From the NCBI GenBank assembly GCA_016212965.1, contig JACRDA010000354.1, positions 39,033 through 103,032 of the forward strand: a DNA stretch of 64,000 bases. The letters are read 5' to 3'. A program made the translations under genes and the position numbers. The first letter of the stretch is position 1. Each line of letters begins with the position of its first letter. The stretch comes from Myxococcales bacterium. Lineage in GTDB: Bacteria; Myxococcota_A; Polyangia; Polyangiales; Polyangiaceae. Shown in pieces: positions 1 through 64,000 of the stretch. The notes beneath the pieces were generated by a model, which saw nothing but the letters and a program-made list of their open reading frames with translations, ran no database searches and was not told the DNA's origin.

Positions 1-2
1 GG

Positions 3-1907
3 CGCGCAGACTCCATGATCGCGAGCTCCGGGCGGGTGGCGTTGTTGCCCGCCGCAGGCGGCGTCGTCGCGAAAGACGAGCTGAACGAGCCCATTTGGCA
101 GGGCGGCTCGCTCCGCTACGGCATCGGGGGACCGCACATGCCCGCGGCGCTCGCACCCGACGGCCAGCGCGCCCTCGCAGCCGTCGGCCAGGGTGAGCTC
201 GCCCTCGTGCGTCTGTCCGACCGGACGACCGAGCTCACCCGCCCCTTTGGAGCAGACTGCTCGGTGCTCGGTTTCAGCCCCGACAGCAGCTCGTTCGCAG
301 TTGGCTGCCTGTCGGAGGGAGCGGTCCAGGTGCTCGACCTCGGCGGTCGCGAACGCTGCCGGTTGCCGTTCCCGCCGGTCGACCCAGAGCGGCAAGGGCT
401 CGGCGTAGAGCTATCGATGAGCTGGGCGACCGACGGTACCCACGTGGCCGTCGAGCGCTCGGGCGGCGGACCTCGCTCGGGCTATGTCGGCGTGTGGCGG
501 CTCGCTGGCTGCGAGCGCACGTTCGAGACCGCCTCCATCGCCAGGTACGGCGGGAGCTCCGCGTGGTCGGGCAACCTCGACCTCTTCGCCTACCGGGCGT
601 ACGAGGTCCAGCAGGGCGGCGGCGCGGCGACGCCGAACGTCGCGCTGCTCCACATTCCGAGCGGTGCGGTCCGCGCCGTGCCGACCCGCGATAGCGCCAG
701 GTTCATCTACCGTGGCGACGATGGGCTCGTGCTCTACGAACGGCTCGGCAGCCCCTACCTGTTCGATCCGGCGAGCGGGCGGCGCGGCCCGGGCCCGGCG
801 CTCCGCACCACGGCTGGACAGCTCGAGCTCCACACGGCGAGCGGAGCCGAGCCGGCCTATGCGCTCGTGCCGGCCGAGGGCACGCTCGCGATCGCGCGTC
901 CCGACGGCGGTCGCATCGAGCTCGAAGGCGCGGACGCGTTCGCGGCGACCAGAGGCCAGAAGACGCTCGCCGTGAGCCCGGGCGGCGGATACGTGAGCGC
1001 CATCAGCGCGCAACTCGTGATGCTCTGGGACGCGCGCACGGGCCGCAAGATCGCCGAGGCGGCGGCTCGCCTGCACGCGTTTCCCCTGCGCGGCTTCGCA
1101 TTCGATTCGGCCGGCACGCGGGCCGCCGTCCTCGCGGACGACGGCGTGAGCGAGCAGTTCCTGCTGTTCGATCTCACGACCGGACAGCGACTTGCGGCGC
1201 TCACCACGGACGATGACCTCGGTACCGAGTGGGAACACGGCTACCGATGGAGCCGCTCCGGCAAGGAGCTTGCGGTCGACGGGGTCGGCCTCGTCGACGC
1301 CGCGTCGGGCGAGGTGCGCTGGAAGGCGACGTACTTCGCGGGCGCGCCGTTCGCGCAGGATGGCACCTACGTCATCACCGGTGAGGGTGATCCCGGTAAC
1401 GGCATCTTCGAGGCGGTGGCGGTCCGCGACGCGACGACGGGCCGCGAGCTGCGGCGGCTGCCGGGTGCGCACCAGATCGTGAGCGCGGGCGGCAGTTTCG
1501 TCGTCGCGCTCACGCTCGCGCGCACCCATCGGCTCTACAGCCTGCACGACTGGGTCCTGTGGGGGGAATACGAGGTGGACGACGCGCAGCTCTCACCGGA
1601 CGGGAGGTTTCTCTACCTGTTCTCGAGCACGCGTGGGCTCGAGATCGAGCGCACGGCCGACGGCGTGCGCCTCGGCGTCTCCGTGCCGCGCAGCGCCGAC
1701 GAAGGTGCGGTGTGGTTCACCGACCGGCTGTTCGACGGCGACCCCAAGGGCCTCGACACGCTGCGCTTCAGGTTCGGCGACGACGTGCGCAACGCCCGAC
1801 TCGGCACTGCCGCAGACGCGCAGGCGAGCCGCCGACCCGGGCTCGCGGCCGCCTTCTTCGGCGGCGAGCGCCTCGAGCGCGGAGGCCCGGCCGCGGGGCC
1901 GCCGTGA
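3..1907 (+). CDS. WD40-like beta-propeller protein, 5' partial
   Basis: The reading frame is open to the left edge, so this is probably the C-terminal part of a longer gene; the first ATG is at 15 and no ribosome site is visible before it. The visible ~630 residues hold repeated blade-like segments with the S-P/x-D-G-x-x-hydrophobic pattern (FSPDSSSFAVG, MSWATDGTHVAV, YRWSRSGKELAVDG, LSPDGRFLYLF) and WDARTGRK-type strands, typical of WD40/PD40 propellers. Such folds act as binding scaffolds and have no catalytic residues. The end is a short Gly/Pro-rich tail. In related bacteria such propellers are often fused to N-terminal kinase or caspase-like domains, which would lie outside the window, so its role cannot be set. 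Confidence 0.7.
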   Translation, partial: RADSMIASSGRVALLPAAGGVVAKDELNEPIWQGGSLRYGIGGPHMPAALAPDGQRALAAVGQGELALVRLSDRTTELTRPFGADCSVLGFSPDSSSFAVGCLSEGAVQVLDLGGRERCRLPFPPVDPERQGLGVELSMSWATDGTHVAVERSGGGPRSGYVGVWRLAGCERTFETASIARYGGSSAWSGNLDLFAYRAYEVQQGGGAATPNVALLHIPSGAVRAVPTRDSARFIYRGDDGLVLYERLGSPYLFDPASGRRGPGPALRTTAGQLELHTASGAEPAYALVPAEGTLAIARPDGGRIELEGADAFAATRGQKTLAVSPGGGYVSAISAQLVMLWDARTGRKIAEAAARLHAFPLRGFAFDSAGTRAAVLADDGVSEQFLLFDLTTGQRLAALTTDDDLGTEWEHGYRWSRSGKELAVDGVGLVDAASGEVRWKATYFAGAPFAQDGTYVITGEGDPGNGIFEAVAVRDATTGRELRRLPGAHQIVSAGGSFVVALTLARTHRLYSLHDWVLWGEYEVDDAQLSPDGRFLYLFSSTRGLEIERTADGVRLGVSVPRSADEGAVWFTDRLFDGDPKGLDTLRFRFGDDVRNARLGTAADAQASRRPGLAAAFFGGERLERGGPAAGPP

Positions 1908-1929
1908 CGCCGAAGTTCAATGGAGAGGA

Positions 1930-1974
1930 GGGTCACGCCCCGGGCCGCTTGCGCGGCCGCGTGGGGGCGCCGGG
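1930..1974. repeat. 45-bp direct repeat, copy 1 (vestigial brnA 3' tail)
   Basis: This matches 2366-2410 at 41 of 45 positions, by hand alignment. Read on the minus strand it encodes the same Pro/Arg-rich tail and stop as the BrnA-like antitoxin (PGAPTRPRKRPGA-stop against PGAPARPRRRPAA-stop), but the homology stops upstream and no antitoxin body is attached. The two copies bracket the PAAR-like gene. Confidence 0.75.
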
Positions 1975-2010
1975 CGAAAGAAGCGGACCGGGTGGTCGGG
2001 ACGAACATCC

Positions 2011-2349
2011 ATGATGGTGCCGGGCCCGACGGGCCCGGTGCCGACACCCATGGCCATACCCTTCGCCGGCAAGCTCGCCGACGGGCTCTCGCCGACGACC
2101 TACGTGGACGGGCAGGCGGTGGCCGCCGAGGGCGCCGAGGCGAGGAACGATGCGAAACACGTCGCGGCGGGCGGGAGCTTCCAGACGCCGCCGCGGAACC
2201 GGGGCACGGTGAGGGAGGGCAGCCGGACCGTGTTCGTCGACGGCAAGGGCGTGGCCGCGCACGGCGGCGTCGTGTGGACCTGTGCCGATCCGGAGGACGC
2301 CCCGAACGGCGCCATCATCGCGGACGCGACCGTCTTCGTCGGGGGCTGA
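2011..2349 (+). CDS. PAAR-like (DUF4150-type) spike-tip protein
   Basis: A 112-residue protein beginning MMVPGPTGPVPTPM. Proteins of the PAAR-like/DUF4150 type carry this kind of opening, a V-P-T-P-x-P-x-P-like segment, then a repeated pattern of short Gly/Asp turns (TTYVDGQAVAAEGAE and later TVFVDGKGVAAHGG) that builds a small beta-cone. By family, such proteins cap the VgrG/spike of type VI secretion or other contractile injection systems and may carry effectors; no effector domain is present here. The ORF track opens further upstream, but ATG 2011 (or 2014) starts exactly at the domain. No VgrG, Hcp or sheath gene is in the window, so it is an orphan. It lies between two 45-bp direct repeats. 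The family call rests on motif resemblance only. Confidence 0.65.
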   Translation: MMVPGPTGPVPTPMAIPFAGKLADGLSPTTYVDGQAVAAEGAEARNDAKHVAAGGSFQTPPRNRGTVREGSRTVFVDGKGVAAHGGVVWTCADPEDAPNGAIIADATVFVGG

Positions 2350-2365
2350 GCGCGCGACGGAACCT

Positions 2366-2410
2366 GGGTCACGCCGCGGGCCGCCTGCGCGGTCGCGCGG
2401 GGGCGCCGGG
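2366..2410. repeat. 45-bp direct repeat, copy 2 (3' end of brnA)
   Basis: This copy forms the 3' coding end and stop codon of the antitoxin gene. Relative to copy 1 at 1930-1974 there are four substitutions and no indels, and the minus-strand frame and stop codon are kept in both. Confidence 0.75.
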
Positions 2411-2623
2411 GAGCAGGGTGCGCAGGGCCAGTAGCGCCCGGAGCGCGTCGTTGACCTCCTTCGAGGTGCGGAACGCGCTGGCGAGCTCGTCGTCCAGGCG
2501 GCGCCAGTTGTCGTCGCGGACGAGCTTGCCGGCGTGCGGGTTGGGACGAGAGCTCTTCCAGTCGGGCCGAGCCCGGTCGGATGCGGGGCGGTGCTCACGA
2601 CTGCGCTCAGGCGCCTTGCTCAT
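2369..2623 (-). CDS. brnA: BrnA-like antitoxin
   Basis: An 84-residue protein whose start (2623) is set by a strong AGGAG site just upstream and by a 17-bp overlap with the end of the brnT-like gene, the usual toxin-then-antitoxin order for this family. The N-terminal half is charged and probably flexible. A short helical segment follows (DNWRRLDDELASAFRT, KEVNDALRALLAL), which could form the ribbon-helix-helix-like DNA-binding and neutralising part. The C-terminus is a Pro/Arg-rich tail. By family BrnA binds BrnT and represses their shared promoter. The primary sequence is divergent, so the call rests partly on its pairing with brnT. Confidence 0.65.
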   Translation of the reverse strand: MSKAPERSREHRPASDRARPDWKSSRPNPHAGKLVRDDNWRRLDDELASAFRTSKEVNDALRALLALRTLLPGAPARPRRRPAA

Positions 2624-2891
2624 AACGTCTCCTCTGGGATGGGCTCGCATGGCGGGCGGAAATGATGCGCACACGCTCTGCGCGGTGGCCATGGACCACG
2701 AAGAGCACGCGAGAGGCGGCAGAGACGCCCAGCAGGACGAAGCGCTCGGGGTCGTCGAGGTCGTCTGCCTCGATGGCACGCGGATCGTCGAAGACCGTGG
2801 CCGCTTCGTGGAAGCTCACGCCGTGCTTCGCGAGGTTCCGACGCGCCTTCGTGTCGTCCCACTCGAAGCTGCCGTAGATCACGGTCGCCAC
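2607..2891 (-). CDS. brnT: BrnT-family (DUF497) ribonuclease toxin
   Basis: A 94-residue protein with the BrnT pattern: an early FEWDDTKARRNLAKHGVSF block, then AATVFDDP, a central VLLGVS strand, LFVVHGHR, and the terminal RIISARHASPSQRRRYE, which is close to the family's I-S-A-R-x-A-x-x-x-E-x-x-x-Y signature. BrnT is a RelE-fold RNase that cleaves mRNA and stops growth until BrnA is removed. The start is GTG 2891; no strong ribosome site is visible, but the length fits the family. It overlaps the antitoxin gene by 17 bp. The pair would normally be autoregulated from the short upstream gap, where I could not pick out an operator. Confidence 0.88.
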   Translation of the reverse strand: MATVIYGSFEWDDTKARRNLAKHGVSFHEAATVFDDPRAIEADDLDDPERFVLLGVSAASRVLFVVHGHRAERVRIISARHASPSQRRRYEQGA

Positions 2892-2960
2892 CGGCGAAGC
2901 GTAGGCGACCGCGGGGCGAAGGGCGAGCGCCTGCGCGCGGCCGTCGTCTTGCGTGTGCCC

Positions 2961-3935
2961 TCACACCCGCACGGGCCCGAGCGAGCGCCAGTCCCGCGTC
3001 CCGAGGCCGAGCGCCTCGCCGAGGGCGAGGTAGCCGACGGCGCTCGGCTCGAGGCCGACGAGCGTGGCCGCGAAGGCGTCGGCCGCGACCTCGTCGAGGG
3101 AGGCGAGGACCGTGTCCTTCGCCACGAGATCGTCGAGGCTGCCGCCGCGCGGGCCGTTCTTGACCATCACCCTCGTGGCGTCGACGACCGTGAGGGTCGG
3201 GCGCACGTGGGCCGCGATGTCGGCGATGGCGACGTCGAGCTCGGAGTGAAGGCGCCCGCGCTCGCCGCCGAGGACGCCGAACCAGTTCTTCATGGCGGCC
3301 GTGAGCTTCGCCGAGCCGTGGTGCTTCGCGACGGGCACGTTGATGAGCTTGTCGGCGGACAGCGCGGGCTCGAGCAGCGGCCAGCTGTCGAGGATGCGGC
3401 CGCGGACCGCGCGCTCGACGAAGTGCTCCGGCCCGGGCACGATGACTTCGGCGCCCGCGTCCGAGGCGGCGGCTGCGATGCCGGAGGCCTCGAAGCTCCG
3501 CACGGGGTCGTTGCAGGAGCGGTCCGTCACGACGACGCGCTTCGCCCCGGCGGCGAGGGCGGCCCGCACGAGGTAGGCGACGACGTCGGGGCTCGTGTTC
3601 GCCGCCTGGCCGGGCGTGCGCGCCCAGCCGATGTTGGGCTTCACGCAGACGACGTCGCCGCGCGCGATGAAGCGCCCGAGGCCGCCGAGCGCGACGACCG
3701 CCCGCTCGGCGAGGGCGGCCGCGCCGCCGGCACCCGTCGCGATGGCGAGGGTCGGGGCCCCGGGCTGCGGCGGGACGCGGAAGTCGCGCCGGGCGCTGGC
3801 GAGATCGGGCGCCTCGGCGCGCACCGGCAGCGGCCCGAGCTTCTTCCAGTAGACGAGCCCGGTCGTCACGGCGCCGACGCCGAGGAGCGCGCCCGCGCCG
3901 ACCACGATGTTGCGACGGGTGAAACGCTTGCTCAT
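2961..3935 (-). CDS. DUF362 domain protein with Tat-like signal
   Basis: About 324 residues. ATG 3935 is preferred over the upstream in-frame GTG (4022) because a GAGGAG site sits just before it and because it places a twin-arginine-like segment (FTRRNIVVGAGALLG) at the N-terminus, followed by a hydrophobic stretch. The body matches DUF362: VVCVKPNIGW, AAGAKRVVVTDRS, LINVPVAKHHGSAKLTAAMKNWFGVL, then a DLVAKDTVLAS segment. DUF362 proteins are often linked to Fe-S chemistry and many carry ferredoxin-type Cys clusters; this one has none. It probably acts outside the cytoplasmic membrane. It is the last gene of a leftward run after the STN/PDZ-like and GH31 lipoproteins. The biochemical function is unknown. 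Confidence 0.75.
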   Translation of the reverse strand: MSKRFTRRNIVVGAGALLGVGAVTTGLVYWKKLGPLPVRAEAPDLASARRDFRVPPQPGAPTLAIATGAGGAAALAERAVVALGGLGRFIARGDVVCVKPNIGWARTPGQAANTSPDVVAYLVRAALAAGAKRVVVTDRSCNDPVRSFEASGIAAAASDAGAEVIVPGPEHFVERAVRGRILDSWPLLEPALSADKLINVPVAKHHGSAKLTAAMKNWFGVLGGERGRLHSELDVAIADIAAHVRPTLTVVDATRVMVKNGPRGGSLDDLVAKDTVLASLDEVAADAFAATLVGLEPSAVGYLALGEALGLGTRDWRSLGPVRV

Positions 3936-4018
3936 GGGCTGCTCCTCGGGGTCGGCGACGCTCGTCCTCTGGGAGGTGCGCACCGCGGCCGCCGGCGCAA
4001 CCCGGGACCCCGCGTCGC

Positions 4019-5080
4019 TCACTTCACGTCGTAGCGTAGCTCGACGAGCTCGCCCCGTCGCTCGACGAGCAGGCGCGCGCCGGTGCCACTGCCGGAGCCG
4101 AGTGCGGCGAGTGCGGCCTCGGCGCTCGCGACCGACACGTCGCGGCCCTCGGCGAACGAGAGCACGCGGTCGCCGTTCCGGAGCCCGAGGGCGTGGAGCG
4201 GGCCCGCGTCGCCGAAGCCTTCGACGAAGAAGACGCGCAGGGCGAGGCGCGCGTCGGCCGGGCCCGCAGCGGTGCTCGCGGCCGGGGCAGGCGCGCTCGG
4301 CGAGGTGGTCGCAGTGCCGGCGGCGAGCGCACCCGCCCCGGCCGCTCCGCCCGTCGCGTCGACGAGCACGCGCGCCGTGCGAAGGACGAGCGCTGCGTGG
4401 TCCCGCAGCAGCTCGCGCCCGCGGACGCTCAGGGTGCGGGTCTCGACGCGGCGCGCGGGTCCCGGCGGAGGTGCCTCGGCGCTCGCCGGCGGGCCGATCT
4501 CGGGGACGAGGGCGTCGAGCAGCGAGGCCGCGAGCTCCGGAGCGGGCGGGGCCCCGGAAACGACGAAGGGCAGGAGCGGGCAGTCCGCGCGGCCCGGAGG
4601 GCGGGAGTCGCGGGCTGGCGAAGGGCTGCCGGCGGCCGTGATCACGCGGAGCGCGACGGCGCCGTCCTCGAGCAGGAGCCCGTGGGCCGCGAGCGCGGGT
4701 CCGACGAAGGCCGCGCTCCGTCCGCGCACGAGCTCGCCCTCGACGTCGAGCTCCGCACAGGCACCCACGGCCCCGGCGCCCGGCTCGACGAAGACGGGCT
4801 TGCCCTCGACCTCGGCGACGGCAGCGAGCACCTCGCGGAGCCCCACCTCGTGAAGCGCCACCGTCACGCGGCTCGGGGCGGGCACCGGGCCCGGTGCGGC
4901 CGTGGGCGCGCCCGGCCGCGCACCGCCCGACGGCGCGCTCGACGGCGGCGTACGGGGCGCCGCGCTCGCGCTCGCGGCCGAGGAGGCGGGCCGCGTCGAG
5001 GGCTCCCTGCTGCAGGCCGGGGCGAGCGCCACGGCGAGGAGGCCGAACGAGGCGGCCGCGCGTCGAGTCGTTCGCTGCAC
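4019..5080 (-). CDS. lipoprotein with STN-like and C-terminal PDZ-like domains
   Basis: A 353-residue protein with GTG start. It has a signal peptide ending in a lipobox-like LAPAC, then an Ala/Pro/Ser-rich linker. At about 70-150 lies a region resembling the secretin/TonB N-terminal (STN) fold (VTVALHEVGLREVLAAVAEVEGKPV), and after another low-complexity linker comes a C-terminal PDZ-like core (LHALGLRNGDRVLSFAEGRDVS). STN plus PDZ is reminiscent of type II secretion parts (GspD N-domains, GspC PDZ), but there is no secretin channel and no gsp neighbour here. It starts 10 bp after the GH31 gene and likely shares its transcript. Its exact function is unknown. Confidence 0.6.
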   Translation of the reverse strand: MQRTTRRAAASFGLLAVALAPACSREPSTRPASSAASASAAPRTPPSSAPSGGARPGAPTAAPGPVPAPSRVTVALHEVGLREVLAAVAEVEGKPVFVEPGAGAVGACAELDVEGELVRGRSAAFVGPALAAHGLLLEDGAVALRVITAAGSPSPARDSRPPGRADCPLLPFVVSGAPPAPELAASLLDALVPEIGPPASAEAPPPGPARRVETRTLSVRGRELLRDHAALVLRTARVLVDATGGAAGAGALAAGTATTSPSAPAPAASTAAGPADARLALRVFFVEGFGDAGPLHALGLRNGDRVLSFAEGRDVSVASAEAALAALGSGSGTGARLLVERRGELVELRYDVK

Positions 5081-5090
5081 GCGCCGCCCT

Positions 5091-7565
5091 TCAACGCACC
5101 CGGACGAGGAGCGCGCGGCTCGCCGCGCCGCCCGTCACGACGAGCGTGGCGGCGCCGTCGAGCACGAGCGTGCCGGGGCCCGTGCCGGTGATGCTGCCGT
5201 CCGGCGCGATCGCCACCGGCGCGCCCTCGAAGGTGGCGCTCGAGGGCGCGCCCGCGAGCGCGCTCCCGTCCCAGGTGTAGCCGAGGCCCGAGACCTCGGT
5301 GAAGTCGCTCGCGCCGCCCGGGTAGAGCCAGAGCTCGCGGTCGTCGCCGACGTCCGCGAGCTCGACGGCGCCGCTCGCCGCATCGGCCGCGACCACCGTG
5401 TCGACCGACTCGGGCAGGAGCGCGAGCACAGAGCCGGCGGGCACGAGGGCCGGCAGCTCCCCGAGAGGCGCGGCGAGCTCGACCGTCTGACCACCCTCGA
5501 CCGCGGCCCCGCCGAGGAGCGGGTAGTAGCGACCCGGCGGGAGCGCGACCGCGCGCGTCGTCGCCCCGGCCGTGACGACGGGCGCGACCAGGATCCGGTC
5601 GCCGAGCATGAAGACGTCGCGGGCGCTCCAGCCGGGCGCGAAGTCGGGCTTCTCGAGGGCGAGCGTGCGCAGCATCGGCACGCCGTCGTCCGCGGCCTGC
5701 TTGGCGAGGGCGTAGAGGTACGGGAAGAGCTGCTGGTGGAGCTTCGCGTAGCGGCGGAAGTGCGCGGTCGTCTCGACGTCGCTCTCCCAGCTCCAGTTCT
5801 CGTGGGCGCTCCTGCCGTGATGGGTGCGCATGACGGGCGTGAGCGCGCCGAGCTCGACCCAGCGGAAGAAGAGCTCCTTCGTGGTCGGCTTCGTGAGCTG
5901 GCTCATGTAGCCCGCGATGTCGGAGCCGTAGTAGGGAAAGCCCGTCACGCCGAGGCCGAGGCCGATGGGGATGACGCTCGCGAGCCCGTCGCCCTCGGCG
6001 AACTCCGTCTGCTGATCGCCGCCCCAGACGACGCTGACGAGCGGCTGGCTGCCGAGGTAGGCCGAGCGCACGAAGAACAGGCGCTCGACCCCGTCGACCG
6101 CGGCGAGCTCGTCGAGCACCTCCTTGTTGAGGCGCTGGAACTCGACCGGGTAGAGGTTGTGGGCGGCGGCCGTGTCCTCACCGGACGCGAGCGCGACGTC
6201 GTCGACCGGCAGCCACTCGGCGAAGTCGGCCATGTAGCCGTCGGCGCCGAGCTCGAGGTTCGTGCGGTAGATGTCCTTCGTCCACGCCCACGCCGCGGGG
6301 CTCGACAGATCGACGAGACCGGCGTCCACGAGCTTGCCGCCGGTGAAGAGGTAGGGCTCGCCGCTCCGGCGCTTGACCGCGTGCCCGGCCGCGAGCGCCT
6401 CGTCGAAGACATCGGCGCCCGACGTGAGAAAGGTGTTGTTGTAGGTGAGGAACTTGTAGCCCGCGGCATGTAGATCGCTCGCGAGCACGGGGAAGTCCGG
6501 GTAGAGCACCGTGTCGGTGTTCCAGTCCTCGTCGAGCTCGTAGCCGAGATCGACGTCCTGCCCCCCGCGGAAGTCCTCGGTCCAGACGACCGACACGGGG
6601 ATGTCCTCGTCGCGCAGCTTCTGCGCCACGCGCCGCACGTTGACGGAACCGAAGATGGCGTCGATCCACGGCGCGAACGTGAAGGCGGGGGGCAGGGCGG
6701 GCCGGCCGACGCGCGCCGTGAACGCCGTGACGATCTCCTTCGGGCTCGGGCCGTAGAAGAGGCGCAGGTGGAGGTCGGGCTCCCACGCCTCGACGCGCGC
6801 GGCGTCGCCGGCCTCGGAGCAGAGCGCGAACACGCTCCGCTGGCTCGAGTCGAGCATGAGCCCGTAGCCGCGGCTCGACACGAAGAACGGGATCGGCGTG
6901 TGCGTCGTGTGGCGGCGGCCATTGAGATACCAGAGGCCCTGGCCGTAGTCGTCGGTCGGCCACTTGTGGATGCCGTCCTCCTGCACCCAGATGGGCACGG
7001 TGTAGCCGCGGTGGTCGACGTCGAAGCTCTGGCCGCCGAGGCCGATGAAGTGCTCGTCGGCGCGGCAGGCGAAGCCGAAGGAGGCGCGGCGGAGGCCCGG
7101 ATCGGTGTTCGAGAAGGAGAGCGAGAGCTCGCGCTCGGCGGCGAGCGAGAGGCGCGCCGTCGCGATGGCCTCGTCCTCGGCGTTGCGCAGCGTGAACGAC
7201 AGGGCCCCCGGCTCGTCGACGATGTCGGTCGCCGCCACGGCGCCCATCCAGGCACCCGGCGCGGGCTCCAGGATCTTGAAGGCCCCGAACTGCGTCTCGT
7301 AGGTGGCGGACGAGGCGCGCAGGGCGAAGCCCGTGAGCGGCGGAGCGGCTGGATCGGCCGACAAGGCGTCACCGACGAGGCCGTCGAGGAGCACCTCGCC
7401 GTTCGCACCGCTCACCACGAGTCGCAGCGGCTCGGGCTCGAGGTGGATCGTGAAGGGCCCGAGGGTCTTGTCGACGGGCGACTCGGAGCCGCAGCCGGCG
7501 CCCGCGAGCGCCATCGCTGCGGCGAGGAGCGAGCGGACGAGAACTCGGTCGGGGCGCTTGTGCAT
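5091..7565 (-). CDS. GH31-family alpha-glycosidase lipoprotein
   Basis: An 824-residue glycoside hydrolase with a lipoprotein signal (LLAAAMALAGAGCGS), so it probably works anchored at the cell surface or in the periplasm. The N-terminal beta-sandwich is followed by a TIM barrel. The nucleophile motif is GYMADFAEWLP and the acid/base is the Asp of VWGGDQQTEF. SDIAGY, MRTHHGR and a C-terminal MLGDRILVAPVV strand are also present. The pattern SAYLGSQP...GGDQ...DGLASV resembles the YihQ-type (GH31_2) branch, but the Arg/Trp sulfonate-recognition block of sulfoquinovosidases is not recognisable, so an alpha-glucosidase-like activity is the safer call. It is the first gene of the leftward run with the STN/PDZ lipoprotein and DUF362 protein. 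Confidence 0.88.
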   Translation of the reverse strand: MHKRPDRVLVRSLLAAAMALAGAGCGSESPVDKTLGPFTIHLEPEPLRLVVSGANGEVLLDGLVGDALSADPAAPPLTGFALRASSATYETQFGAFKILEPAPGAWMGAVAATDIVDEPGALSFTLRNAEDEAIATARLSLAAERELSLSFSNTDPGLRRASFGFACRADEHFIGLGGQSFDVDHRGYTVPIWVQEDGIHKWPTDDYGQGLWYLNGRRHTTHTPIPFFVSSRGYGLMLDSSQRSVFALCSEAGDAARVEAWEPDLHLRLFYGPSPKEIVTAFTARVGRPALPPAFTFAPWIDAIFGSVNVRRVAQKLRDEDIPVSVVWTEDFRGGQDVDLGYELDEDWNTDTVLYPDFPVLASDLHAAGYKFLTYNNTFLTSGADVFDEALAAGHAVKRRSGEPYLFTGGKLVDAGLVDLSSPAAWAWTKDIYRTNLELGADGYMADFAEWLPVDDVALASGEDTAAAHNLYPVEFQRLNKEVLDELAAVDGVERLFFVRSAYLGSQPLVSVVWGGDQQTEFAEGDGLASVIPIGLGLGVTGFPYYGSDIAGYMSQLTKPTTKELFFRWVELGALTPVMRTHHGRSAHENWSWESDVETTAHFRRYAKLHQQLFPYLYALAKQAADDGVPMLRTLALEKPDFAPGWSARDVFMLGDRILVAPVVTAGATTRAVALPPGRYYPLLGGAAVEGGQTVELAAPLGELPALVPAGSVLALLPESVDTVVAADAASGAVELADVGDDRELWLYPGGASDFTEVSGLGYTWDGSALAGAPSSATFEGAPVAIAPDGSITGTGPGTLVLDGAATLVVTGGAASRALLVRVR

Positions 7566-7644
7566 GCTCCGCCGATCTCACCACGAGGCGCGGCGCGCTG
7601 CACTCGCTTCCGCGGGCTGGGGCCGAGCGAGACCCAGAAAGACA

Positions 7645-7670
7645 ACCACAGAGACGCGGAGACACGGGGA
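7645..7670. repeat. purine-rich imperfect short repeat
   Basis: The stretch holds ACCACAGAGACGCGGAGACACGGG-like imperfect repeats of about 8-10 bp, in a compositional style (few C/T runs, ACAGAG/ACGGAG units) unlike the surrounding genes. It lies between the divergent GH31 and small-gene promoters. Confidence 0.35.
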
Positions 7671-7686
7671 GCTGCACGGAGCCGAC

Positions 7687-7714
7687 TTGACGGCCAGGTC
7701 CACCGGGATAGCAT
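7687..7714 (+). promoter_or_regulatory. sigma70-like promoter
   Basis: TTGACG at 7687-7692 and TAGCAT at 7709-7714 are separated by 16 bp. A start about 7 bp later would lie almost at the GTG (7730) of the frameshifted small gene and would also read into the lipoprotein gene at 8006. Confidence 0.4.
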
Positions 7715-7729
7715 CGACAGCACGACGGG

Positions 7730-7982
7730 GTGCATGGGGCGCGGCGCTGGCGGCCGGTCACGACGGAGACGTTCACGTGCGACCGCTGCACGCTGGGGGC
7801 TCCTGCCGCCCAATCCGCCCGTCGGCCAAGGCGGGGACTCGGGCGGGTCGCCGGCGGGCCGATGGTACTGGGGCGCGGTCTACGCCATCACCTGCGACGA
7901 GGTGTTCGTGCGCGGCGGGGTCGGCATGAACATCGCGCGCGTCCGGCTCGACGCGCTCGGCCCGGGGACGCCGCCCGATTGA
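7730..7982 (+). pseudogene. small gene broken by a frameshift at a G5 tract
   Basis: Two overlapping frames look like one protein split at the run of five G at 7795-7799. The first frame (GTG 7730) gives a plausible Cys-containing start (VTTETFTCDRCTLG). The other frame continues with GLLPPNPPVGQGGDS, then WYWGAVYAITCDEVFVRGG and NIARVRLDALGPGTPPD before the stop. Joined, they would give about 83 residues. A sigma70-like promoter lies directly upstream. The break could be a real mutation, phase variation at the homopolymer, or a sequencing error. I do not recognise the family; it could also be the remnant 3' end of a longer gene. Confidence 0.4.
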
Positions 7983-8005
7983 GCGTGCTTTTGGAGGAGC
8001 CTACC

Positions 8006-8638
8006 ATGAATCGGTTCTTGCTCGGTTGTGGACTCCTGGCGTGCCTCGGCGCCGGCTGCGGGTCGTCGCCCGGGGATAACGGGGGCGCGGGTCAGGGCGG
8101 CTACGGCACGACTGGCTCGAACACCGGTAATGCCGGTGGTGCGTGCTTGACCACGGACGAAATCCACGGCGCCGGCTATACCGGGTCGGTGTGCGCGGCC
8201 GACGACCTACGCTATTGGAGCGCCGGTGGGGCGCTGGAGGCAGGCGTGTGCATCCTGCACTGCTGGACGGGGAGCTCGCCGCCTGCGTGGAACGTGTGCC
8301 GCGACACTGGCGGGACGTCTTGCGGCATTGCCTGCTCCGGCCCGGGCGAGTGCCCGCCTGGAAGCTACTGCGACATGCGGATGGACCTGTCGTCGACCGC
8401 CTGTGAGCCTATCCCAAGTATTGGCTGGTATTGCACGGTGCCGACGTCCGACGTCGATGTATGTCTGCACTCGGGCTTGTTCAAGACGTGCCCGGGCGCG
8501 GGCGGTCAGGGCGGTCTGGGGTCGGGGGGGCAAGGGGCGGCGAGTGGAGCCTGCGAGGACGGCTGCGCCGCCCTGCGCGCGGAGCGTCCGTACTATCAGT
8601 ACGCGTACTGGTTCGAGGGCTGCGGCGGCGGCGGGTGA
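8006..8638 (+). CDS. Cys/Gly-rich lipoprotein, function unknown
   Basis: A 210-residue protein. ATG 8006 is fixed by a TTGGAGGAG site and by a signal peptide with lipobox (LLACLGAGCGSS). The longer ORF in the track merely runs through from the broken gene upstream. After the lipid-anchored Cys comes a Gly/Asn/Ser/Thr-rich flexible linker, then a Cys-rich domain with many regularly spaced cysteines (VCILHCW, TSCGIACSGPGECPPGSYC, DVCLHSG), probably disulfide-bonded, then a second Gly-rich stretch and a last Cys pair. ECPPGSYC is a short EGF/knottin-like signature. It is probably displayed on the outer membrane. No enzymatic motif is visible. Confidence 0.7.
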   Translation: MNRFLLGCGLLACLGAGCGSSPGDNGGAGQGGYGTTGSNTGNAGGACLTTDEIHGAGYTGSVCAADDLRYWSAGGALEAGVCILHCWTGSSPPAWNVCRDTGGTSCGIACSGPGECPPGSYCDMRMDLSSTACEPIPSIGWYCTVPTSDVDVCLHSGLFKTCPGAGGQGGLGSGGQGAASGACEDGCAALRAERPYYQYAYWFEGCGGGG

Positions 8639-8678
8639 GTCTTTCGCGCGCGCTCGAGGTCGAGCTCGCTCGGCTCAT

Positions 8679-8720
8679 GGCCAACAGCTAATAGCTAATG
8701 GCTAACGGCTAACGGCTAAT
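8679..8720. repeat. six tandem 7-bp repeats over the thrC stop
   Basis: The units are GGCCAAC, AGCTAAT, AGCTAAT, GGCTAAC, GGCTAAC and GGCTAAT, end to end. The thrC stop codon (TAG on the minus strand, 8709-8711) lies inside the array. The unit length is not a multiple of three within the coding end, so expansion or loss could shift the C-terminus. Confidence 0.85.
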
Positions 8721-10022
8721 CACGATCGCCCGCTCGACCGCGTCCGCCTCGGCCGGGAGCTCGAGCGGCGGGTTGGCGAGCGCCGAGTCGACCCCGGCGA
8801 TGGCGCGCTCGTGGTAGCGCACCTTCCACTCGGTGAACTTGAGGGCGTTGGCCGTCGACACGACGACGACCCGCTCGCCCTCGGCGATGACGCCCGCGCG
8901 CCGGCACTTCTCGGTCGCGGCGAGCGCCACGGCCGTGTGGGGGCACACGTAGAGGCCGGAGCGGTCGGCGCGCGCCCCCGCCAGGCAGAGCTCCTCTTCC
9001 GTCGCCTGCTCCACGACGCCGTGTGTCGCCTCGAGGGCCCGGAGCGCGCGCGGCGCGCTCACCGGGTTGCCGATCTGGATCGCGCTCGCGAGGGTCGTCT
9101 CGGCGCGAACCGGCGTGACGGCCGTCTGGTCGCGGAAGGCGCGGTAGAGCGGGTTCGCGCGCTCGGCCTGCGCGAGCAAGAGGCGCGGCAGCCGGTCGGT
9201 GAGCCCGAGGTCGCGGAGGAGCTGGAAACCTTTGTAGATGGCGTAGCCGTTGCCGAGGTTGCCGCTCGGCACGACCACCCAGTCGGGCACCTGCCAGTCG
9301 AGGTCCTCGGCGATCTCGAAGGCGACCGTCTTCTGGCCCTCGAGGCGGAGCGCGTTCATCGAGTTGGCGAGGTAGAGCACGCCGCGCGACGCGAGCTCGT
9401 CGATGACGCGCATGCAGGCGTCGAAGTCGCCGTCGAGCGCGAGCACGCGCGCGCCCGAGGCGATCGGTTGCACGAGCTGCGCCGTCGACACCTTGCCGCG
9501 GGGCAGGAGCACGACGACGGGTAGCTCCGCTCGGGCGCCGTAGGCCGCGAGCGCCGCCGAGGTGTCGCCGGTGGAGGCGCAGCCGACGGCCCGGATGGGG
9601 CGACCGCGGCGCACGGCGTCGTGCACCATCGACACGAGCACCGTCATGCCGAGGTCCTTGAAGGAGCCGGTGTGGCTGTTGCCGCAGAGCTTGAGCCAGA
9701 GGTCCGGGACGCCGAGCGCTGCTCCGAAGCGTCGGGCCGGCAGGAGCGTGCTCCGGCCCTCGCCGAGGCTCACGACCGAGGCCGGATCGAGCTCGGGCGC
9801 GACGAGCTCCTTCCGGTCCCAGACGCCCGAGCCGCCCGGGCGCGCCCGCCGCTCGCGGAAGAGCGCGCGCCAGTCCGCGGCGCTCCGGCTCTGGAGGGCC
9901 GGCAGATCGTGCGCCACGTCGAGCAGCGAGCCGCAGCGCGGGCACCGGTACACGGGCGCCGTGAGCTCGAGCTCCACGCCTTCGCAGCCACGGAAGCACT
10001 TCAGTCGGGCGGAGGGATGCAT
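8709..10022 (-). CDS. thrC: threonine synthase
   Basis: A 437-residue PLP enzyme that converts O-phosphohomoserine to threonine. It opens with a zinc-ribbon-like element (C9, C13, C27, C30), as in the archaeal/actinobacterial-type enzymes. The PLP lysine is in GNSHTGSFKDLGM (K122). Further motifs are the CASTGDTSAALAAY phosphate/serine loop, the VVPSGNLGN glycine loop and VCPHTAVAL near the C-terminus. It is the last gene of a leftward run nadB-CPBP-thrC and starts 50 bp after the CPBP gene ends; lysC, an earlier step of the pathway, is at 31.9-33.1 kb on the same strand. A 7-bp tandem repeat covers the stop codon. Confidence 0.95.
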   Translation of the reverse strand: MHPSARLKCFRGCEGVELELTAPVYRCPRCGSLLDVAHDLPALQSRSAADWRALFRERRARPGGSGVWDRKELVAPELDPASVVSLGEGRSTLLPARRFGAALGVPDLWLKLCGNSHTGSFKDLGMTVLVSMVHDAVRRGRPIRAVGCASTGDTSAALAAYGARAELPVVVLLPRGKVSTAQLVQPIASGARVLALDGDFDACMRVIDELASRGVLYLANSMNALRLEGQKTVAFEIAEDLDWQVPDWVVVPSGNLGNGYAIYKGFQLLRDLGLTDRLPRLLLAQAERANPLYRAFRDQTAVTPVRAETTLASAIQIGNPVSAPRALRALEATHGVVEQATEEELCLAGARADRSGLYVCPHTAVALAATEKCRRAGVIAEGERVVVVSTANALKFTEWKVRYHERAIAGVDSALANPPLELPAEADAVERAIVISR

Positions 10023-10072
10023 GTCGAACGCTTCGAACCTCGTGGTGCGCGCCTCGTCACGTCGTCACGGCG

Positions 10073-10945
10073 TCACGTCGCCGCGTCGCGGCGCGCGCGC
10101 TCGCGCCGCGCGAGCCAGAGCATGCCCCCGAAGGCTGCAAGCCCGAGGAGCGCGGAGCCGAGCTCCCACGCGAGCGGCACCTCGAGCGCGCCGCAGGGCG
10201 GGAGCTCGACCGCATCCGGAGCCGTCGGGGCCGCCGCGAAGTAGAGCAGCGCGATGCTCGTGGCGTTGAAGCAGCCGTGCAGGATGAGCGGCGGCCAGAG
10301 CGAGCCCGTCGCGTGGCGCACCCAGCCGAGGCACAGGGCCATGGGGAGGATCGCCAGGGCCTGCCGGGGCTCGACGTGGGCGAGCGCGAAGCAGAGGCCC
10401 GTCCAGGCGATGACCTCGATGGGGCGGCGCGTGAGAGCGAGCCGGCCGAAGAGCGCGCCGCGGAAGATCACCTCCTCGCACGCGGGCACGGCGAGCACGA
10501 CCGCCGCGACGAGCACGCCCTGCTGCGTGGTGCCGGCGGCCCGGAAGATGAGCTCGAAGCAGACGTCGGGCTCGGCCGGCGGCCACAAGAGGCGCACGAG
10601 CTCGTAGAGCCGGTCGGCGGAGAGGTTGAGCCCGGCCCCGAGCAGCGCCGCGAGCCCGTAGAAGCCGGGGTGCACGGCGCGCGCGGCGACGAACTCGCGG
10701 ATGCTCGCGTCGGGCCCGTGGACGCGCAGGAGCGCGAACAGCCCGAGCCCGTAGACCGCCACCTGGCACACGACGGGGGTGACCGGATCGACCGCGCCGG
10801 CGCGACCGAGGCCGGCGATGAGGAGCATGAGCGCGAGCGTGAGCCCGGCCGCCCAGAGCGCCGCGAGGAGCAGCGTCATCGGTCGCCCGTCGTCCCCGCC
10901 GGGGCGGAGGCTCCGCGAGCCGCGAGGCGCGCCGGGCTCGCTCAT
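10073..10945 (-). CDS. CPBP-family intramembrane metalloprotease
   Basis: A 290-residue polytopic membrane protein. The start at ATG 10945 overlaps the nadB stop by 4 bp (ATGA), which implies coupled translation. About seven to eight hydrophobic helices are visible. The CPBP (Abi/Rce1-like) motifs are complete: motif 1 CEEVIFRGALFGRL, motif 2 CFALAHV, and motif 3 ILHGCFNATS, giving the Glu/His metal site buried in the membrane. Members process prenylated proteins or bacteriocins, or act as membrane scaffolds; the substrate here is unknown. Its place between nadB and thrC gives no clue to function. Confidence 0.9.
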   Translation of the reverse strand: MSEPGAPRGSRSLRPGGDDGRPMTLLLAALWAAGLTLALMLLIAGLGRAGAVDPVTPVVCQVAVYGLGLFALLRVHGPDASIREFVAARAVHPGFYGLAALLGAGLNLSADRLYELVRLLWPPAEPDVCFELIFRAAGTTQQGVLVAAVVLAVPACEEVIFRGALFGRLALTRRPIEVIAWTGLCFALAHVEPRQALAILPMALCLGWVRHATGSLWPPLILHGCFNATSIALLYFAAAPTAPDAVELPPCGALEVPLAWELGSALLGLAAFGGMLWLARRERARRDAAT

Positions 10946-12597
10946 CGGTTGCGCGGGTGCGCCGGCACGCCGCGCCGGATGATGGTGTCCTCGCACAGGT
11001 GCTCGTCCTGTTGCGGGTGGTCGAGCGTGTAGTGCAGGCCGCGGCTCTCGTGGCGGCTCGCGGCCGAGGCCACGATGAGCTCGGCGACGGTCGCGATGTT
11101 GCGCAGCTCGAGCAAGTCGCGCGTGACGAGGTGGCGCCAGTAGTACTCGCGGATCTCCTCCTGCAAGAGCGCGATGCGGCGCGCGGCGCGGCGGAGGCGG
11201 GAGTCCGAGCGCACGATGCCGACGTAGTTCCACATCGTGCGCCGGAGCTCGTCCCAGTTGTGCGCCACGACGACGGCCTCGTCGCTCGGGACGGCCGAGC
11301 CGGTGGTCCACTCCGGCACGGTCGGCAAGGGCGCCGCGCGGAGCGCCCCGATCTCCTCGCCGAGCGTGACCGCGGCCCGGTGGCCGAACACGAGGCCCTC
11401 GAGGAGCGAGTTCGACGCCAGGCGGTTGGCGCCGTGCAGGCCGGTGAAGGCGCACTCACCGACCGCGAAGAGGCCGGGGATGGTCGTGCGACCGTGCATG
11501 TCGGTCGTGATGCCGCCGCACATGTAATGGGCCGCCGGAACGACCGGGATGGGCTCGCGCGTGATGTCGAGCCCGAAGCTCAGGCAGGCCTCGTGGATGG
11601 TCGGGAAGTGCTTCGTGACGAAGCTCGCCGGCTTGTGGGTGATGTCGAGCAGGACGTGCTCGACGCCGAGGCGCTTCATCTCGTAGTCGATGGCGCGCGC
11701 CACGATGTCGCGCGGCGCGAGCTCCTTGCGGGCGTCGTGCCTCTCCATGAAGGCCGTGCCGTCGGGCAGGCGCAGGATCGCGCCCTCGCCGCGCAGCGCC
11801 TCGCTGATGAGGAAGCTCTTGGCCTTCGGGTGGAAGAGGCAGGTCGGGTGGAACTGGTAGAACTCCATGTTCCCGATCTCGGCCCCGGCCCGGTAGGCCA
11901 TGGCCACGCCGTCGCCGGTCGCGACGTCGGGGTTCGTCGTGTAGAGGTACACCTTGCCGGCGCCGCCCGCGGCGAGCACGGTCGCGCGCGCCAGGAACGT
12001 CTCGACCCTGGGGACCGTCGAGCCGGCCCCCGCGGCGGCCTCGCTCCCCGAGGGCGCGCCCTTCTCGTTCAGGACGTAGGCGCCCACGCAGCGCTCGGGC
12101 CCGCCGTAGTTCGTGAGCATGATGAGGTCGATGGCCGTGTGGCCGTCGAGGATGCGGATGTTCGGGTGGCGCGCGCAGGCCGCGAGCAGCGCCCGGGTCA
12201 CCTCGCGGCCCGTGGCGTCGGTCGCGTGGACCACGCGCCGCGCCGAGTGGCCGCCCTCGCGCGTCAGGCTGAGCGCGCCCGACTCGTCGACGTCGAACGC
12301 CGCGCCGCGCAGACGCAGCTCGGCGATGCGCGCCGGCCCGTCGCGCACCGTGCGCTCGACCGCGACCTCGTGGCACAGGCCCGCGCCCGCGACGAGCGTG
12401 TCGCGGATGTGCGCGTCGAAGGTGTCGGTGGGGTCCGTCACGGCCGCGATGCCGCCCTGCGCGTACGTCGAGTTCGACTCCTCGGGGGCGCGCTTGGTCA
12501 CGAGCGTGACCTCGCCTGCCGCGGCGGCGTCGAGCGCGAACGTGAGGCCGGCGACGCCGCTGCCGATGACCAGGAAGTCGGTGTGGATGGGAGACAC
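10942..12597 (-). CDS. nadB: L-aspartate oxidase
   Basis: About 551 residues. It oxidises L-aspartate to iminoaspartate, the first committed step of de novo NAD synthesis. GTG 12597 is chosen because it places the FAD-binding Rossmann motif (DFLVIGSGVAGLTFAL) at the very N-terminus as in other NadB; the ORF track extends about 60 residues further into the divergent promoter region. Other family marks are the EESNSTYAQGGIAAV flavin-proximal loop, HSARRVVHATDATGREV, QFHPTCLF, the HYMCGGI active-site segment and GLHGANRLASNSLLEGLVFG. The C-terminal helical domain is present. It is divergent from etfB, with about 200 bp between starts. nadA and nadC are not in the window. Confidence 0.93.
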   Translation of the reverse strand: MSPIHTDFLVIGSGVAGLTFALDAAAAGEVTLVTKRAPEESNSTYAQGGIAAVTDPTDTFDAHIRDTLVAGAGLCHEVAVERTVRDGPARIAELRLRGAAFDVDESGALSLTREGGHSARRVVHATDATGREVTRALLAACARHPNIRILDGHTAIDLIMLTNYGGPERCVGAYVLNEKGAPSGSEAAAGAGSTVPRVETFLARATVLAAGGAGKVYLYTTNPDVATGDGVAMAYRAGAEIGNMEFYQFHPTCLFHPKAKSFLISEALRGEGAILRLPDGTAFMERHDARKELAPRDIVARAIDYEMKRLGVEHVLLDITHKPASFVTKHFPTIHEACLSFGLDITREPIPVVPAAHYMCGGITTDMHGRTTIPGLFAVGECAFTGLHGANRLASNSLLEGLVFGHRAAVTLGEEIGALRAAPLPTVPEWTTGSAVPSDEAVVVAHNWDELRRTMWNYVGIVRSDSRLRRAARRIALLQEEIREYYWRHLVTRDLLELRNIATVAELIVASAASRHESRGLHYTLDHPQQDEHLCEDTIIRRGVPAHPRNR

Positions 12598-12794
12598 GGC
12601 GCCCGGAGCGTAGACGAAGGCCGCCCGAGCGCAAACCGCGAGCCGAAAAGCGGACATAAGCGCCGATTTCGTGAGCGCAAGCCGGCATTTGGGCCACCAC
12701 GGCGGCCGCGGAAACGTGCTACTAGCCAGGGCCTGACGCGCCGCGCCACGCTCGTTGCGCGGCTCGCGCCCCGCCCTAGCCATAGGAGCAGAAT

Positions 12795-13619
12795 GTGAAG
12801 ATCCTCGTTCCGCTCAAGCGCGTTGCCGACCCCGACAACGCCAACAAGGTGAAGATCCCCGCGGACGGCAGCCGCATCGAGACGACCGGGCTCGAGTGGA
12901 AGCCGAACCCCTTCGACGAGTACGCGCTCGAGGCCGCGCTGCGGCTCACCGAGGACGGCAAGGCTCCGAAGGTGCGCGCCGGTGAGGTCGTCGTCGTGAC
13001 CTTCGGCCCCGCCGAGACCGACACGACGCTCCGCGCCGCGCTCGCGACCGGTGCCGACCGGGCCATCCGCGTCGAGTGCAAGGACGAGGAGCTCGACGGC
13101 CTGGTCGTCGCGCGCGCCCTCGCCAAGCTCGTCGAGACGGAGAAGCCGGATCTCGTGCTGCTCGGCAAGCAGGCGGTCGACGGCGACACGAACCAGGTGG
13201 GCCAGATCCTGGCGGAGCTGCTCGACTGGCCGATGGCGACCTTCGCCGCGACCATCCGCGAGGAGGCGGGCGGGCTGCTCGTCGGCCGCGAGGTCGACGG
13301 CGGCGTGTACTCGGTGCGCGTGAAGTTCCCGGCCGTCGTGACCGGAGATCTTCGCATCGTCAACGCGCAGAGCGTCTACTCGCTGAAGACCGACAAGGCC
13401 TTCAAGTACGCCGACGGCGTGCGCTTCGCGGCGCTGCCGGCGATCATGCAGGCGCGCAAGAAGCCGCTGCTCGTCAAGAAGCTCGCCGAGCTCGCCGCGG
13501 GCGCGCCCGTCGCGCGCTACCTCAAGTACGAGGCGCCCCCCCAGCGCAAGGCGGGCATCAAGGTGAAGGACGTCGACGAGCTCGTGTCCCGCCTGAAGAA
13601 CGAAGCGAAGGTCCTGTGA
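12795..13619 (+). CDS. etfB: electron transfer flavoprotein beta subunit
   Basis: 274 residues; GTG 12795 with AGGAG just upstream. With EtfA it forms the AMP/FAD heterodimer that passes electrons from acyl-CoA dehydrogenases to the quinone pool. Hallmarks are the opening MKILVPLKRVADPDN, WKPNPFDEYALEAAL, the switch-loop region LLGKQAVDGDTNQVGQILAELL (AMP binding), and the C-terminal AGIKVKDVDELVSRLK recognition-type segment. It is followed 15 bp later by etfA, then a small cupin gene, as one operon. No etf-QO gene is in view. Confidence 0.96.
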   Translation: MKILVPLKRVADPDNANKVKIPADGSRIETTGLEWKPNPFDEYALEAALRLTEDGKAPKVRAGEVVVVTFGPAETDTTLRAALATGADRAIRVECKDEELDGLVVARALAKLVETEKPDLVLLGKQAVDGDTNQVGQILAELLDWPMATFAATIREEAGGLLVGREVDGGVYSVRVKFPAVVTGDLRIVNAQSVYSLKTDKAFKYADGVRFAALPAIMQARKKPLLVKKLAELAAGAPVARYLKYEAPPQRKAGIKVKDVDELVSRLKNEAKVL

Positions 13620-13634
13620 GCGGAGGAGATCCCA

Positions 13635-14606
13635 ATGGCTGACATTCTCGTCGTGGCTGAATTTGGGGAAGGCAAGCTCAAGAAGACGACCCACTCGGCG
13701 CTGACCTTCGCGCGCCAGGCCAGCAAGGCGCTCGGCGGGGGCTTCGCGATCCTCGTCGTCGGCAAGGGCCTCGACGCCGCCGCGCAGGAGCTCGCGGGCT
13801 TCGGCGCCACGAAGGTGCTCGTCGCCGACGATCCGTCGCTCGAGCGCTACCTCGCGGAGCGCTACGCGCCCATCGTGGCCGCGGTCGCGAAGAGCTACGC
13901 CGTCGTGGTCGCGACGGCGAGCGCCTTCGGCAAGGACCTCGTCCCGCGCGTGGCGGGGCGCCTCGCGGCGGGCTACGCGGCCGACATCACCGACGTCGTC
14001 GCCGACGGCGGCAAGCTCACCTACAAGCGGCCGATGTACGCCGGCAACGCCTTCGGCATGTGCCAGCTGTCGAGCCCGCAGGAGCTCGTCACGGTGCGAC
14101 AGAGCGCGTTCGCACCGGCCGAGCCCTCGGGTGGAGCCTCGCCGGTCGAGAAGGTGGCCGTCGTCGCGCCGGGCAAGGCGAACGAGCGCATCGAGTTCGT
14201 GAGCTTCGACCAGGTCAAGAGCGAGCGCCCCGAGCTCGCCGAGGCGAAGGTCGTGGTCTCGGGCGGTCGCGCGATGAAGGAGCAGTTCTACACCCTGCTC
14301 AATCCGCTCGCGGACCTCTTCGGCGCCGCGGTCGGAGCGAGCCGCGCGGCCTGCGACGCCGGCTACTGCGGCCCCGAGCTGCAGGTCGGTCAGACCGGCA
14401 AGGTCGTGGCCCCGCAGCTCTACTTCGCCATCGGCATCTCGGGCGCCATCCAGCACGTGGCCGGCATGAAGAGCAGCAAGGTCATCGTGGCCATCAACAA
14501 GGACGCCGAGGCGCCGATCTTCCAGATCGCGGACTACGGCCTCGTGGCCGACCTCTTCAAGGTCCTGCCCGAGCTCGTCGAGAAGCTGAAGATCGCCAAG
14601 GCCTGA
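13635..14606 (+). CDS. etfA: electron transfer flavoprotein alpha subunit
   Basis: 323 residues with a GGAGGAG site before ATG 13635. The N-terminal half ([15 protein letters not shown]) is the Rossmann-like domain I. The C-terminal half is the FAD domain, shown by [61 protein letters not shown] and [16 protein letters not shown]. It pairs with EtfB directly upstream and mediates electron transfer from beta-oxidation and related dehydrogenases. Confidence 0.97.
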
Positions 14607-14614
14607 GAGCGCCG

Positions 14615-14938
14615 GTGGCGTACACGCCGCTACCGTTCGAGGGCCTCGGCTGGCAGGCGGGCGGGCACCCGCTCGAGCTGAAGAAGCTCGTCGCGGGTGC
14701 CGGGCCCGTGGTGCTGCTCGCCTTCGAGCCCGGCTTCGAGGACCCGAACGTGTGCGTGCGGGGCCACGTGCTCTACGTGGTCGAGGGCACGCTCCGCCTC
14801 GAGCTCGACGCGGGCGCGGTCGACGTCGCGGCCGGAGAGGGCTGCGTGCTCGACCCCGGCACGCGCCACCGGGCGAAGAACGTGGGCCCGGGGCGCGTCG
14901 TGTCGTTCGTGGTGTCGTTCGACCAGCCGCTCGGCTGA
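14615..14938 (+). CDS. small cupin-domain protein
   Basis: 107 residues from GTG 14615, only 8 bp after etfA; the longer ORF in the track is an overlap artefact. It is a single conserved beta-barrel (cupin): GHVLYVVEGTLRLEL (motif 1 region with an H) and GEGCVLDPGTRHRAKN (motif 2 with G-x5-P-x-x-x-H). The G-x5-H-x-H-x3-4-E first motif is only partly kept, so metal binding is uncertain. It probably binds a small molecule. Co-transcription with etfBA is likely from spacing; the reason is unknown. Confidence 0.75.
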   Translation: MAYTPLPFEGLGWQAGGHPLELKKLVAGAGPVVLLAFEPGFEDPNVCVRGHVLYVVEGTLRLELDAGAVDVAAGEGCVLDPGTRHRAKNVGPGRVVSFVVSFDQPLG

Positions 14939-14964
14939 GGACGCGCTCGCCGCCGCTCCGCGCC

Positions 14965-15198
14965 TCAGCGCCCCGCCCGGGGCGTCATGCTCCGCCGCAG
15001 CGTGTTGATGGTGCGCGTGACGGCGGCGCACTCCTTCAGGATGCTCTGCGAGATGGCGCGCGCCGCGGTGCCGTCCTCGACCGTCTTCGTGGCCTCGGTG
15101 AGGGCGTGGCGCAGGAGCAGCGTGAGCTGCCGGTGGAGCTCGTCGACCTCGTGATCGGAGCTGAAGGTGAGCGTGCGCGTCTCGGGGTCGTATTTCAT
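14965..15198 (-). CDS. small helical protein, function unknown
   Basis: A 77-residue protein starting at ATG 15198, 23 bp after the stop of the KAS III gene, on the same strand. It opens with a short beta-hairpin-like segment (MKYDPETRTLTFSSD) and continues as amphipathic helix (EVDELHRQLTLLLRHALTEA and ARAISQSILKECAAV), a pattern suited to dimeric or coiled assembly. I do not recognise the family. Its tight linkage suggests it works with, or regulates, the ketosynthase. Confidence 0.6.
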   Translation of the reverse strand: MKYDPETRTLTFSSDHEVDELHRQLTLLLRHALTEATKTVEDGTAARAISQSILKECAAVTRTINTLRRSMTPRAGR

Positions 15199-15221
15199 GA
15201 AGGGAACGGACGCCTTCTTCC

Positions 15222-16205
15222 TCAATCGAGCTCGAAGAGCGCGCTCGCCCACGACAGGCCCGAGCCGACGACGTTGAGCGACACCCGGTCGCCGGGGCGC
15301 AGATCGTCCCAGCGCTGCGACAGGACGGCGGGGGCGCCGGCCGAGGACTGGTTGCCGAAGTGGACGATGTTGAACAGGTGCCGGTCCTCGGCGACGTCGC
15401 AGCGTCCCGCGACGCTCTTCAGCATCGTGAGGTTCGCCTGGTGACCGATGAAGTAGAGGTTCGGGCGGCGCTCGGGGCCGACCGCCTCCTGGTGCGCCTG
15501 GTGGAGCTCGCTCATGCGCTTGATGGCGAACTTCTGCACGCGCGCGCCGTTCTGGCCGAAGTGCCCGGTGCGGCGGATCCACACGTCGTCGGCGCCGCTC
15601 GGGGCCGAGCCGAAGCAGGTGTGGGTCACGCGCACCTTCGACGGCACGCGCGTCGAGATGACGGCCGCTGCGGTGGCGTCGCCGAACAGGATCGCCGTCG
15701 TCCGGTCGGTGTAGTCGACGACGCGCGTGATGTTCTCGGGCACGACCACGAGCCCGAAGTCGGGCGCGGCGTCGCCGAGGTGCGAGAAGAAGTGGAGCTG
15801 CGCGCCGAAGGACGAGCACGCCGCCGAGAAGTCGATGGCCGGGCACTCGATGCCGAGCTCCTTCGCGATGGTGGCGGCCTCGGCCGGGATGCACATGTCG
15901 GGCGAGCAGCCACCCGCGAGCACGAGCCCGATCTGCCCGGGCTCGACGCCGGCCCGGCCGAGCGCCATCTTCGCCGCGAGCGCGCCGGTCTTGCGGTTCG
16001 GGTAGACGGCGGCCTCCTGCGCGGCGCGCAGATCGCGGCAGCGCGTCTCCTTGATGAAGTCGAGCGGCAGCACGGTGCGCCGTTCCCGGATGCCGACGCG
16101 CGACAGGATCCACTCGTCGGTGGTGCCGATGTCGAGCGACTCGAGGAAGGCGTTGGAGAGGACGTTCTCTGGGTGGAAGTGGCCGAGGCCGTGCAGGTAC
16201 AGCAT
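15222..16205 (-). CDS. KAS III-type 3-oxoacyl-ACP synthase (FabH-like)
   Basis: 327 residues with thiolase fold. The catalytic triad is visible: C130 in DFSAACSSF, H255 in FIGHQAN and N285 in HFGNQSSAG, matching FabH Cys-His-Asn. GDRVSLNVVGSGLSW near the end is the family's terminal glycine loop. Enzymes of this type condense an acyl-CoA with malonyl-ACP, or act in alkylquinolone, olefin or starter-unit synthesis. No acyl carrier protein or other fab gene adjoins it, so it is unlikely to be the housekeeping fatty-acid FabH; a specialised acyl-transfer role is inferred. It forms a two-gene unit with the 77-aa protein downstream. Confidence 0.85.
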   Translation of the reverse strand: MLYLHGLGHFHPENVLSNAFLESLDIGTTDEWILSRVGIRERRTVLPLDFIKETRCRDLRAAQEAAVYPNRKTGALAAKMALGRAGVEPGQIGLVLAGGCSPDMCIPAEAATIAKELGIECPAIDFSAACSSFGAQLHFFSHLGDAAPDFGLVVVPENITRVVDYTDRTTAILFGDATAAAVISTRVPSKVRVTHTCFGSAPSGADDVWIRRTGHFGQNGARVQKFAIKRMSELHQAHQEAVGPERRPNLYFIGHQANLTMLKSVAGRCDVAEDRHLFNIVHFGNQSSAGAPAVLSQRWDDLRPGDRVSLNVVGSGLSWASALFELD

Positions 16206-16288
16206 CTGCCGGGGGCAGTTAGCACATGCGCGGCGCGGAGATCACCGCCGCAACCACGCCGCGGCGCGTCGTGCGCGGCGCGACGTGG

Positions 16289-17386
16289 TCAACCCTCGGC
16301 GGCGGAGGCCCACGGGGCGGGTCGGCCGATCTTCGCCCAGAGCGCGAGGCCGTACGCGCGACCGAGCGCGCTCGCTGGCAGGTAGCAGTCGGGCTCGACG
16401 CGCTGCGGGGCGAGCACGGGCGGCGGGGCGGTCGGCTCGAGCAGCCGATCGAGGTCGGCGACGAGGTCCGCCGCCGAGGCGTAGCGGTTGTCGGGGTGTT
16501 TGCGCAGCAGCGTCAGGACCACGGCGTCGAGGTCTTTGCCGAGCTCCTCCCGCAGCCACGACGGCGGCGGGGGCTGGCTCGCGAGCTGGTGGGCGAGGTA
16601 GTCCTCGACGCTCGAGCCGCCGAAGGGCGTCTCGCCCGTGAACGCCCGGTAGAGGACGGTCCCGAGGCCGTAGAGGTCGGTGCGCGCGTCGCTCGGATCG
16701 GCGACGACCTGCTCGGGGGCCATGTACTCGACCGTGCCGAGCACCGTGCCGGCGTCGGTGATGCGGCGCTCGCGCAGAGAGGCCATGCCGAAGTCGATGA
16801 GCTTGACCCCGTGGGGCGCGCCGCCCTCGCTCGGCAGGACCAGGTTCCCGGGCTTGATGTCGCGGTGCACGACCCCGGACGCATGGACGGCGTCGAGCCC
16901 GAGCGCCGCCTGCCGCGCCACCTCGAGGGCGAGGAACGGGGCCATGGGCCCGAGCCGGCGCAGGTGACCGTCGAGCGATTCGCCGCGCACGAGCTCCATC
17001 ACCATGAAGGGGACCCCATCGACCTCGCCGCAGTCGTGCGTGCGGACCACGTTCGGGTGTCGGATGCGCATCGTGGCGCGCGCCTCGACGAGGAAGCGCT
17101 CGCGCTGCGTCGCGTCGTCCGCGACCTCGGGCGCGAGGATCTTGAGCGCTACCTTGCGGTCGAACCGGAGGTCGTCCGCGACGTAGACGCGCGCCATCGC
17201 GCCCGTCCCGAGCAGGCGCCGCGGCACGTAACGGTCGGCGATGCGCACGTCGACGGGCCAGGCCTGATCGGCCGTGGCGTGGGCCTCGAGCAGGGGGGTC
17301 CCGTCCCGCGGGCAGTAGCGCTCCCCGCCCGTGAAGTCCCCGTAGCAGCGGGTGCAGAAGCTTCTCTGTGGTGGCAGTGGCTGCAC
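16289..17386 (-). CDS. serine/threonine protein kinase with N-terminal zinc ribbon
   Basis: 365 residues from GTG 17386. The N-terminus has a CxxC...C half zinc ribbon (C11, C14, C25; YCPRDGTPLL), common in myxobacterial kinases. The kinase domain follows at about 51-310: glycine loop LLGTGAMARVYVA, Lys VALKIL (K82), catalytic loop VHRDIKPGN (D176), IDFG (D198) and VEYMAPEQ. This is a complete Hanks-type active kinase. No transmembrane helix or sensor domain follows; the ~50-residue tail is Pro-rich then mildly hydrophobic, so the enzyme is probably cytosolic. Its start is 105 bp beyond the pabB end, and it may be transcribed with or after pabAB. Targets are unknown. Confidence 0.92.
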   Translation of the reverse strand: MQPLPPQRSFCTRCYGDFTGGERYCPRDGTPLLEAHATADQAWPVDVRIADRYVPRRLLGTGAMARVYVADDLRFDRKVALKILAPEVADDATQRERFLVEARATMRIRHPNVVRTHDCGEVDGVPFMVMELVRGESLDGHLRRLGPMAPFLALEVARQAALGLDAVHASGVVHRDIKPGNLVLPSEGGAPHGVKLIDFGMASLRERRITDAGTVLGTVEYMAPEQVVADPSDARTDLYGLGTVLYRAFTGETPFGGSSVEDYLAHQLASQPPPPSWLREELGKDLDAVVLTLLRKHPDNRYASAADLVADLDRLLEPTAPPPVLAPQRVEPDCYLPASALGRAYGLALWAKIGRPAPWASAAEG

Positions 17387-17491
17387 GCGAACCCTCGGGG
17401 CCCCTCGTGGCGGGCGTTCGGTGCGAGGATGCGGGGGAAGGGCGCAGAGCGCAAGTCGGTGTCGGCTAGCCCACCCGCGGGCGACATCGAC

Positions 17492-18493
17492 CTACCGCAA
17501 CGCCCCGAGCTTCACGTCGAGCTCCGCGCGCTCGCGCTCGGGGTCCGAGTCGAACACGATGCCGCCTCCGACGCCGTAGGTGAACGGGCCGGTGCCCTCG
17601 CGCCACGCCGTGCGGATGAGCAGGCTCGCCCGGACGCGCCCCTCCGAGGCGAAGGCGAGCGCCCCGCAGTAGGGGCCGCGCAGGGAAGGCTCGAGGGCCC
17701 GGATCATGGCGAGCGCGGCCCTTTTGGGGGCGCCCGTGACCGAGCCTCCGGGGTGGAGCGCCTCGAGCACCGCGACGACGCTCGCGCGCAGCGGGCGGGG
17801 AGGGAGCTCGCCCTCGATCTCGCTCACGGTCTGCAGGGCGTAGGGCAGGGCGAGCGTGCGGCGCGCGGCGACGACCCGGACGGAGCGGGGGCGGCACACG
17901 GACGTGAGGTCGTTGCGCACGAGGTCCGTGATCATGGCGAGCTCGGCCGCGTCCTTCGGGCTCGCCTCGAGGTCCGCCGCGGCGTCGGGTGCGGCCGTGC
18001 CCTTCATCGGCTCCGAGCGCACGCGCGTGCCGTCGATGGCGAAGAAGAGCTCGGGCGAGCCCGACACGACCTCGAGGCCCCCCGGCAGGCGCAGCCACGC
18101 CGCGAAGCGCGCCTGCCCACCCGCCGAGAGGCGCGCGAAGAGCGCGGCGGGCGAGACCAGGGAGAGGCTCGCCCGGACCGTGAGGCACACCTGGTACACG
18201 TCCCCCGCCGCGATGGCGGCGCGGATGCGCTCGACGTCGCGCGCGTGCCCGTCGGCGTGCAGGGTGACCTCGGGCGTCGCGGGCGCGACGTCGAGCTCGA
18301 GCGCGACCGGGCGCGCGTCCCCGGCGAACGCCAGGCACTCGCGCCCGGGGAGCTCGAAGGGCGCGAGCCAGAGCACGGGGGCGTCGGCGCCGGCCCGGAG
18401 GTTCGTGACGAGCGTGAAGTCCGTGGCCCCGGCACCGAAGCCCCGACCGAGGAGCGCGAAGCCGCGCCGCGCCGCGAGCTCGGACCGCTTCAC
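17492..18493 (-). CDS. pabB: aminodeoxychorismate synthase component I
   Basis: 333 residues beginning at GTG 18493, which overlaps the pabA stop by 4 bp (GTGA). It is the chorismate-binding catalytic domain: the terminal motifs VRSEPMKGTA, LVRNDL, the LQTVSEIEGEL segment, HPGGSVTGAPK and YCGALAF, then TYGVGGGIVFDSD. It converts chorismate plus ammonia (from PabA) to 4-amino-4-deoxychorismate for folate. It is shorter than TrpE (~500) because the N-terminal non-catalytic region is reduced, which favours PabB over anthranilate synthase. pabC is not present in the window. Confidence 0.9.
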   Translation of the reverse strand: MKRSELAARRGFALLGRGFGAGATDFTLVTNLRAGADAPVLWLAPFELPGRECLAFAGDARPVALELDVAPATPEVTLHADGHARDVERIRAAIAAGDVYQVCLTVRASLSLVSPAALFARLSAGGQARFAAWLRLPGGLEVVSGSPELFFAIDGTRVRSEPMKGTAAPDAAADLEASPKDAAELAMITDLVRNDLTSVCRPRSVRVVAARRTLALPYALQTVSEIEGELPPRPLRASVVAVLEALHPGGSVTGAPKRAALAMIRALEPSLRGPYCGALAFASEGRVRASLLIRTAWREGTGPFTYGVGGGIVFDSDPERERAELDVKLGALR

Positions 18494-19053
18494 GGCAGGG
18501 CCTCGAAGAAGCTCGTGAGCATGCGCTCGCCCTCCGGCGTCGCGTAGGAGTCGGGGTGGAACTGGAGCCCCGCGATGGGGAGCGTCGCGTGCTCGATCGC
18601 CATCGGGATGCCGTCCTCCGTTGCCGCGACGATGCGGAGCGGCGGGACGACCTCGGCGAGCGACAGCGAGTGATAGCGCATGACCGTGTGCGGCCCGCGA
18701 AAGGCAGCGAAGAAGCGCGAGGGCAGGAACTCGGCGCGCGCCGTCTTGCCGTGGCAGGGCGTCGACCGCACGAGCAGCGCCCCGAACGCGAGCCCGATCG
18801 CCTGGTGCCCGAGGCAGATGCCGAGCAGCGGCTTGTGCTCCGCCGCGGCGAAGCGCACGAGCTCGACCAGGCCCGCGCGCTCGGGATCGGTCGGCCCCGG
18901 ACCGAGGACGACGGCGTCGCAGGCGCGCAGGCGCTCGGGCGCTCTTGCGACGGCGCGGCCGGACGCGATCGTGACGGCCTCGCGGCCGACCGGCAGCCGG
19001 TCGACGACGTTCCAGCTGAAGGAGTCTTCGTTCTCGAGGAAGAGGACGTGCAT
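18490..19053 (-). CDS. pabA: glutamine amidotransferase, PabA/TrpG type
   Basis: 187 residues from ATG 19053; a GTG at 19077 would add eight residues and neither start has a clear ribosome site. It is a class-I amidotransferase: VLFLENEDSFSWNVVD opening, VLGPGPTDP, nucleophile loop LLGICLGHQAIG, and the His/Glu pair in LQFHPDSYATPEG. It hydrolyses glutamine and channels ammonia to the overlapping pabB product. It might serve anthranilate synthase too, as in amphibolic PabA, but no trpE is nearby. Confidence 0.9.
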   Translation of the reverse strand: MHVLFLENEDSFSWNVVDRLPVGREAVTIASGRAVARAPERLRACDAVVLGPGPTDPERAGLVELVRFAAAEHKPLLGICLGHQAIGLAFGALLVRSTPCHGKTARAEFLPSRFFAAFRGPHTVMRYHSLSLAEVVPPLRIVAATEDGIPMAIEHATLPIAGLQFHPDSYATPEGERMLTSFFEALP

Positions 19054-19126
19054 CGCGATGGGGACCGGTCTCGACACGAGATACTAGCTCGTGACAGCGC
19101 TCTGCCACACGGCTACGCCCGGCGCG

Positions 19127-19933
19127 ATGGCCGACGAGCGAGGGCAGGCGCCGCTCCGGGCGCTCACGGTGGCGGAGCTCCTCCGCGAGCTCGAGCGCGA
19201 GCGTGCGAGCGTGACGGGACCCGCGATGCTGGCGTGCGACTGCGACGGCACCCTGTGGCGCGGGGACGTCGGCGAGGCGCAGCTCGAGCGCTTGCTCGCC
19301 GTCGACGGCGTGCGCGAGGCGGCGCGTGACGCGCTCCTAGCCGAGGGGCGCGCCGCTCACCTCGCGCTCGACGCCGCGGACTCCCCGACGGCGCTCGCGG
19401 CCGGCCTGTACGCCGGGTACCGTAGCGGGCGGTATCGCGACGCCGACGCCTTCGCGATGATGGCGTGGGTGTTCGCCGGGTACGACGCGGGCGAGCTCGA
19501 GGCCTTCGCGGACCGCACGCTCGACGCCTTCGGCCTCGCGACCGCCCTCCGACAACCGCTGCGGGCCGTGCTCGCGTGGGCCGAGGCGAACGACACCGAG
19601 GTGTGGCTCGTGTCCGCTTCCCCCCTCGCCATCGTGGCCCGCGCCGCGCTGCGCATGGGCATCCCGGTCGAGCGCGTGATCGCCGTGACGCCGCGCGTGG
19701 GCGGCGGCGTGGTCGAGCCCGGGCTCGCCGCGCCACTCTCCTACGGCCACGGCAAGATCGAGCGGCTGCGCGCGGTGCGGCCCGCCCACGAGCTCATCGC
19801 GGCGTTCGGCGACAGCGCGTACGACCTCGAGCTGCTCGCGGCCGCGCGCGTGCCGGTGGCCGTGGCACCCGGCCCCGCGCTCCGCGCGCGCGCCGCCGAG
19901 CTGCCGCGCATGGTCGAGCTCGTCGAGATCTAG
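19127..19933 (+). CDS. HAD-superfamily phosphatase (PSPase-like)
   Basis: About 268 residues from ATG 19127 (GTG 19091 is possible). HAD motif I is ACDCDGTLWRGD. Motif II is in LVSASPLAIV, followed by the Lys of YGHGKIERL and motif IV AFGDSAYDLELL. A helical cap inserted after motif I resembles the phosphoserine-phosphatase (subclass IB) type. The substrate is unknown. It ends 5 bp before an ABC-importer ATPase gene on the same strand, so it may dephosphorylate a substrate brought in by that importer (inference). Confidence 0.85.
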   Translation: MADERGQAPLRALTVAELLRELERERASVTGPAMLACDCDGTLWRGDVGEAQLERLLAVDGVREAARDALLAEGRAAHLALDAADSPTALAAGLYAGYRSGRYRDADAFAMMAWVFAGYDAGELEAFADRTLDAFGLATALRQPLRAVLAWAEANDTEVWLVSASPLAIVARAALRMGIPVERVIAVTPRVGGGVVEPGLAAPLSYGHGKIERLRAVRPAHELIAAFGDSAYDLELLAAARVPVAVAPGPALRARAAELPRMVELVEI

Positions 19934-19938
19934 CGGCG

Positions 19939-21114
19939 ATGGCGTCGATCTCGATCCGCGGGCTCGGCAAGCGCTACGCACGCGTCGACGGCGACGGCGC
20001 GCGAGTCTCCGGGCGTCGGCGCGGCGAGCCCCCGCCCGCAGCGCTCGCGGCGCTCGATCTCGAGGTCGCCGACGGCGAGCTCGTCGTCGTCGTGGGTCCG
20101 AGCGGTTGCGGCAAATCGACGCTGCTCCGCCTCGTCGCGGGCCTCGAGACCCCGGACACGGGCACGGTGGTCCTCGGCGGGCGCGACCTCGCGGGTGTGC
20201 CGCCGCAGGCGCGCGACGTCTCCATGGTGTTCCAGGGCTACGCGCTCTACCCGCACCTCTCGGTGCGCGACAACATCGGCTTCCCGCTCAAGATGCGCCG
20301 CGTGGCGCGCCCCGAGCGCGAGCGCCGCGTGCGCGAGGCGGCGGCCCTCGTCGGGCTCGAGGCGCTCCTCGGGCGGCGGCCGGGCGAGCTGTCCGGCGGC
20401 GAGCGGCAGCGGGTCGCGATGGCGCGGGCGATCGTGCGCTCGCCGCAGGCCTTCCTCTTCGACGAGCCGCTCTCGAACCTCGACGCGAAGCTCCGGGCCG
20501 AGCTTCGCCTCGAGATCGCCGCGCTCGTGCGCCGGCTCGGCGTGACCTCGCTCTACGTCACGCACGATCAGGTCGAGGCCATGACGATGGCCGACCGCGT
20601 GGTCGTCCTCCGCGCGGGCGAGCTGCAGCAAGAGGGCCCCGCGCGCGCCGTCTACGAGGCGCCCGCGAACGTGTTCGTGGCGGGCTTCCTCGGCACGCCG
20701 ACCATGAACCTCGTCCCCGTCGAGCGCGTCGCCGGCGAGGCCCGGGCACCGGGGCTCGCGCTTCCCCTCCCGGCGCTCTTCGCCGACGAGCTCCGCACGC
20801 AAGCCTTCGACGGTGCGCTCGTCGTGGGCGTGCGTCCCGAGGCGCTCGGGCTCGGGCCGGAGCGCGAGGGCGACGTGCGCATAGGGGCGCGGGTCACGGC
20901 CGTCGAGCCGCTCGGCGCCGAGACCTACCTCTACGTCGAAGCCGACGGCACGCGCCTGTCGGCGCGCCTGCCCGGCTTCGTCCCGCTCGCGGTGGGCCGC
21001 CGAGCCACGCTCGCCGTCGCGCCCGGCACGCTCCACTGGTTCGACGCCGGCAGCGGACGCCGGCTCCACCCCGGCGCCCGCCCCGAGCCGGCGCAGGCAG
21101 TCGAGGCACCATGA
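19939..21114 (+). CDS. ABC importer ATPase (UgpC/MalK-like)
   Basis: 391 residues from ATG 19939. The nucleotide-binding domain shows Walker A VGPSGCGKSTLL, the Q-loop VFQGYALYPHLSV, signature LSGGERQRVAMARAI, Walker B AFLFDEPLSNLDA and the switch His in LYVTHDQVEAM. The C-terminal third is the TOBE/OB regulatory region (VVGVRPEALGL, VEPLGAETYLYVEADG) typical of carbohydrate importers of the MalK/UgpC class. Oddly, about 18 extra residues rich in Gly/Arg (RVDGDGARVSGRRRGEPPP) sit in the first beta-sheet before the Walker A. It overlaps the following substrate-binding gene by 4 bp. Confidence 0.92.
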   Translation: MASISIRGLGKRYARVDGDGARVSGRRRGEPPPAALAALDLEVADGELVVVVGPSGCGKSTLLRLVAGLETPDTGTVVLGGRDLAGVPPQARDVSMVFQGYALYPHLSVRDNIGFPLKMRRVARPERERRVREAAALVGLEALLGRRPGELSGGERQRVAMARAIVRSPQAFLFDEPLSNLDAKLRAELRLEIAALVRRLGVTSLYVTHDQVEAMTMADRVVVLRAGELQQEGPARAVYEAPANVFVAGFLGTPTMNLVPVERVAGEARAPGLALPLPALFADELRTQAFDGALVVGVRPEALGLGPEREGDVRIGARVTAVEPLGAETYLYVEADGTRLSARLPGFVPLAVGRRATLAVAPGTLHWFDAGSGRRLHPGARPEPAQAVEAP

Positions 21115-22418
21115 GGGACGCGCTCGACCGTCGCGCCCTGCTCGGCGCAGGCGCCGCCGGCGCGGCTGCGCTCCTCGCGGGCGGAGCGGGTGGCGCGAGC
21201 GGTTGCGCTCGCGAGCGCGACGACGGGCGCACGGTGTCGCTCTGGTTCAGCTACGGCGGCAACAACCGCAAGGTGCTGCTCGAGCTCGTCGAGCGCTTCC
21301 ACGCCGCGCAGGACGCGATTCGCGTGCACGCGGTCTACCAGGGCGACTACTTCGAGGGGCTCGCCAAGCTGCGCACGGCGGCCTTCGCCGGCGCCACCCC
21401 CACCGTGAGCCACGTGGTCGGCGAGATCGTGCCGTACCTGGTCGAGGCCGGCGCGCTCGAGCCGCTCGACGACGTCGGCGCCGACGTTCTCGCGGATCTC
21501 GTCCCCGAGCTCTCGCAACAGGGCAGCTACACCGGCGGCCCGGACGCCGTGTACGCTCTGCCCTTCAACCGCTCGGTGCCGATCGCCTACTACGACGCGG
21601 ACGTCTTCGCGGCCGAGGGGCTCCGGCCGCCAACCACCTGGCCGGAGCTCCGCCAGACTGCGCAGCGGCTCCTCGGGCGCAACGCCGACGGCACGGTGAC
21701 GCGCTGGGGCTTCGAGTGCCCGATCGACTGGTGGTTCTGGAACGCGCTCGTCGGGCAGGCGGGGGGCGCGCTCGTGGACGCCGCCGGGCGGGTCGACTTC
21801 GGGGGCGAGGCGGGCGTGCGCGCGCTCGAGCTCTGGCAGACCCTGGTGCACGAGGACGGCACGATGAAGCCGCCGCCCGGCCGCGACTACAACGCTTGGG
21901 AGGCCACGAACACGGACTTCCTCGGCGGGCGCGTCGCGCTCATCTGGACCTCGACGGCCTTCGTCCGCTACCTCGAGGACAACGCGAAGTTCCAGGTGCG
22001 CGCGGCGCCTCTGCCCGCGGGCGAGCGCCCGGCGGTGCCCACGGGCGGCACGATGTGGGTGATGCCGCGGCCCACGCCCGGCGTGCCCGTGAGCCCGGCG
22101 CGCAAGCGTGCGGGGCTCGCGTTCCTGCGCTTCATGCTCGCGCCCGAGCAGGCGAGCTACTGGGCGACCTCCACGGGCTACCTGCCCGTGTCGCGCCGCG
22201 GGCTCGCCGACCTCGAGGCGGGCGGCTTCTTCCGCGAGCACCCGAACCACCGGGTCGCGGTCGAGGCGGTGGCCGCGGCGCGACCCTGGCCCTGGCACGC
22301 GGAGCTCTTCCGCTGGCAGCGCGAGATCATCCAGCCGCGGCTCGAGGACGCCGTGCTCCGCGCGCGCGACGCCCGGGCGCTGCTCGCCGAGGCCCGGGCG
22401 CTCGTGGGGGGCACGTGA
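21111..22418 (+). CDS. ABC substrate-binding lipoprotein (UgpB-like)
   Basis: 435 residues from ATG 21111, overlapping the ATPase stop (ATGA). The N-terminus is DRRALLGAGAAGAAALLAGG..., a Tat-like/lipoprotein signal ending ASGC. The body is a family-1 extracellular solute-binding fold: SLWFSYGGNNRKVLLELVERF, TVSHVVGEIVPYLVEAG, YALPFNRSVPIAYYDADVF, AAEGLRPPTTWPELRQTAQ and VALIWTSTAFVRYL. This is the pattern of glycerol-3-phosphate or sugar binders; the ligand cannot be read from sequence. It feeds the two permeases that follow. Confidence 0.9.
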   Translation: MRDALDRRALLGAGAAGAAALLAGGAGGASGCARERDDGRTVSLWFSYGGNNRKVLLELVERFHAAQDAIRVHAVYQGDYFEGLAKLRTAAFAGATPTVSHVVGEIVPYLVEAGALEPLDDVGADVLADLVPELSQQGSYTGGPDAVYALPFNRSVPIAYYDADVFAAEGLRPPTTWPELRQTAQRLLGRNADGTVTRWGFECPIDWWFWNALVGQAGGALVDAAGRVDFGGEAGVRALELWQTLVHEDGTMKPPPGRDYNAWEATNTDFLGGRVALIWTSTAFVRYLEDNAKFQVRAAPLPAGERPAVPTGGTMWVMPRPTPGVPVSPARKRAGLAFLRFMLAPEQASYWATSTGYLPVSRRGLADLEAGGFFREHPNHRVAVEAVAAARPWPWHAELFRWQREIIQPRLEDAVLRARDARALLAEARALVGGT

Positions 22419-23293
22419 GACCCGCGCACCGCAGGGATCCGTATCTCTTGCTCTTGCCGACCCTGGCCACGCTGGGGGTGTTCTTCCTCTACCCGCTCGG
22501 GCGCGCGCTCTACCAGAGCTTCTTCGCGTGGGATCTGCTCACGCCGCCGCGCTTCGTCGGCACCGACAACTACCGGGAGCTCGCGGCGAGCGGCGAGCTC
22601 GTGGCCGTCTTCTTGCGCACGCTTGCCTACAGCGCCGTCGTCGTGTCGCTGTCGGTCGTGCTCGGCATCGCGCTCGCGCTCGCCCTCAACCGGCGCGGCC
22701 TCGTGTACGCGTTCGTGCGCGGCGCCGTCTTCAGCGCTTACGTCGTGTCGTGGGTCGCGGTCGCCCTGCTCTGGACGTGGATCCTCGACGGCGAGAACGG
22801 CGTCGTCGCGGCGGGTTTCCGCGCGCTCGGGTTGCGCTCGCCCGCCTGGCTGTCGGATCCGACGTGGGCGCCCATCGCGCTCGCGCTCGTCACCGTGTGG
22901 AAGGTCGCCGGCTACGCGATGGTCATCTTCCTGGCGGGCCTGCAGGACATCCCGCGACCGGTGCTCGAGGCGGCGGCGCTCGACGGCGCGGGTCCGTGGC
23001 GGCGCTTCTGGCACGTCACCTGGCCGCTGCTCCGCCCGACGGCCGCCTTCGTCGGCACGACGAGCCTCATCCTCTCCTTCCAGGCCTTCGACGTGGTGCG
23101 CGTCATGACGCAGGGCGGGCCCGTGCGCTCCACGACCGTGTTCGTCTACGCGATCTACGAGCAGGTGTTCCTGAACCTGCGGGTCGGCAAGGCGAGCGCG
23201 CTCACGGTCGTCTTCTTCCTCCTGCTCATCGGCCTCACCGGCCTGCAGCTCTGGGCCTGGCGCCTGTCGGCTCGGCGCGGAGCGCAGGCATGA
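22415..23293 (+). CDS. ABC sugar-type permease 1 (UgpA-like)
   Basis: 292 residues from GTG 22415, overlapping the previous stop (GTGA). It has six hydrophobic helices, beginning YLLLLPTLATLGVFFLYPLG. The MalF/UgpA-type coupling loop EAAALDGAGPWRRFWHVTWPLLRP (EAA motif) contacts the ATPase. It forms a heterodimer with the downstream permease. It belongs to one transcript HAD-ATPase-SBP-permease-permease. Confidence 0.93.
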   Translation: MRPAHRRDPYLLLLPTLATLGVFFLYPLGRALYQSFFAWDLLTPPRFVGTDNYRELAASGELVAVFLRTLAYSAVVVSLSVVLGIALALALNRRGLVYAFVRGAVFSAYVVSWVAVALLWTWILDGENGVVAAGFRALGLRSPAWLSDPTWAPIALALVTVWKVAGYAMVIFLAGLQDIPRPVLEAAALDGAGPWRRFWHVTWPLLRPTAAFVGTTSLILSFQAFDVVRVMTQGGPVRSTTVFVYAIYEQVFLNLRVGKASALTVVFFLLLIGLTGLQLWAWRLSARRGAQA

Positions 23294-24150
23294 GCCTCCT
23301 GCGATTTCTCTTCCGTCTGGCACTCGCGCTGCGCGCCAACCCGTCCCGCGTGGCCTCGCACGCGGTGCTCGTCCTCGCGGGCGTGGTGTGGCTCGCGCCC
23401 TACGCCTGGATGGTGCTCACGTCGCTCAAGACCCTGCCCGAGATCGTCTCGGCGCCGGCCTACCCGCTGCCGTCGTCCATCCATCTCGAGGCCTACCGCG
23501 AGGTGTTCCGCGCCGTCCCGGTGCTGCGCTACCTCGGCAACACGCTCGCGATGGCGCTCGCCATCGCGTTGCTCCAGATCGCCCTCGCGCTGCCGGCGGG
23601 CTACGCGCTCGCGAAGCTGCACTTCACGGGCCGGCGGCTCGCCTTCGGCCTCGTCCTCGCGTGTCTCGTCATCCCGGCCCAGGTCACCTTCGTGCCCGTG
23701 TTCACCATGCTCGGCCCCATCGGCTGGGTGAACACCATGGCGGCGCTGGTGCTGCCCTTCGGTGTGAGCGCGCTCGGCACGTTCCTGGTGCGCCAGGCGC
23801 TCTTGGCCGTGCCCGACGAGGTCATCGAGGCCGCGCGGCTCGACGGCGCGAGCGAGCTCTACATCGTCTACCGGGTGCTCGGCCCGATGCTCGGGCCGAC
23901 CCTCACGGCGCTGTTTCTCTTCAGCTTCGTCTTCCACTACAACGACTACTTCTGGCCCCTCATGATGACCACGGACGACAGCGTGCGGACCCTGCCCCTC
24001 GGCATCGCGCTCCTGCGCGAGCAGGGCACGGGCAGCCGCTGGCACATCCTCATGGCCGGCAACGCCGTCCTTTCCCTGCCCGTGCTCGCCGTGTTCGCGC
24101 TCGCGCAGCGGCGGATCTTGCGCGCCGTGACGGCCAGGCCCGTGGGCTGA
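23290..24150 (+). CDS. ABC sugar-type permease 2 (UgpE-like)
   Basis: 286 residues, ATG 23290 overlapping the previous stop (ATGA). It has six predicted helices; the region LAPYAWMVLTSLKTLPEI near the N-terminus and the EAA motif EAARLDGASELYIVYRVLGPMLGP are typical of the MalG/UgpE class. It partners with the upstream permease. Downstream, 10 bp away, is a large membrane-anchored protein of unknown function. Confidence 0.93.
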   Translation: MSLLRFLFRLALALRANPSRVASHAVLVLAGVVWLAPYAWMVLTSLKTLPEIVSAPAYPLPSSIHLEAYREVFRAVPVLRYLGNTLAMALAIALLQIALALPAGYALAKLHFTGRRLAFGLVLACLVIPAQVTFVPVFTMLGPIGWVNTMAALVLPFGVSALGTFLVRQALLAVPDEVIEAARLDGASELYIVYRVLGPMLGPTLTALFLFSFVFHYNDYFWPLMMTTDDSVRTLPLGIALLREQGTGSRWHILMAGNAVLSLPVLAVFALAQRRILRAVTARPVG

Positions 24151-24160
24151 GCGACGCCCG

Positions 24161-26317
24161 ATGGACCTCCGGCTCTGGCACAGGCTGCGGGTACGGCTTC
24201 GGCGTGGCTCCTCGGGCGCGCCGCCCGGGTGGAGCGGACCGACCCACGCCGAAGTGACGGCGCGGTGGTCCCGCCGGCGGCGCGTGCGGCGCGTGCTCAC
24301 CTGGGTCGCGGCGAGCGCCTTCGTGCTCGCGACGGCGCTCGGCCTCGCGACCGTGCTCGTCTACCGCTCGGTGCGGGCGGCCGCCACGGCGTGCTTCGCG
24401 TCGATCGAGGCGCCCCGCGGCGAAATGCTGCCGGACTGCGAACGCTTCGCCGCGCGCCTGTGGCTGCCCCTCCGGGCGCCCTGGACGCGCCGGGCTGCTC
24501 GGTGGCTCGTCGAGGAGATCACGGTGCGGATGGCCGTCGCGCGCTACGTGGACGCCGCGATCGGGCACCCCGATCCCGAGCACCTCGACGCCGCGCGCGA
24601 GGCCGTGCGTGTGGCGGCCACCGAGCTCGACGCCGGGACGGCGCGCCTTCGCCTCGACGAGCTCGGGCCGATGATCCCCGCCCCGGACCCCTTCGATCTC
24701 GCGGCCGATCTGGGTGACCACCGCGGGCTCGTGGCCCACGAGGGCCCCTTCCCCCACTGGTACACCGCCCGCCGGGCCCTCGACTGGGCGCTGGCGCGCG
24801 GTCGCAGCTCCGATGCCGTGCGCCTCGCGGCCGACAACCTCGGCCGCGACGCGGACGAGCTCGAGCTCGCCGTTGGCGCCGTCCTCTGCGCGTACGGCGA
24901 CGTGGAGCGCGGCCTGCCGGCGCTCGTCGGCATCCAGGACCTCTGGGCACGCAAGCGCAAGGCGAACTTCGCCCGTGCGTACGGTGGGGCCCGCGGGCTC
25001 GTCGAGGCGTGCGCCGCGCGGAGCGCGACGGCCCCGCCCCCGCTACCGAGCGGCGAGGGCGGAGGGCCGCTCGACCACGTCGAGCAGCGCGCCGTCTTGC
25101 GCCTGCGGCTCGCCGAGCGCGCGGACGGTTGCGACCCCGCCGCCGAGGCAGCGCGCTGCGGGGAGCGGCCGACGGTGCACGAGCGCGTGGCGGACATCCT
25201 CGCGACGCTCGGCTCGGGCGAAGCGCTGCGCCACCGGCTCGCGCTCGCCGCGAGCGTGCTGCCCTACCTGACGGAGGCAGAGCGCGTGCGTGCACTCGTC
25301 ACGCCGGCGGAGGGCGAGGTCCCGCGCGAGCTCGGCGCCGCGCCGCTCGACTGGTTGACTCCGGCGCGCGACGAGCCCTTCGTTCCGGCCGAGCGCTGGG
25401 CGTCCGCCGCGGACGCCGTGGTCCGCATGGCGCGCGAGCACGCCGAGCTCGGGCCGGTCGCGGCGCGGCTCGCGCTCGGTGCGGCTCGCGCCTTCGCCAT
25501 CCGCGGCAACGGGCCGGTCGCGCGGGCCTACGCGGGGCGTTCCGGGGATGCGCTCGGGCCGGACGGTGCGCGCCTCGCGCAGGCGCTCGCGGCCTACCTC
25601 ACGGGCGAGCTGCCCGCGGCGCTCGAGCTGCTCGGGGGTGAGCCTGGCGCCGAGCGCGCACCCATGGCGGCGCTGCGGGCCGAGATCGTCGCCGAGATCG
25701 GACACGTGGGGTCGCGCGAGCCCGGGGCGGGCCGCATGGAAGACGTGAGTCGCGCCATCGCCCAGGGACTCGAGGCGCCGCGCGCCGCCGACGCCGCGCC
25801 CGAGAGCCAGCGGACGGCGGCCGCGCGCGAGCGGCTCGGCTGGCTCGGCAGCTGCGTGCTGCCGCCGGCTGGCGGCGAGAGCCTCGCCGGCGCGGTCGAC
25901 CTTCCCCCCTTCGTCGGTCCCCTGGCCATGTCGGAGGCGGGCGTGCGCCGCGAGCGGCTCGAGGCCGCCCAGGCGGCCTGGCGTCGGATGCGGGCCGGCT
26001 CGGGTGCCGAGTGGCGCTCGTACCGCTACGCCCTCTTGCGGCGCCGCGGCGACGCGCCGCCCGCGCTCGGGAGCTACCTCGCCTGCGCCGCCGCGCTCGT
26101 CGACGAGCCGGCAGAGGTCGAGCCGTGGCTCGACGCGTTCGTGGCCGTGGACCTCGGCGCGCTCGGCCTGCGGGCGCACGCCTTCGCGCGGGCGGTGGCG
26201 GCGCGCTTGCGCGGGGACGCTGCCGCTGCCGCGATCTGGACCGAGACCTACCGCACCCTCGCGCGCGAGGCCTCGGACCCCGCGCGCGCCGAGCTCTTCC
26301 AGGCGCTGCGCTACTGA
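24161..26317 (+). CDS. membrane-anchored helical repeat-like protein, function unknown
   Basis: 718 residues beginning at ATG 24161. A basic N-terminus (RRRRVRRVL) precedes one transmembrane helix (WVAASAFVLATALGLATVLVYRS), so the remaining ~650 residues probably face the periplasm. The rest is Ala/Arg/Glu-rich and helical with TPR-like signatures (ALDWALARGRSSDAVRLAADNLG, GLPALVGIQDLW, AREHAELGPVAARLALGAARAFA), but I see no canonical TPR array. It starts 10 bp after the permease, so it is probably the last gene of the importer operon. No enzyme motif is found. Confidence 0.6.
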   Translation: MDLRLWHRLRVRLRRGSSGAPPGWSGPTHAEVTARWSRRRRVRRVLTWVAASAFVLATALGLATVLVYRSVRAAATACFASIEAPRGEMLPDCERFAARLWLPLRAPWTRRAARWLVEEITVRMAVARYVDAAIGHPDPEHLDAAREAVRVAATELDAGTARLRLDELGPMIPAPDPFDLAADLGDHRGLVAHEGPFPHWYTARRALDWALARGRSSDAVRLAADNLGRDADELELAVGAVLCAYGDVERGLPALVGIQDLWARKRKANFARAYGGARGLVEACAARSATAPPPLPSGEGGGPLDHVEQRAVLRLRLAERADGCDPAAEAARCGERPTVHERVADILATLGSGEALRHRLALAASVLPYLTEAERVRALVTPAEGEVPRELGAAPLDWLTPARDEPFVPAERWASAADAVVRMAREHAELGPVAARLALGAARAFAIRGNGPVARAYAGRSGDALGPDGARLAQALAAYLTGELPAALELLGGEPGAERAPMAALRAEIVAEIGHVGSREPGAGRMEDVSRAIAQGLEAPRAADAAPESQRTAAARERLGWLGSCVLPPAGGESLAGAVDLPPFVGPLAMSEAGVRRERLEAAQAAWRRMRAGSGAEWRSYRYALLRRRGDAPPALGSYLACAAALVDEPAEVEPWLDAFVAVDLGALGLRAHAFARAVAARLRGDAAAAAIWTETYRTLAREASDPARAELFQALRY

Positions 26318-26408
26318 CCTTCGCGGCACGGTCGCGACGCGACGGAAAAGGGGCGCCCGACCGTTCCGCCCGTGTCGCCGCGGCCGCGTCGGGCTAGGGT
26401 GGACAGGC

Positions 26409-27008
26409 ATGCGTCCGGCTCAGCTCCTCCTCGGCGCGGCCTGCCTCGCGATCGTCGGCCACGCGCGCCCGGCCCACGCGTACGAGCGCCAGTGGCACGT
26501 GGGCGGCACGTTCGGATACGTGTTCGCGCCCTTTCCCGTGGCGGGCGCGACGCACGGCTTCGGGGGGGGTGCCCACCTCGCATACGGCCTCTCGGATGCC
26601 TTCGATCTGCGCGTGAACGTCGACGTGCTCGGCTTCTCGGTCGCCGAGCCGCTGCCCGAGGACGCGCCCGTGCCGCCGGAAGGGCTCCCGCACCACGCGG
26701 CGACGGTGTGGTCCGGCACGGTGGGCGCGCAGTACGTGCTCGACATCCTCGAGTGGGTACCCTACTTCGGGCTCGCCCTCGGCTTCGCCGACGTGGTGCA
26801 GCCGCCCACCGGCGCCGCGAGCGGCGAGCGGCTCCACGATCCGAACCTCGCCTTCGAGATCCCCTTCGGCATCGCCTACCTTCCGATCCCCGAGCTCTCG
26901 GTCGGCCTCGAGGGGCGCTACCGCGTGCTCGCCCTCGGCACGTCGCCGCGGACGCCCGTGCAGATGATCCTGGCGACCGCGCGCCTGGAGTACGTCTGGG
27001 GGTACTAG
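26409..27008 (+). CDS. outer-membrane beta-barrel protein
   Basis: 199 residues from ATG 26409 with a cleavable signal peptide (LLLGAACLAIVGHARPAHA|YERQ). The mature part is a small beta-barrel with alternating aromatic/hydrophobic strands (WHVGGTFGYVFAPF, HLAYGLSDAFDLRVNVDVLGF, WVPYFGLALGFADVV, LSVGLEGRYRVLAL) and ends in an aromatic C-terminal residue (YVWGY), as in OMPs handled by BAM. It resembles the OmpW/OprF-N-like 8-stranded class by size. Its function is unknown. It converges with the degenerate signalling gene at 27055. Confidence 0.7.
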   Translation: MRPAQLLLGAACLAIVGHARPAHAYERQWHVGGTFGYVFAPFPVAGATHGFGGGAHLAYGLSDAFDLRVNVDVLGFSVAEPLPEDAPVPPEGLPHHAATVWSGTVGAQYVLDILEWVPYFGLALGFADVVQPPTGAASGERLHDPNLAFEIPFGIAYLPIPELSVGLEGRYRVLALGTSPRTPVQMILATARLEYVWGY

Positions 27009-27054
27009 CGCCGACCTGCGCCCAGCACCCGAGCGCCGGGCGGCGAGCGGCCCA

Positions 27055-29241
27055 TCAGCCCCGGCGGTTGCCGCGCGGCGGCGGCACGGTCGTGACGTCG
27101 CGCTCGTCCCGCGGCGGGCGCCGCACACGGGGCGGAGGCGTGGGGGCGTCGTCGTCGGCACTGCGCTGCGTCACGGGGTTCGCCCCGGGGCTCGACGGCA
27201 CGGCCGGCGCGTCCGCGGCTGCGCTCCCCTCGCGCTCGGGCGACGAGCCGCGCCCGGTGCCGAAGTGCGGGGTGCCGCCGTCGTCGACCACCACGCGGGG
27301 TCGCTGGGGCGCCGTGGGCCGCTCCGCTCGGGCGCGCAGCGAGGCGCTCGACGGCGATGGCGTGGTGGGAGCGGGGGTGGGGCGGCGGCGCGCCGAGGCA
27401 GCGCGCGGCTCGCTCGGTCGGGCCGGCGGATCCGTGGGCCGGGTCGCGTCCTCGCTCTCGAGCTCGCGCACGCCGTCGCCCCGACCCTGGCGCGGCGTGG
27501 ACGCCTCGGCGGTCGGGGGCACCGAGAGTGTGGGCGCGGCGACCGGCCGTCGCTCGGGATCGGAAGCACCGTCGAGCAAGGCGGTGACCTCCTCGAGCCC
27601 GATGGGTCGGATGAGCGTGGGGCAGCCGGAGGCCGTGAGGTAGCTCGCCACCTCCGCGGGCATGACCCCGTCGACGAGGAACACGAAGCGCCGTGCCAGT
27701 TGCGGGGCGACGTCCCGGTGCAGATCGAGCCCCGACCCATCGGGGAGCGCAACGGCGCAGAACACGTACGCCGGCGTCTGCTCGAGCTCCGCGAGCAAGC
27801 GCCGCCCCTCGCCGAGCGAGGCCGCCGTGCGCGTCTCGGCCGCCTTCAGGCAGCGCCGCACGCTGCGCACGAACGGCTCGTCGTCGTCGATCCACACGAC
27901 GAGCGGCAGCGGCCCGACCGGTGGTAGCGAGCGCGGGGGCTTCGAGGAGATGCGCCGCGCGGACCGCGCGCCCGCGGATGCGGCCGGAAGCACCACGCGC
28001 AGATGCGGAGCACGCCGATCCTTCGCGCCGACCTCGATGTGGCCGTTGTGCGAGAGCACGATCTGCTTGGCGACCGCGAGATCGAAGCTCGGACCGCGCC
28101 CCTCCGGGCGGCGCCCCGGCAGGTAGAACGCGTCGAACGCCTGCGGGCGCACCTCGGTGTGGGCGGGGCTCTCGACGCTGAGCAGCAGCCGGTCGCCCTC
28201 GTGGCGCAGCTCGACCACGATGCACGGTGCGCGCAGGCGCTCCACCTCGCACTCCTGGGCCGCGTAGAGCAGGAGCTGCAGCACCAGCATGTGGAGGTTC
28301 TCGGCGCGGCCCGCGATGAAGCACGGCGCGCCCGCCCGGCGTAGCTCGACCGTGAGGCCGCGCGCAGCGAGGGAACGCCGCGCCAGCTCCACGCTCCCCT
28401 CGACGACCGCGCCGAGCTCGAGCGTCTCGAGCGCCGATTCGCGCGACAGAGCGAGCAGGCGGTGGACCACGTCCTGCATGCGATGGGTGCCCGCCGCGAT
28501 GTCCCCGGTGAGCGAGTGCAGCTCCGCGAGCTCCTCGTCGTCGGGGCCGTGGCGGCGCCGCAGGACCTCGACGAGCGCGAGCTGCTCCTCGAGCTGGAGC
28601 TCGAGCCCGGCGAGCGGGCTCGCGAGCTCGCCGGCCACCGTCGAGGCGACCAGGCCGATGGTCGCGAGCTGTGCCGTGCGCGTCTCGTGCAGCCGCTCGT
28701 CGCGCTCGCGCTCGAGCTCGCGCTCCCGCGCCAGGGCTAGCCCCACGATGCTGCAGGCGCTGTCGAGCAACAGGCGCGTGTCCGGGTCGAAGGCCGTCTT
28801 GTCCCCGGCGGCCACCACGAGCAGCCCGAGCAGCTTGCGCCCGATCACGATCGGCGCCGCCGCGAGCACGCGCCAGCCCCCCTGCAGGAGCGCCAGGCGC
28901 GAGGCGTGCTCCTGCACGGCTGGCTGCCCGAGGTCCTCGACCTCGTAGCGCAGCGACTGCGCCACCCGCTGAGCCACGAACCAGCGCTCGTCGCCGCTCG
29001 GCAGGTGCGCGAGCCACGGCTTGGCCTTGCGCGGCACCCCGTGGTCGCTCACGAGCGCGAGCCCCTCGGCGCGCGCCCGGTAGCAGAGGCCGCCGACGGC
29101 CCCGACCACCGGTACCAGCACCTCGAGCGCCGTCGACAGTACCGCGCCGGTCTGATCGCGCGCCACTTGCTGCGCGAGCGCGACGAGGGCGTTGCGGTGT
29201 GCGAGCAGCACGCGCGCGTGGGGCGGGCTCGGAGCGGCCAT
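27055..29241 (-). CDS. GAF-pseudokinase-pseudoreceiver signalling protein
   Basis: 728 residues. Residues ~20-175 look like a GAF sensor (TGAVLSTALEVLVPVVGAVGG, GRKLLGLLVVAAGD). A coiled linker leads to a HisKA-like dimerisation region, but the normal phospho-acceptor VAHEINNPL reads VAGELASPL (Gly 204 in place of His). The HATPase region (~290-415) has lost the N-box Asn (LLLYAAQ) and glycine boxes (GPSFDLAVAK). The receiver (~440-560) keeps the acidic pocket WIDDDEP but its phospho-Asp position reads Ala 496 (CAVALPDG), and the Lys is Arg (RPIG). The Ser/Pro/Arg-rich tail of ~160 residues is likely disordered. Thus it probably signals by binding or conformational change, not phosphotransfer. 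Confidence 0.75.
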   Translation of the reverse strand: MAAPSPPHARVLLAHRNALVALAQQVARDQTGAVLSTALEVLVPVVGAVGGLCYRARAEGLALVSDHGVPRKAKPWLAHLPSGDERWFVAQRVAQSLRYEVEDLGQPAVQEHASRLALLQGGWRVLAAAPIVIGRKLLGLLVVAAGDKTAFDPDTRLLLDSACSIVGLALARERELERERDERLHETRTAQLATIGLVASTVAGELASPLAGLELQLEEQLALVEVLRRRHGPDDEELAELHSLTGDIAAGTHRMQDVVHRLLALSRESALETLELGAVVEGSVELARRSLAARGLTVELRRAGAPCFIAGRAENLHMLVLQLLLYAAQECEVERLRAPCIVVELRHEGDRLLLSVESPAHTEVRPQAFDAFYLPGRRPEGRGPSFDLAVAKQIVLSHNGHIEVGAKDRRAPHLRVVLPAASAGARSARRISSKPPRSLPPVGPLPLVVWIDDDEPFVRSVRRCLKAAETRTAASLGEGRRLLAELEQTPAYVFCAVALPDGSGLDLHRDVAPQLARRFVFLVDGVMPAEVASYLTASGCPTLIRPIGLEEVTALLDGASDPERRPVAAPTLSVPPTAEASTPRQGRGDGVRELESEDATRPTDPPARPSEPRAASARRRPTPAPTTPSPSSASLRARAERPTAPQRPRVVVDDGGTPHFGTGRGSSPEREGSAAADAPAVPSSPGANPVTQRSADDDAPTPPPRVRRPPRDERDVTTVPPPRGNRRG

Positions 29242-29322
29242 GCTAGGGCGCAGACTACCCCGGACGTGGTCGGTCTTGCCAGCGGCCCCCGCCGTTCCTC
29301 GCGGACCGCGCGAGCCTTGCCT

Positions 29323-29634
29323 CTAGCGCCGGGCCAGGCTGCGGAGATAGAGCCCGATGAGCTCGCGATCGGACGCCGCGAGGTGGGCCTCGTCGGCCAT
29401 GTCGTCGAGCGCCCGATGCCACTCGTCCGCCGTGCGCTCGGTGGGCGCGAAGGGCGCATGGCAGCTCGAGCACTTGGCGACGTAGCGGCCCCGTCCGGCC
29501 GTCAGCCGCTCGAGGCTCACCCCGGCGCGCGTCGCGTCCGCGGTGGTGGGCGAGGGGAGGGACCCGGCGCAGGCGCCGAGCGCCGCGAGCGCGAGCGCGG
29601 CCGCGCCGAGGGCGAGGCGACCCGGCGCGCTCAC
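29323..29634 (-). CDS. monohaem cytochrome c lipoprotein
   Basis: 103 residues from GTG 29634, overlapping the preceding OMP gene by 4 bp (GTGA). The signal peptide ends with lipobox LAALGACAGS. A single haem-binding motif CSSCH follows (AKCSSCHAPF), and a downstream Met (DDMADEAH) may be the distal ligand. It would act as an electron carrier attached to a membrane on the periplasmic side. The region RYVAKCSSCH...WHRALDDM...IGLYLRSLAR has the usual small cytochrome c555-like helical end. Translational coupling with the beta-barrel gene suggests joint function. Confidence 0.8.
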   Translation of the reverse strand: MSAPGRLALGAAALALAALGACAGSLPSPTTADATRAGVSLERLTAGRGRYVAKCSSCHAPFAPTERTADEWHRALDDMADEAHLAASDRELIGLYLRSLARR

Positions 29635-30476
29635 AGCGAAAGGCCGAGCAGGAAGCGCGCGTTCACGGCCTCGGCGTGGGCGAGGTCGCGCGCGAAGTGG
29701 ACGCCCTCTCGGTCGCCCGCCTCGTTCTCCTTGGGCAGGACGGCGCCGATCTGGCCGAGCACCGACAGGGCACCCCACGCCGGCCCCATGCGCCACGCCG
29801 CGGTCGGCCCGAGGTAGAAGGCGCTGTGCTCGAGCTCCCCCTCGGGCAGGGCGGTGTGGTTGCGGAGCTCGAGGCCGAGCGAGACGGCGGGCGTGATGAA
29901 GTACGTCGCCGCGAGATCGACCTCGACGATGGGCTCGAGCTCGTTCGCGTCGCCGAGGTCCTTCACCTCGAGCTCGCCCACGGCGTTGAGCGCGAGCAAG
30001 ACGTCGCCGGCGCGCTTGTCGAGGATGACCTTGGCCTCGAGCTCGAGCTCCTCGGGCCCGAAGGTCACCTCGCCGTAGAGCGCGCTCCCGAGCGCGTCCG
30101 CCGAGGCGTCGCTCAGCTTGTACTTCCACTCGGACGACACGCCCGCGAAGGCGTACTCGGTCTCGGTCTCGTCCCCGGTCCCCGACACCTTGGCCTCGGT
30201 GTTGACGTAGAACGCCGTGAGCAGCCTGTCGCTCAAGCCGATCTCGAGCTCCAGGCGGTTGTCGAAGCGAATGTAGCGCTCTTCGCGGCCGATGCGGCTG
30301 GTCGTCCAGAGCTCGAGCTCGAGCGCGTCCTCGGGCAGAGCGGCGCTCTCGTAGGTGTAGGTGAAGTGGCGCTCGTTGGCGCTCGCGCTCGCGGGCCCGA
30401 GCAGCGCGGCGCCGAGCAGCGCGGCGCCGCTGCACGCGGTCGACAGGGCCCGGCGAAGGGCCTTGGTGATATTCAT
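29631..30476 (-). CDS. outer-membrane beta-barrel protein coupled to cytochrome c
   Basis: About 281 residues from ATG 30476 with signal peptide ending in GPASASA|NERH; the longer start in the track reads through the 5' leader. Strand-like alternation fills the mature protein (HFTYTYESAALPEDALELELWTT, YIRFDNRLELEIGLSDRLLTAFYVN, YAFAGVSSEWKYKLSD, DLAATYFITPAVSLGLEL). It is acidic, and the ending NARFLLGLSL suggests a BAM-assembled barrel. It resembles copper-binding or transport OMPs of unknown type; no ligand-binding residues are recognisable. It overlaps the cytochrome gene by 4 bp, forming a two-gene unit. Confidence 0.68.
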   Translation of the reverse strand: MNITKALRRALSTACSGAALLGAALLGPASASANERHFTYTYESAALPEDALELELWTTSRIGREERYIRFDNRLELEIGLSDRLLTAFYVNTEAKVSGTGDETETEYAFAGVSSEWKYKLSDASADALGSALYGEVTFGPEELELEAKVILDKRAGDVLLALNAVGELEVKDLGDANELEPIVEVDLAATYFITPAVSLGLELRNHTALPEGELEHSAFYLGPTAAWRMGPAWGALSVLGQIGAVLPKENEAGDREGVHFARDLAHAEAVNARFLLGLSL

Positions 30477-30490
30477 GATGAAAGTCGTTA

Positions 30491-30519
30491 TCGATAAAGG
30501 CGCCCCGACACAAGCACAA
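30491..30519 (-). promoter_or_regulatory. candidate promoter of the OMP/cytochrome unit
   Basis: On the minus strand TTGTGC (30514-30519) and TATCGA (30491-30496) are 17 bp apart, and TTATCGATAA is a palindrome. Match to consensus is only moderate. It lies right behind the terminator of the upstream lipoprotein gene, which fits an independent promoter. Confidence 0.35.
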
Positions 30520-30554
30520 AAAGCCACGAGCCGCGGGAAAGCCCGCGGCTCGTG
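30518..30554 (-). terminator. rho-independent terminator of the 30597-31664 lipoprotein gene
   Basis: A perfect 13-bp stem (CACGAGCCGCGGG and its complement) with a 4-nt loop is followed, in the minus direction, by GC then TTTTT. This is the clearest intrinsic terminator in the window. It lies about 40 bp after the lipoprotein stop. Confidence 0.88.
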
Positions 30555-30596
30555 ACATCGGTCAAGTCGGGCCGCTCGGCCGGCCTCGGTGTTGCG

Positions 30597-31664
30597 TCAG
30601 TACGGTGCGCAGCTCGCCGCGGTGCAGTCGTTGCTCTGCGGGCTGAAGTCGGAGCACTTGTCGTTCACCGACAGGCCCCAGGTGCAGTAGTCCATGTGGT
30701 GGAAGCCATCGATGAACGCGAAGTTCTGGGTGGCGCCCGGCGTGACGTCGAAGACGGCGCTCGCCTTGCAGGGCTGGAACGGCGCGAAGTAGCCCTCGTA
30801 GTAGATATCGCCGACGGACATGCCGGCCTCGTCGAGCGTGATGACGCCGTACTGGCCGACGGCGCTGCCGGTGTTGCCGGTGTCGGTCGCGTTCACGTTC
30901 GCGAGGCGCACCTTCACGCCGCCCCAGTCGTCGTGGAACGACCGCGCCGCGGTCGTCTGGTCGGCGAAGGTCGCGTAGTCGGAGGCGGACACCACGGCCG
31001 GCGTGGGCGGCGTGGCCACGCCGGTCTTCTGGAACCGGCAGGCCTTGGCGATCTGGAACTGCTCCACCTGAGAGCCGTTCGGCTCGCTCGCGCAGTTCTG
31101 CAAGAGGTGGTAGTCGGTCTCGCCGACGATGTCGACGACGTCGCCCGGCTGGATGTCGTCCGGGATCGCGTCGCCCGCGGGCGCCTGCTCGAGCAGCGGG
31201 CAGTACGCCTGCGTGCCGCCGTCCGGCACGGTGGCCGGGTTGCCGTAGGACAGGACGAGAATGCCCGTGTTGGGAGCCGTCGTCGTGAGGCCGGGCGCCG
31301 ACACGAACACCGCCCACAGGCACGGCTGCCCCGCGCTCAGCGTCCCGTCGATGACGAACTTCTGCGACATGACGACCGCGCCCGTGATGCTCACGTCGAT
31401 GCCGACGCCGACCGTGCCCTGCGTGACGTCCTGGATCGTGGCGCTGACCGCACCGACCCCGCAGGTGATGTCCCCGCCCGTCCCCGTGCCGCCCGTCCCG
31501 GTGCCCCCGGTGCCGGTGGTCGTCGTGGAGCTCGTCGTGTGCGTCGCTCCGCCGGTGCCGCCGGTGCCCTCGTTCTTGGTGGCGCAGCCGCTGGCCGCGG
31601 CGGCGAAGAGGGAAGGCACGGCGACGAGGGCGCCGAGCAGATACAGGATGCGGGTTCGGGTCAT
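30597..31664 (-). CDS. secreted lipoprotein with T/G-rich linker
   Basis: 355 residues from ATG 31664 (GGAGG 7 bp upstream; the longer start adds four residues). The signal peptide ends in lipobox AAASGCATK. After it comes a long Thr/Gly/Ser linker (GTGGTGG and TTSSTTTTGTGGTG), then a beta-rich domain of ~280 residues with Cys pairs likely in disulfides (ITCGVGAV, PCLWAVFV, YCPLLE, KACRFQ, DYCTWGL, DKCSDFSPQSNDCTAASC). The central DDIQPGDVVDIVGET segment is OB-like. It is probably surface-exposed. The linker resembles those of other myxobacterial lipoproteins. No known family is recognised. It is followed by a strong terminator. Confidence 0.7.
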   Translation of the reverse strand: MTRTRILYLLGALVAVPSLFAAAASGCATKNEGTGGTGGATHTTSSTTTTGTGGTGTGGTGTGGDITCGVGAVSATIQDVTQGTVGVGIDVSITGAVVMSQKFVIDGTLSAGQPCLWAVFVSAPGLTTTAPNTGILVLSYGNPATVPDGGTQAYCPLLEQAPAGDAIPDDIQPGDVVDIVGETDYHLLQNCASEPNGSQVEQFQIAKACRFQKTGVATPPTPAVVSASDYATFADQTTAARSFHDDWGGVKVRLANVNATDTGNTGSAVGQYGVITLDEAGMSVGDIYYEGYFAPFQPCKASAVFDVTPGATQNFAFIDGFHHMDYCTWGLSVNDKCSDFSPQSNDCTAASCAPY

Positions 31665-31866
31665 GGGTTCCTCCAAGCGATGCCAAGCGCGGCTCGCGCG
31701 TGACGCCCGCCGGGCGGTCCATCCGCCGGCGGCATCGAACGTGCGGGCACGCTTGCGCTAGCGTAACTCAGGCGGCCGCGCCCCTGTAGCACTGTGTGCT
31801 TCCGCTTGCACGCTTGCGCGCGGGCAGAGCGGGTGGCTGGGCGGCGCGCGCGGCTCGCGGCGTCAC

Positions 31867-33102
31867 TCAGCCGGTGGTCGTCGGCCGGTCGAGGCCGAAG
31901 CCGTCGTGGAGGGCGCGGACGGCGAGCTCGGCGTACTTCGCGGCCACGATGCAGCTCACCTTGATCTCGCTCGTCGCGATGGCCTGGATGTTGATGCCCT
32001 CCCGGAAGAGGATGTCGAACATCCGCGCGGCGACGCCGGCGTGCGAGCGCATGCCCAGGCCCACGATGCTGACCTTGGCGATGTCGCGCTCGAAGCGCAC
32101 CTCGCGCGCGCCGACCTGTTCGGCGACCGCCTGGACGACCTTGTCGACGCGGTCGAGCTCGCTCTTGGCGGCGGTGAAGGTGACGTCGGTGCGCCCGGTC
32201 GCGTCGCTCGAGGCGTTTTGGATGATCATGTCGACCGAGATGTTCTCGGCCGCGAGCGCGCCGAAGATGGTCGCCACCACCCCGGGCCGGTCCTCTACCG
32301 CGACCAGCATGACCCGCGCCTCGCTCTTGTCGCTGGTCACGCCGGTCACGACGACGCTCTCGAGCCCCGCCTCCTCGCCGACCACCCAGGTCCCGGGCGC
32401 GTCCGAGAAGGACGAGCGCACGTGGATGGGGACACCGTACTTCATCGCTACCTCCACGCTCCGCCGCTGCAGCACCTTGGCGCCGAGCGCGGCGAGCTCG
32501 AGCATCTCTTCGTAGCTGATGCGCTCGATCTTGCGAGCGCCCGGGCACACGTTCGGGTCGGCGGTGTAGACCCCGTCGACGTCGGTGTAGATCTCGCACA
32601 CGTCGGCGCGGATCGCGGCCGCGACCGCGACGGCGCTCGTGTCGCTGCCGCCGCGCCCCAGGGTCGTGATGTTGCCGGCGTCGTCCACGCCCTGGAAGCC
32701 CGCCACGACGGCGATCGAGCCGTGCTTCAGGCTCTGGCGCAGCGCCTCGGCGTCGATGGCGAGGATGCGCGCCGAGGTGAAGGCGCTGTCGGTGCGGATC
32801 TTGAGCTGGTGGCCGAGGAAGCTCCGCGCCTTGCCGCCCTGCGACTGGATCGCCATCGCGACGAGGGCCGACGACACCTGCTCGCCCGTCGCGGCGATGA
32901 CGTCGAGCTCGCGCCGGTCCGGCAGCTCGGTCACGCGCCGCGCGAGGTCGAGCAGGCGGTTGGTCTCGCCCGCCATGGCGCTCACGATGAGCACGACCTC
33001 GTTGCCCGCCGCCTGGGCCGCGACCGCGCGCGCCGCCACGTTGTGGATGCGGTCGACCGAACCGACGGAAGTGCCGCCGTACTTCTGGACCACGAGGCTC
33101 AC
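31867..33102 (-). CDS. lysC: aspartate kinase
   Basis: 411 residues. It phosphorylates aspartate to start lysine/threonine/methionine and DAP synthesis. The catalytic domain shows [53 protein letters not shown] and [11 protein letters not shown]. Two C-terminal ACT domains ([44 protein letters not shown]) would give lysine/threonine feedback control. The start is ATG 33102. It is divergent from the Gld-type ABC operon, with a 354-bp control region between the starts. It also supplies DAP for the MurE step encoded at 55.9 kb. Confidence 0.96.
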
Positions 33103-33254
33103 GACCGCCGCACGTAGTCCCGGCCCCGGCGCGGGTCAACGCCAGGCGCCGCGCAAAGCCCGCCCACGGGCGCCGACGCAGGCGCGGAATAATCCCGCCG
33201 TTCGACGGGTTCCCTGCGCCGTCCCCGCTCGGCCAGGCGCCGTCTGCGGGGTCG

Positions 33255-33275
33255 ACCGGGCGCCGGGCGCCCGGT
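33255..33275. promoter_or_regulatory. 21-bp perfect inverted repeat next to the -35
   Basis: ACCGGGCGCC and GGCGCCCGGT flank a single central base, a perfect 10-bp dyad, 7 bp upstream of the TTGACA. It could be a repressor/activator operator, or the stem of a transcript hairpin; there is no T-run after it. Confidence 0.5.
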
Positions 33276-33282
33276 CCTCCCG

Positions 33283-33310
33283 TTGACAGCACCGCCATGA
33301 TGTATACGAT
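33283..33310 (+). promoter_or_regulatory. sigma70-like promoter of the Gld-type ABC operon
   Basis: A consensus TTGACA (33283-33288) and TACGAT (33305-33310) are spaced by 16 bp. A start near 33317 would give a leader of about 140 nt before the TTG at 33457. Confidence 0.6.
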
Positions 33311-33323
33311 GCGCGCCGCCGCA

Positions 33324-33343
33324 GTGGATCGTGTTCGATCCAC
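33324..33343 (+). promoter_or_regulatory. hairpin at the 5' end of the operon leader
   Basis: GTGGATCG and CGATCCAC form a perfect 8-bp stem with a TGTT loop, beginning about 7 nt after the predicted transcript start. It may be an operator dyad or an mRNA 5'-protecting stem. Confidence 0.45.
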
Positions 33344-33456
33344 GTCGGCACCGCCCGCTCTTGAGAGGGGCAGGACGCCCCACGCGGCGCGGGTGCCGCT
33401 CTGGCGCTCGGCTCGAGCACGTCTCGGCAGGCGTGACGGTGCATTCGGAGGTTCGA

Positions 33457-34767
33457 TTGGCTAGCGACGTTTTGATCGAGGCGACTGGCCTCACCAAGAG
33501 CTACGGAAGCTTCCGCGCCCTCGACCGCGTGAGCTTCAAGGTGAGGCGCGGTGAGGTCGTCGGCTTCTTGGGCCCGAACGGCGCCGGCAAGTCGACGACC
33601 ATGCGTATCCTGACCTGCTACATCTCGGCGACTGCCGGGACCGCGCGGGTCAACGGCTTCGACGTGTTCGACGACCCGCTCGCGGTGCGGCGCTCGCTCG
33701 GCTACCTGCCGCAGCGCGCGCCGCTGTACGGCGAGATGTCGGTCATCGAGTACCTGCGCTTCGTCGCCGAGATGCGGCAGCTCGACCACATGACCTTCAA
33801 CAAGACCATGAAGAGCGTGGTCGAGGTCTGCGGTCTGGCGGCGGTGCTCAACAAGGAGATCCGCACGCTGTCGCACGGCTACCGGCAGCGCGTGGGTCTG
33901 GGGCAGGCGCTGGTGCACAACCCGCGCATCCTCATCCTCGACGAGCCCACGAGCGACCTCGACCCGAACGAGAAGGCCGAGGTGCTGCGCTACATCAAGG
34001 AGATCGGCAAAGACCGCACGGTCATCCTGTCGACGCACAACCTGGCCGAGGTCGAGGAGGCGTGCGCGCGCGCCATCATCGTCTCGAAGGGGCGCGTCGT
34101 GGCGGACGGCGATCTCGAGGAGGTGCGCGCGCGCGGCGGACGGGTGCGGTACACCGTGACCGTTCACGAGCAGCGCATGCTCGGCGGTGGCGCCAACTAC
34201 CGCAAGGACCCGAACGCGAAGCCGCCGACGGCCCTCGAGGTGCAGCGCGCGCTCGAGTCCATCAAGGGTGCGACCCAGGTGAAGGAACTGCCGACCGACG
34301 ACCAGGCCCACCGCTTCAGCCTGCTCGGCCCGGCCAACGTCGACTTCCGCCCCGATCTGTTCGAGCTGGTGGTGCAGCGGGGCTGGCTCATGCTCGAGAT
34401 GCGCCGCGACGTGCAGAAGCTCGAGGACGTGTTCCGGTCGCTCACACTCGCCGACGAGAGGCTCGACCGCGGCCGGCCCCTGCGCACCGCCGAGACCGAC
34501 GACGAAGAGGACGAGGGCGGCGCCGAGGAAGAGGACGAGGCGCCCGCGCGCCCGAAGGCGGCGGCGAAGCCGAGCGCCGCCGCGGAGCCCGAGGGCGACG
34601 AGGACGAGGACGAGGACGACGAGGCAGCCGAGCCAGCCAAGGCCGACGCGGACGTCGAGGACGAAGACGAACCCGACGACGAAGACGAAGACGCCGAAGA
34701 AGAAGAGGAGGAGGAGCCCGAGCCCGAGCCGCGCGAGAAGCGCGGTGCCAAGGGCCGCGCCAGGTGA
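33457..34767 (+). CDS. gldA: Gld-type ABC transporter ATPase with acidic C-terminal tail
   Basis: 436 residues from TTG 33457, chosen because GGAGG lies 5 nt before it and it begins right at the domain (ASDVLIEATGLTKSYGSFRAL). The ATPase core has Walker A FLGPNGAGKSTTM, signature LSHGYRQRVGLGQAL, Walker B LILDEPTSDLDP and switch His STHNLAEVEEA. A ~110-residue extension follows the core, then a striking ~90-residue Asp/Glu-rich tail (DEEDEGG, EDEDEDDE, EEEEEEPEPEP) ending in a basic GAKGRAR. By family (GldA/NosF/DrrA-like) it powers the GldF/GldG membrane parts encoded next. In Bacteroidetes GldAFG is linked to gliding; in other phyla the role is unclear. The symbol is by analogy. Confidence 0.82.
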   Translation: MASDVLIEATGLTKSYGSFRALDRVSFKVRRGEVVGFLGPNGAGKSTTMRILTCYISATAGTARVNGFDVFDDPLAVRRSLGYLPQRAPLYGEMSVIEYLRFVAEMRQLDHMTFNKTMKSVVEVCGLAAVLNKEIRTLSHGYRQRVGLGQALVHNPRILILDEPTSDLDPNEKAEVLRYIKEIGKDRTVILSTHNLAEVEEACARAIIVSKGRVVADGDLEEVRARGGRVRYTVTVHEQRMLGGGANYRKDPNAKPPTALEVQRALESIKGATQVKELPTDDQAHRFSLLGPANVDFRPDLFELVVQRGWLMLEMRRDVQKLEDVFRSLTLADERLDRGRPLRTAETDDEEDEGGAEEEDEAPARPKAAAKPSAAAEPEGDEDEDEDDEAAEPAKADADVEDEDEPDDEDEDAEEEEEEEPEPEPREKRGAKGRAR

Positions 34768-34906
34768 TCCCGACGGCCGTGGGTGCCGTGTCCCGGGGGT
34801 GAGCCCGGCGCGCACGACCCCGCGGCCCGGCTGACCGCGGCGCTACCCGCCGGCGGTCGTTCCGCCCTCCCTCCGACACTCATCAAGGACAGCAAGCGAC
34901 CCCATC

Positions 34907-35650
34907 ATGCGCTCCACATTGACCATCGCGAAACGAGAGTTTCGCTCCTACTTCGACGCTCCGCTCGCCTACATCGTCATCTGTCTCTCGCTCGTGATGC
35001 TGGGCTTCGCGGTGTTCCTCGTCGGCGACCTCACCTTCTTCAAGGTCAACCGCGCGGACCTGACCAACATGTTCAAGTGGACCGCGCGCGGCCTGGCCTG
35101 GCTGATCGTGCCGGTCATCACGATGCGCCTCGTCGCCGAGGAGAAGCGCAGCGGCACCCTCGAGATGCTGATCACGCTCCCGGTGCGCGACCGCGAGGTC
35201 ATCCTGGGCAAGTTCCTGGGAGCGTGGAGCCTCGTGCTCGTGCTCATCGCGGCCTCGGCCCTCTACCCCATCATGATGTTCGTGTTCCCGTGGAAGCTCG
35301 GTGCGCTCGACTGGCGCCCGGTGCTGAGCGGTTACCTCGGTCTCGTGGTGCACTCGACGGCGGCGGTCGCGCTCGGCCTGCTCATCTCGTCGATCACCGA
35401 GAGCCAGATGATCGCTCTGCTCGTCACCGTGTCGCTGCTCTTCCTCCTGCACCTGTTCGGCGGCGACCTGTCCGTCGACTGGCTGCCCGAGGGCGCCCAG
35501 CGGGCGGCCTCGCTCATCAGCTTCGACGGGCGGCTCGAGAGCTTCCGCAAGGGCATGATCAACACGCACGACGTCGTGTACTTCCTGAGCATCGGGGGAG
35601 GCTGCCTCATCGGCGCGTTCTTCGCCCTCGAGCGGCGCAAGTGGGCCTGA
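34907..35650 (+). CDS. gldF: Gld-type ABC transporter permease
   Basis: 247 residues, ATG 34907, with six or so hydrophobic helices. ABC-2 features include KREFRSYFDAPLAYIV at the N-terminus, WLIVPVITMRLVAEEKRSGTLEMLITLPV (EExxSGTLE coupling segment) and VILGKFLGAWSLVLV. It is followed by GldG-like and DUF4340 genes, the classic gldAFG plus DUF4340 arrangement seen in several phyla. It lies 139 bp after the ATPase gene; I see nothing in that gap beyond the leader. The symbol is by analogy. Confidence 0.85.
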   Translation: MRSTLTIAKREFRSYFDAPLAYIVICLSLVMLGFAVFLVGDLTFFKVNRADLTNMFKWTARGLAWLIVPVITMRLVAEEKRSGTLEMLITLPVRDREVILGKFLGAWSLVLVLIAASALYPIMMFVFPWKLGALDWRPVLSGYLGLVVHSTAAVALGLLISSITESQMIALLVTVSLLFLLHLFGGDLSVDWLPEGAQRAASLISFDGRLESFRKGMINTHDVVYFLSIGGGCLIGAFFALERRKWA

Positions 35651-35664
35651 GGAGATAGACAGCC

Positions 35665-37548
35665 ATGGAACGCAAATCGAGAACGGCCGCCCTCTCCTGG
35701 GTCTACCTGGTGGTGGTTGCGGCGATCGTCGTCGTCGTCAACCTGCTCGCCTTCGCGACCAACAAGCGCATCGACATGACCAAGGAAGAGCGCTTCACGC
35801 TCTCCAAGGGGTCGAAGAACCTGGTGCACGAGGGGCTGTCGCAGCCCATGGACGTCGACTTCTGGGTGACGCGCGGGACGCCCGAGCTCAACACCTTCGT
35901 CGACGACGTCACCAACCTGCTGCGCGAGTACGAGGCCGCGAGCCAGCAGAACTGCGGCCCCGACCAGCGCCGCCCCACGGCGAACGAGCCGTGCTTCAAG
36001 TTCGAGATCAAGGAAGCCAAGACCGAGGACGACCGCAAGAAGGCCGAGGAGGAGCAGCTCTCGCCCTATCCCCTGAAGCCGAAGGAGCTCACCGGTCCCG
36101 AGGCGCTCAAGGGCGACTTCATGGGCATCGTGTTCCGCTACGGCGCGGGCAAGGACCAGATCCCGCTACTCGCGCCGGGTCAGGCGGACCAGGGGCTGGA
36201 GTTCTGGATCACGAACAAGATCCGCGAGGTGCGCGACAACGCCGACGGCCTGAAGCAGAAGGTCGGCGTCATCACGGGCAAGGAGGAGATCAAGCTCTCC
36301 GACGCGAACCTCGTGCCGCCCGAGCAGGGCCAGCACAACATGAAGGGCATCCTCGAGCGCGCCTTCCCCTTCTACGAGATCGCCGAGGTGGATCTGCAGA
36401 ACGGCGACGCCACCATCGACCCCGAGCTGAAGGGCGTCATCGTGACGCAGCCGGGCAAGGATTACACCGACAAGGAGCTGCGTCGCATCGACGAGTTCCT
36501 GATGCGCGGCGACAAATCGCTCGTGCTGTTCGCGGGCGCGGTGAACATGAAGTCCTCCGAGGCGAGCATGAAGGCCGAGCTCAACCTGCACGGCCTCGAC
36601 AAGCTCCTCACGGGCTACGGCGTCGAGATGAAGAACGAGGCCGTCGTCGACTGGGGCCGGCCGGCGCAGGTCGGCCTGCGCATGGGAGGTCGCGTGCTCG
36701 CGGTGCCGCTCGTCGGTGTGACGCTGGCGCAGCACCAGGCCGGCGCGCGCGACGAGGAGCAGGCTCTGGACGCGAGCTTCGTGGGCTTCTTCCGCATGGA
36801 GGCGCTCGCCTTCCCCTATCCCTCCAGCCTCGCCCTGCACAACGAGGCGCAGCCCGAGGTCGAGTTCAAGGTCATCGCTCGGTCGAGCAAGAACGCCACC
36901 GTCGACGACGGCAGCGAGGTGCAGTTCGACGTCGTGGCCGCCCTCCAGGGCCGCGGCATGCAGCCGAAGGGCGACCGCGGCATGCGCGCCATCGCCGTGT
37001 CGGGCGAGGGCAACTTCAAGAGCGCCTTCACGGGCAAGGACGACGAGCACATCAAGCCCCCGAATGCGGCGGCGCGCGCGCGCCTGCTCGTCGTCGCGAG
37101 CGGGCAGTTCCTCGCCAATCCGCTGGCGCGGGCGGGCAACCCGCCCCCGATGCCGCCGCAGATGCAGATGATGGGCTCCATCGGCGGCGACAAGCAGCTC
37201 CAGCAGCTGTCCTTGCCTTACGCGCAGGAGTACCTGACGCCCACCATCCTCGCCTTCAAGAACATCGTGGACTGGATGTCCGGCGACAGCGACCTCGTCG
37301 CGGTGAGCGCCAAGCTCATCAGCTCGAGCCCGCTCACCTACGGTGACCTCGAGCAGCCGGTGAGCGACCCGAACGAGAGCGCCGAAGAGGCGCAGCGCAA
37401 GAAGGACGAGTACACGAATGCGCGCGAGTCCCTGAAGAACAAGGTCACGGCGGCGGTCATTGCGGTGCCGCCGCTGCTCTTCGCCGCGCTCGGGCTGCTC
37501 CGCTGGTGGCTGCGCTCGCTGCGCCGCAAGCGCGCCGTCGTGTTCTAG
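35665..37548 (+). CDS. gldG: GldG-family ABC auxiliary protein
   Basis: 627 residues from ATG 35665 with a GAGGAGA site. An N-terminal transmembrane helix (WVYLVVVAAIVVVVNLLAF) and a C-terminal one (AAVIAVPPLLFAALGLLRWWL) bracket a large periplasmic domain. Marks of the family are DMTKEERFTLSKGSKNLV, the DVDFWVTRGTPELN strand and a KVGVITGKEE segment, then the ABC_transp_aux (DUF4350-like) fold with KGVIVTQPGKDYTDKELRRIDEFLMRGDKSLVLFAG. Two Cys (QNCGPD, EPCFKF) could pair. It is probably the extracytoplasmic partner of the GldA/GldF-type transporter. Confidence 0.85.
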   Translation: MERKSRTAALSWVYLVVVAAIVVVVNLLAFATNKRIDMTKEERFTLSKGSKNLVHEGLSQPMDVDFWVTRGTPELNTFVDDVTNLLREYEAASQQNCGPDQRRPTANEPCFKFEIKEAKTEDDRKKAEEEQLSPYPLKPKELTGPEALKGDFMGIVFRYGAGKDQIPLLAPGQADQGLEFWITNKIREVRDNADGLKQKVGVITGKEEIKLSDANLVPPEQGQHNMKGILERAFPFYEIAEVDLQNGDATIDPELKGVIVTQPGKDYTDKELRRIDEFLMRGDKSLVLFAGAVNMKSSEASMKAELNLHGLDKLLTGYGVEMKNEAVVDWGRPAQVGLRMGGRVLAVPLVGVTLAQHQAGARDEEQALDASFVGFFRMEALAFPYPSSLALHNEAQPEVEFKVIARSSKNATVDDGSEVQFDVVAALQGRGMQPKGDRGMRAIAVSGEGNFKSAFTGKDDEHIKPPNAAARARLLVVASGQFLANPLARAGNPPPMPPQMQMMGSIGGDKQLQQLSLPYAQEYLTPTILAFKNIVDWMSGDSDLVAVSAKLISSSPLTYGDLEQPVSDPNESAEEAQRKKDEYTNARESLKNKVTAAVIAVPPLLFAALGLLRWWLRSLRRKRAVVF

Positions 37549-37672
37549 CCCGTCGCCGCGGCGCGGCGTCGCTCGGTCCGCCGGACGGCGCCTCGCTCGC
37601 ACCCGTTTCTCCACGCTCGAACGGGGCCAACGTGCGCCAGATCGCACCGCCCCAGTGCCGGTTGAAATCGCC

Positions 37673-38824
37673 ATGGCCATGAAGACGGAGCACAAGGTCT
37701 ACATCGCGGCAGCCCTCCTGGCCGCGCTCGCAGGCGCGACCTATTTCGTGTTGAAGGGCGACAGCCGCGCCTCCGCGGCGCGCGAGCAGCCCGCGGCGAG
37801 CGGCTCGGGTGCCGCCGCGGCGCCGAGCGCACTGCCGAAGCTGAAGGTGACGAAGGACGACATCGCCGCCATCACCCGCTTCGAGGTGAAGAACAAGGAG
37901 AAGGGCGACGTCGCGCTCCAGAAGAAGGGCACGAAGAAGGAGGGCGACAAAGACGTCGACGAGTGGGCGCTCACGGCGCCGCTCACGGCGCCCGCGAACG
38001 CCGCCAACGTGAAGAGCATGCTCGACAGCCTCGACAAGCTCGAGCTCACCGAGGCGGTGACGAGCCGCGCCGACAGCTACGACAAGTACGACCTCGGCGA
38101 CGACAAGGCCGTCCACTTCGTCGCGTACAAGGGCGACGAGAAGTTCCTCGACCTCTACTTCGGCAAGCAGGGCACCCGCGGGCGCCTGCTGCGCGTCGGG
38201 GCCGAGGACGGCGCGTTCATCGTGAAGGGCTACTCGGAGTTCCAGCTGAAGCGCGATCTCAAGAGCTGGCGCGAGACGAAGATCTGGAAGTTCGAGGCCG
38301 ACAACGCCATCGCGGTCGAGGTCGAGAACAAGCACGGCCTCTTCAGCTTCTCGAAGAACGACGACAAGTGGTCGCAGAGCTTCAAGAAGCGCGACGACAA
38401 GGGCAAGCTCGCCGACAAGCCGCTCGACAAGTGGGAGAAGTTCAAGGGCGACAAGGTCAAGGACATGGTGCGCGCCATGCAGACCCTGAACGCCGAGGAC
38501 TTCGGCGCCGAGGGCGCCGACACCGGTCTCGATGACGCCGTGACGAACGGCGGTGTGGTGCGCATCAAGCTCAAGGACGACGCGGGCACCCACACGCTCA
38601 AGGTCGGCAAGCCGAGCAAGGGCGAGAGCCGCTACGTCGTGGCGGAGGGTGGCGACGGCACGGTGTTCGTGCTCGGCAGCTGGGCCGGGAAATGGGCGAC
38701 GGCCGACCAGAAGAGCTTCGAGGACGACGGCAAGCCGCCCGCGGGCGGTCCGCCGGGCGGTCCCCCGGGCGGGCCACCGCACGTTGAGGACGACGACGAG
38801 GGTCCCCCCGACGAGGAGCCATGA
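37673..38824 (+). CDS. DUF4340 protein, membrane anchored
   Basis: 383 residues from ATG 37673 (or 37679). It starts with a signal-anchor helix (VYIAAALLAALAGATYFVL) and an Ala/Ser/Gly-rich linker, then repeats of the DUF4340 kind: DIAAITRFEVKNKEKGDVALQKK, WALTAPLTAPANAANVKSMLDSLDKLELTEAV, and a second related block later. The family commonly accompanies GldG-like proteins, as here. The C-terminus is a PPGGPPGGPPGG run followed by an acidic tail. It overlaps the start of pheT by 4 bp (ATGA), tying this transport module to a translation gene. Confidence 0.8.
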   Translation: MAMKTEHKVYIAAALLAALAGATYFVLKGDSRASAAREQPAASGSGAAAAPSALPKLKVTKDDIAAITRFEVKNKEKGDVALQKKGTKKEGDKDVDEWALTAPLTAPANAANVKSMLDSLDKLELTEAVTSRADSYDKYDLGDDKAVHFVAYKGDEKFLDLYFGKQGTRGRLLRVGAEDGAFIVKGYSEFQLKRDLKSWRETKIWKFEADNAIAVEVENKHGLFSFSKNDDKWSQSFKKRDDKGKLADKPLDKWEKFKGDKVKDMVRAMQTLNAEDFGAEGADTGLDDAVTNGGVVRIKLKDDAGTHTLKVGKPSKGESRYVVAEGGDGTVFVLGSWAGKWATADQKSFEDDGKPPAGGPPGGPPGGPPHVEDDDEGPPDEEP

Positions 38825-41364
38825 GAGCTTCGTACGGCTGGCTCCGGAGCCTGTGCGGCGCCGCGGGCCAGGCGCTCGAGGCGAGCCCGCACGAGCTCGC
38901 CGAGCGGCTCACGCGGGCGGGCGTCGCGGTCGACGAGGTGAGCGAGTACGGCGCGGCCTGTCCGCACGTGCTCGTCGCGGCGGTGAAGCGCGTCGAGCCG
39001 CACCCGACGCGCTCGGGTCTGCGCCTCGTGACGGTCGCGGTCGGTGCGGCCGGCGAGCGCCGTGTCGTGTGCGGCGCCCCGAACGTCCCCGAACCGGGAG
39101 CAGGCCTCGTGGTGCTGGCCCTGCCCGGAACCACGCTGCCGGGCCTCGGCATCACCGTCGGCGAGCGCGCGATCGGCGGCGTCGCGAGCCCCGGCATCCT
39201 CGTGTCCGAGCGCGAGCTCGGGCTCGTGGGCGGCAGCGGCAAGGGTGACGGCATCCTGGTGCTCGCGCCGGACGGCGCCGCGCCGGGCACGCCGCTCGCG
39301 CAGGCGCTGCCGGGCTGCCACGACTTCGTGCTCACGCTCGACGTGACGCCCAATCGCGCCGACGTGCTCTGCCACGTGGGCCTCGCGCGCGAGGTATGTG
39401 CCGTGCTCGGTCTCCGCTTCGCCCCGCCTGCACCCGAGGCACCGGCGCGCGTGGCGACCAACGAGCAGCTCGCCGCGCTCGCGGCGGTCACCGTCGAGGA
39501 CACCGAGCGCTGCCCGCACTACGGCGCTGCCGCGGTCGTCGACGTGAAGGTCGGCCCGTCCCCCGCGTGGCTGCGCTACCGGCTCGAGAGCCTCGGCGTG
39601 CGCGCCATCTCGAACGCGGTCGACGTCTCGAACCTCGTCCTGCTCGAGTTCGGCCAGCCCATCCACTGCTTCGACCTCGACCAGCTGAGCCCGCCGTCTC
39701 CGCGCCAGGTGGTCGTGCGCCGCGCGCGCGCCGGCGAGGAGCTCCGCACGCTCGACGGCATCGTGCGCAAGCTCGACGGCGACGACCTCGTCATCGCCGA
39801 CCGCGACCGGCCGGTGGCGCTCGCGGGGGTGATGGGCGGCGCCGACAGCGAGATCACCGACGGCACGCGGCGCATCCTGGTCGAGTGCGCGCATTTCTTC
39901 CCGCGCGGCATCCGCCGCACCTCGCGCCGTCACGGCCTCGCGAGCGAGGCTAGCCATCGCTTCGAGCGCGGCGTCGATCCGCGCGGCGTGCCCGACGTGC
40001 TCGGGCACACGGCCTCGCTCCTCACCCAGCTGTGCGGCGCCGCCGCGGTGCCCGGCATGATCGTCGCGGGGGTCGCACCGCCGCCCGCCACGCGCGTGCG
40101 CCTGCGGGCCGGCTACCTGAAGCGCCTGCTCGGGATCGACGTGGCCATGCCGCGCGCCGGGGAGCTGCTCGGCCGGCTCGGCTGCGTCGTTCACGGCGCC
40201 TCCGCGGGCGCGGCCGAGCTCACGGTCGAGGTCCCGAGCCATCGCTTCGATCTCCACCGCGAGGCCGATCTGGTCGAGGAGGTCATGCGCCTCCACGGCA
40301 TCGACGAGGTGCCGACCGACCGCCGGCCGCTCTTGCCCGAGCTCGGTCGCAGCGAGCCGACGAGCGCCGCGCGGGCGCGCCAGGCGGCGCTCGATCTCGG
40401 ACTCTCCGAGGCCTTGACCTTCGGCTTCGTCGCGCCGGCGGAGCTCGAGCTCTACGGCGCCCCACCGGCGACCGTGCGGATCGTGAACCCGCTCGGGGAG
40501 GAGCGCAGCGTCATGCGCACCTCGCTCCTCCCGGGCCTCTTCGCCGCCGTGGGCCGCGCGCGGCGTCACGGCGTCGGCGACGTGCGGCTGTTCACGCTGG
40601 GGCGCCTCTTCCTCGGGCGCGAGGCCGCGGGCGATGCCGCCCCGGTGAGCGCCTGGGGCCGGCCCGCGGGCGACATGCCGAGCGACCTTGCGATGCTGCC
40701 CTTCGAGCGGCACGAGCTCGCCCTCGTGATGGCGGGCGAGCGCCGGGACGCGCTCGGCCAGAGCGTGCCGGTCGACGTCTACGACGCCAAGGGCGCGGTG
40801 CTCGAGGTCGTCGAGCGCGTCAGCCGCCAGCCCGCCACGGTGCGCGCACTCGCCGCCGAGGTGCGGCCGCGCCACCTTCACCCGCGGGCCGCGGGCGGCG
40901 TGTACCTCGGGGACCGCGCGGTCGCGCGCTTCGGCGAGCTCCACCCCGAGCTCGCCGAGAAGCTCGGCCTCGCCGGGAGCGTCGTCCTCGCCGAGATCGA
41001 CGTGTGTGCCCTCGCCGCGGCAGGCCGCCCGCGGCCGCGCTTCCGCCCCATCCCGACCTTGCCGGCCGTGAGCCGCGACGTGGCGTTCGTGGTGCGCGAC
41101 GCGGTGACCGCCGGCGAGGTGGCCACGCGCATCCGGCAGGCGAGCGGGGAGCTGTGCGAGTCGGTCGAGCTCTTCGACCTCTTCCGCGGGCAGGGCATCC
41201 CGGACGGTCATCGCTCGCTCGCCTTCCACATCGTGTTCCGCGATCCCAAGGCCGCGAGCGCACCCGAGGCGGCGCGCACCCTCACCGACGCCGAGGTCGA
41301 TGCCTGCTACGCGCGCATGCTGGCGACGCTCGGCCGCGACGTCGGCGCGGTGCAGCGCGGCTGA
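38821..41364 (+). CDS. pheT: phenylalanine-tRNA ligase beta subunit
   Basis: 847 residues from ATG 38821. Domain order is normal: N-terminal RASYGWLRSL, EMAP-like tRNA-binding domain (~40-150, VLVAAVKRVEPHPTRSGLRLVTV and CGAPNV), B3/B4 domain with ISNAVDVSNLVLLEFGQPIHCFDLDQL (editing region), B5 domain (YLKRLLGIDV), the catalytic-like core (GFVAPAEL, NPLGEERSVMRTSLLPGLF) and the C-terminal FDX-ACB domain (FRPIPTLPAVSRDVAFVV). It normally pairs with PheS (alpha) as an alpha2-beta2 enzyme charging tRNA-Phe. No pheS lies next to it, so alpha must be elsewhere. It overlaps the DUF4340 gene by 4 bp. Confidence 0.97.
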   Translation: MRASYGWLRSLCGAAGQALEASPHELAERLTRAGVAVDEVSEYGAACPHVLVAAVKRVEPHPTRSGLRLVTVAVGAAGERRVVCGAPNVPEPGAGLVVLALPGTTLPGLGITVGERAIGGVASPGILVSERELGLVGGSGKGDGILVLAPDGAAPGTPLAQALPGCHDFVLTLDVTPNRADVLCHVGLAREVCAVLGLRFAPPAPEAPARVATNEQLAALAAVTVEDTERCPHYGAAAVVDVKVGPSPAWLRYRLESLGVRAISNAVDVSNLVLLEFGQPIHCFDLDQLSPPSPRQVVVRRARAGEELRTLDGIVRKLDGDDLVIADRDRPVALAGVMGGADSEITDGTRRILVECAHFFPRGIRRTSRRHGLASEASHRFERGVDPRGVPDVLGHTASLLTQLCGAAAVPGMIVAGVAPPPATRVRLRAGYLKRLLGIDVAMPRAGELLGRLGCVVHGASAGAAELTVEVPSHRFDLHREADLVEEVMRLHGIDEVPTDRRPLLPELGRSEPTSAARARQAALDLGLSEALTFGFVAPAELELYGAPPATVRIVNPLGEERSVMRTSLLPGLFAAVGRARRHGVGDVRLFTLGRLFLGREAAGDAAPVSAWGRPAGDMPSDLAMLPFERHELALVMAGERRDALGQSVPVDVYDAKGAVLEVVERVSRQPATVRALAAEVRPRHLHPRAAGGVYLGDRAVARFGELHPELAEKLGLAGSVVLAEIDVCALAAAGRPRPRFRPIPTLPAVSRDVAFVVRDAVTAGEVATRIRQASGELCESVELFDLFRGQGIPDGHRSLAFHIVFRDPKAASAPEAARTLTDAEVDACYARMLATLGRDVGAVQRG

Positions 41365-41625
41365 GCTGCACGGCTCCGTGCTTCGGGCGCGGCGACCGGC
41401 AAGACCGTAGCCGATCGCCACGTGATGACGGACACGTGGCGGCTCACGCACGGGGCTCTTCTGCGTGTGCGGCACGCAGCGCCGGCGGATAGCCTGACGC
41501 GTGGGTCATCATTTTGGTCCGCAAATGCGGTCGGTTCCGCTGGTAGCGAGGCCCGATGGCTGCCATTATGACTGGGGAGTCAGTCAGGGGAGTCTGCAGG
41601 GGAACGCCCACCTCGCGAGGCGGGC
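41365..41625. other. 261-bp pheT/CoA-activase intergenic region
   Basis: There is no credible gene. Just after pheT, GCACG-GCTC-CGTGC (41368-41381) can form a small 5-bp stem, without a T-run. Closer to the activase gene, GGGGAGTC occurs at 41574 and 41587, and GGGGAACG at 41599: three copies of GGGGA about 12-13 bp apart, possibly an activator site. A loose GAGGCGG ribosome site precedes ATG 41626. Confidence 0.4.
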
Positions 41626-44600
41626 ATGGCGAAGCGGTACGTCGGGATCGACATCGGGGCGGAGACGGTCAAGCTGGTGGAGCTCGAGCGCCGGGGCGCC
41701 GAGCTCGCGTGGACGAGGCGAGCGCTCTACGAGCACCACAAGGAGCCCGGGGCGGTCGTCACGCGGGCGCTCGCGGATTGGGACTTCGCGGGCGTCGAGG
41801 GCGCCGCCGTGGTGGGCCGTCTCGGTCGGCTGGTCGATCTACCGCGCGTGCCGGTGAAGCGCGCGCAGGCGGCGGGCTTCGCGTGGCGGCACGGGGCAGG
41901 CGCCGCGACGATCGTGTCGATCGGCTCGCACGGCTTCTCCGTCCTCGAGCTACGGCCGAGCGGCGCCGAGGTGCTGCGCGAGAACTCGCGCTGCTCGCAG
42001 GGCACCGGCAACTTCCTGCGGCAGCTCGTCGAGCGCTTCGACCTCGACATCGCCGCGGCGAGCGCCCTCTCGGCCGACGTGCCCGATCCGGCGGCGCTCT
42101 CGGGTCGGTGCCCGGTCATCCTGAAGACCGACATGACGCACCTGGCGAACCGCGGGGAGAGCCGGGCGCGCATCCTGGCCGGCCTCTACGACGCCGTGTG
42201 CGAGAACGTGCAGGTGCTCGTGAAGCCCGAGGCGAGCCCGCCCGCGATGCTGCTCATCGGCGGCGTGATGCGCGCCGCGCGCGTGCAGGCGAGCTTCCGC
42301 CGCTTCTGCGAGCGGCACGGCATGACGCTCTTGCCCTACAGCGACGACGATGCGCTCTTCCTCGAGGCGCTCGGCTCTGCGGCGACGGCCGCCACGAACG
42401 CGCTGCGGGTGCCGCCGCTCGGACGGCTCTTGTGCGCGCCGGAGGAGGCGCACCTCGAGCGCCTGCCGGCGCTCGCGAGCTACCTGCCCCGTGTGCGGCG
42501 CCTGCCGCGCCGGGCCGCCGGCACGAGCCTGCCCGGGGCGCTCGCGACTGACGCCCCGGTCATTCTCGGCTTCGACGTCGGCTCCACGGGCTCGAAGGTG
42601 GTCGCGCTCGACGCCGCGGGGGGCGAGCCCGCGTGGGACGCGTACCTCTACACGAACGGCGATCCGGTGGGTGCCGCGCAGGGGCTCATGCGTCTCTTCG
42701 TCGGGGGCCCGTGCGCCGAGCGGCCGGTGGTCGCCTTCGGCGTGACCGGGAGCGGGCGCGAGATCGTGGGCTCGCTGCTCGCGAGCACCTTCGGCTCGGA
42801 GCGGGTCTACGTGCTCAACGAGATCGCCGCGCACGCCGAGGGGGCGCTCGCGTGCGACCCGCGCGTCGACACCATCTTCGAGATCGGCGGCCAGGACGCG
42901 AAGTACATCCGCCTGGCCGCGGGGCGCGTGGTCGACGCCGCCATGAACGAGGCGTGCAGCGCGGGCACGGGCTCGTTCATCGAGGAGCAGGGGCGGAAAT
43001 TCGCCGGCATCGGGAGCGTGGCCGAGCTCGGGGCGGAGGCCCTGTGCGCGACGGGCGGCGTGTCGCTCGGGCAGCACTGCTCGGTGTTCATGGCCGAGAT
43101 CATCGACGAGGCGGTCGCGGCGGGCGTCGACAACCGCGCGGTCATCGCGGGCATCTACGACTCCATCGTGCAGAACTACCTGAACCGCGTGAAGGGCAGC
43201 CGCCCGGTCGGGCAGGTGGTGTTCTGCCAGGGCATGCCCTTCGCGGCGGACGCGCTCGCGGCGGCCGTGGCGCGCCAGACCGGGAGCGAGGTCGTGGTGC
43301 CACCGAACCCCGGGATCATGGGGGCGCTCGGCATCGCGCTCCTGGCCCGGAAAGCGCTCGCCGTCACGGACCAGGCGGCGGTCGCCCCGGCGCGCTTCCT
43401 CGAGGCCACTGTGGTTCAGAAGGACACCTTCGTGTGCAAGTCGACGAAGGGCTGCGGCGGGGCCGGCAACCGCTGCCGCATCGACCGCATCGCGACCCGC
43501 GTCGCGGCCGAGCGGGGGCGCTTCACCTGGGGCGGCGGCTGCTCCCTGTGGGACGGCGGCATCGGCAAGAAGAAGCTCCCCGATCGCGCGCCCGATCCGT
43601 TCCGCGAGCGCGAAGCGCTCGTCCTCGCCATCGTGAGGCGCGTGACGACCGCGCGCGGCCTGCGCCGCGTCGCCATGACGGACGAGTTCCAGCTGAAGGG
43701 CACCTTCCCGTTCTTCGCCACGCTGCTTTACGAGCTCGGCCTCGACGTCACGGTGGTGACGAGCGCGGGCGGCAAGACCCTGAAGCGCGGCATCGAGAAG
43801 GCGAACGTGCCCTTCTGTGCGCCGATGCAGCACTACCACGGGCTCGTGTCCGCCATGGCGGCCGAGGACGTCGCTTACGTGTTCGCGCCGATGGTGCGCG
43901 AGATGCCGCGCGTGGCCAAGGAGAGCCATGCGGTCGTCTGTCCCATCGTGCAGGCGAGCCCGGACATCCTGCGGCACGATCTCGGCCCGGCGGCCGCGGC
44001 GAAGATCCTCTCGCCCGTCATCGACTTCGGGCCCGAGAACCTCGACGCGCCAGCACTCCGCACCGCGTGCGAGAAGCTCGGTGCGGAGCTCGGCGCGAGC
44101 CCCGTCACGGTCGCGCAGGCGCTGCGCCGCGCGCGCCACGCGCAGCTCGCCTTCGACCGGCAGTGCCTCGAGATCGGCCGGCGCGCGCTCGCGTTCGCGG
44201 TCGAGACCGGCATCGTTCCCGTGGTCGTGCTCGGGCGCCCGTACACCATCTACAACGACGTCCTCAACTCGCACGTGCCGCCGCTGCTGCGCGAGCAGGG
44301 GGCGCTCGCCATCCCCGTCGACTGCTACCCGGTCGCCGACGACGTGCCCGGGGTCGAGGGCGTCTACTGGGGGCAGGGGCAGCGCAACCTGCGGGCCGCT
44401 CACCAGATCCGCCGCACGCCCGGCCTCTACAGCCTCTGGTGCAGCAACTACTCCTGCGGCCCCGACAGCTTCAACCTGCACTTCTACGCCTACGCGATGG
44501 CCGGCAAGCCCTTCGCCATCGTCGAGACCGACGGGCATTCCGGCGACGCCGGCACGAAGACCCGGGTGGAGGCCTTCCTCCACTGCGTGCGCGAGCACCT

Positions 44601-45963
44601 CGCGGCCGAGGCGCGCGCCGACGACGAAGTGGCGGCACCGGAGCTCGCGCGCATCGACCGGCGCGTGCACGATCTCCGCGAGATCCGCGCGCGCGGCGAG
44701 ACGCTGCTCGTGCCCCGCATGGGCGCCGGGGCCGAGGCCATGGCCGCTTGCCTGCGCGGCATCGGCGTCCGCGCCGAGACCTTGCCGCTACCCGATCGCG
44801 AGGCCCTGCGCCTCGGCCGGCGCCACACCTCGGGCAAGGAGTGCCTGCCGATGAGCATCACGGCGGGAAGCCTGCTCGCGCGCCTCGACCGGGAGCCCGA
44901 TCCGAAGGCGCGTTTCGCCTTCTTCATGCCCACGGCCGACGGACCGTGTCGCTTCGGCGTCTACAACATGCTCCACCGCCTGATCCTCGAGCGGGTGGGG
45001 CAGGGCGAGCGCGTGTCGATCTGGTCGCCGGCCGACAGCGACTACTTCGCGGGCGTGCCCGGCGGCTTCGCGGCGCTCGTCATGACGGGCTTCGCCGCCT
45101 TCGACGTGCTCCAAGAGGCGCTCTACGACGTGCGCCCCGTCGAGCGCTCGCCCGGCGCGGCCGACGCCATCTTCGAGCGCTACCGGCGCGAGCTCTGCCT
45201 CTTGCTCGAGTCGGCGGGCAGCGGGGATCTGTCGCTGCCGAACGCCTTCGTGCAGGCGGCGAGCGGGCGGCTCTTCGGCTGCGCCGATCTCCTGCGCCGC
45301 GCGGGTGCCGAGCTCGCGCGGGCGCGCTCGGGGCGCCGGGTCCCGACGGTGCTGGTCGTCGGGGAGATCTACGTGCGCTGCGACCCCTTCGCGAACGACT
45401 TCGTCATCGAGAAGCTGGAGCGCCGCGGCATCCGCGCGCGCTTCGCCCCGTTCAGCGAGTGGCTCGAGTACTCGGACTGGGTGACGCGCCTGCGCGGCTC
45501 GCGCGTGGGTCTCTCGGCGGAGCTCTCGAGCCTCGTGCAGAGGCGCATCCAGAACAAGACCTACGCCGTGATGGCCGCGGCGCTCGGCTGGCACGAGCGG
45601 ACCACGGTCAAGGACGCGCTCGACGCCTCGTCGCGCTACCTCCGCGCCGATCTCTGCGGCGAGGCGGTGCTGACCCTGGGCGGGCCGATCCACGAGTGGC
45701 GCCGCGGGCACATCGACGGCGTCGTCAGCGTCGGCCCGCACGAGTGCATGCCGAACAAGATCGCCGAGTCGCAGTTCTTCCACGTCGCCGAGCAGGAAGG
45801 GCTGCTGTCGCTCACCCTGCCCCTGAACGGCGACCCCATCGACCCGGCGATCCTCGACACCTTCGCCTTCGACGTGAAGGAGCGCTTCCAGAGGCGCTGC
45901 GGCGAGGCCGCGGTCGCGCCGCCGAGGCCGAGCGCGGTCGAGGGCGAGCGCGCCGAGGTCTGA
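41626..45963 (+). CDS. large acyl-CoA dehydratase activase/HgdB-like fusion
   Basis: 1,445 residues. Two BadF/BcrA-type ASKHA ATPase modules come first: ~1-290 (YVGIDIGAETVKL, SRCSQGTGNF, GGVMRAARV) and ~300-600 (GFDVGSTGSKVVAL, EIGGQDAKYIR, NEACSAGTGSFIEEQ, CSVFMAE, FCQGMPFAADALAAAV). Each keeps the two Cys that in HgdC bridge an Fe-S cluster across a dimer. A short Cys-rich segment (CKSTKGCGGAGNRC) follows, then the DUF2229-type domain (~690-1010) and an HgdB-like (2-hydroxyglutaryl-CoA dehydratase-type) C-terminal domain (GKECLPMSI, PTADGPCRFGVYN, GPHECMPNKIAESQFF). The family performs ATP-driven one-electron reduction. It stands alone, with no partner dehydratase nearby. This large form is known in other bacteria; its substrate is not. 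Confidence 0.9.
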   Translation: MAKRYVGIDIGAETVKLVELERRGAELAWTRRALYEHHKEPGAVVTRALADWDFAGVEGAAVVGRLGRLVDLPRVPVKRAQAAGFAWRHGAGAATIVSIGSHGFSVLELRPSGAEVLRENSRCSQGTGNFLRQLVERFDLDIAAASALSADVPDPAALSGRCPVILKTDMTHLANRGESRARILAGLYDAVCENVQVLVKPEASPPAMLLIGGVMRAARVQASFRRFCERHGMTLLPYSDDDALFLEALGSAATAATNALRVPPLGRLLCAPEEAHLERLPALASYLPRVRRLPRRAAGTSLPGALATDAPVILGFDVGSTGSKVVALDAAGGEPAWDAYLYTNGDPVGAAQGLMRLFVGGPCAERPVVAFGVTGSGREIVGSLLASTFGSERVYVLNEIAAHAEGALACDPRVDTIFEIGGQDAKYIRLAAGRVVDAAMNEACSAGTGSFIEEQGRKFAGIGSVAELGAEALCATGGVSLGQHCSVFMAEIIDEAVAAGVDNRAVIAGIYDSIVQNYLNRVKGSRPVGQVVFCQGMPFAADALAAAVARQTGSEVVVPPNPGIMGALGIALLARKALAVTDQAAVAPARFLEATVVQKDTFVCKSTKGCGGAGNRCRIDRIATRVAAERGRFTWGGGCSLWDGGIGKKKLPDRAPDPFREREALVLAIVRRVTTARGLRRVAMTDEFQLKGTFPFFATLLYELGLDVTVVTSAGGKTLKRGIEKANVPFCAPMQHYHGLVSAMAAEDVAYVFAPMVREMPRVAKESHAVVCPIVQASPDILRHDLGPAAAAKILSPVIDFGPENLDAPALRTACEKLGAELGASPVTVAQALRRARHAQLAFDRQCLEIGRRALAFAVETGIVPVVVLGRPYTIYNDVLNSHVPPLLREQGALAIPVDCYPVADDVPGVEGVYWGQGQRNLRAAHQIRRTPGLYSLWCSNYSCGPDSFNLHFYAYAMAGKPFAIVETDGHSGDAGTKTRVEAFLHCVREHLAAEARADDEVAAPELARIDRRVHDLREIRARGETLLVPRMGAGAEAMAACLRGIGVRAETLPLPDREALRLGRRHTSGKECLPMSITAGSLLARLDREPDPKARFAFFMPTADGPCRFGVYNMLHRLILERVGQGERVSIWSPADSDYFAGVPGGFAALVMTGFAAFDVLQEALYDVRPVERSPGAADAIFERYRRELCLLLESAGSGDLSLPNAFVQAASGRLFGCADLLRRAGAELARARSGRRVPTVLVVGEIYVRCDPFANDFVIEKLERRGIRARFAPFSEWLEYSDWVTRLRGSRVGLSAELSSLVQRRIQNKTYAVMAAALGWHERTTVKDALDASSRYLRADLCGEAVLTLGGPIHEWRRGHIDGVVSVGPHECMPNKIAESQFFHVAEQEGLLSLTLPLNGDPIDPAILDTFAFDVKERFQRRCGEAAVAPPRPSAVEGERAEV

Positions 45964-45969
45964 GCTCCG

Positions 45970-45987
45970 GAGCCCGACCTCGGGCTC
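45970..45987. terminator. hairpin between convergent genes
   Basis: GAGCCCG-ACCT-CGGGCTC is a perfect 7-bp stem with a 4-nt loop just after the activase stop, overlapping the stop of the opposing amidohydrolase gene. It may serve both strands. There is no T-run. Confidence 0.45.
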
Positions 45988-47233
45988 ACCCCGCCGCGAC
46001 GTGGGCGACGGTCTTGTCGACCAGCTTGAGAAACGCGCGGATGGTGCGCTCGAGGTGGGGCTCGGGCGTGTCCTCTTCCTTGCAATGCGACAGGCCGCGG
46101 GACGAGGACGAGAACATCATCACGGTCGGCATGTGGAGCGCCATCTCGGCCGCGTCGTGGAGCGGGCCGGACGGCAGGTGTGGCGCTTCGCCGGTCTCTT
46201 CGGTCACGGCCTCGGCGCACAAGGCGAGGAGCGCCGGGTCGAAGGGGCGCGGGTCGATGCGCCAGAGGTGCTGCCACTCGACCGTGACGTCGTTGGCCCG
46301 CGCCGCGCGCTCCGACGCCTCGCGCGCCTCGCGGTTCATCGCCGCGAGCACCGCGGCGTCGAGCGCGCGCTGGTCGAGCGAGATCTCGCACACACCCGGG
46401 ACGGCCGTCACGATCTTGGGCTCGACGTTGACGACGCCGACCGTGCAGACGACGCCGGCGCCCGGCTTGGAGTGGCGGAGGCCGATCGCGCGACAGGCTA
46501 GCGCCGTCTCGGCAGCGGCCAGGAAGGCGTCACGCCGCATCGCGATCGGCGTCGAGCCGGAGTGCGCCGCCTGCCCGGTGAAGCGCATCATGTGGCGCTC
46601 GACCCCGAAGGTGCCGATGACGACGCCCGTCGATTTCCCCGCGGCCTCGAGCACCGGGCCCTGCTCGATGTGCACTTCGAGGTAGGCGCGGCCGTCGAGG
46701 GCGCGGAGCTCGGCGTGCGCGCGCCCGACGCCTTCGAGCTCGACGCCGTTCTCGCGCAGGGCGTCGACGAGCGCCGTGCCCGAGCGGTCCTTGAGACCCC
46801 GCACGTCGTCGAGCGCGAGGGTGCCGGCGGCGGCCGAGGAGCCGAACAGGCTGCGCCCGAAGCGCGCCCCCTCCTCGTCGGCCCAGTCCACGAGACGCAG
46901 GGTCACCGGGGGCCGCTGGCCGCCCGCGTAGCTGCGCAGGGCCTCGATGCCCGCCACGACGCCAAAGCAGCCGTCGAGCCAGCCGCCGTTCGGCACGCAG
47001 TCGATGTGGCTGCCCATGAGCACGCTCTTCGTCGACGCGCCCGGCAGCGTGACCCAGTTGTTCCCGGCCGCGTCGGTCGTGACGTCGAGCCCGAGCTCGC
47101 CGACCTTGGCGCGGAACCAGGCGCGCGCCTCGCGCCACGTGGGGCCCCACGCGACGCGCTGCGCGCCCGCGGCCGTCGAAGTCCGCGCTGCGAGCTCGCG
47201 CAAGTCCGAAATCACCCGACGGGCGTCACCCAT
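45986..47233 (-). CDS. M20-family amidohydrolase (N-carbamoyl-amino-acid/allantoate type)
   Basis: 415 residues, ATG 47233 with a GAGGTGA site. Zinc ligands and motifs of the HyuC/AllC subgroup are present: GSHIDCVPNGGWLDGCFGVV (His and Asp), WADEEGARFGRSLFGS (EE), AYLEVHIEQGPVLE, GQAAHSGSTPI (dimerisation-domain segment), PSGPLHDAAEMA and GLSHCKEEDT. Such enzymes hydrolyse N-carbamoyl-L-amino acids, allantoate or ureidoglycine amides, releasing ammonia and CO2. Without neighbours of purine or hydantoin breakdown the substrate is open. It is divergent from a crotonase gene, with about 80 bp between the starts. Confidence 0.9.
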   Translation of the reverse strand: MGDARRVISDLRELAARTSTAAGAQRVAWGPTWREARAWFRAKVGELGLDVTTDAAGNNWVTLPGASTKSVLMGSHIDCVPNGGWLDGCFGVVAGIEALRSYAGGQRPPVTLRLVDWADEEGARFGRSLFGSSAAAGTLALDDVRGLKDRSGTALVDALRENGVELEGVGRAHAELRALDGRAYLEVHIEQGPVLEAAGKSTGVVIGTFGVERHMMRFTGQAAHSGSTPIAMRRDAFLAAAETALACRAIGLRHSKPGAGVVCTVGVVNVEPKIVTAVPGVCEISLDQRALDAAVLAAMNREAREASERAARANDVTVEWQHLWRIDPRPFDPALLALCAEAVTEETGEAPHLPSGPLHDAAEMALHMPTVMMFSSSSRGLSHCKEEDTPEPHLERTIRAFLKLVDKTVAHVAAG

Positions 47234-47250
47234 GGCTCACCTCGGGCGCG

Positions 47251-47256
47251 ACTATA
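47251..47256 (-). promoter_or_regulatory. -10 element (TATAGT) of the amidohydrolase gene
   Basis: Read on the minus strand, TATAGT lies 18 bp before the start codon, giving a very short leader that still contains the GAGGTGA ribosome site. No good -35 is seen at 16-18 bp, so this is a weak call. Confidence 0.3.
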
Positions 47257-47313
47257 CCAACGTTCGGGCGATCCTTCCCCCGGTGCGCACGGCCGATGGT
47301 GTATGTCGAGGCC

Positions 47314-48105
47314 ATGAGCGTGCGCTACGAGACCGACGGCAGGGTGGCGATCGTCACCATTGACCGCCCGGACCGCAGGAACGCAGTCGATCGAGCGACC
47401 GCCGAGGCTCTGGCGACCGCATTCCGCCGCTTCGAGGCCGACCCGACCCTGGCGGTCGCGATCCTGACGGGCGCCGGGGGCACCTTCTGCGCCGGCGCCG
47501 ATCTCAAGGCCATCGCAGCCGGCGAGCCCAACCGCATCGCGCCCGATGGCGACGGTCCGATGGGGCCGACGCGCTTCGAGCTCGACAAGCCCGTCATCGC
47601 GGCCATCGAGGGCCACTGCGTCGCGGGAGGGCTCGAGCTCGCGTGCTGGTGCGATCTGCGCGTGGCCGCCGCCGACGCCGTCTTCGGCGTGTTCTGCCGG
47701 CGCGTCGGCATCCCGCTCATCGACGGCGGCACGGTGCGGCTGCCGCGCCTCGTGGGCACGAGCCGCGCGCTCGACCTCATCCTCACGGGGCGCGGCGTGT
47801 CGGCCGAGGAGGCGCTCGCGATCGGGCTCTGCAACCGGCTGACCGAGCCGGGGCGCGCGCTCGCCGCCGCGCGCGTGCTCGCGGCCGAGCTCGCCGCCTT
47901 GCCGCAGGCGTGCCTGCGGAGCGACCGCCGCTCGGTCCACGAGCAGTGGGCCCTGCCGTTCGCCGAGGCCATGCAGAACGAGCTCCGGCACGGCATCGGC
48001 ACGCTCACGCGTCCCGATGCGCTCGACGGCGCCGGGGCCTTCGCCGCGGGTGCGCCGGCCTCGGCGGCGGCGGCGGAGCCCGAGGACCCGGCCGGCGCCC
48101 GCTGA
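47314..48105 (+). CDS. crotonase-family protein lacking the second catalytic Glu
   Basis: 263 residues from ATG 47314 (an ATG-proximal GTG in the track adds six). The crotonase fold shows AIVTIDRPDRRNAVDRATAEAL, the first oxyanion loop FCAGADLKAI, and the second GHCVAGGLELACWCDL, whose Glu matches hydratase Glu144. At the Glu164 position (normally FGxPE) the sequence reads FGVFCRRVGIPLIDGGT, so Cys replaces Glu. A classical enoyl-CoA hydratase reaction is therefore doubtful; isomerase, hydrolase or another CoA reaction is possible. It lies 59 bp before the glcD-like oxidase and may form a unit with it. Confidence 0.85.
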   Translation: MSVRYETDGRVAIVTIDRPDRRNAVDRATAEALATAFRRFEADPTLAVAILTGAGGTFCAGADLKAIAAGEPNRIAPDGDGPMGPTRFELDKPVIAAIEGHCVAGGLELACWCDLRVAAADAVFGVFCRRVGIPLIDGGTVRLPRLVGTSRALDLILTGRGVSAEEALAIGLCNRLTEPGRALAAARVLAAELAALPQACLRSDRRSVHEQWALPFAEAMQNELRHGIGTLTRPDALDGAGAFAAGAPASAAAAEPEDPAGAR

Positions 48106-48164
48106 GCCACGCGGGCGTCACGGGGACGTGCGCCTCGGCCCGCGCGTCTCTATGCTTGCTCACG

Positions 48165-49592
48165 ATGTTGCCCCGTGAGCCCTGGCCCCGCCCCTCGGCG
48201 GCCGCCGTCGACGCCGTGCGGCGTGCGCTCGGCCGTGCCGTCGGACCGAGCAAGCTCGTGACCGACCCCGACGCCATGGGTGCCTACGCCGGCGACGAGT
48301 CGGATCAGGAGCCCGTGCTGCCCGACGCCGTCGTGCTCGCGGCGAGTGCCGACGACGTCGCGGCCACCTTCGCCGTCGCGAGCGAGCACGGCGTGCCCGT
48401 GACGCCCCGTGCCGCGGGCAGCGGCAAGAGCGGCGGCTGCGTGCCCGTGGCGGGCGGGATCGTGCTCGCCACGCTCGGCATGCGCGCGCTGAAGGACATC
48501 GACCGGCGCGAGCACCTCGCCGTCGTCGAGCCCGGCATCATCCTCGCGGATCTGCAGTACGCGGTGGAGAGCGAGGGCCTCTTCTTTCCGCCCGATCCGA
48601 ACTCGCGCGCCGCCGCCGCCCTGGGCGGCAACATCGCCGAGAACGCCGCCGGGCCCCGGGCCTTCAAGTACGGCGCGACGCGCGACTACGTGCTCGGGCT
48701 CGACGTCGTGACGCCCACCGGAGCCCGCCTGCGCACCGGGCGCCGCACGAAGAAGGGCGTCACCGGCTACGACGTGACCTCGCTCCTCGTGGGTAGCGAG
48801 GGCACGCTCGCCGTGACGGTCGAGGCGACACTCAGGCTCGTGCCCAAGCCCGAGCACGTCTACACCGTGCTCGGCCTGTTCGCGGACGGCAGCGGCTCGG
48901 CGCGTGCCGTCGCAGAGATCGTCGCCGCAGGGCTCGTCCCGCGCTGCCTCGAGCTCGTCGACGAGGCGTGCCTCGGGGCGATGCGCCAGGAGGGCGTCGG
49001 CGTCGACGAGCGCGCGGGCGCCATGCTCATCGTCGAGGTCGATGGCGACGAGCCGGCCTGCGAGCGCGCCCTCGAGGCGGTGGGTGCGCGGCTCGACGAG
49101 GCCGGGGCGCTCGACGTGCTCGTGGCGCAGGACGGCGCGCAGCGCGAGCGACTGTGGCGCGTGCGCAGCGATCTGTCGCACACGCTGCGCAAGATGGCGC
49201 GCTTCAAGATCGCCGAGGACGTGGTCGTGCCGCGCACGCGCATGAGCGAGCTCGTGGTGGAGGTCGGCCGCATCGGGCAAGCGCGCGGCGTGCGCACGAT
49301 GAGCTACGGGCATGCGGGCGACGGCAACCTCCACGTGAACTTCCTGTGGGACGACCCCGCCGCGGTGCCGCGCGTGGAGGCCGCGCTGCGCGATCTGTTC
49401 ACGCGCGTCCTCGCCATGGGCGGGACGCTCACGGGCGAGCACGGCATCGGCAGCTCCAAGGCCGAGTTCCTGCCGCTCGAGCAGTCGCCCGAGCTCATCC
49501 GCCTGCAGCGCGACCTGAAGCGCGTCTTCGATCCGCAGGGCATCCTGAACCCGGGCAAGATTTTCCCGCGGACCGGGCATGGCAGCTGCTGA
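48165..49592 (+). CDS. GlcD/LldD-type FAD-linked oxidase
   Basis: 475 residues from ATG 48165; the longer ORF in the track is an overlap of the crotonase gene. The FAD domain (PCMH fold) has DAVVLAASADDVAATFAVASEHGVPVTPRAAGSGKSGG, LGGNIAENAAGPRAFKYG and GTLAVTVEATLRLVPKP. The C-terminal domain shows SYGHAGDGNLHVNF, GGTLTGEHGIG and ILNPGKIFP, all characteristic of glycolate/D-lactate dehydrogenase-like oxidases. There are no GlcE/GlcF partners or Fe-S cysteines. It probably oxidises a D-2-hydroxyacid and passes electrons to a quinone or to ETF; the substrate is open. Confidence 0.92.
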   Translation: MLPREPWPRPSAAAVDAVRRALGRAVGPSKLVTDPDAMGAYAGDESDQEPVLPDAVVLAASADDVAATFAVASEHGVPVTPRAAGSGKSGGCVPVAGGIVLATLGMRALKDIDRREHLAVVEPGIILADLQYAVESEGLFFPPDPNSRAAAALGGNIAENAAGPRAFKYGATRDYVLGLDVVTPTGARLRTGRRTKKGVTGYDVTSLLVGSEGTLAVTVEATLRLVPKPEHVYTVLGLFADGSGSARAVAEIVAAGLVPRCLELVDEACLGAMRQEGVGVDERAGAMLIVEVDGDEPACERALEAVGARLDEAGALDVLVAQDGAQRERLWRVRSDLSHTLRKMARFKIAEDVVVPRTRMSELVVEVGRIGQARGVRTMSYGHAGDGNLHVNFLWDDPAAVPRVEAALRDLFTRVLAMGGTLTGEHGIGSSKAEFLPLEQSPELIRLQRDLKRVFDPQGILNPGKIFPRTGHGSC

Positions 49593-49622
49593 GCCGGCCC
49601 GTGCCGCCGCTGCGGGGCCGCG

Positions 49623-50123
49623 ATGCGCGTGATCGGCATCGACCCGGGCACGCACCGGCTCGGCTGGGGCGTGGTCGATCGCTCGGGCAGCCGCCTCAGC
49701 TGCGTCGCCTGGGGCGTCATCACCGCCGGTGACGGCGAGCTCGCCGACCGCCTGGTCGTCATCGATCGCGAGCTCGGGGTGGTCATCGCGGCGCACGCTC
49801 CCGACGTCTCCGCCGTCGAGGGCATCTTCTTCGCGAAGGACGCCCAGAGCGCCTGCAAGCTCGGGCACGCACGCGGCGTCGCGCTCCTGCGGCTGCGCTC
49901 GGCCGGGATGGCGGTGCACGAGTACGCGCCGGCGCGCGTCAAGCGCACCGTGGTCGGCTCCGGGCGTGCCGACAAGCTTCAGGTCGCGCTCCTCGTCGCG
50001 AACCTCCTGCGCCTCCCGGATCCGCCGCCCTCCGACGCCGCCGACGCGCTCGCCATCGCCGTCACGCACCTGGCGAGCGCGGGCTTCGAGGAGGCGCTCG
50101 CCCGCGCCTCGCGCCGCGGCTGA
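49623..50123 (+). CDS. ruvC: Holliday-junction resolvase RuvC
   Basis: 166 residues. The acidic tetrad is visible: D7 in VIGIDPGTHRLGWGVVD, E66 in AVEGIFFAKDAQSACKLGHARG, and the Asp pair in SDAADALAIAVTH. The fold matches RuvC in length and order. It resolves four-way DNA junctions with RuvAB. ruvA and ruvB are not adjacent. It starts 30 bp after the oxidase stop, and the LolA-like gene follows. Confidence 0.95.
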   Translation: MRVIGIDPGTHRLGWGVVDRSGSRLSCVAWGVITAGDGELADRLVVIDRELGVVIAAHAPDVSAVEGIFFAKDAQSACKLGHARGVALLRLRSAGMAVHEYAPARVKRTVVGSGRADKLQVALLVANLLRLPDPPPSDAADALAIAVTHLASAGFEEALARASRRG

Positions 50124-50184
50124 GGCTCCCGGCACGCCGGCCGAAAAGGCGACCGCCGCGCGCGCGCGTGATAGTCGACCGCTC

Positions 50185-50874
50185 GTGGGAAGGACCCTCG
50201 GTCGCCGCGCTTGCCTCGGGGGTGCCTGCGCGCTCGCGCTCGGCGCGCTCGTCGGCCGCGCGCCGACGGCGAGCGCTGCCGACGAGACTCCCGACGCCCG
50301 TGCCCTCGCCGCGCGCATCCAGCTCTTCTACGACGCGCTCCACAGCTACCAGGCCGAGTTCACCCACGTGGCGCAGCTCCTCGTCGACCGAGTGCCGCGC
50401 GTGCGCCGGGGCCGGGTCGCGTTCGAGAAGCCCGGCAAGCTCTCCTTCCGCTACGCCGCGCCGAGCCGCGACCGCGTCGTGTCGGACGGCAAGACCGTCA
50501 AGGCGTACCTCGCCGAGGACAAGCTCCTCTACGTGAGCAAGGTGGCGCTCTCGCCCTATCCCGCCACGCTCGGCTTCCTCGCGGGGCAGGGCGTGCTCGA
50601 GCGGGATTTCGCGCTGCGCAGCTTGCCGTCCCAGGCGGCGCTCGGGCGCGGTGGCGCCGTGCTCGAGGCCGTCCCGCGCGAGGCCACGCCGGCGTTCGCG
50701 CGCGTCCTGTTCCTCGCGGACCTCGGCAGCGGCGAGGTGCGGCGCGTGCTGGTGCTCGACGCGCACGGCAACCGCAACCGCTTCGACTTCGCGGCGCCGA
50801 GCCTCGACGCGGCCATCCCGGCGCGCGAGTTCTCGCTCGTGCCGCCGCCGGGCACCGAGACCGTGGGCTTGTGA
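50185..50874 (+). CDS. LolA-like outer-membrane lipoprotein carrier
   Basis: 229 residues from GTG 50185; the longer frame in the track is a RuvC shadow. The signal peptide (GRRACLGGACALALGALVGRAPTASA|ADE) has a twin-Arg-like start. The mature part resembles LolA: RIQLFYDALHSYQAEFTHVAQLLVDR, RRGRVAFEKPGKLSFRYAAPS, VVSDGKTVKAYLAEDKLLYVSKV, and a late ARVLFLADLGSGEVRRVLVLDAHGNRNRFDF. LolA shuttles lipoproteins across the periplasm. The PxxFRY-type beta strand supports the fold. Given how many lipoproteins this organism makes, that role is plausible; a paralogue with a different cargo is also possible. Confidence 0.8.
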   Translation: MGRTLGRRACLGGACALALGALVGRAPTASAADETPDARALAARIQLFYDALHSYQAEFTHVAQLLVDRVPRVRRGRVAFEKPGKLSFRYAAPSRDRVVSDGKTVKAYLAEDKLLYVSKVALSPYPATLGFLAGQGVLERDFALRSLPSQAALGRGGAVLEAVPREATPAFARVLFLADLGSGEVRRVLVLDAHGNRNRFDFAAPSLDAAIPAREFSLVPPPGTETVGL

Positions 50875-50961
50875 CGCCCGCGCCCGCGCCGGCGCCATCT
50901 CGCACCGCGCTCGCGCCCTGGGTCGCGCGCGCCGCGTTTCGTGACTAGAATCGGCCCCGCC

Positions 50962-51369
50962 ATGAGCGAGCAACGGATCCGCGTGTTGGTTGCCAAGCCC
51001 GGGCTCGACGGTCACGACCGCGGCGCCAAGGTGGTGGCCCGTGCCCTGCGCGATGCCGGCTTCGAGGTCATCTACACGGGCCTTCACCAGACGCCCGAGA
51101 TGATCGCGGCCGCGGCCTTGCAGGAGGACGTCGACTGCGTGGGGCTGTCGATCATGAGCGGCGCGCACAACACGCTGTTTCCGGCCGTGATCGAGGCGCT
51201 CCGCGCCAAGGGCGCCGGCGACGTGGTCGTGTTCGGCGGTGGCATCATCCCCGAGGACGATCGCGCGCGGCTCGAGGCCGCCGGCGTGAAGGGCATCTTC
51301 ACGCCCGGCACACCGCTGTCGCAGATCGTCGCGTGGGTGAAGGCGAACGTGCGCCCGATCGCGGTCTGA
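50962..51369 (+). CDS. small B12-binding domain protein (methylmalonyl-CoA mutase C-terminal type)
   Basis: 135 residues from ATG 50962 (the track's longer GTG adds seven). It carries [23 protein letters not shown] (DxHxxG cobalamin-binding motif), [35 protein letters not shown] (SxL loop), and GGGIIPEDD (GG motif), the complete cobalamin-binding Rossmann domain of methylmalonyl-CoA mutase. In split mutases such a domain is separate from the TIM-barrel subunit; the catalytic barrel is not in the window. It may be the small subunit of such a mutase or a sensor. No other acyl-CoA mutase gene is near. Confidence 0.92.
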
Positions 51370-51548
51370 CGGGGCCTCGCTCGACGCACCGCCCGAGCGC
51401 CGCAGCCCGGCGCGTCAGGGGCGCGCCGCCGTGCGCCTGAACGCACGCCGACACTCGGAGCGGCTCGTCTCGTGGGCCTGCGCGCTCCGCGCCTTCGCCC
51501 GCGCGCGCCGTGCGCGAGCGGGCGGTGCGGCACGCCGCGCCGGGCGCC

Positions 51549-51571
51549 TCGATCGGCCGTCGGACGATCGA
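51549..51571. terminator. dyad (possible terminator of the B12-domain gene)
   Basis: TCGATCG and CGATCGA form a 7-bp dyad with a 9-nt loop, followed by TCCACTTTCTCCC. The tract after it is pyrimidine-rich but not a clean T-run, so the call is weak. A shorter CGTGCG/CGCACG dyad lies at 51430-51447. Confidence 0.3.
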
Positions 51572-51698
51572 TCCACTTTCTCCCACCATGTTTGCCCATT
51601 GGCCTCTATTTCATCCTGGTACGTCGCGCTTGATGTAGGTATAAGTATGTGTGAAAGCGCCTTGCGTCTACATCGGATCCGCGAAATTTCACGAACTA

Positions 51699-51728
51699 TT
51701 GACTCGTTTGGCCACTCGAACGTAGCGT
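51699..51728 (+). promoter_or_regulatory. candidate dcw promoter
   Basis: TTGACT (51699-51704) lies 18 bp from TAGCGT (51723-51728). The -10 match is poor, but the position directly before the MraZ-box-like repeats is as expected for an autoregulated mraZ promoter. Confidence 0.4.
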
Positions 51729-51739
51729 CGCTGCGCTCG

Positions 51740-51764
51740 TGGGAAAAAGTGGTAGGCAGTGGCT
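51740..51764 (+). promoter_or_regulatory. MraZ-box-like operator, three TGG repeats at 10-bp spacing
   Basis: TGGGA (51740), TGGTA (51750) and TGGCT (51760) occur exactly 10 bp apart, with 5-bp spacers. MraZ of other bacteria binds direct repeats of TGGGN spaced by 5 nt upstream of mraZ. The last repeat ends 22 bp before the mraZ start codon. Confidence 0.6.
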
Positions 51765-51786
51765 GCCACGAGGCGACAGAGGCGGG

Positions 51787-52236
51787 ATGTTTCGAGGTCA
51801 CTTCGAGCACGCGATCGACGAGAAGGGCCGCACCAGCCTGCCGGCGCGGTTCCGTCAGGCGTTGCCCGACCCCGGCGACACGCGCCTCGTCGTCACGCCG
51901 AACCTCTTCGACCCCTGCCTCGACGTGTACCCGATGCACGCGTGGGAAGAGGTCGAGGCCAAGGTCGCCGGGTTCAAGCGCTGGGACCGCGACGTGCAGC
52001 GCTTCCGGCGCGCCTACGTGTCGGCGGCCGTCGAGTGCGAGCTCGACAAGGCCGGCCGTGTGCTCGTGCCCGCGCAGCTGCGCGAGCGCGCGGGCCTCGT
52101 CAAGGAAGTCCTGTGGGCCGGCGTGGGCACCACCATGGAGCTCTGGGCGAAGGAGCGCTTCCACGCAGCGCAGGCGCTTCCGCCCGAGGAGCTCGAGCGC
52201 TGGCAACGGGCCGTGCAGGAGAAGCTCGAGCTATGA
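51787..52236 (+). CDS. mraZ: transcriptional regulator MraZ
   Basis: 149 residues from ATG 51787 (GAGGCGGG just upstream); the track's longer start adds 16 residues with no domain. Two SpoVT-AbrB-like halves are visible: MFRGHFEHAIDEKGRTSLPARFRQ, and ECELDKAGRVLVPAQLRERAGL. MraZ forms a ring and represses the dcw operon by binding direct TGGGN repeats upstream, and matching repeats are found here. It overlaps rsmH by 4 bp (ATGA), the first of a chain of overlaps through the operon. Confidence 0.95.
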   Translation: MFRGHFEHAIDEKGRTSLPARFRQALPDPGDTRLVVTPNLFDPCLDVYPMHAWEEVEAKVAGFKRWDRDVQRFRRAYVSAAVECELDKAGRVLVPAQLRERAGLVKEVLWAGVGTTMELWAKERFHAAQALPPEELERWQRAVQEKLEL

Positions 52237-53246
52237 ACGTCGTCAACGTCGTGCCGCTGCCCTTCCGGATCATGGCTAGCCAGAGCGACGAGCCGCACAT
52301 CTCGGTGTTGCGCCGCGAGGTCGTCGAGGCGCTCGCGCCTCGCGCCGGTGGCGTCTACGTGGACGCGACGCTGGGAGCCGGCGGGCACGCGGAGGCGATC
52401 CTGGCCGTGCCGGGCACCCGGCTCGTGGGCATCGATCGCGACACGCACGCCCTCGGGCTCGCGCGGGCACGGCTCGCGAGCTCGAGCGAGCGCTTCGTCG
52501 GGCGGCAGGCGCGCTTCTCGGAGATCGCCGCGGTGCTCGCGGAGCTCGGTCTCGAGCGGGTCGACGGCATCGTCGCCGACCTCGGCATCTCGTCCATGCA
52601 GCTCGACGACGCGGCGCGCGGCCTCTCGTTCCGCGAGAACGGGCCGCTCGACATGCGCATGGACCCGAGCGCGGGCGAGACGGCGCGCGAGCTCGCCGCC
52701 CGCCTCTCCGACGAGGAGCTCACGGCGGTCATCCTGCGCTACGGCGAGGAGCGGCGTGCCCGGCGCGTGGCGCGTTGCATCAAGCAGGCGCTCGAGCGCG
52801 GCGAGCTCGAGACCACGCTCGATCTCCGGCGCGCGGTGATCCGCGCCGTGGGACCGAATCGCACCGGCGGCGTCGATCCGGCCACGCGTACCTTCCAGGC
52901 CCTGCGCATCGCGGTGAACGAGGAGCTCACGGAGCTCGAGGCCCTGCTCGCGGCGGCCGTGGACCTCCTGGCGCCCGGAGCGCGCGCCGCCGGCGAGCGC
53001 CCGGCGCAGGGCGGCACGCTCGCCGTCATCGCGTTCCACTCCCTCGAGGACCGGATGGTCAAGCGCGCGCTCGGCGAGCGCACGCTGTGGCAGCCGCTCT
53101 TCAAGAAGCCGGTGATGGCGAGCGCGGCCGAGTGCGAGGCCAACCCGCGGGCCCGCAGTGCCAAGCTTCGCGCGGCGCGCCGGCTCTCGCTGTCGCTCGC
53201 CGCGCCACCCGGCACTCGTCGCGAGCGGGAGGCGCCCGAGGCGTGA
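52233..53246 (+). CDS. rsmH: 16S rRNA (cytosine1402-N4)-methyltransferase
   Basis: 337 residues from ATG 52233, overlapping mraZ (ATGA) and having AGGAG upstream; an internal ATG at 52272 has no ribosome site. The Rossmann methyltransferase shows HISVLRREVVEAL, VYVDATLGAGGHAEAIL (SAM loop), GIDRDTHAL, VDGIVADLGISSMQLDDAARGLSF, TRTFQALRIAVNEEL and AVIAFHSLEDRMVKRAL, the family signatures. It methylates C1402 of 16S rRNA and is regularly second in dcw clusters. It overlaps the next gene by 4 bp (GTGA). Confidence 0.96.
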   Translation: MNVVNVVPLPFRIMASQSDEPHISVLRREVVEALAPRAGGVYVDATLGAGGHAEAILAVPGTRLVGIDRDTHALGLARARLASSSERFVGRQARFSEIAAVLAELGLERVDGIVADLGISSMQLDDAARGLSFRENGPLDMRMDPSAGETARELAARLSDEELTAVILRYGEERRARRVARCIKQALERGELETTLDLRRAVIRAVGPNRTGGVDPATRTFQALRIAVNEELTELEALLAAAVDLLAPGARAAGERPAQGGTLAVIAFHSLEDRMVKRALGERTLWQPLFKKPVMASAAECEANPRARSAKLRAARRLSLSLAAPPGTRREREAPEA

Positions 53247-53848
53247 AAGGCCGCGGCTTCCTCGCGCTCTGGGTGCTCGCGGTGCTCGCGACCGTCGCGG
53301 CGTTCGTCGTGCACCTCGGCCTGCGCGGTCGCATCGTCGACCTCGGCTACAAGCTCGGGCGCGTGCGCGCCGAGCAGGCGCGCCTGCGCGAGGTCACGCG
53401 CGTGCTGGAGCTCGAGGCCGCGAGCCATCGCGCTCCGCAGCGCGTCGAGATGGTGGCGCGCACGCTGCTCGGCATGACGCCCCCCGCCCCCGAGCGCATC
53501 CTCCCGGTGCGCCACTTCTTCCCGCGCGGCGCGGAGGAGCCCGAACCGCAGGCGGGCGGCGAGGGCGCGAGCACCGCGGCGCCGAGCGCTGCCAAGCCGG
53601 CGCCCTCCGCGGCGCCGCGTGCGCCGGCGCCCGCGGCTCTCGGGAGCCTGCCGGGAGGGCTCCGCGCACCCGGGAAGGCGCCGCTCGCGGCGCCGGGGGG
53701 GAGCACCGGCGCGCCTCTGCCGCCCAGCCTGCCGCCGCCGCCCGTCGTCCTACCGCCCGCCGATCCGCTCGGCGCCGAGGCCATGCCCGCCGCCGCTCTC
53801 GGGCGCGCGGAGCCCGCGCCGCCGGCACCCGCGGGGGGGCCGCCGTGA
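53243..53848 (+). CDS. ftsL: FtsL-like cell-division protein with long disordered tail
   Basis: 201 residues from GTG 53243, overlapping rsmH (GTGA). The N-terminal 25 residues form a transmembrane helix (FLALWVLAVLATVAAFVVHLGL). A leucine-zipper-like coiled coil follows (LGYKLGRVRAEQARLREVTRVLELEAASHRAPQRVEMVARTLLGM), as in FtsL. Normal FtsL is ~100-120 residues; here an additional ~100-residue Pro/Ala-rich tail runs to the end with no folded motif. FtsL with FtsB/FtsQ licenses FtsW/FtsI. Position between rsmH and ftsI is the usual one for ftsL and supports the call; sequence identity to known FtsL is inherently low. Confidence 0.8.
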   Translation: MKGRGFLALWVLAVLATVAAFVVHLGLRGRIVDLGYKLGRVRAEQARLREVTRVLELEAASHRAPQRVEMVARTLLGMTPPAPERILPVRHFFPRGAEEPEPQAGGEGASTAAPSAAKPAPSAAPRAPAPAALGSLPGGLRAPGKAPLAAPGGSTGAPLPPSLPPPPVVLPPADPLGAEAMPAAALGRAEPAPPAPAGGPP

Positions 53849-55932
53849 AGAACCTCGAGCTCGGGCGTGCGCAGGGCGTCCGGACGCGCATGGGCGTCCT
53901 GTGCGGAACGCTCGCGCTCGGGCTCAGCCTGGTCCTCACCGGCGCGTACAACATCCAGGTGCGGGACACCGACGGCTGGCGCGCGCTCGCCGAGAAACAG
54001 CGCCTGCGCCGCCTGCACGTGACCCCGAAGCGCGGCACCGTCACCGACCGCAACGGCACGCCGCTCGCCGTGAGCGTCGAGGTCCCGAGCGTGTCCGTCG
54101 ACGCCATCGAGATGCTGCGCGGCATCGACGAGGCCTACGTGCCGATGCGCATCGAGCAGTACGGCGAGCGCATCGCCGCGGCCCTCGGCCTGCCGGTCGA
54201 GGACGTGGTCGAGAAGATCTCGCGGCGCAGGCGCTTCGCGTGGCTCAAGCGCCGCGTGACGCCCGACGAGGTGGAGGCGGTGCGCGCGCTCGGTGACCCG
54301 AGTGAGCGCTACCCGGTGCGCGGTCTCAACGTCGAGGGCGAGGGGCAGCGCTTCTACCCGCAGCGCGAGCTCGCGGCCAACGTGCTCGGCTTCGTCGACA
54401 ACGACGGGCAGGGGCGCGAGGGCATCGAGCTGTCGCTGAACGAGGAGCTCACCGGCAAGCGCGAGGAGATCCGGGGCGTGCGCGATCGCGCCGGGCGCCT
54501 CATCTTCTCCGAGGGCGTCGAGGACGAGGCGGCGCTCGCGGGCCACAACGTCGAGCTCACCATCGACCAGAACATCCAGTTCATCGCCGAGCGCGAGCTC
54601 GGCATCGCCATGAAGACCCACGAGGCCGCGGGCGGCTCGGTCATCGTGCTCGACCCGAGCACGGGCGAGATCCTGGCCATGGCGAGCGCTCCCGGCTTCA
54701 ACCCCAACGACTACGGCGCGAGCGAGGCCGACGGTCGCCGCAATCGCGCGACCGCCGATCGCTTCGAGCCGGGCTCGAGCATGAAGGTCTTCTCGATGGC
54801 GACGGCACTCGCCCAGAAGTCCGTCGAGCCCACCACGCAGATCTACTGCGAGGAGGGGCACATGCCGATCGACAACGTCGTCATCCACGACACGCACCCG
54901 GCCAAGTGGCTCTCGCCCACGCAGATCCTCCAGGTGTCGAGCAACATCGGCATGGCCAAGATCGCGCTCGCGCTCGGGCCGCGGCGCCTCTACGAGGGCT
55001 TCCGCCGCTTCGGCTTCGGTGAGCGCTCCGGCGTGCCGGTGCCGTACGAGGCGAGCGGCGTGCTGCGGCCGCGCGCCCGCGACTGGGTACCCGTCGAGAC
55101 GGCCTCGGCGGCCTTCGGTCAGGGCGTGAGCGTCACGAACCTGCAGCTCGCACTCGCGCTCGGTGCCGTCGCGAACCGCGGTCGGCTGCTCGAGCCCGTG
55201 CTGGTCCGCAAGATCACCGACGGCACCGGCGTGGTGCTGAACGAGACGACGACCAAGGTGCGGCGCCGGGTCGTGTCGGCCGAGACGGCGCGGCTCGTGG
55301 GGGAGATGATCGCCTCGGTCACCGAGGGCGAGGGCACCGGCAAGGAGGCCGCCGTGCCCGGCTTTCGGGTGGCGGGCAAGACCGCGACGGCGCAGAAGAT
55401 CGACCCGGCGACCGGGCGCTACAACGACACGACGTACGTGGCGTCCTTCGTGGGCTTCGTGCCGGTCGACAAGCCGCGCCTCGTCATCTCGGTCGTGGTC
55501 GACGAGCCGATGGCGGGCACGACGGCGGGCGGCGCGGTGGCGGCGCCGGTGTTCCGGCGCGTGGCCGAGCAGACGCTGCGCTACCTCGGGGTGCGCCCGG
55601 AGGGCACCCAGAACGCGAAGCTCGCCGACGTCGCCGCGTACGCCGACGGGCAGGACCCGGCCAAGGCCGCCTACCAGGCGCTCGATCCCCGGCCGGCGTC
55701 GTCGGCTCCCGCGGCCGTGGTGCCGGCGCTCGGCGCGCGCGGCGGGGGGACGCAGGTGCGGCTCCCCGACCTCGCCGGCTTCCCGGTACGCGACGCCATC
55801 CAGAAGGCGCTCGAGCTCGAGCTCGTGCCGATCGTCGAGGGAACGGGCAAGCTCGACAGCATGGACCCGCCGGCGGGCTCGCTCGTGCCGAAGGGCGCGA
55901 AGCTCACCCTCATCTTCGAGCCGCCCACGTGA
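53845..55932 (+). CDS. ftsI: septal peptidoglycan transpeptidase PBP3 with C-terminal PASTA
   Basis: 695 residues from GTG 53845, overlapping ftsL (GTGA). It has an N-terminal membrane helix (GVLCGTLALGLSLVLTGAYNIQV), a pedestal domain (PKRGTVTDRNGTPLAVSVEVPSV), then the transpeptidase: PGSSMKVF (S311, K314), SSN (365-367). The third motif reads GKTATAQK (K512-T-A514), where KTG is usual. A single PASTA-like domain closes the protein (VRLPDLAGFPVRDAIQKALELELVPIVEGTGK...DSMDPPAGSLVPKGAKL). It crosslinks septal peptidoglycan with FtsW. The PASTA domain is common in Gram-positive PBPs and in myxobacterial FtsI, not in the enterobacterial one. Confidence 0.93.
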   Translation: MKNLELGRAQGVRTRMGVLCGTLALGLSLVLTGAYNIQVRDTDGWRALAEKQRLRRLHVTPKRGTVTDRNGTPLAVSVEVPSVSVDAIEMLRGIDEAYVPMRIEQYGERIAAALGLPVEDVVEKISRRRRFAWLKRRVTPDEVEAVRALGDPSERYPVRGLNVEGEGQRFYPQRELAANVLGFVDNDGQGREGIELSLNEELTGKREEIRGVRDRAGRLIFSEGVEDEAALAGHNVELTIDQNIQFIAERELGIAMKTHEAAGGSVIVLDPSTGEILAMASAPGFNPNDYGASEADGRRNRATADRFEPGSSMKVFSMATALAQKSVEPTTQIYCEEGHMPIDNVVIHDTHPAKWLSPTQILQVSSNIGMAKIALALGPRRLYEGFRRFGFGERSGVPVPYEASGVLRPRARDWVPVETASAAFGQGVSVTNLQLALALGAVANRGRLLEPVLVRKITDGTGVVLNETTTKVRRRVVSAETARLVGEMIASVTEGEGTGKEAAVPGFRVAGKTATAQKIDPATGRYNDTTYVASFVGFVPVDKPRLVISVVVDEPMAGTTAGGAVAAPVFRRVAEQTLRYLGVRPEGTQNAKLADVAAYADGQDPAKAAYQALDPRPASSAPAAVVPALGARGGGTQVRLPDLAGFPVRDAIQKALELELVPIVEGTGKLDSMDPPAGSLVPKGAKLTLIFEPPT

Positions 55933-57596
55933 CGAGCGCCATGAGCCACCGGAGCGATCCCGACCCGAGCGTGCCCGCGCCTCGCGAGCGCGTCGTCGGC
56001 GCGGAGGCCGCGGGGCGGGAGCCCGAGGCCGCATGCGGCGCCACCCTCGGCTCCCTGCTCCGCGCGCTCCCCGGAGCGAGCGTGACGCCGGGCGCCGACC
56101 TCGCGCTCCCGCTCATCGGGGTGCGCCAGGACTCGCGCGCCGTGGCTCCGGGCGAGCTCTTCGTCGTGCTGCGCGGGCGGAGCTCCGACGGGGCTGCCTT
56201 CGTACCGGCCGCGCTCTCGGCCGGTGCGGTGGCGCTGCTCGTCGAGCGCGGGCGCGCGCTCGACGCGCGCGGCCTACCCTGCGTGGAAGTGGACGACGTG
56301 CGCCGCGCGATGGCGCAGGCGGCCGCCCATGTCCACGGCGACCCCACGCGCGCCCTCGAGGTGGTCGGCATCACCGGCACGAACGGCAAGACGACCGTTG
56401 CCCACCTCGTGGCCGCGTGCCTCGGAGCGGCGGGCCGGCGGCCGGGCATCATCGGCACCCTCGGCTGGCGCTTCGAGGAGCACGGCGCGCCCGGCAGCCA
56501 CACGAGCCCCGAGGCCGACGAGCTGCATCGGCTCGCGGCGCGCCTGCGCGCGCTCGGGGCCACGCACCTCGTGATGGAGGTGTCGTCGATCGCGCTCGCG
56601 GCCGAACGGGTGGCGGGGGTGGGCTTCGCGGTCGCCGCCTTCACGAACCTGACGCAGGACCACCTCGACTACCACGGCTCGATGGCGGCCTACGCCGCGG
56701 CCAAGGACCGGCTGTTCCTCGACTTCGCGCCCCGCGCCGCGGTCGTGAACGTCGACGATCCGCACGGCGCGGAGCTCGCGGCGCGGCTCGCCGCGGTCGG
56801 GCGCCCGGCGCTCACCGTGTCGCTCGGGCGCGCCGACGGGTCGAGCGCGGCCACGGTGCTCGCCGAGCGCGTGGTCGCGACGGCACGCGGCATCGAGCTC
56901 GTGCTGCGGACCCCCGCAGGCCCGCTCGTCCTCGAGTCCGCCCTCGTGGGGCGTCACAACGCCGAGAACCTCGTGGTGGCCCTCGGCTGCGCGCTCGCCC
57001 TCGGCCTACCGGCAGAGGTCGCGGTCCGCGCGCTCGGCGCCGTCGGGCCGGTGCCCGGGCGCCTCGAGCGCTGCGACGAGGTGGGCCGGGACGACGTCGT
57101 CGCCGTGGTCGACTACGCCCACACCCCCGACGCCCTCGAGCGCGTGCTCGCGAGCCTGCGGCCACTGTGCGCCGGGCGCCTGATCTGCGTGTTCGGCTGC
57201 GGCGGCGACCGCGACGCCGGCAAGCGCGAGCCCATGGGCGAGGCCGTGGCGCGCGGCGCCGACATCGGCATCGTCACGAACGACAACCCGCGCAGCGAGG
57301 AACCAGAGCGCATCGCCGCCGCGGTGGAGGCCGGCCTGGTGCGCGGCGGCGCGCGCGCGGACGCGAGCTTCGCCGCCGAGCCGGGCGGCGGCGCCCGCTA
57401 CCTCGTGGAGCTCGACCGAGCGCGCGCCATCGCGCTCGCGGTTGCGCACGCGCGGCCGGGCGACGTGGTGCTCGTGGCGGGCAAGGGGCACGAGCCGTAC
57501 CAGATCATCGGGACGATGGTGGCCTCCTTCGACGATCGCGTCGAGCTCCGGCGGGCCCTGTCCCGACGGCGCAGCGCGAGCGGGGAGGTGAGCTGA
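55929..57596 (+). CDS. murE: UDP-N-acetylmuramoyl-tripeptide synthetase (meso-DAP-adding)
   Basis: 555 residues from GTG 55929, overlapping ftsI (GTGA); ATG 55941 is an alternative. The Mur ligase shows IGVRQDSRAVAPGELFV, the P-loop VGITGTNGKTTVAHL, the HLDYHGSM segment, KxxLF-type NDRL, HNAENLVVAL, VDYAHTPDALERVL and VTNDNPRSEEP. The DNPR motif (versus DDPN) marks use of meso-diaminopimelate. GKGHEPYQIIG completes the C-terminal domain. It adds DAP to UDP-MurNAc-L-Ala-D-Glu. The ~35-residue N-terminal extension is Pro/Glu-rich and probably unstructured. Confidence 0.95.
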   Translation: MTSAMSHRSDPDPSVPAPRERVVGAEAAGREPEAACGATLGSLLRALPGASVTPGADLALPLIGVRQDSRAVAPGELFVVLRGRSSDGAAFVPAALSAGAVALLVERGRALDARGLPCVEVDDVRRAMAQAAAHVHGDPTRALEVVGITGTNGKTTVAHLVAACLGAAGRRPGIIGTLGWRFEEHGAPGSHTSPEADELHRLAARLRALGATHLVMEVSSIALAAERVAGVGFAVAAFTNLTQDHLDYHGSMAAYAAAKDRLFLDFAPRAAVVNVDDPHGAELAARLAAVGRPALTVSLGRADGSSAATVLAERVVATARGIELVLRTPAGPLVLESALVGRHNAENLVVALGCALALGLPAEVAVRALGAVGPVPGRLERCDEVGRDDVVAVVDYAHTPDALERVLASLRPLCAGRLICVFGCGGDRDAGKREPMGEAVARGADIGIVTNDNPRSEEPERIAAAVEAGLVRGGARADASFAAEPGGGARYLVELDRARAIALAVAHARPGDVVLVAGKGHEPYQIIGTMVASFDDRVELRRALSRRRSASGEVS

Positions 57597-57597
57597 G

Positions 57598-59141
<1,544 letters not shown>

Positions 59142-59145
<4 letters not shown>

Positions 59146-60272
59146 TCTACGAGCTGTTCTTCCCGCTGCGGCAGCACTACGGCGCGCTCTCCTGGCTCAA
59201 CGTCCTGCGCTACATCCCGTTCCGGACCATCATGGCCACGCTGTCGGCCATGCTGCTCACCTTCCTGCTCGCGCCGTGGTTCATCCGCGAGCTGCGCCGC
59301 AAGCAGATAGGTCAGGTGGTTCGCGCCGACGGGCCCGAGAGTCACCGCATCAAGGCCGGCACCCCCACCATGGGCGGGGCGCTCATCCTGCTGTCGCTCC
59401 TCGTCCCGACGGTGCTGTGGGCCGATCTGCGCAATCCCTTCGTGCTGGCCACGACGGCGGTCACGGCCGGCTATGGTGTCATCGGCTACCTCGACGATTA
59501 CCTGAAGATCAAGCGCAAGAGCTCGGGCGGCCTCCCGGGGCGCTACAAGATCCTGGGCCAGGTGCTCATCGGCGGGGCGGCCATTGCCTACACCTTCCTG
59601 CCGGAGTCACGGCTGCCGCCGGACTGGTACGCCATTCGAACGCGCCTCGCGCTGCCGTTCGTGGCGTTCTCGAAGCTGAACTTCGATCTGCCGGTCGGGC
59701 TCTACATCGCCTTCGCGCTGTTCGTCGTCGTCGCGATGTCGAACGCCGTGAACCTCACCGATGGCCTCGACGGGCTCGCCATAGGCCCGGTCATGACCAA
59801 TGCCGTCGTGTACCTCATCTGGGCCTACGTGACCGGCGCCACGATCGCCCGCTTCCCGCTGGCGGACTACCTCGACATCCCGCGCGTCGCCTCGGTGGGC
59901 GAGCTCGCGGTGTACTGCGGCGCAGTGGTGGGGGCGGGCATAGGCTTTCTCTGGTACAACGCGTACCCGGCGCAGGTCTTCATGGGCGACGTGGGCTCGC
60001 TGGCGCTCGGCGGCGGTCTCGGAATGCTGGCGATCTTCACCAAGACCGAGCTGCTCACGGTGCTGCTCGGCGGCATCTTCGTGCTCGAGGCCGTGAGCGT
60101 CATCGCGCAGGTCGTGTCCTTCAAGCTCACCGGCAAGCGCGTCTTCCTGATGGCGCCCATACACCACCACTTCGAGAAGAAGGGTTGGGCGGAGCCCAAG
60201 GTCATCGTGCGCTTCTGGATCATCTCGATCCTGCTGGCGCTCGTGAGCCTGGCGTCGCTGAAGCTGAGGTGA
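59142..60272 (+). CDS. mraY: phospho-N-acetylmuramoyl-pentapeptide transferase
   Basis: 376 residues from ATG 59142, overlapping murF (ATGA) with GAGGAGG before it. The integral membrane enzyme (about ten helices) shows HRIKAGTPTMGGALIL, GYLDDYLKIKRKSSGGL (Asp pair), the catalytic MSNAVNLTDGLDGLAIG and the final HHHFEKKGWAEPKVIVRFW. It transfers phospho-MurNAc-pentapeptide to undecaprenyl phosphate, giving lipid I. The C-terminus matches the E. coli enzyme in length. Confidence 0.97.
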
Positions 60273-61639
60273 TGATGGATCTCCGTGGACGTTCCGTCGC
60301 CATCGTGGGGCTCGGCCGAAGCGGCATCGCGGCCGCCACGCTGTGCCTGCGGAAGGGGGCGCGGGTCACGGTCTGCGACGAGGTGGCGCGCGAGCGGCTG
60401 CCGCCCGAGGCGCTCGGGCTCGAGACCGCCGGTGCGCGCCTCGCGTGCGGACCGCTGTCCGCCGACCTCTTGTGCGCCGCGGAGCTCGTGGTGGTGTCAC
60501 CGGGCGTGCCGGCGCGCGCGGCCGTCGCCGCGGCGGAGCGCGCCGGGCGCGAGGTGGTGAGCGAGCTCGAGCTCGCCGCGCGCTTCCTCGTCGCCCCCAT
60601 CGCGCTCGTCGGCGGCACGAATGGCAAGAGCACCGTGACCGCGCTCGCGCACGCCATGCTCGCCGCGGCGCTGCCGCGCGTGTTCGTGGGCGGCAACTTC
60701 GGGACGCCGCTCTCGGAAGCGGTGGATCAGCCCTTCGACGCCCTCGTGGTCGAGATCTCGAGCTTCCAGGCCGAGCGCGTGCCCACCCTGCACGCGCATG
60801 CGGCGGCGCTGCTCAACGTCACCGAGGACCACCTCGATCGCTACCCGAGCTTCCAGGCCTATGCGGACGCCAAGGGCAACCCCTTCGTGCGCCAGACGCC
60901 CGACGACGTGGCGGTGATCCCCGACGGCGACGCCCTGTGCGCGGCCCAGGCGGCCCGCGGGCGGGCGCGCGTCGTCCGCTTCGGCTCCGAGCCGGGGCGC
61001 GGCGACGTCGCGCCCGAGGGCGATGCGATCGTCGACCGCCGTGACGGCGCGCGCTATTCCCTGGCGCGCTTCCAGCTGCGCGGACGACACAACCTCGCGA
61101 ACGCTGCGGCGGCCGTCGCACTGGCGCGCGGTATGGGTGCGCCCGTCGAGGCCGTGGCTAGGGGGCTCGAGGGGTTCGCCGGGCTCGCGCACCGGACGGT
61201 CCTCGTCGCCGAGCGCGACGGCGTGCGCTACTACGACGACTCCAAGGGCACCAACGTCGGCGCCGCGGTCGCGGCCCTGTCGGGTCTGGCGGAGGCGCGG
61301 GCGGTGCTCATCGCCGGCGGTCGCGACAAGCAGGGCAGCTACGAGCCGCTCGTGCAGGCACTGCGCGACCGGGGGCGCGCGCTCGTGGTCGTCGGCGAGG
61401 CCGCCGAGCGCATTGCGGCGGCGGCAGGGGGCACGCTGCCGGTGGTGCGGGCCGCCACGCTCGCCGAGGCCGTGGCGCGGGCGGCCGAGCTGGCGCGGCC
61501 GGGGGACGCGGTGCTGCTCAGCCCGGCGTGCTCGAGCTTCGACATGTTCCGCGACTACAAGGAGCGGGGCGAGGTGTTCGTGGCCGCGGTGCGCGCCCTC
61601 GACGCGACCCGCGGCGCCCGGGCAGGAGGACCGTCGTGA
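60272..61639 (+). CDS. murD: UDP-N-acetylmuramoylalanine-D-glutamate ligase
   Basis: 455 residues from ATG 60272, sharing one base with the mraY stop (TGATG); a second ATG at 60275 is possible and has GAGG nearer the usual distance. The N-terminal Rossmann motif VAIVGLGRSGIAAATL, P-loop LVGGTNGKSTVTALAH, NFGTPLSEAV, LNVTEDHLDRYPSFQAYADAK, RHNLANAAAAVALA and DDSKGTNVGAAVAAL and AVLLSPACSSFDMF fit MurD throughout. It adds D-glutamate to UDP-MurNAc-L-Ala. It overlaps ftsW by 4 bp (GTGA). Confidence 0.96.
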   Translation: MMDLRGRSVAIVGLGRSGIAAATLCLRKGARVTVCDEVARERLPPEALGLETAGARLACGPLSADLLCAAELVVVSPGVPARAAVAAAERAGREVVSELELAARFLVAPIALVGGTNGKSTVTALAHAMLAAALPRVFVGGNFGTPLSEAVDQPFDALVVEISSFQAERVPTLHAHAAALLNVTEDHLDRYPSFQAYADAKGNPFVRQTPDDVAVIPDGDALCAAQAARGRARVVRFGSEPGRGDVAPEGDAIVDRRDGARYSLARFQLRGRHNLANAAAAVALARGMGAPVEAVARGLEGFAGLAHRTVLVAERDGVRYYDDSKGTNVGAAVAALSGLAEARAVLIAGGRDKQGSYEPLVQALRDRGRALVVVGEAAERIAAAAGGTLPVVRAATLAEAVARAAELARPGDAVLLSPACSSFDMFRDYKERGEVFVAAVRALDATRGARAGGPS

Positions 61640-62886
61640 GCCACGCAGCCGCCCAGCCGAACCGCAATCGCTCGCGCCTCGCGAGCGGTCTCGAGCGCGC
61701 CAAGCGCCTCGTCACGACGAGCGCCTCGGGCCCGATGGACGTGGTGCTGTGCGCCGCGGTCGTGGCCCTGATCGGCTTCGGCGTGGTCATGGTCTACAGC
61801 GCGTCCGCGTTCGACGGTACGGTCCGCTTCGGCGATCCCCAGTACTACCTCCGGCGCCAGGGCATCTATGCCGGTCTCGCGCTCGTGGTCGTGTTCGTCA
61901 CGAGTCGCATCGACTACCACCGGCTGCGCACGCTCACCTATCCGCTCATCGTGGCGGTCGTGGGCCTCATGCTCGCCACCATTCTCGGCCTGGGCCACCG
62001 CGCGGGCAACGCGTATCGCTGGCTCGCGATCGGTCCCGTTCACGTGCAGCCCGCCGAGCTCGCCAAGGTCGCCCTCGTCCTGTGGCTGGCGTACTCGCTG
62101 TCGAAGAAGTCGGATCGGATCCGGACCTTCACCGTCGGCTTCCTGCCGCACCTGTTGATGGCGGGCCTGCTCATGGCCCTGTGCCTGAAGCAGCCCGACT
62201 TCGGCAGCGCCGTCGTGCTCCTGCTGCTCACGTTCTCGATGATGTTCGTGTCCGGCGTGCGGCTGCCGTACATCGTCTCCTTCGCGGCGGTGCTTGGCGT
62301 CCTCGGCACGATTGCCGTGCGCTTCAGCGGCTACCGATACGCCCGCTACCTGTCGTGGCTCGACATGGAGCAGCACCGACAGGATCTCGCCTACCAGCCG
62401 TTCCAGGCGGCGATGAGCTTCGGCTCGGGCGGGCTCTTCGGCGTCGGCCTGGGGCGTGGCCTGCAGGTACTCTACCTGCCGGAGGCCCATACCGACTTCG
62501 TCGCGGCCATCATCGGCGAGGAGCTCGGGTTCGTGGGCGTGTGTGCGCTCACCGGCATCTTCGGCATCGTGGTGGCCCGCGGCATCAAGATCGCGTTCGA
62601 GGCCGCCGACGACTACGGCAGCTACCTCGCGTTCGGTCTGTCGATGCTGTTCGGCATGCAGGTGCTCATCAACCTGTCGGTGGCGATGGCCATTCTCCCC
62701 ACGAAGGGGCTCACGCTGCCGCTCATCAGCTACGGCGGCTCGTCGCTGCTCGTGTCCGCGGCGGCGATCGGCATCCTGCTCAACGTGAGCCGCAGCCGCT
62801 CGGTGGTGCGCGCCTCGGTGGAGGCGGTCGGACCCGAGCCGAGCGCTTCCGTGGTGGTGGCGGCGAGCGCGGAGGAGGCGTCGTGA
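61636..62886 (+). CDS. ftsW: septal peptidoglycan glycosyltransferase/flippase FtsW
   Basis: 416 residues from GTG 61636, overlapping murD. A SEDS protein with about ten helices. Signatures: VVMVYSASAF early, YYLRRQGIYAGLAL, GHRAGNAYRWLAIGPVHVQPAELAKVALVLWLAY, KQPDFGSAVVLLLL, a large central extracellular loop (YRYARYLSWLDMEQHRQDLAYQPFQ, with AMSFGSGG) and the C-terminal ILPTKGLTLPLISYGGSSLLV. It polymerises glycan strands with FtsI at the septum. The Ala/Glu-rich ends are variable. It overlaps murG by 4 bp. Confidence 0.97.
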   Translation: MSHAAAQPNRNRSRLASGLERAKRLVTTSASGPMDVVLCAAVVALIGFGVVMVYSASAFDGTVRFGDPQYYLRRQGIYAGLALVVVFVTSRIDYHRLRTLTYPLIVAVVGLMLATILGLGHRAGNAYRWLAIGPVHVQPAELAKVALVLWLAYSLSKKSDRIRTFTVGFLPHLLMAGLLMALCLKQPDFGSAVVLLLLTFSMMFVSGVRLPYIVSFAAVLGVLGTIAVRFSGYRYARYLSWLDMEQHRQDLAYQPFQAAMSFGSGGLFGVGLGRGLQVLYLPEAHTDFVAAIIGEELGFVGVCALTGIFGIVVARGIKIAFEAADDYGSYLAFGLSMLFGMQVLINLSVAMAILPTKGLTLPLISYGGSSLLVSAAAIGILLNVSRSRSVVRASVEAVGPEPSASVVVAASAEEAS

Positions 62887-64000
62887 GCGGTGTGCTCATC
62901 GCCGGGGGCGGCACCGGGGGTCACGTGTTCCCGATGCTGGCGGTGGGTGCCGCCCTGCGCGCCGAGTCCCCCGTGCTGCCGCTGCACTTCGTGGGCACGG
63001 GGCGCGGTATCGAGGCGCGCGCGGTGCCGGCCGAGGGCCACCACTTGCATCGGCTCGACGTGCTGCCGCTGCGCGGCCAGGGTCTGCGCGGGTTCTTGCG
63101 CGGGGCCGTGCGCGCGCTCGGCCTCTTGCCGGAGGCGCGCGCGCTCGTGAAAAAGCTCGCGCCCGACGTCGTCTTCTCGGTGGGCGGCTACGCGGCGGGG
63201 CCGGTGGTGCTCGCGGCGTGGAGCCTGGGTGTGCCGGTCACGCTGCTCGAGCCGAACGCCGTGCTCGGCTTCACGAACCGCCTGCTCCTGTCCCTGGTGG
63301 TGCGCGTCTACACCGCGTTTCCCGAGGTGGGGCCGCGCCGCGGACGCGCGCGGGTGCGGCAGCTCGGCGTGCCGCTGCGGCGGCGCTTCGAGCCGCAGCC
63401 CGCCGCCGTCCGGGACGGGCGGGTGCGTGTCCTCGTGCTCGGAGGCAGCCAGGGCGCCAAGGCGCTCAACGAGAGCGTGCCGCGGGCGCTCGCCCGCGTG
63501 GCGGAGCGCGTGCCCGGGCTCGAGGTGGTCCACCAGACCGGTCGCGAGCGCGAGGCCGGCGTGCGCGAGCTCTACGCCGAGCTCGGGCTTGCGGCCCGCG
63601 CCGAGGTGCGTGGCTTCATCGACGACGTGGCGAGCGAGCTCGGGGCCGCCGACCTCGTCGTGGGCCGGGCGGGCGCCTCGAGCACGAGCGAGATCTGCGC
63701 CGTGGGGCGCGCGGCGCTGCTCGTGCCCTATCCCTTCGCGGCCGACGACCACCAGCGACGCAACGCCGAGTCCCTGGCGCGCGACGGGGCGGCCCGCTGC
63801 GTGGTGCAGAGCGAGGCCACGGTGGAGCGACTCGCGGCCGAGCTCGGCGCGCTCGCGTCGGACGGTGCGGCGCGCGTGGCCATGGCCGAGCGTGCGCGCC
63901 TGCGCGGCCGGCCCGAGGCGGCACGCGCGGTGGCGCGCGATCTCCTGGGTATCGCGGAGGAGCGCCGCGCGCGCGCCGGGCGCCCGGGCGCGCGCGCGGA
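62883..64000 (+). CDS. murG: undecaprenyl-PP-MurNAc-pentapeptide GlcNAc transferase, 3' partial
   Basis: Starts at GTG 62883, overlapping ftsW (GTGA); absent from the ORF track because no stop is reached before the edge. About 372 codons are visible, so nearly the whole enzyme (~360-370 residues) is present. Motifs are IAGGGTGGHVFPMLAVG (glycine loop), VGGYAAGPVVLAAWSLGVPVTLLEPNAVLGFTNRLL, VLGGSQGAKALNE, VHQTGRERE, and GRAGASSTSEICAVGRAALLVPYPFAADDHQRRNAE (sugar-nucleotide site). It converts lipid I to lipid II. The end is Arg/Gly/Ala-rich. The dcw cluster probably continues with murC and others beyond the window. Confidence 0.96.
   Translation, partial: MSGVLIAGGGTGGHVFPMLAVGAALRAESPVLPLHFVGTGRGIEARAVPAEGHHLHRLDVLPLRGQGLRGFLRGAVRALGLLPEARALVKKLAPDVVFSVGGYAAGPVVLAAWSLGVPVTLLEPNAVLGFTNRLLLSLVVRVYTAFPEVGPRRGRARVRQLGVPLRRRFEPQPAAVRDGRVRVLVLGGSQGAKALNESVPRALARVAERVPGLEVVHQTGREREAGVRELYAELGLAARAEVRGFIDDVASELGAADLVVGRAGASSTSEICAVGRAALLVPYPFAADDHQRRNAESLARDGAARCVVQSEATVERLAAELGALASDGAARVAMAERARLRGRPEAARAVARDLLGIAEERRARAGRPGARA

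Follow-up and report, generated by a model that had tools for sequence, protein, structure and literature searches.

Domain layout of the gene at 27055-29241

The 64,000-nucleotide window, that is, the whole stretch of Polyangiaceae DNA analyzed here, carries on its reverse strand a complete gene for a protein of 728 aa (Table 1). The domain order matches that of a cytosolic hybrid kinase. The GAF input domain predicted by a first-pass annotation of the sequence lies above its Pfam cutoff, and the domains that follow it fall below theirs (HisKA, 14.1 bits; HATPase_c, 22.1 bits; Response_reg, 17.8 bits); in an intact relative with the same layout, by comparison, HATPase_c reaches 91.6 bits and Response_reg 40.1 bits. 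No PAS domain was found in the protein with Pfam. Searches with phmmer against solved structures matched its core to ZraS and other kinases and its C-terminal part to KdpE and NtrC-type receivers, and in BLAST residues 17-557 align with intact hybrid kinases with E values of 7e-45 or below. Histidine kinase homology, seen both by BLAST and in the matches to ZraS and other histidine kinases in the PDB, spans the whole length of the core. The fold assignment rests on this homology because the AlphaFold2 models had pLDDT values of only 45 and, in the one consulted for the (beta-alpha)5 fold of the receiver, 47, the input having been two near-identical sequences and the alignment therefore too shallow; in the former model the DHp region is the only stretch with a pLDDT of 70-80, and it is drawn as helices.

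The composition of residues 561-728 (20% Pro and 16% Arg, with order-promoting residues at 10% versus 33% in the core) agrees with the long disordered tail that had been proposed. This is nevertheless the least conserved part of the protein, absent from most relatives and differing in length by 21 aa from the ortholog of a congener. A 670-aa open frame (27005-29017, reverse strand) overlaps the gene in another frame and is most likely an artefact typical of very GC-rich DNA.

Table 1. Features of the 728-aa protein, its altered catalytic positions and its gene neighborhood, in window coordinates.
Feature	Position	Strand	Evidence or remark
Complete gene, 728 aa	27055..29241	(-)	ATG start, no internal stop
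GAF domain, residues 33-170	28732..29145	(-)	Pfam above cutoff, 26.7 bits vs 22.4
DHp-like helical pair, residues 176-270	28432..28716	(-)	Structure and 32-protein alignments
Degenerate HATPase_c/CA fold, residues 293-420	27982..28365	(-)	Sub-cutoff Pfam and alignments
Pseudo-receiver, residues 446-560	27562..27906	(-)	Sub-cutoff Pfam and alignments
Pro/Arg/Ala-rich tail, residues 561-728, probably disordered	27058..27561	(-)	Composition
Phospho-His replaced by Gly204	28630-28632	(-)	Alignment with intact hybrid kinases
N-box Asn pair replaced by Gln322/Tyr326 (N-box Asn = Tyr326)	28264-28278	(-)	Alignment
G1 Asp replaced by Ser358	28156-28170	(-)	Alignment
G2 glycines (GxGxG) lost, GPSFD instead	28081-28101	(-)	Alignment
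Receiver phospho-Asp replaced by Ala496	27754-27756	(-)	Alignment
Receiver Thr replaced by Val523	27673-27675	(-)	Alignment
Receiver Lys replaced by Arg545	27607-27609	(-)	Alignment
Aspartokinase	31867..33102	(-)	Directly adjacent to orthologous pseudokinase in G160 and G174
GldAFG-like gliding-type ABC transporter, three genes: ATPase, permease, auxiliary (ABC_transp_aux)	33331..37548	(+)	Neighborhood marker conserved in several genera
Conserved secreted/outer-membrane-type, barrel-like protein, 198 aa (AYERQWHVGG)	26412..27008	(+)	Convergent neighbor; kept in genus g15

Loss of the phosphotransfer residues

The phmmer alignment with ZraS places VAGELASPL on VAHEIRNPL, and an alignment of 32 proteins agrees. 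Since AHEIRNPL of ZraS faces AGELASPL, the register of the His site is settled, and the concern that the manual alignment behind the first-pass annotation was out of register can be rejected. That annotation had read a Gly at the His position, as both alignments bear out. Its further claims, that the N-box Asn and the glycine boxes are missing and that the receiver has Ala for the phospho-Asp (in CAVALP) and Arg for the Lys, hold at the residues listed in Table 1; the loss of the receiver Thr had been overlooked. The acidic pocket of the receiver persists as described (IDDDEP, with DDD at residues 452-454), and its D, T and K are all missing. Glu205, the acidic residue that follows the His position, persists, and D or E stands there throughout the His-less clade described below. 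The features that define a catalytic hybrid histidine kinase, namely the DHp His, the N, G1 and G2 boxes, and the receiver Asp, Thr and Lys, are absent from the protein. Judged by its sequence, it is incapable of phosphotransfer by the known mechanism and fits the testable features of bacterial pseudo-histidine kinases and pseudo-receivers.

The closest model of mechanism is DivL of Caulobacter, a selected histidine kinase fold without phospho-His that serves as a sensor, binding a regulator and controlling another kinase (PMC5361649). As in DivL, the phospho-His is missing from a histidine kinase fold that has been kept. DivL, however, has PAS domains and a Tyr at the His site, whereas the 728-aa protein has a GAF domain and a Gly; unlike DivL, it also lacks the ATP site and is fused to a pseudo-receiver. 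The receiver part invites comparison with FrzS, which, unlike the 728-aa protein, is not known to have a kinase fold. In FrzS, CikA and receiver 1 of ShkA, a receiver likewise stands without Asp, Thr and Lys, and protein or ligand binding is expected of it; the pseudo-receivers of CikA and ShkA, however, sit on live kinases, whereas the kinase of the 728-aa protein is dead too (PMC12632262). The ShkA type combines a live kinase core with a pseudo-receiver and a true receiver, in contrast to the dead core seen here.

A 2025 review puts HisKA domains without the phospho-His at 0.9% and terms the mechanisms of pseudo-receivers a mystery (PMC12632262). The open-access literature searched yielded no doubly dead protein accompanied by a phylogenetic series that leads up to it. 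Counts of two-component kinases in myxobacteria would include proteins unable to signal by phosphate.

Relatives, selection and order of loss

Relatives were sought across the family, the order and the phylum, and 32 proteins were aligned. Related full-length proteins were found only in Polyangiaceae: none turned up outside the family at E 1e-28 among 284 genomes of the phylum, nor was any relative found in the viral contigs searched. Sixteen His-less members, the 728-aa protein included, form one clade (support 98/97). The His column of this clade holds G in the 728-aa protein and its congener, C in G152, E in G161, G004, G168 and a paralog from the same genome as the 728-aa protein, R in G160 and G174, D in six species of genus g15, and never His. 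Grouping by shared motif loss was considered as the cause of this clade and rejected: a tree of the GAF domain, inside which there is no catalytic column, recovers it with support of 100/99, although support in the full tree minus the motif columns falls to 87/74. The loss of His predates the divergence of seven genera. Two more His-less proteins, G125 (with Gln) and G162, fall within an otherwise intact clade; a single origin for all 18 His-less proteins is rejected (AU test, p 6e-05), and the tree implies three or more losses of His.

The sister clade consists of intact GAF-HisKA-HATPase-receiver hybrid kinases (G129, G169, G172, G140, G171, G007, G144), which have the same domain order, are 29-34% identical to the 728-aa protein over most of its length and keep the His, N-box, G boxes, Asp, Thr and Lys. 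Where the flanking genes were read, these kinases adjoin gatC-gatA and a Ser/Thr kinase gene, which is a different locus. With an intact member as the query, no genome containing a protein of the His-less clade yielded a full-length close relative of that member (39% or more), and no close intact counterpart was found at high identity in the genome of the 728-aa protein itself. Decay here beside intact relatives had been named as the case that would overturn the first-pass reading; the intact proteins proved to belong to a separate clade, locus and set of genomes. The paralog (L029, G000:C67:2429-4147) is 38% identical to the 728-aa protein and has an ortholog of its own (L042, on G001:C657); Glu replaces its His and Ser its receiver Asp, and the Lys and DDD are kept.

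The congener, Polyangiaceae bacterium SJ101, has an ortholog (L001) that is 92% identical over its full length and 98% over residues 1-558. The catalytic substitutions, for which the first-pass annotation had proposed a check across relatives, are fixed there too, and no member of the clade has His. Nei-Gojobori estimates for this one close pair give a dN/dS of 0.138 overall; the GAF domain stands at 0.129, the receiver at 0.097 and the tail, the least constrained part, at 0.286. The most constrained region in the pair is DHp plus ATPase (0.034, with 3 nonsynonymous versus 30 synonymous changes), residues 271-425 of the ATPase being at 0.018. Purifying selection acts on the gene and is most intense in the dead kinase fold, a result that substantiates the earlier view of a protein both phosphotransfer-dead and selectively maintained. 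A soil-type myxobacterium thus keeps a protein shaped like a kinase plus receiver under strong selection without the phosphate residues. That the gene might be a hybrid kinase pseudogene in decay, its frame open by chance or recency, would accord with the loss of every catalytic residue and the existence of intact relatives, but it is extremely improbable in view of the kinase-region dN/dS, the count of clade members with a stop codon inside the match (0/16), a loss older than seven genera, the appearance of new invariant residues and a dN/dS of 0.18 for the paralog. A dN/dS this low in effect excludes decay, although the value comes from one genome pair.

Among the residues that hardly vary, if at all, within the His-less clade but do so in the intact clade are Y54, W87, F88, Q91 and W123 in the GAF domain, R261 in the DHp, and W450 and D501 in the receiver; genus g15 shares the GAF signature WFxAQ. 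Conservation between genera of the His-less clade is 43% for the GAF domain, 42% for the receiver and 34-36% for the DHp and ATPase, against 46-59% for kinase and receiver and 36% for the GAF domain in the intact clade. Across genera, selective weight has shifted towards the GAF domain, whereas between the two congeners it is the kinase fold that changes least.

G160 and G174 retain the receiver Asp; elsewhere in the His-less clade A, E, T, S or N stands in its place. Under parsimony this requires at least three changes on the tree, or four losses if there was no regain, the latter count being our own reading of the tree. A dead kinase combined with an intact receiver Asp is found in G160 and G174 and, independently, in G125 and G162. 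In the otherwise intact clade, G059 (L046), G155 (L057), G125 (L047), G151 (L061) and G162 (L062) have a damaged ATP site and still keep the receiver Asp, Thr and Lys, G125 and G162 being without His; these are further independent kinase deaths. No member of the protein set examined pairs a live kinase with a dead receiver. In G004 (L059 8415-11060) and G168 (L055 8096-10261), which represent the two genera with an appended intact receiver (g4 and g83), a dead kinase and a dead receiver are followed by a second, intact receiver, scoring 98 bits for Response_reg in G004 (best stretch 763-870). Among the relatives, this tandem of pseudo-receiver and true receiver occurs in these two only. The members of genus g15 (G015, G111, G120, G121, G127, G128) have Asp for His, an intact ATP site and an unrelated tail in place of the receiver. 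The g15 orthologs L014 (4990-6849) and L048 (5696-7528), from genomes of 11-13 Mb, show the opposite loss pattern at the same locus.

The natural reading of these patterns is that autokinase activity was lost first in the family, that the receivers would then have been phosphorylated in trans, and that several lineages went on to free the receiver as well. The distribution of residues supports a death of the receiver after that of the kinase, and on more than one occasion. Tentatively, the family may have followed a repeated, ordered path in which the kinase was lost, a trans-phosphorylated receiver was kept, and this receiver was then either lost or supplemented by a newly grafted one, leading to a phosphate-free, ligand-gated GAF adaptor in which this domain is better conserved between genera than any other part. 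Within one family, the proteins range from intact kinases through kinases dead beside a live receiver, and dead kinases with a re-supplied receiver, to fully dead forms; this natural series makes it possible to test in which order functions were lost and what mechanism replaced them.

Gene neighborhood and proposed role

Neighboring genes were called with a crude codon-position score. Small secreted or cytochrome-type genes and the aspartokinase precede the 27055-29241 gene, with the Gld-like transporter beyond them; the gene and its neighbors form no single tight operon in the window. This block is conserved in four genera; around the G160, G174 and genus g15 proteins (read in G015 and G111) it recurs entire or in pieces, which speaks for their being true orthologs. 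It is not kept in G152, G161, G004 or G168, nor around the paralog. The aspartokinase serves as a neighborhood marker and is not thought to belong to the mechanism. The convergent 198-aa protein has no Pfam match. A 718-aa protein at 24161-26317 of the window, also without a Pfam match, is conserved beside the gene in genus g15.

The protein could be an adaptor for targets other than two-component systems, such as its envelope or ABC-transporter neighbors, with the two folds reused as binding scaffolds. Conservation of the block with the Gld-like ABC transporter, the aspartokinase and the outer-membrane-type protein is in keeping with such a role, as is the loss of all phospho-sites, which removes the need for a two-component partner, and a precedent exists in FrzS, whose pseudo-receiver acts in motility (PMC12632262). 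This explanation is nevertheless unlikely, given the members of the same protein family around which the block is missing, the paralog among them, the lack of a single tight operon and the phosphorylatable receivers kept in relatives.

Our preferred reading, to which we assign a probability of roughly 0.6, is that of a soluble, dimeric, non-catalytic adaptor that descends from a GAF hybrid histidine kinase and docks on two-component partners. The protein probably signals by binding partners, without phosphate chemistry, and may act as the scaffold or sensor that the first-pass annotation had suggested. By analogy with the protein families to which its domains belong, the dimer would form through the DHp helices. 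Binding of a ligand or partner to the GAF domain would alter how the pseudo-DHp/ATPase dimer packs, and the surfaces of pseudo-kinase and pseudo-receiver would dock on true two-component partners so as to recruit, sequester or inhibit them. The ancestor may have joined a dead kinase fold to a live receiver that received its phosphate in trans from another kinase; in the lineage of the 728-aa protein the receiver Asp would then have been lost too, leaving control based purely on binding.

A residual activity other than that of a kinase is conceivable as well, for example stimulation of response-regulator dephosphorylation through the DHp surface, as in His-less phosphatase mutants. HisKA phosphatases use Thr or Asn at position +4 from the His, and this position is variable in the clade (S/A/G/D/E/T). 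The clade-wide acidic residue at E205 would suit a phosphatase, and the conserved His is dispensable for HisKA phosphatase activity, but the review that reports this disputes phosphatase activity as a general role of pseudo-histidine kinases (PMC12632262). Together with the variable +4 position, this makes such an activity an improbable explanation, distinctly more so than an adaptor for other targets.

If the protein is an adaptor docking on two-component systems, its putative partners would be among the kinases of its own genome (G000), which holds about 80 other kinase-like loci and one His-less paralog. In G004 and G168 an intact receiver-PAS-GAF kinase, 62-64% conserved, lies divergently adjacent to the gene, and this arrangement suggests a kinase partner in those two. 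As a universal partner this kinase was rejected, having no close counterpart in G000 or G001; because its own genome is without one, a kinase of the g4/g83 type cannot be the partner of the 728-aa protein. The paralog L029 is a possible heterodimer partner.
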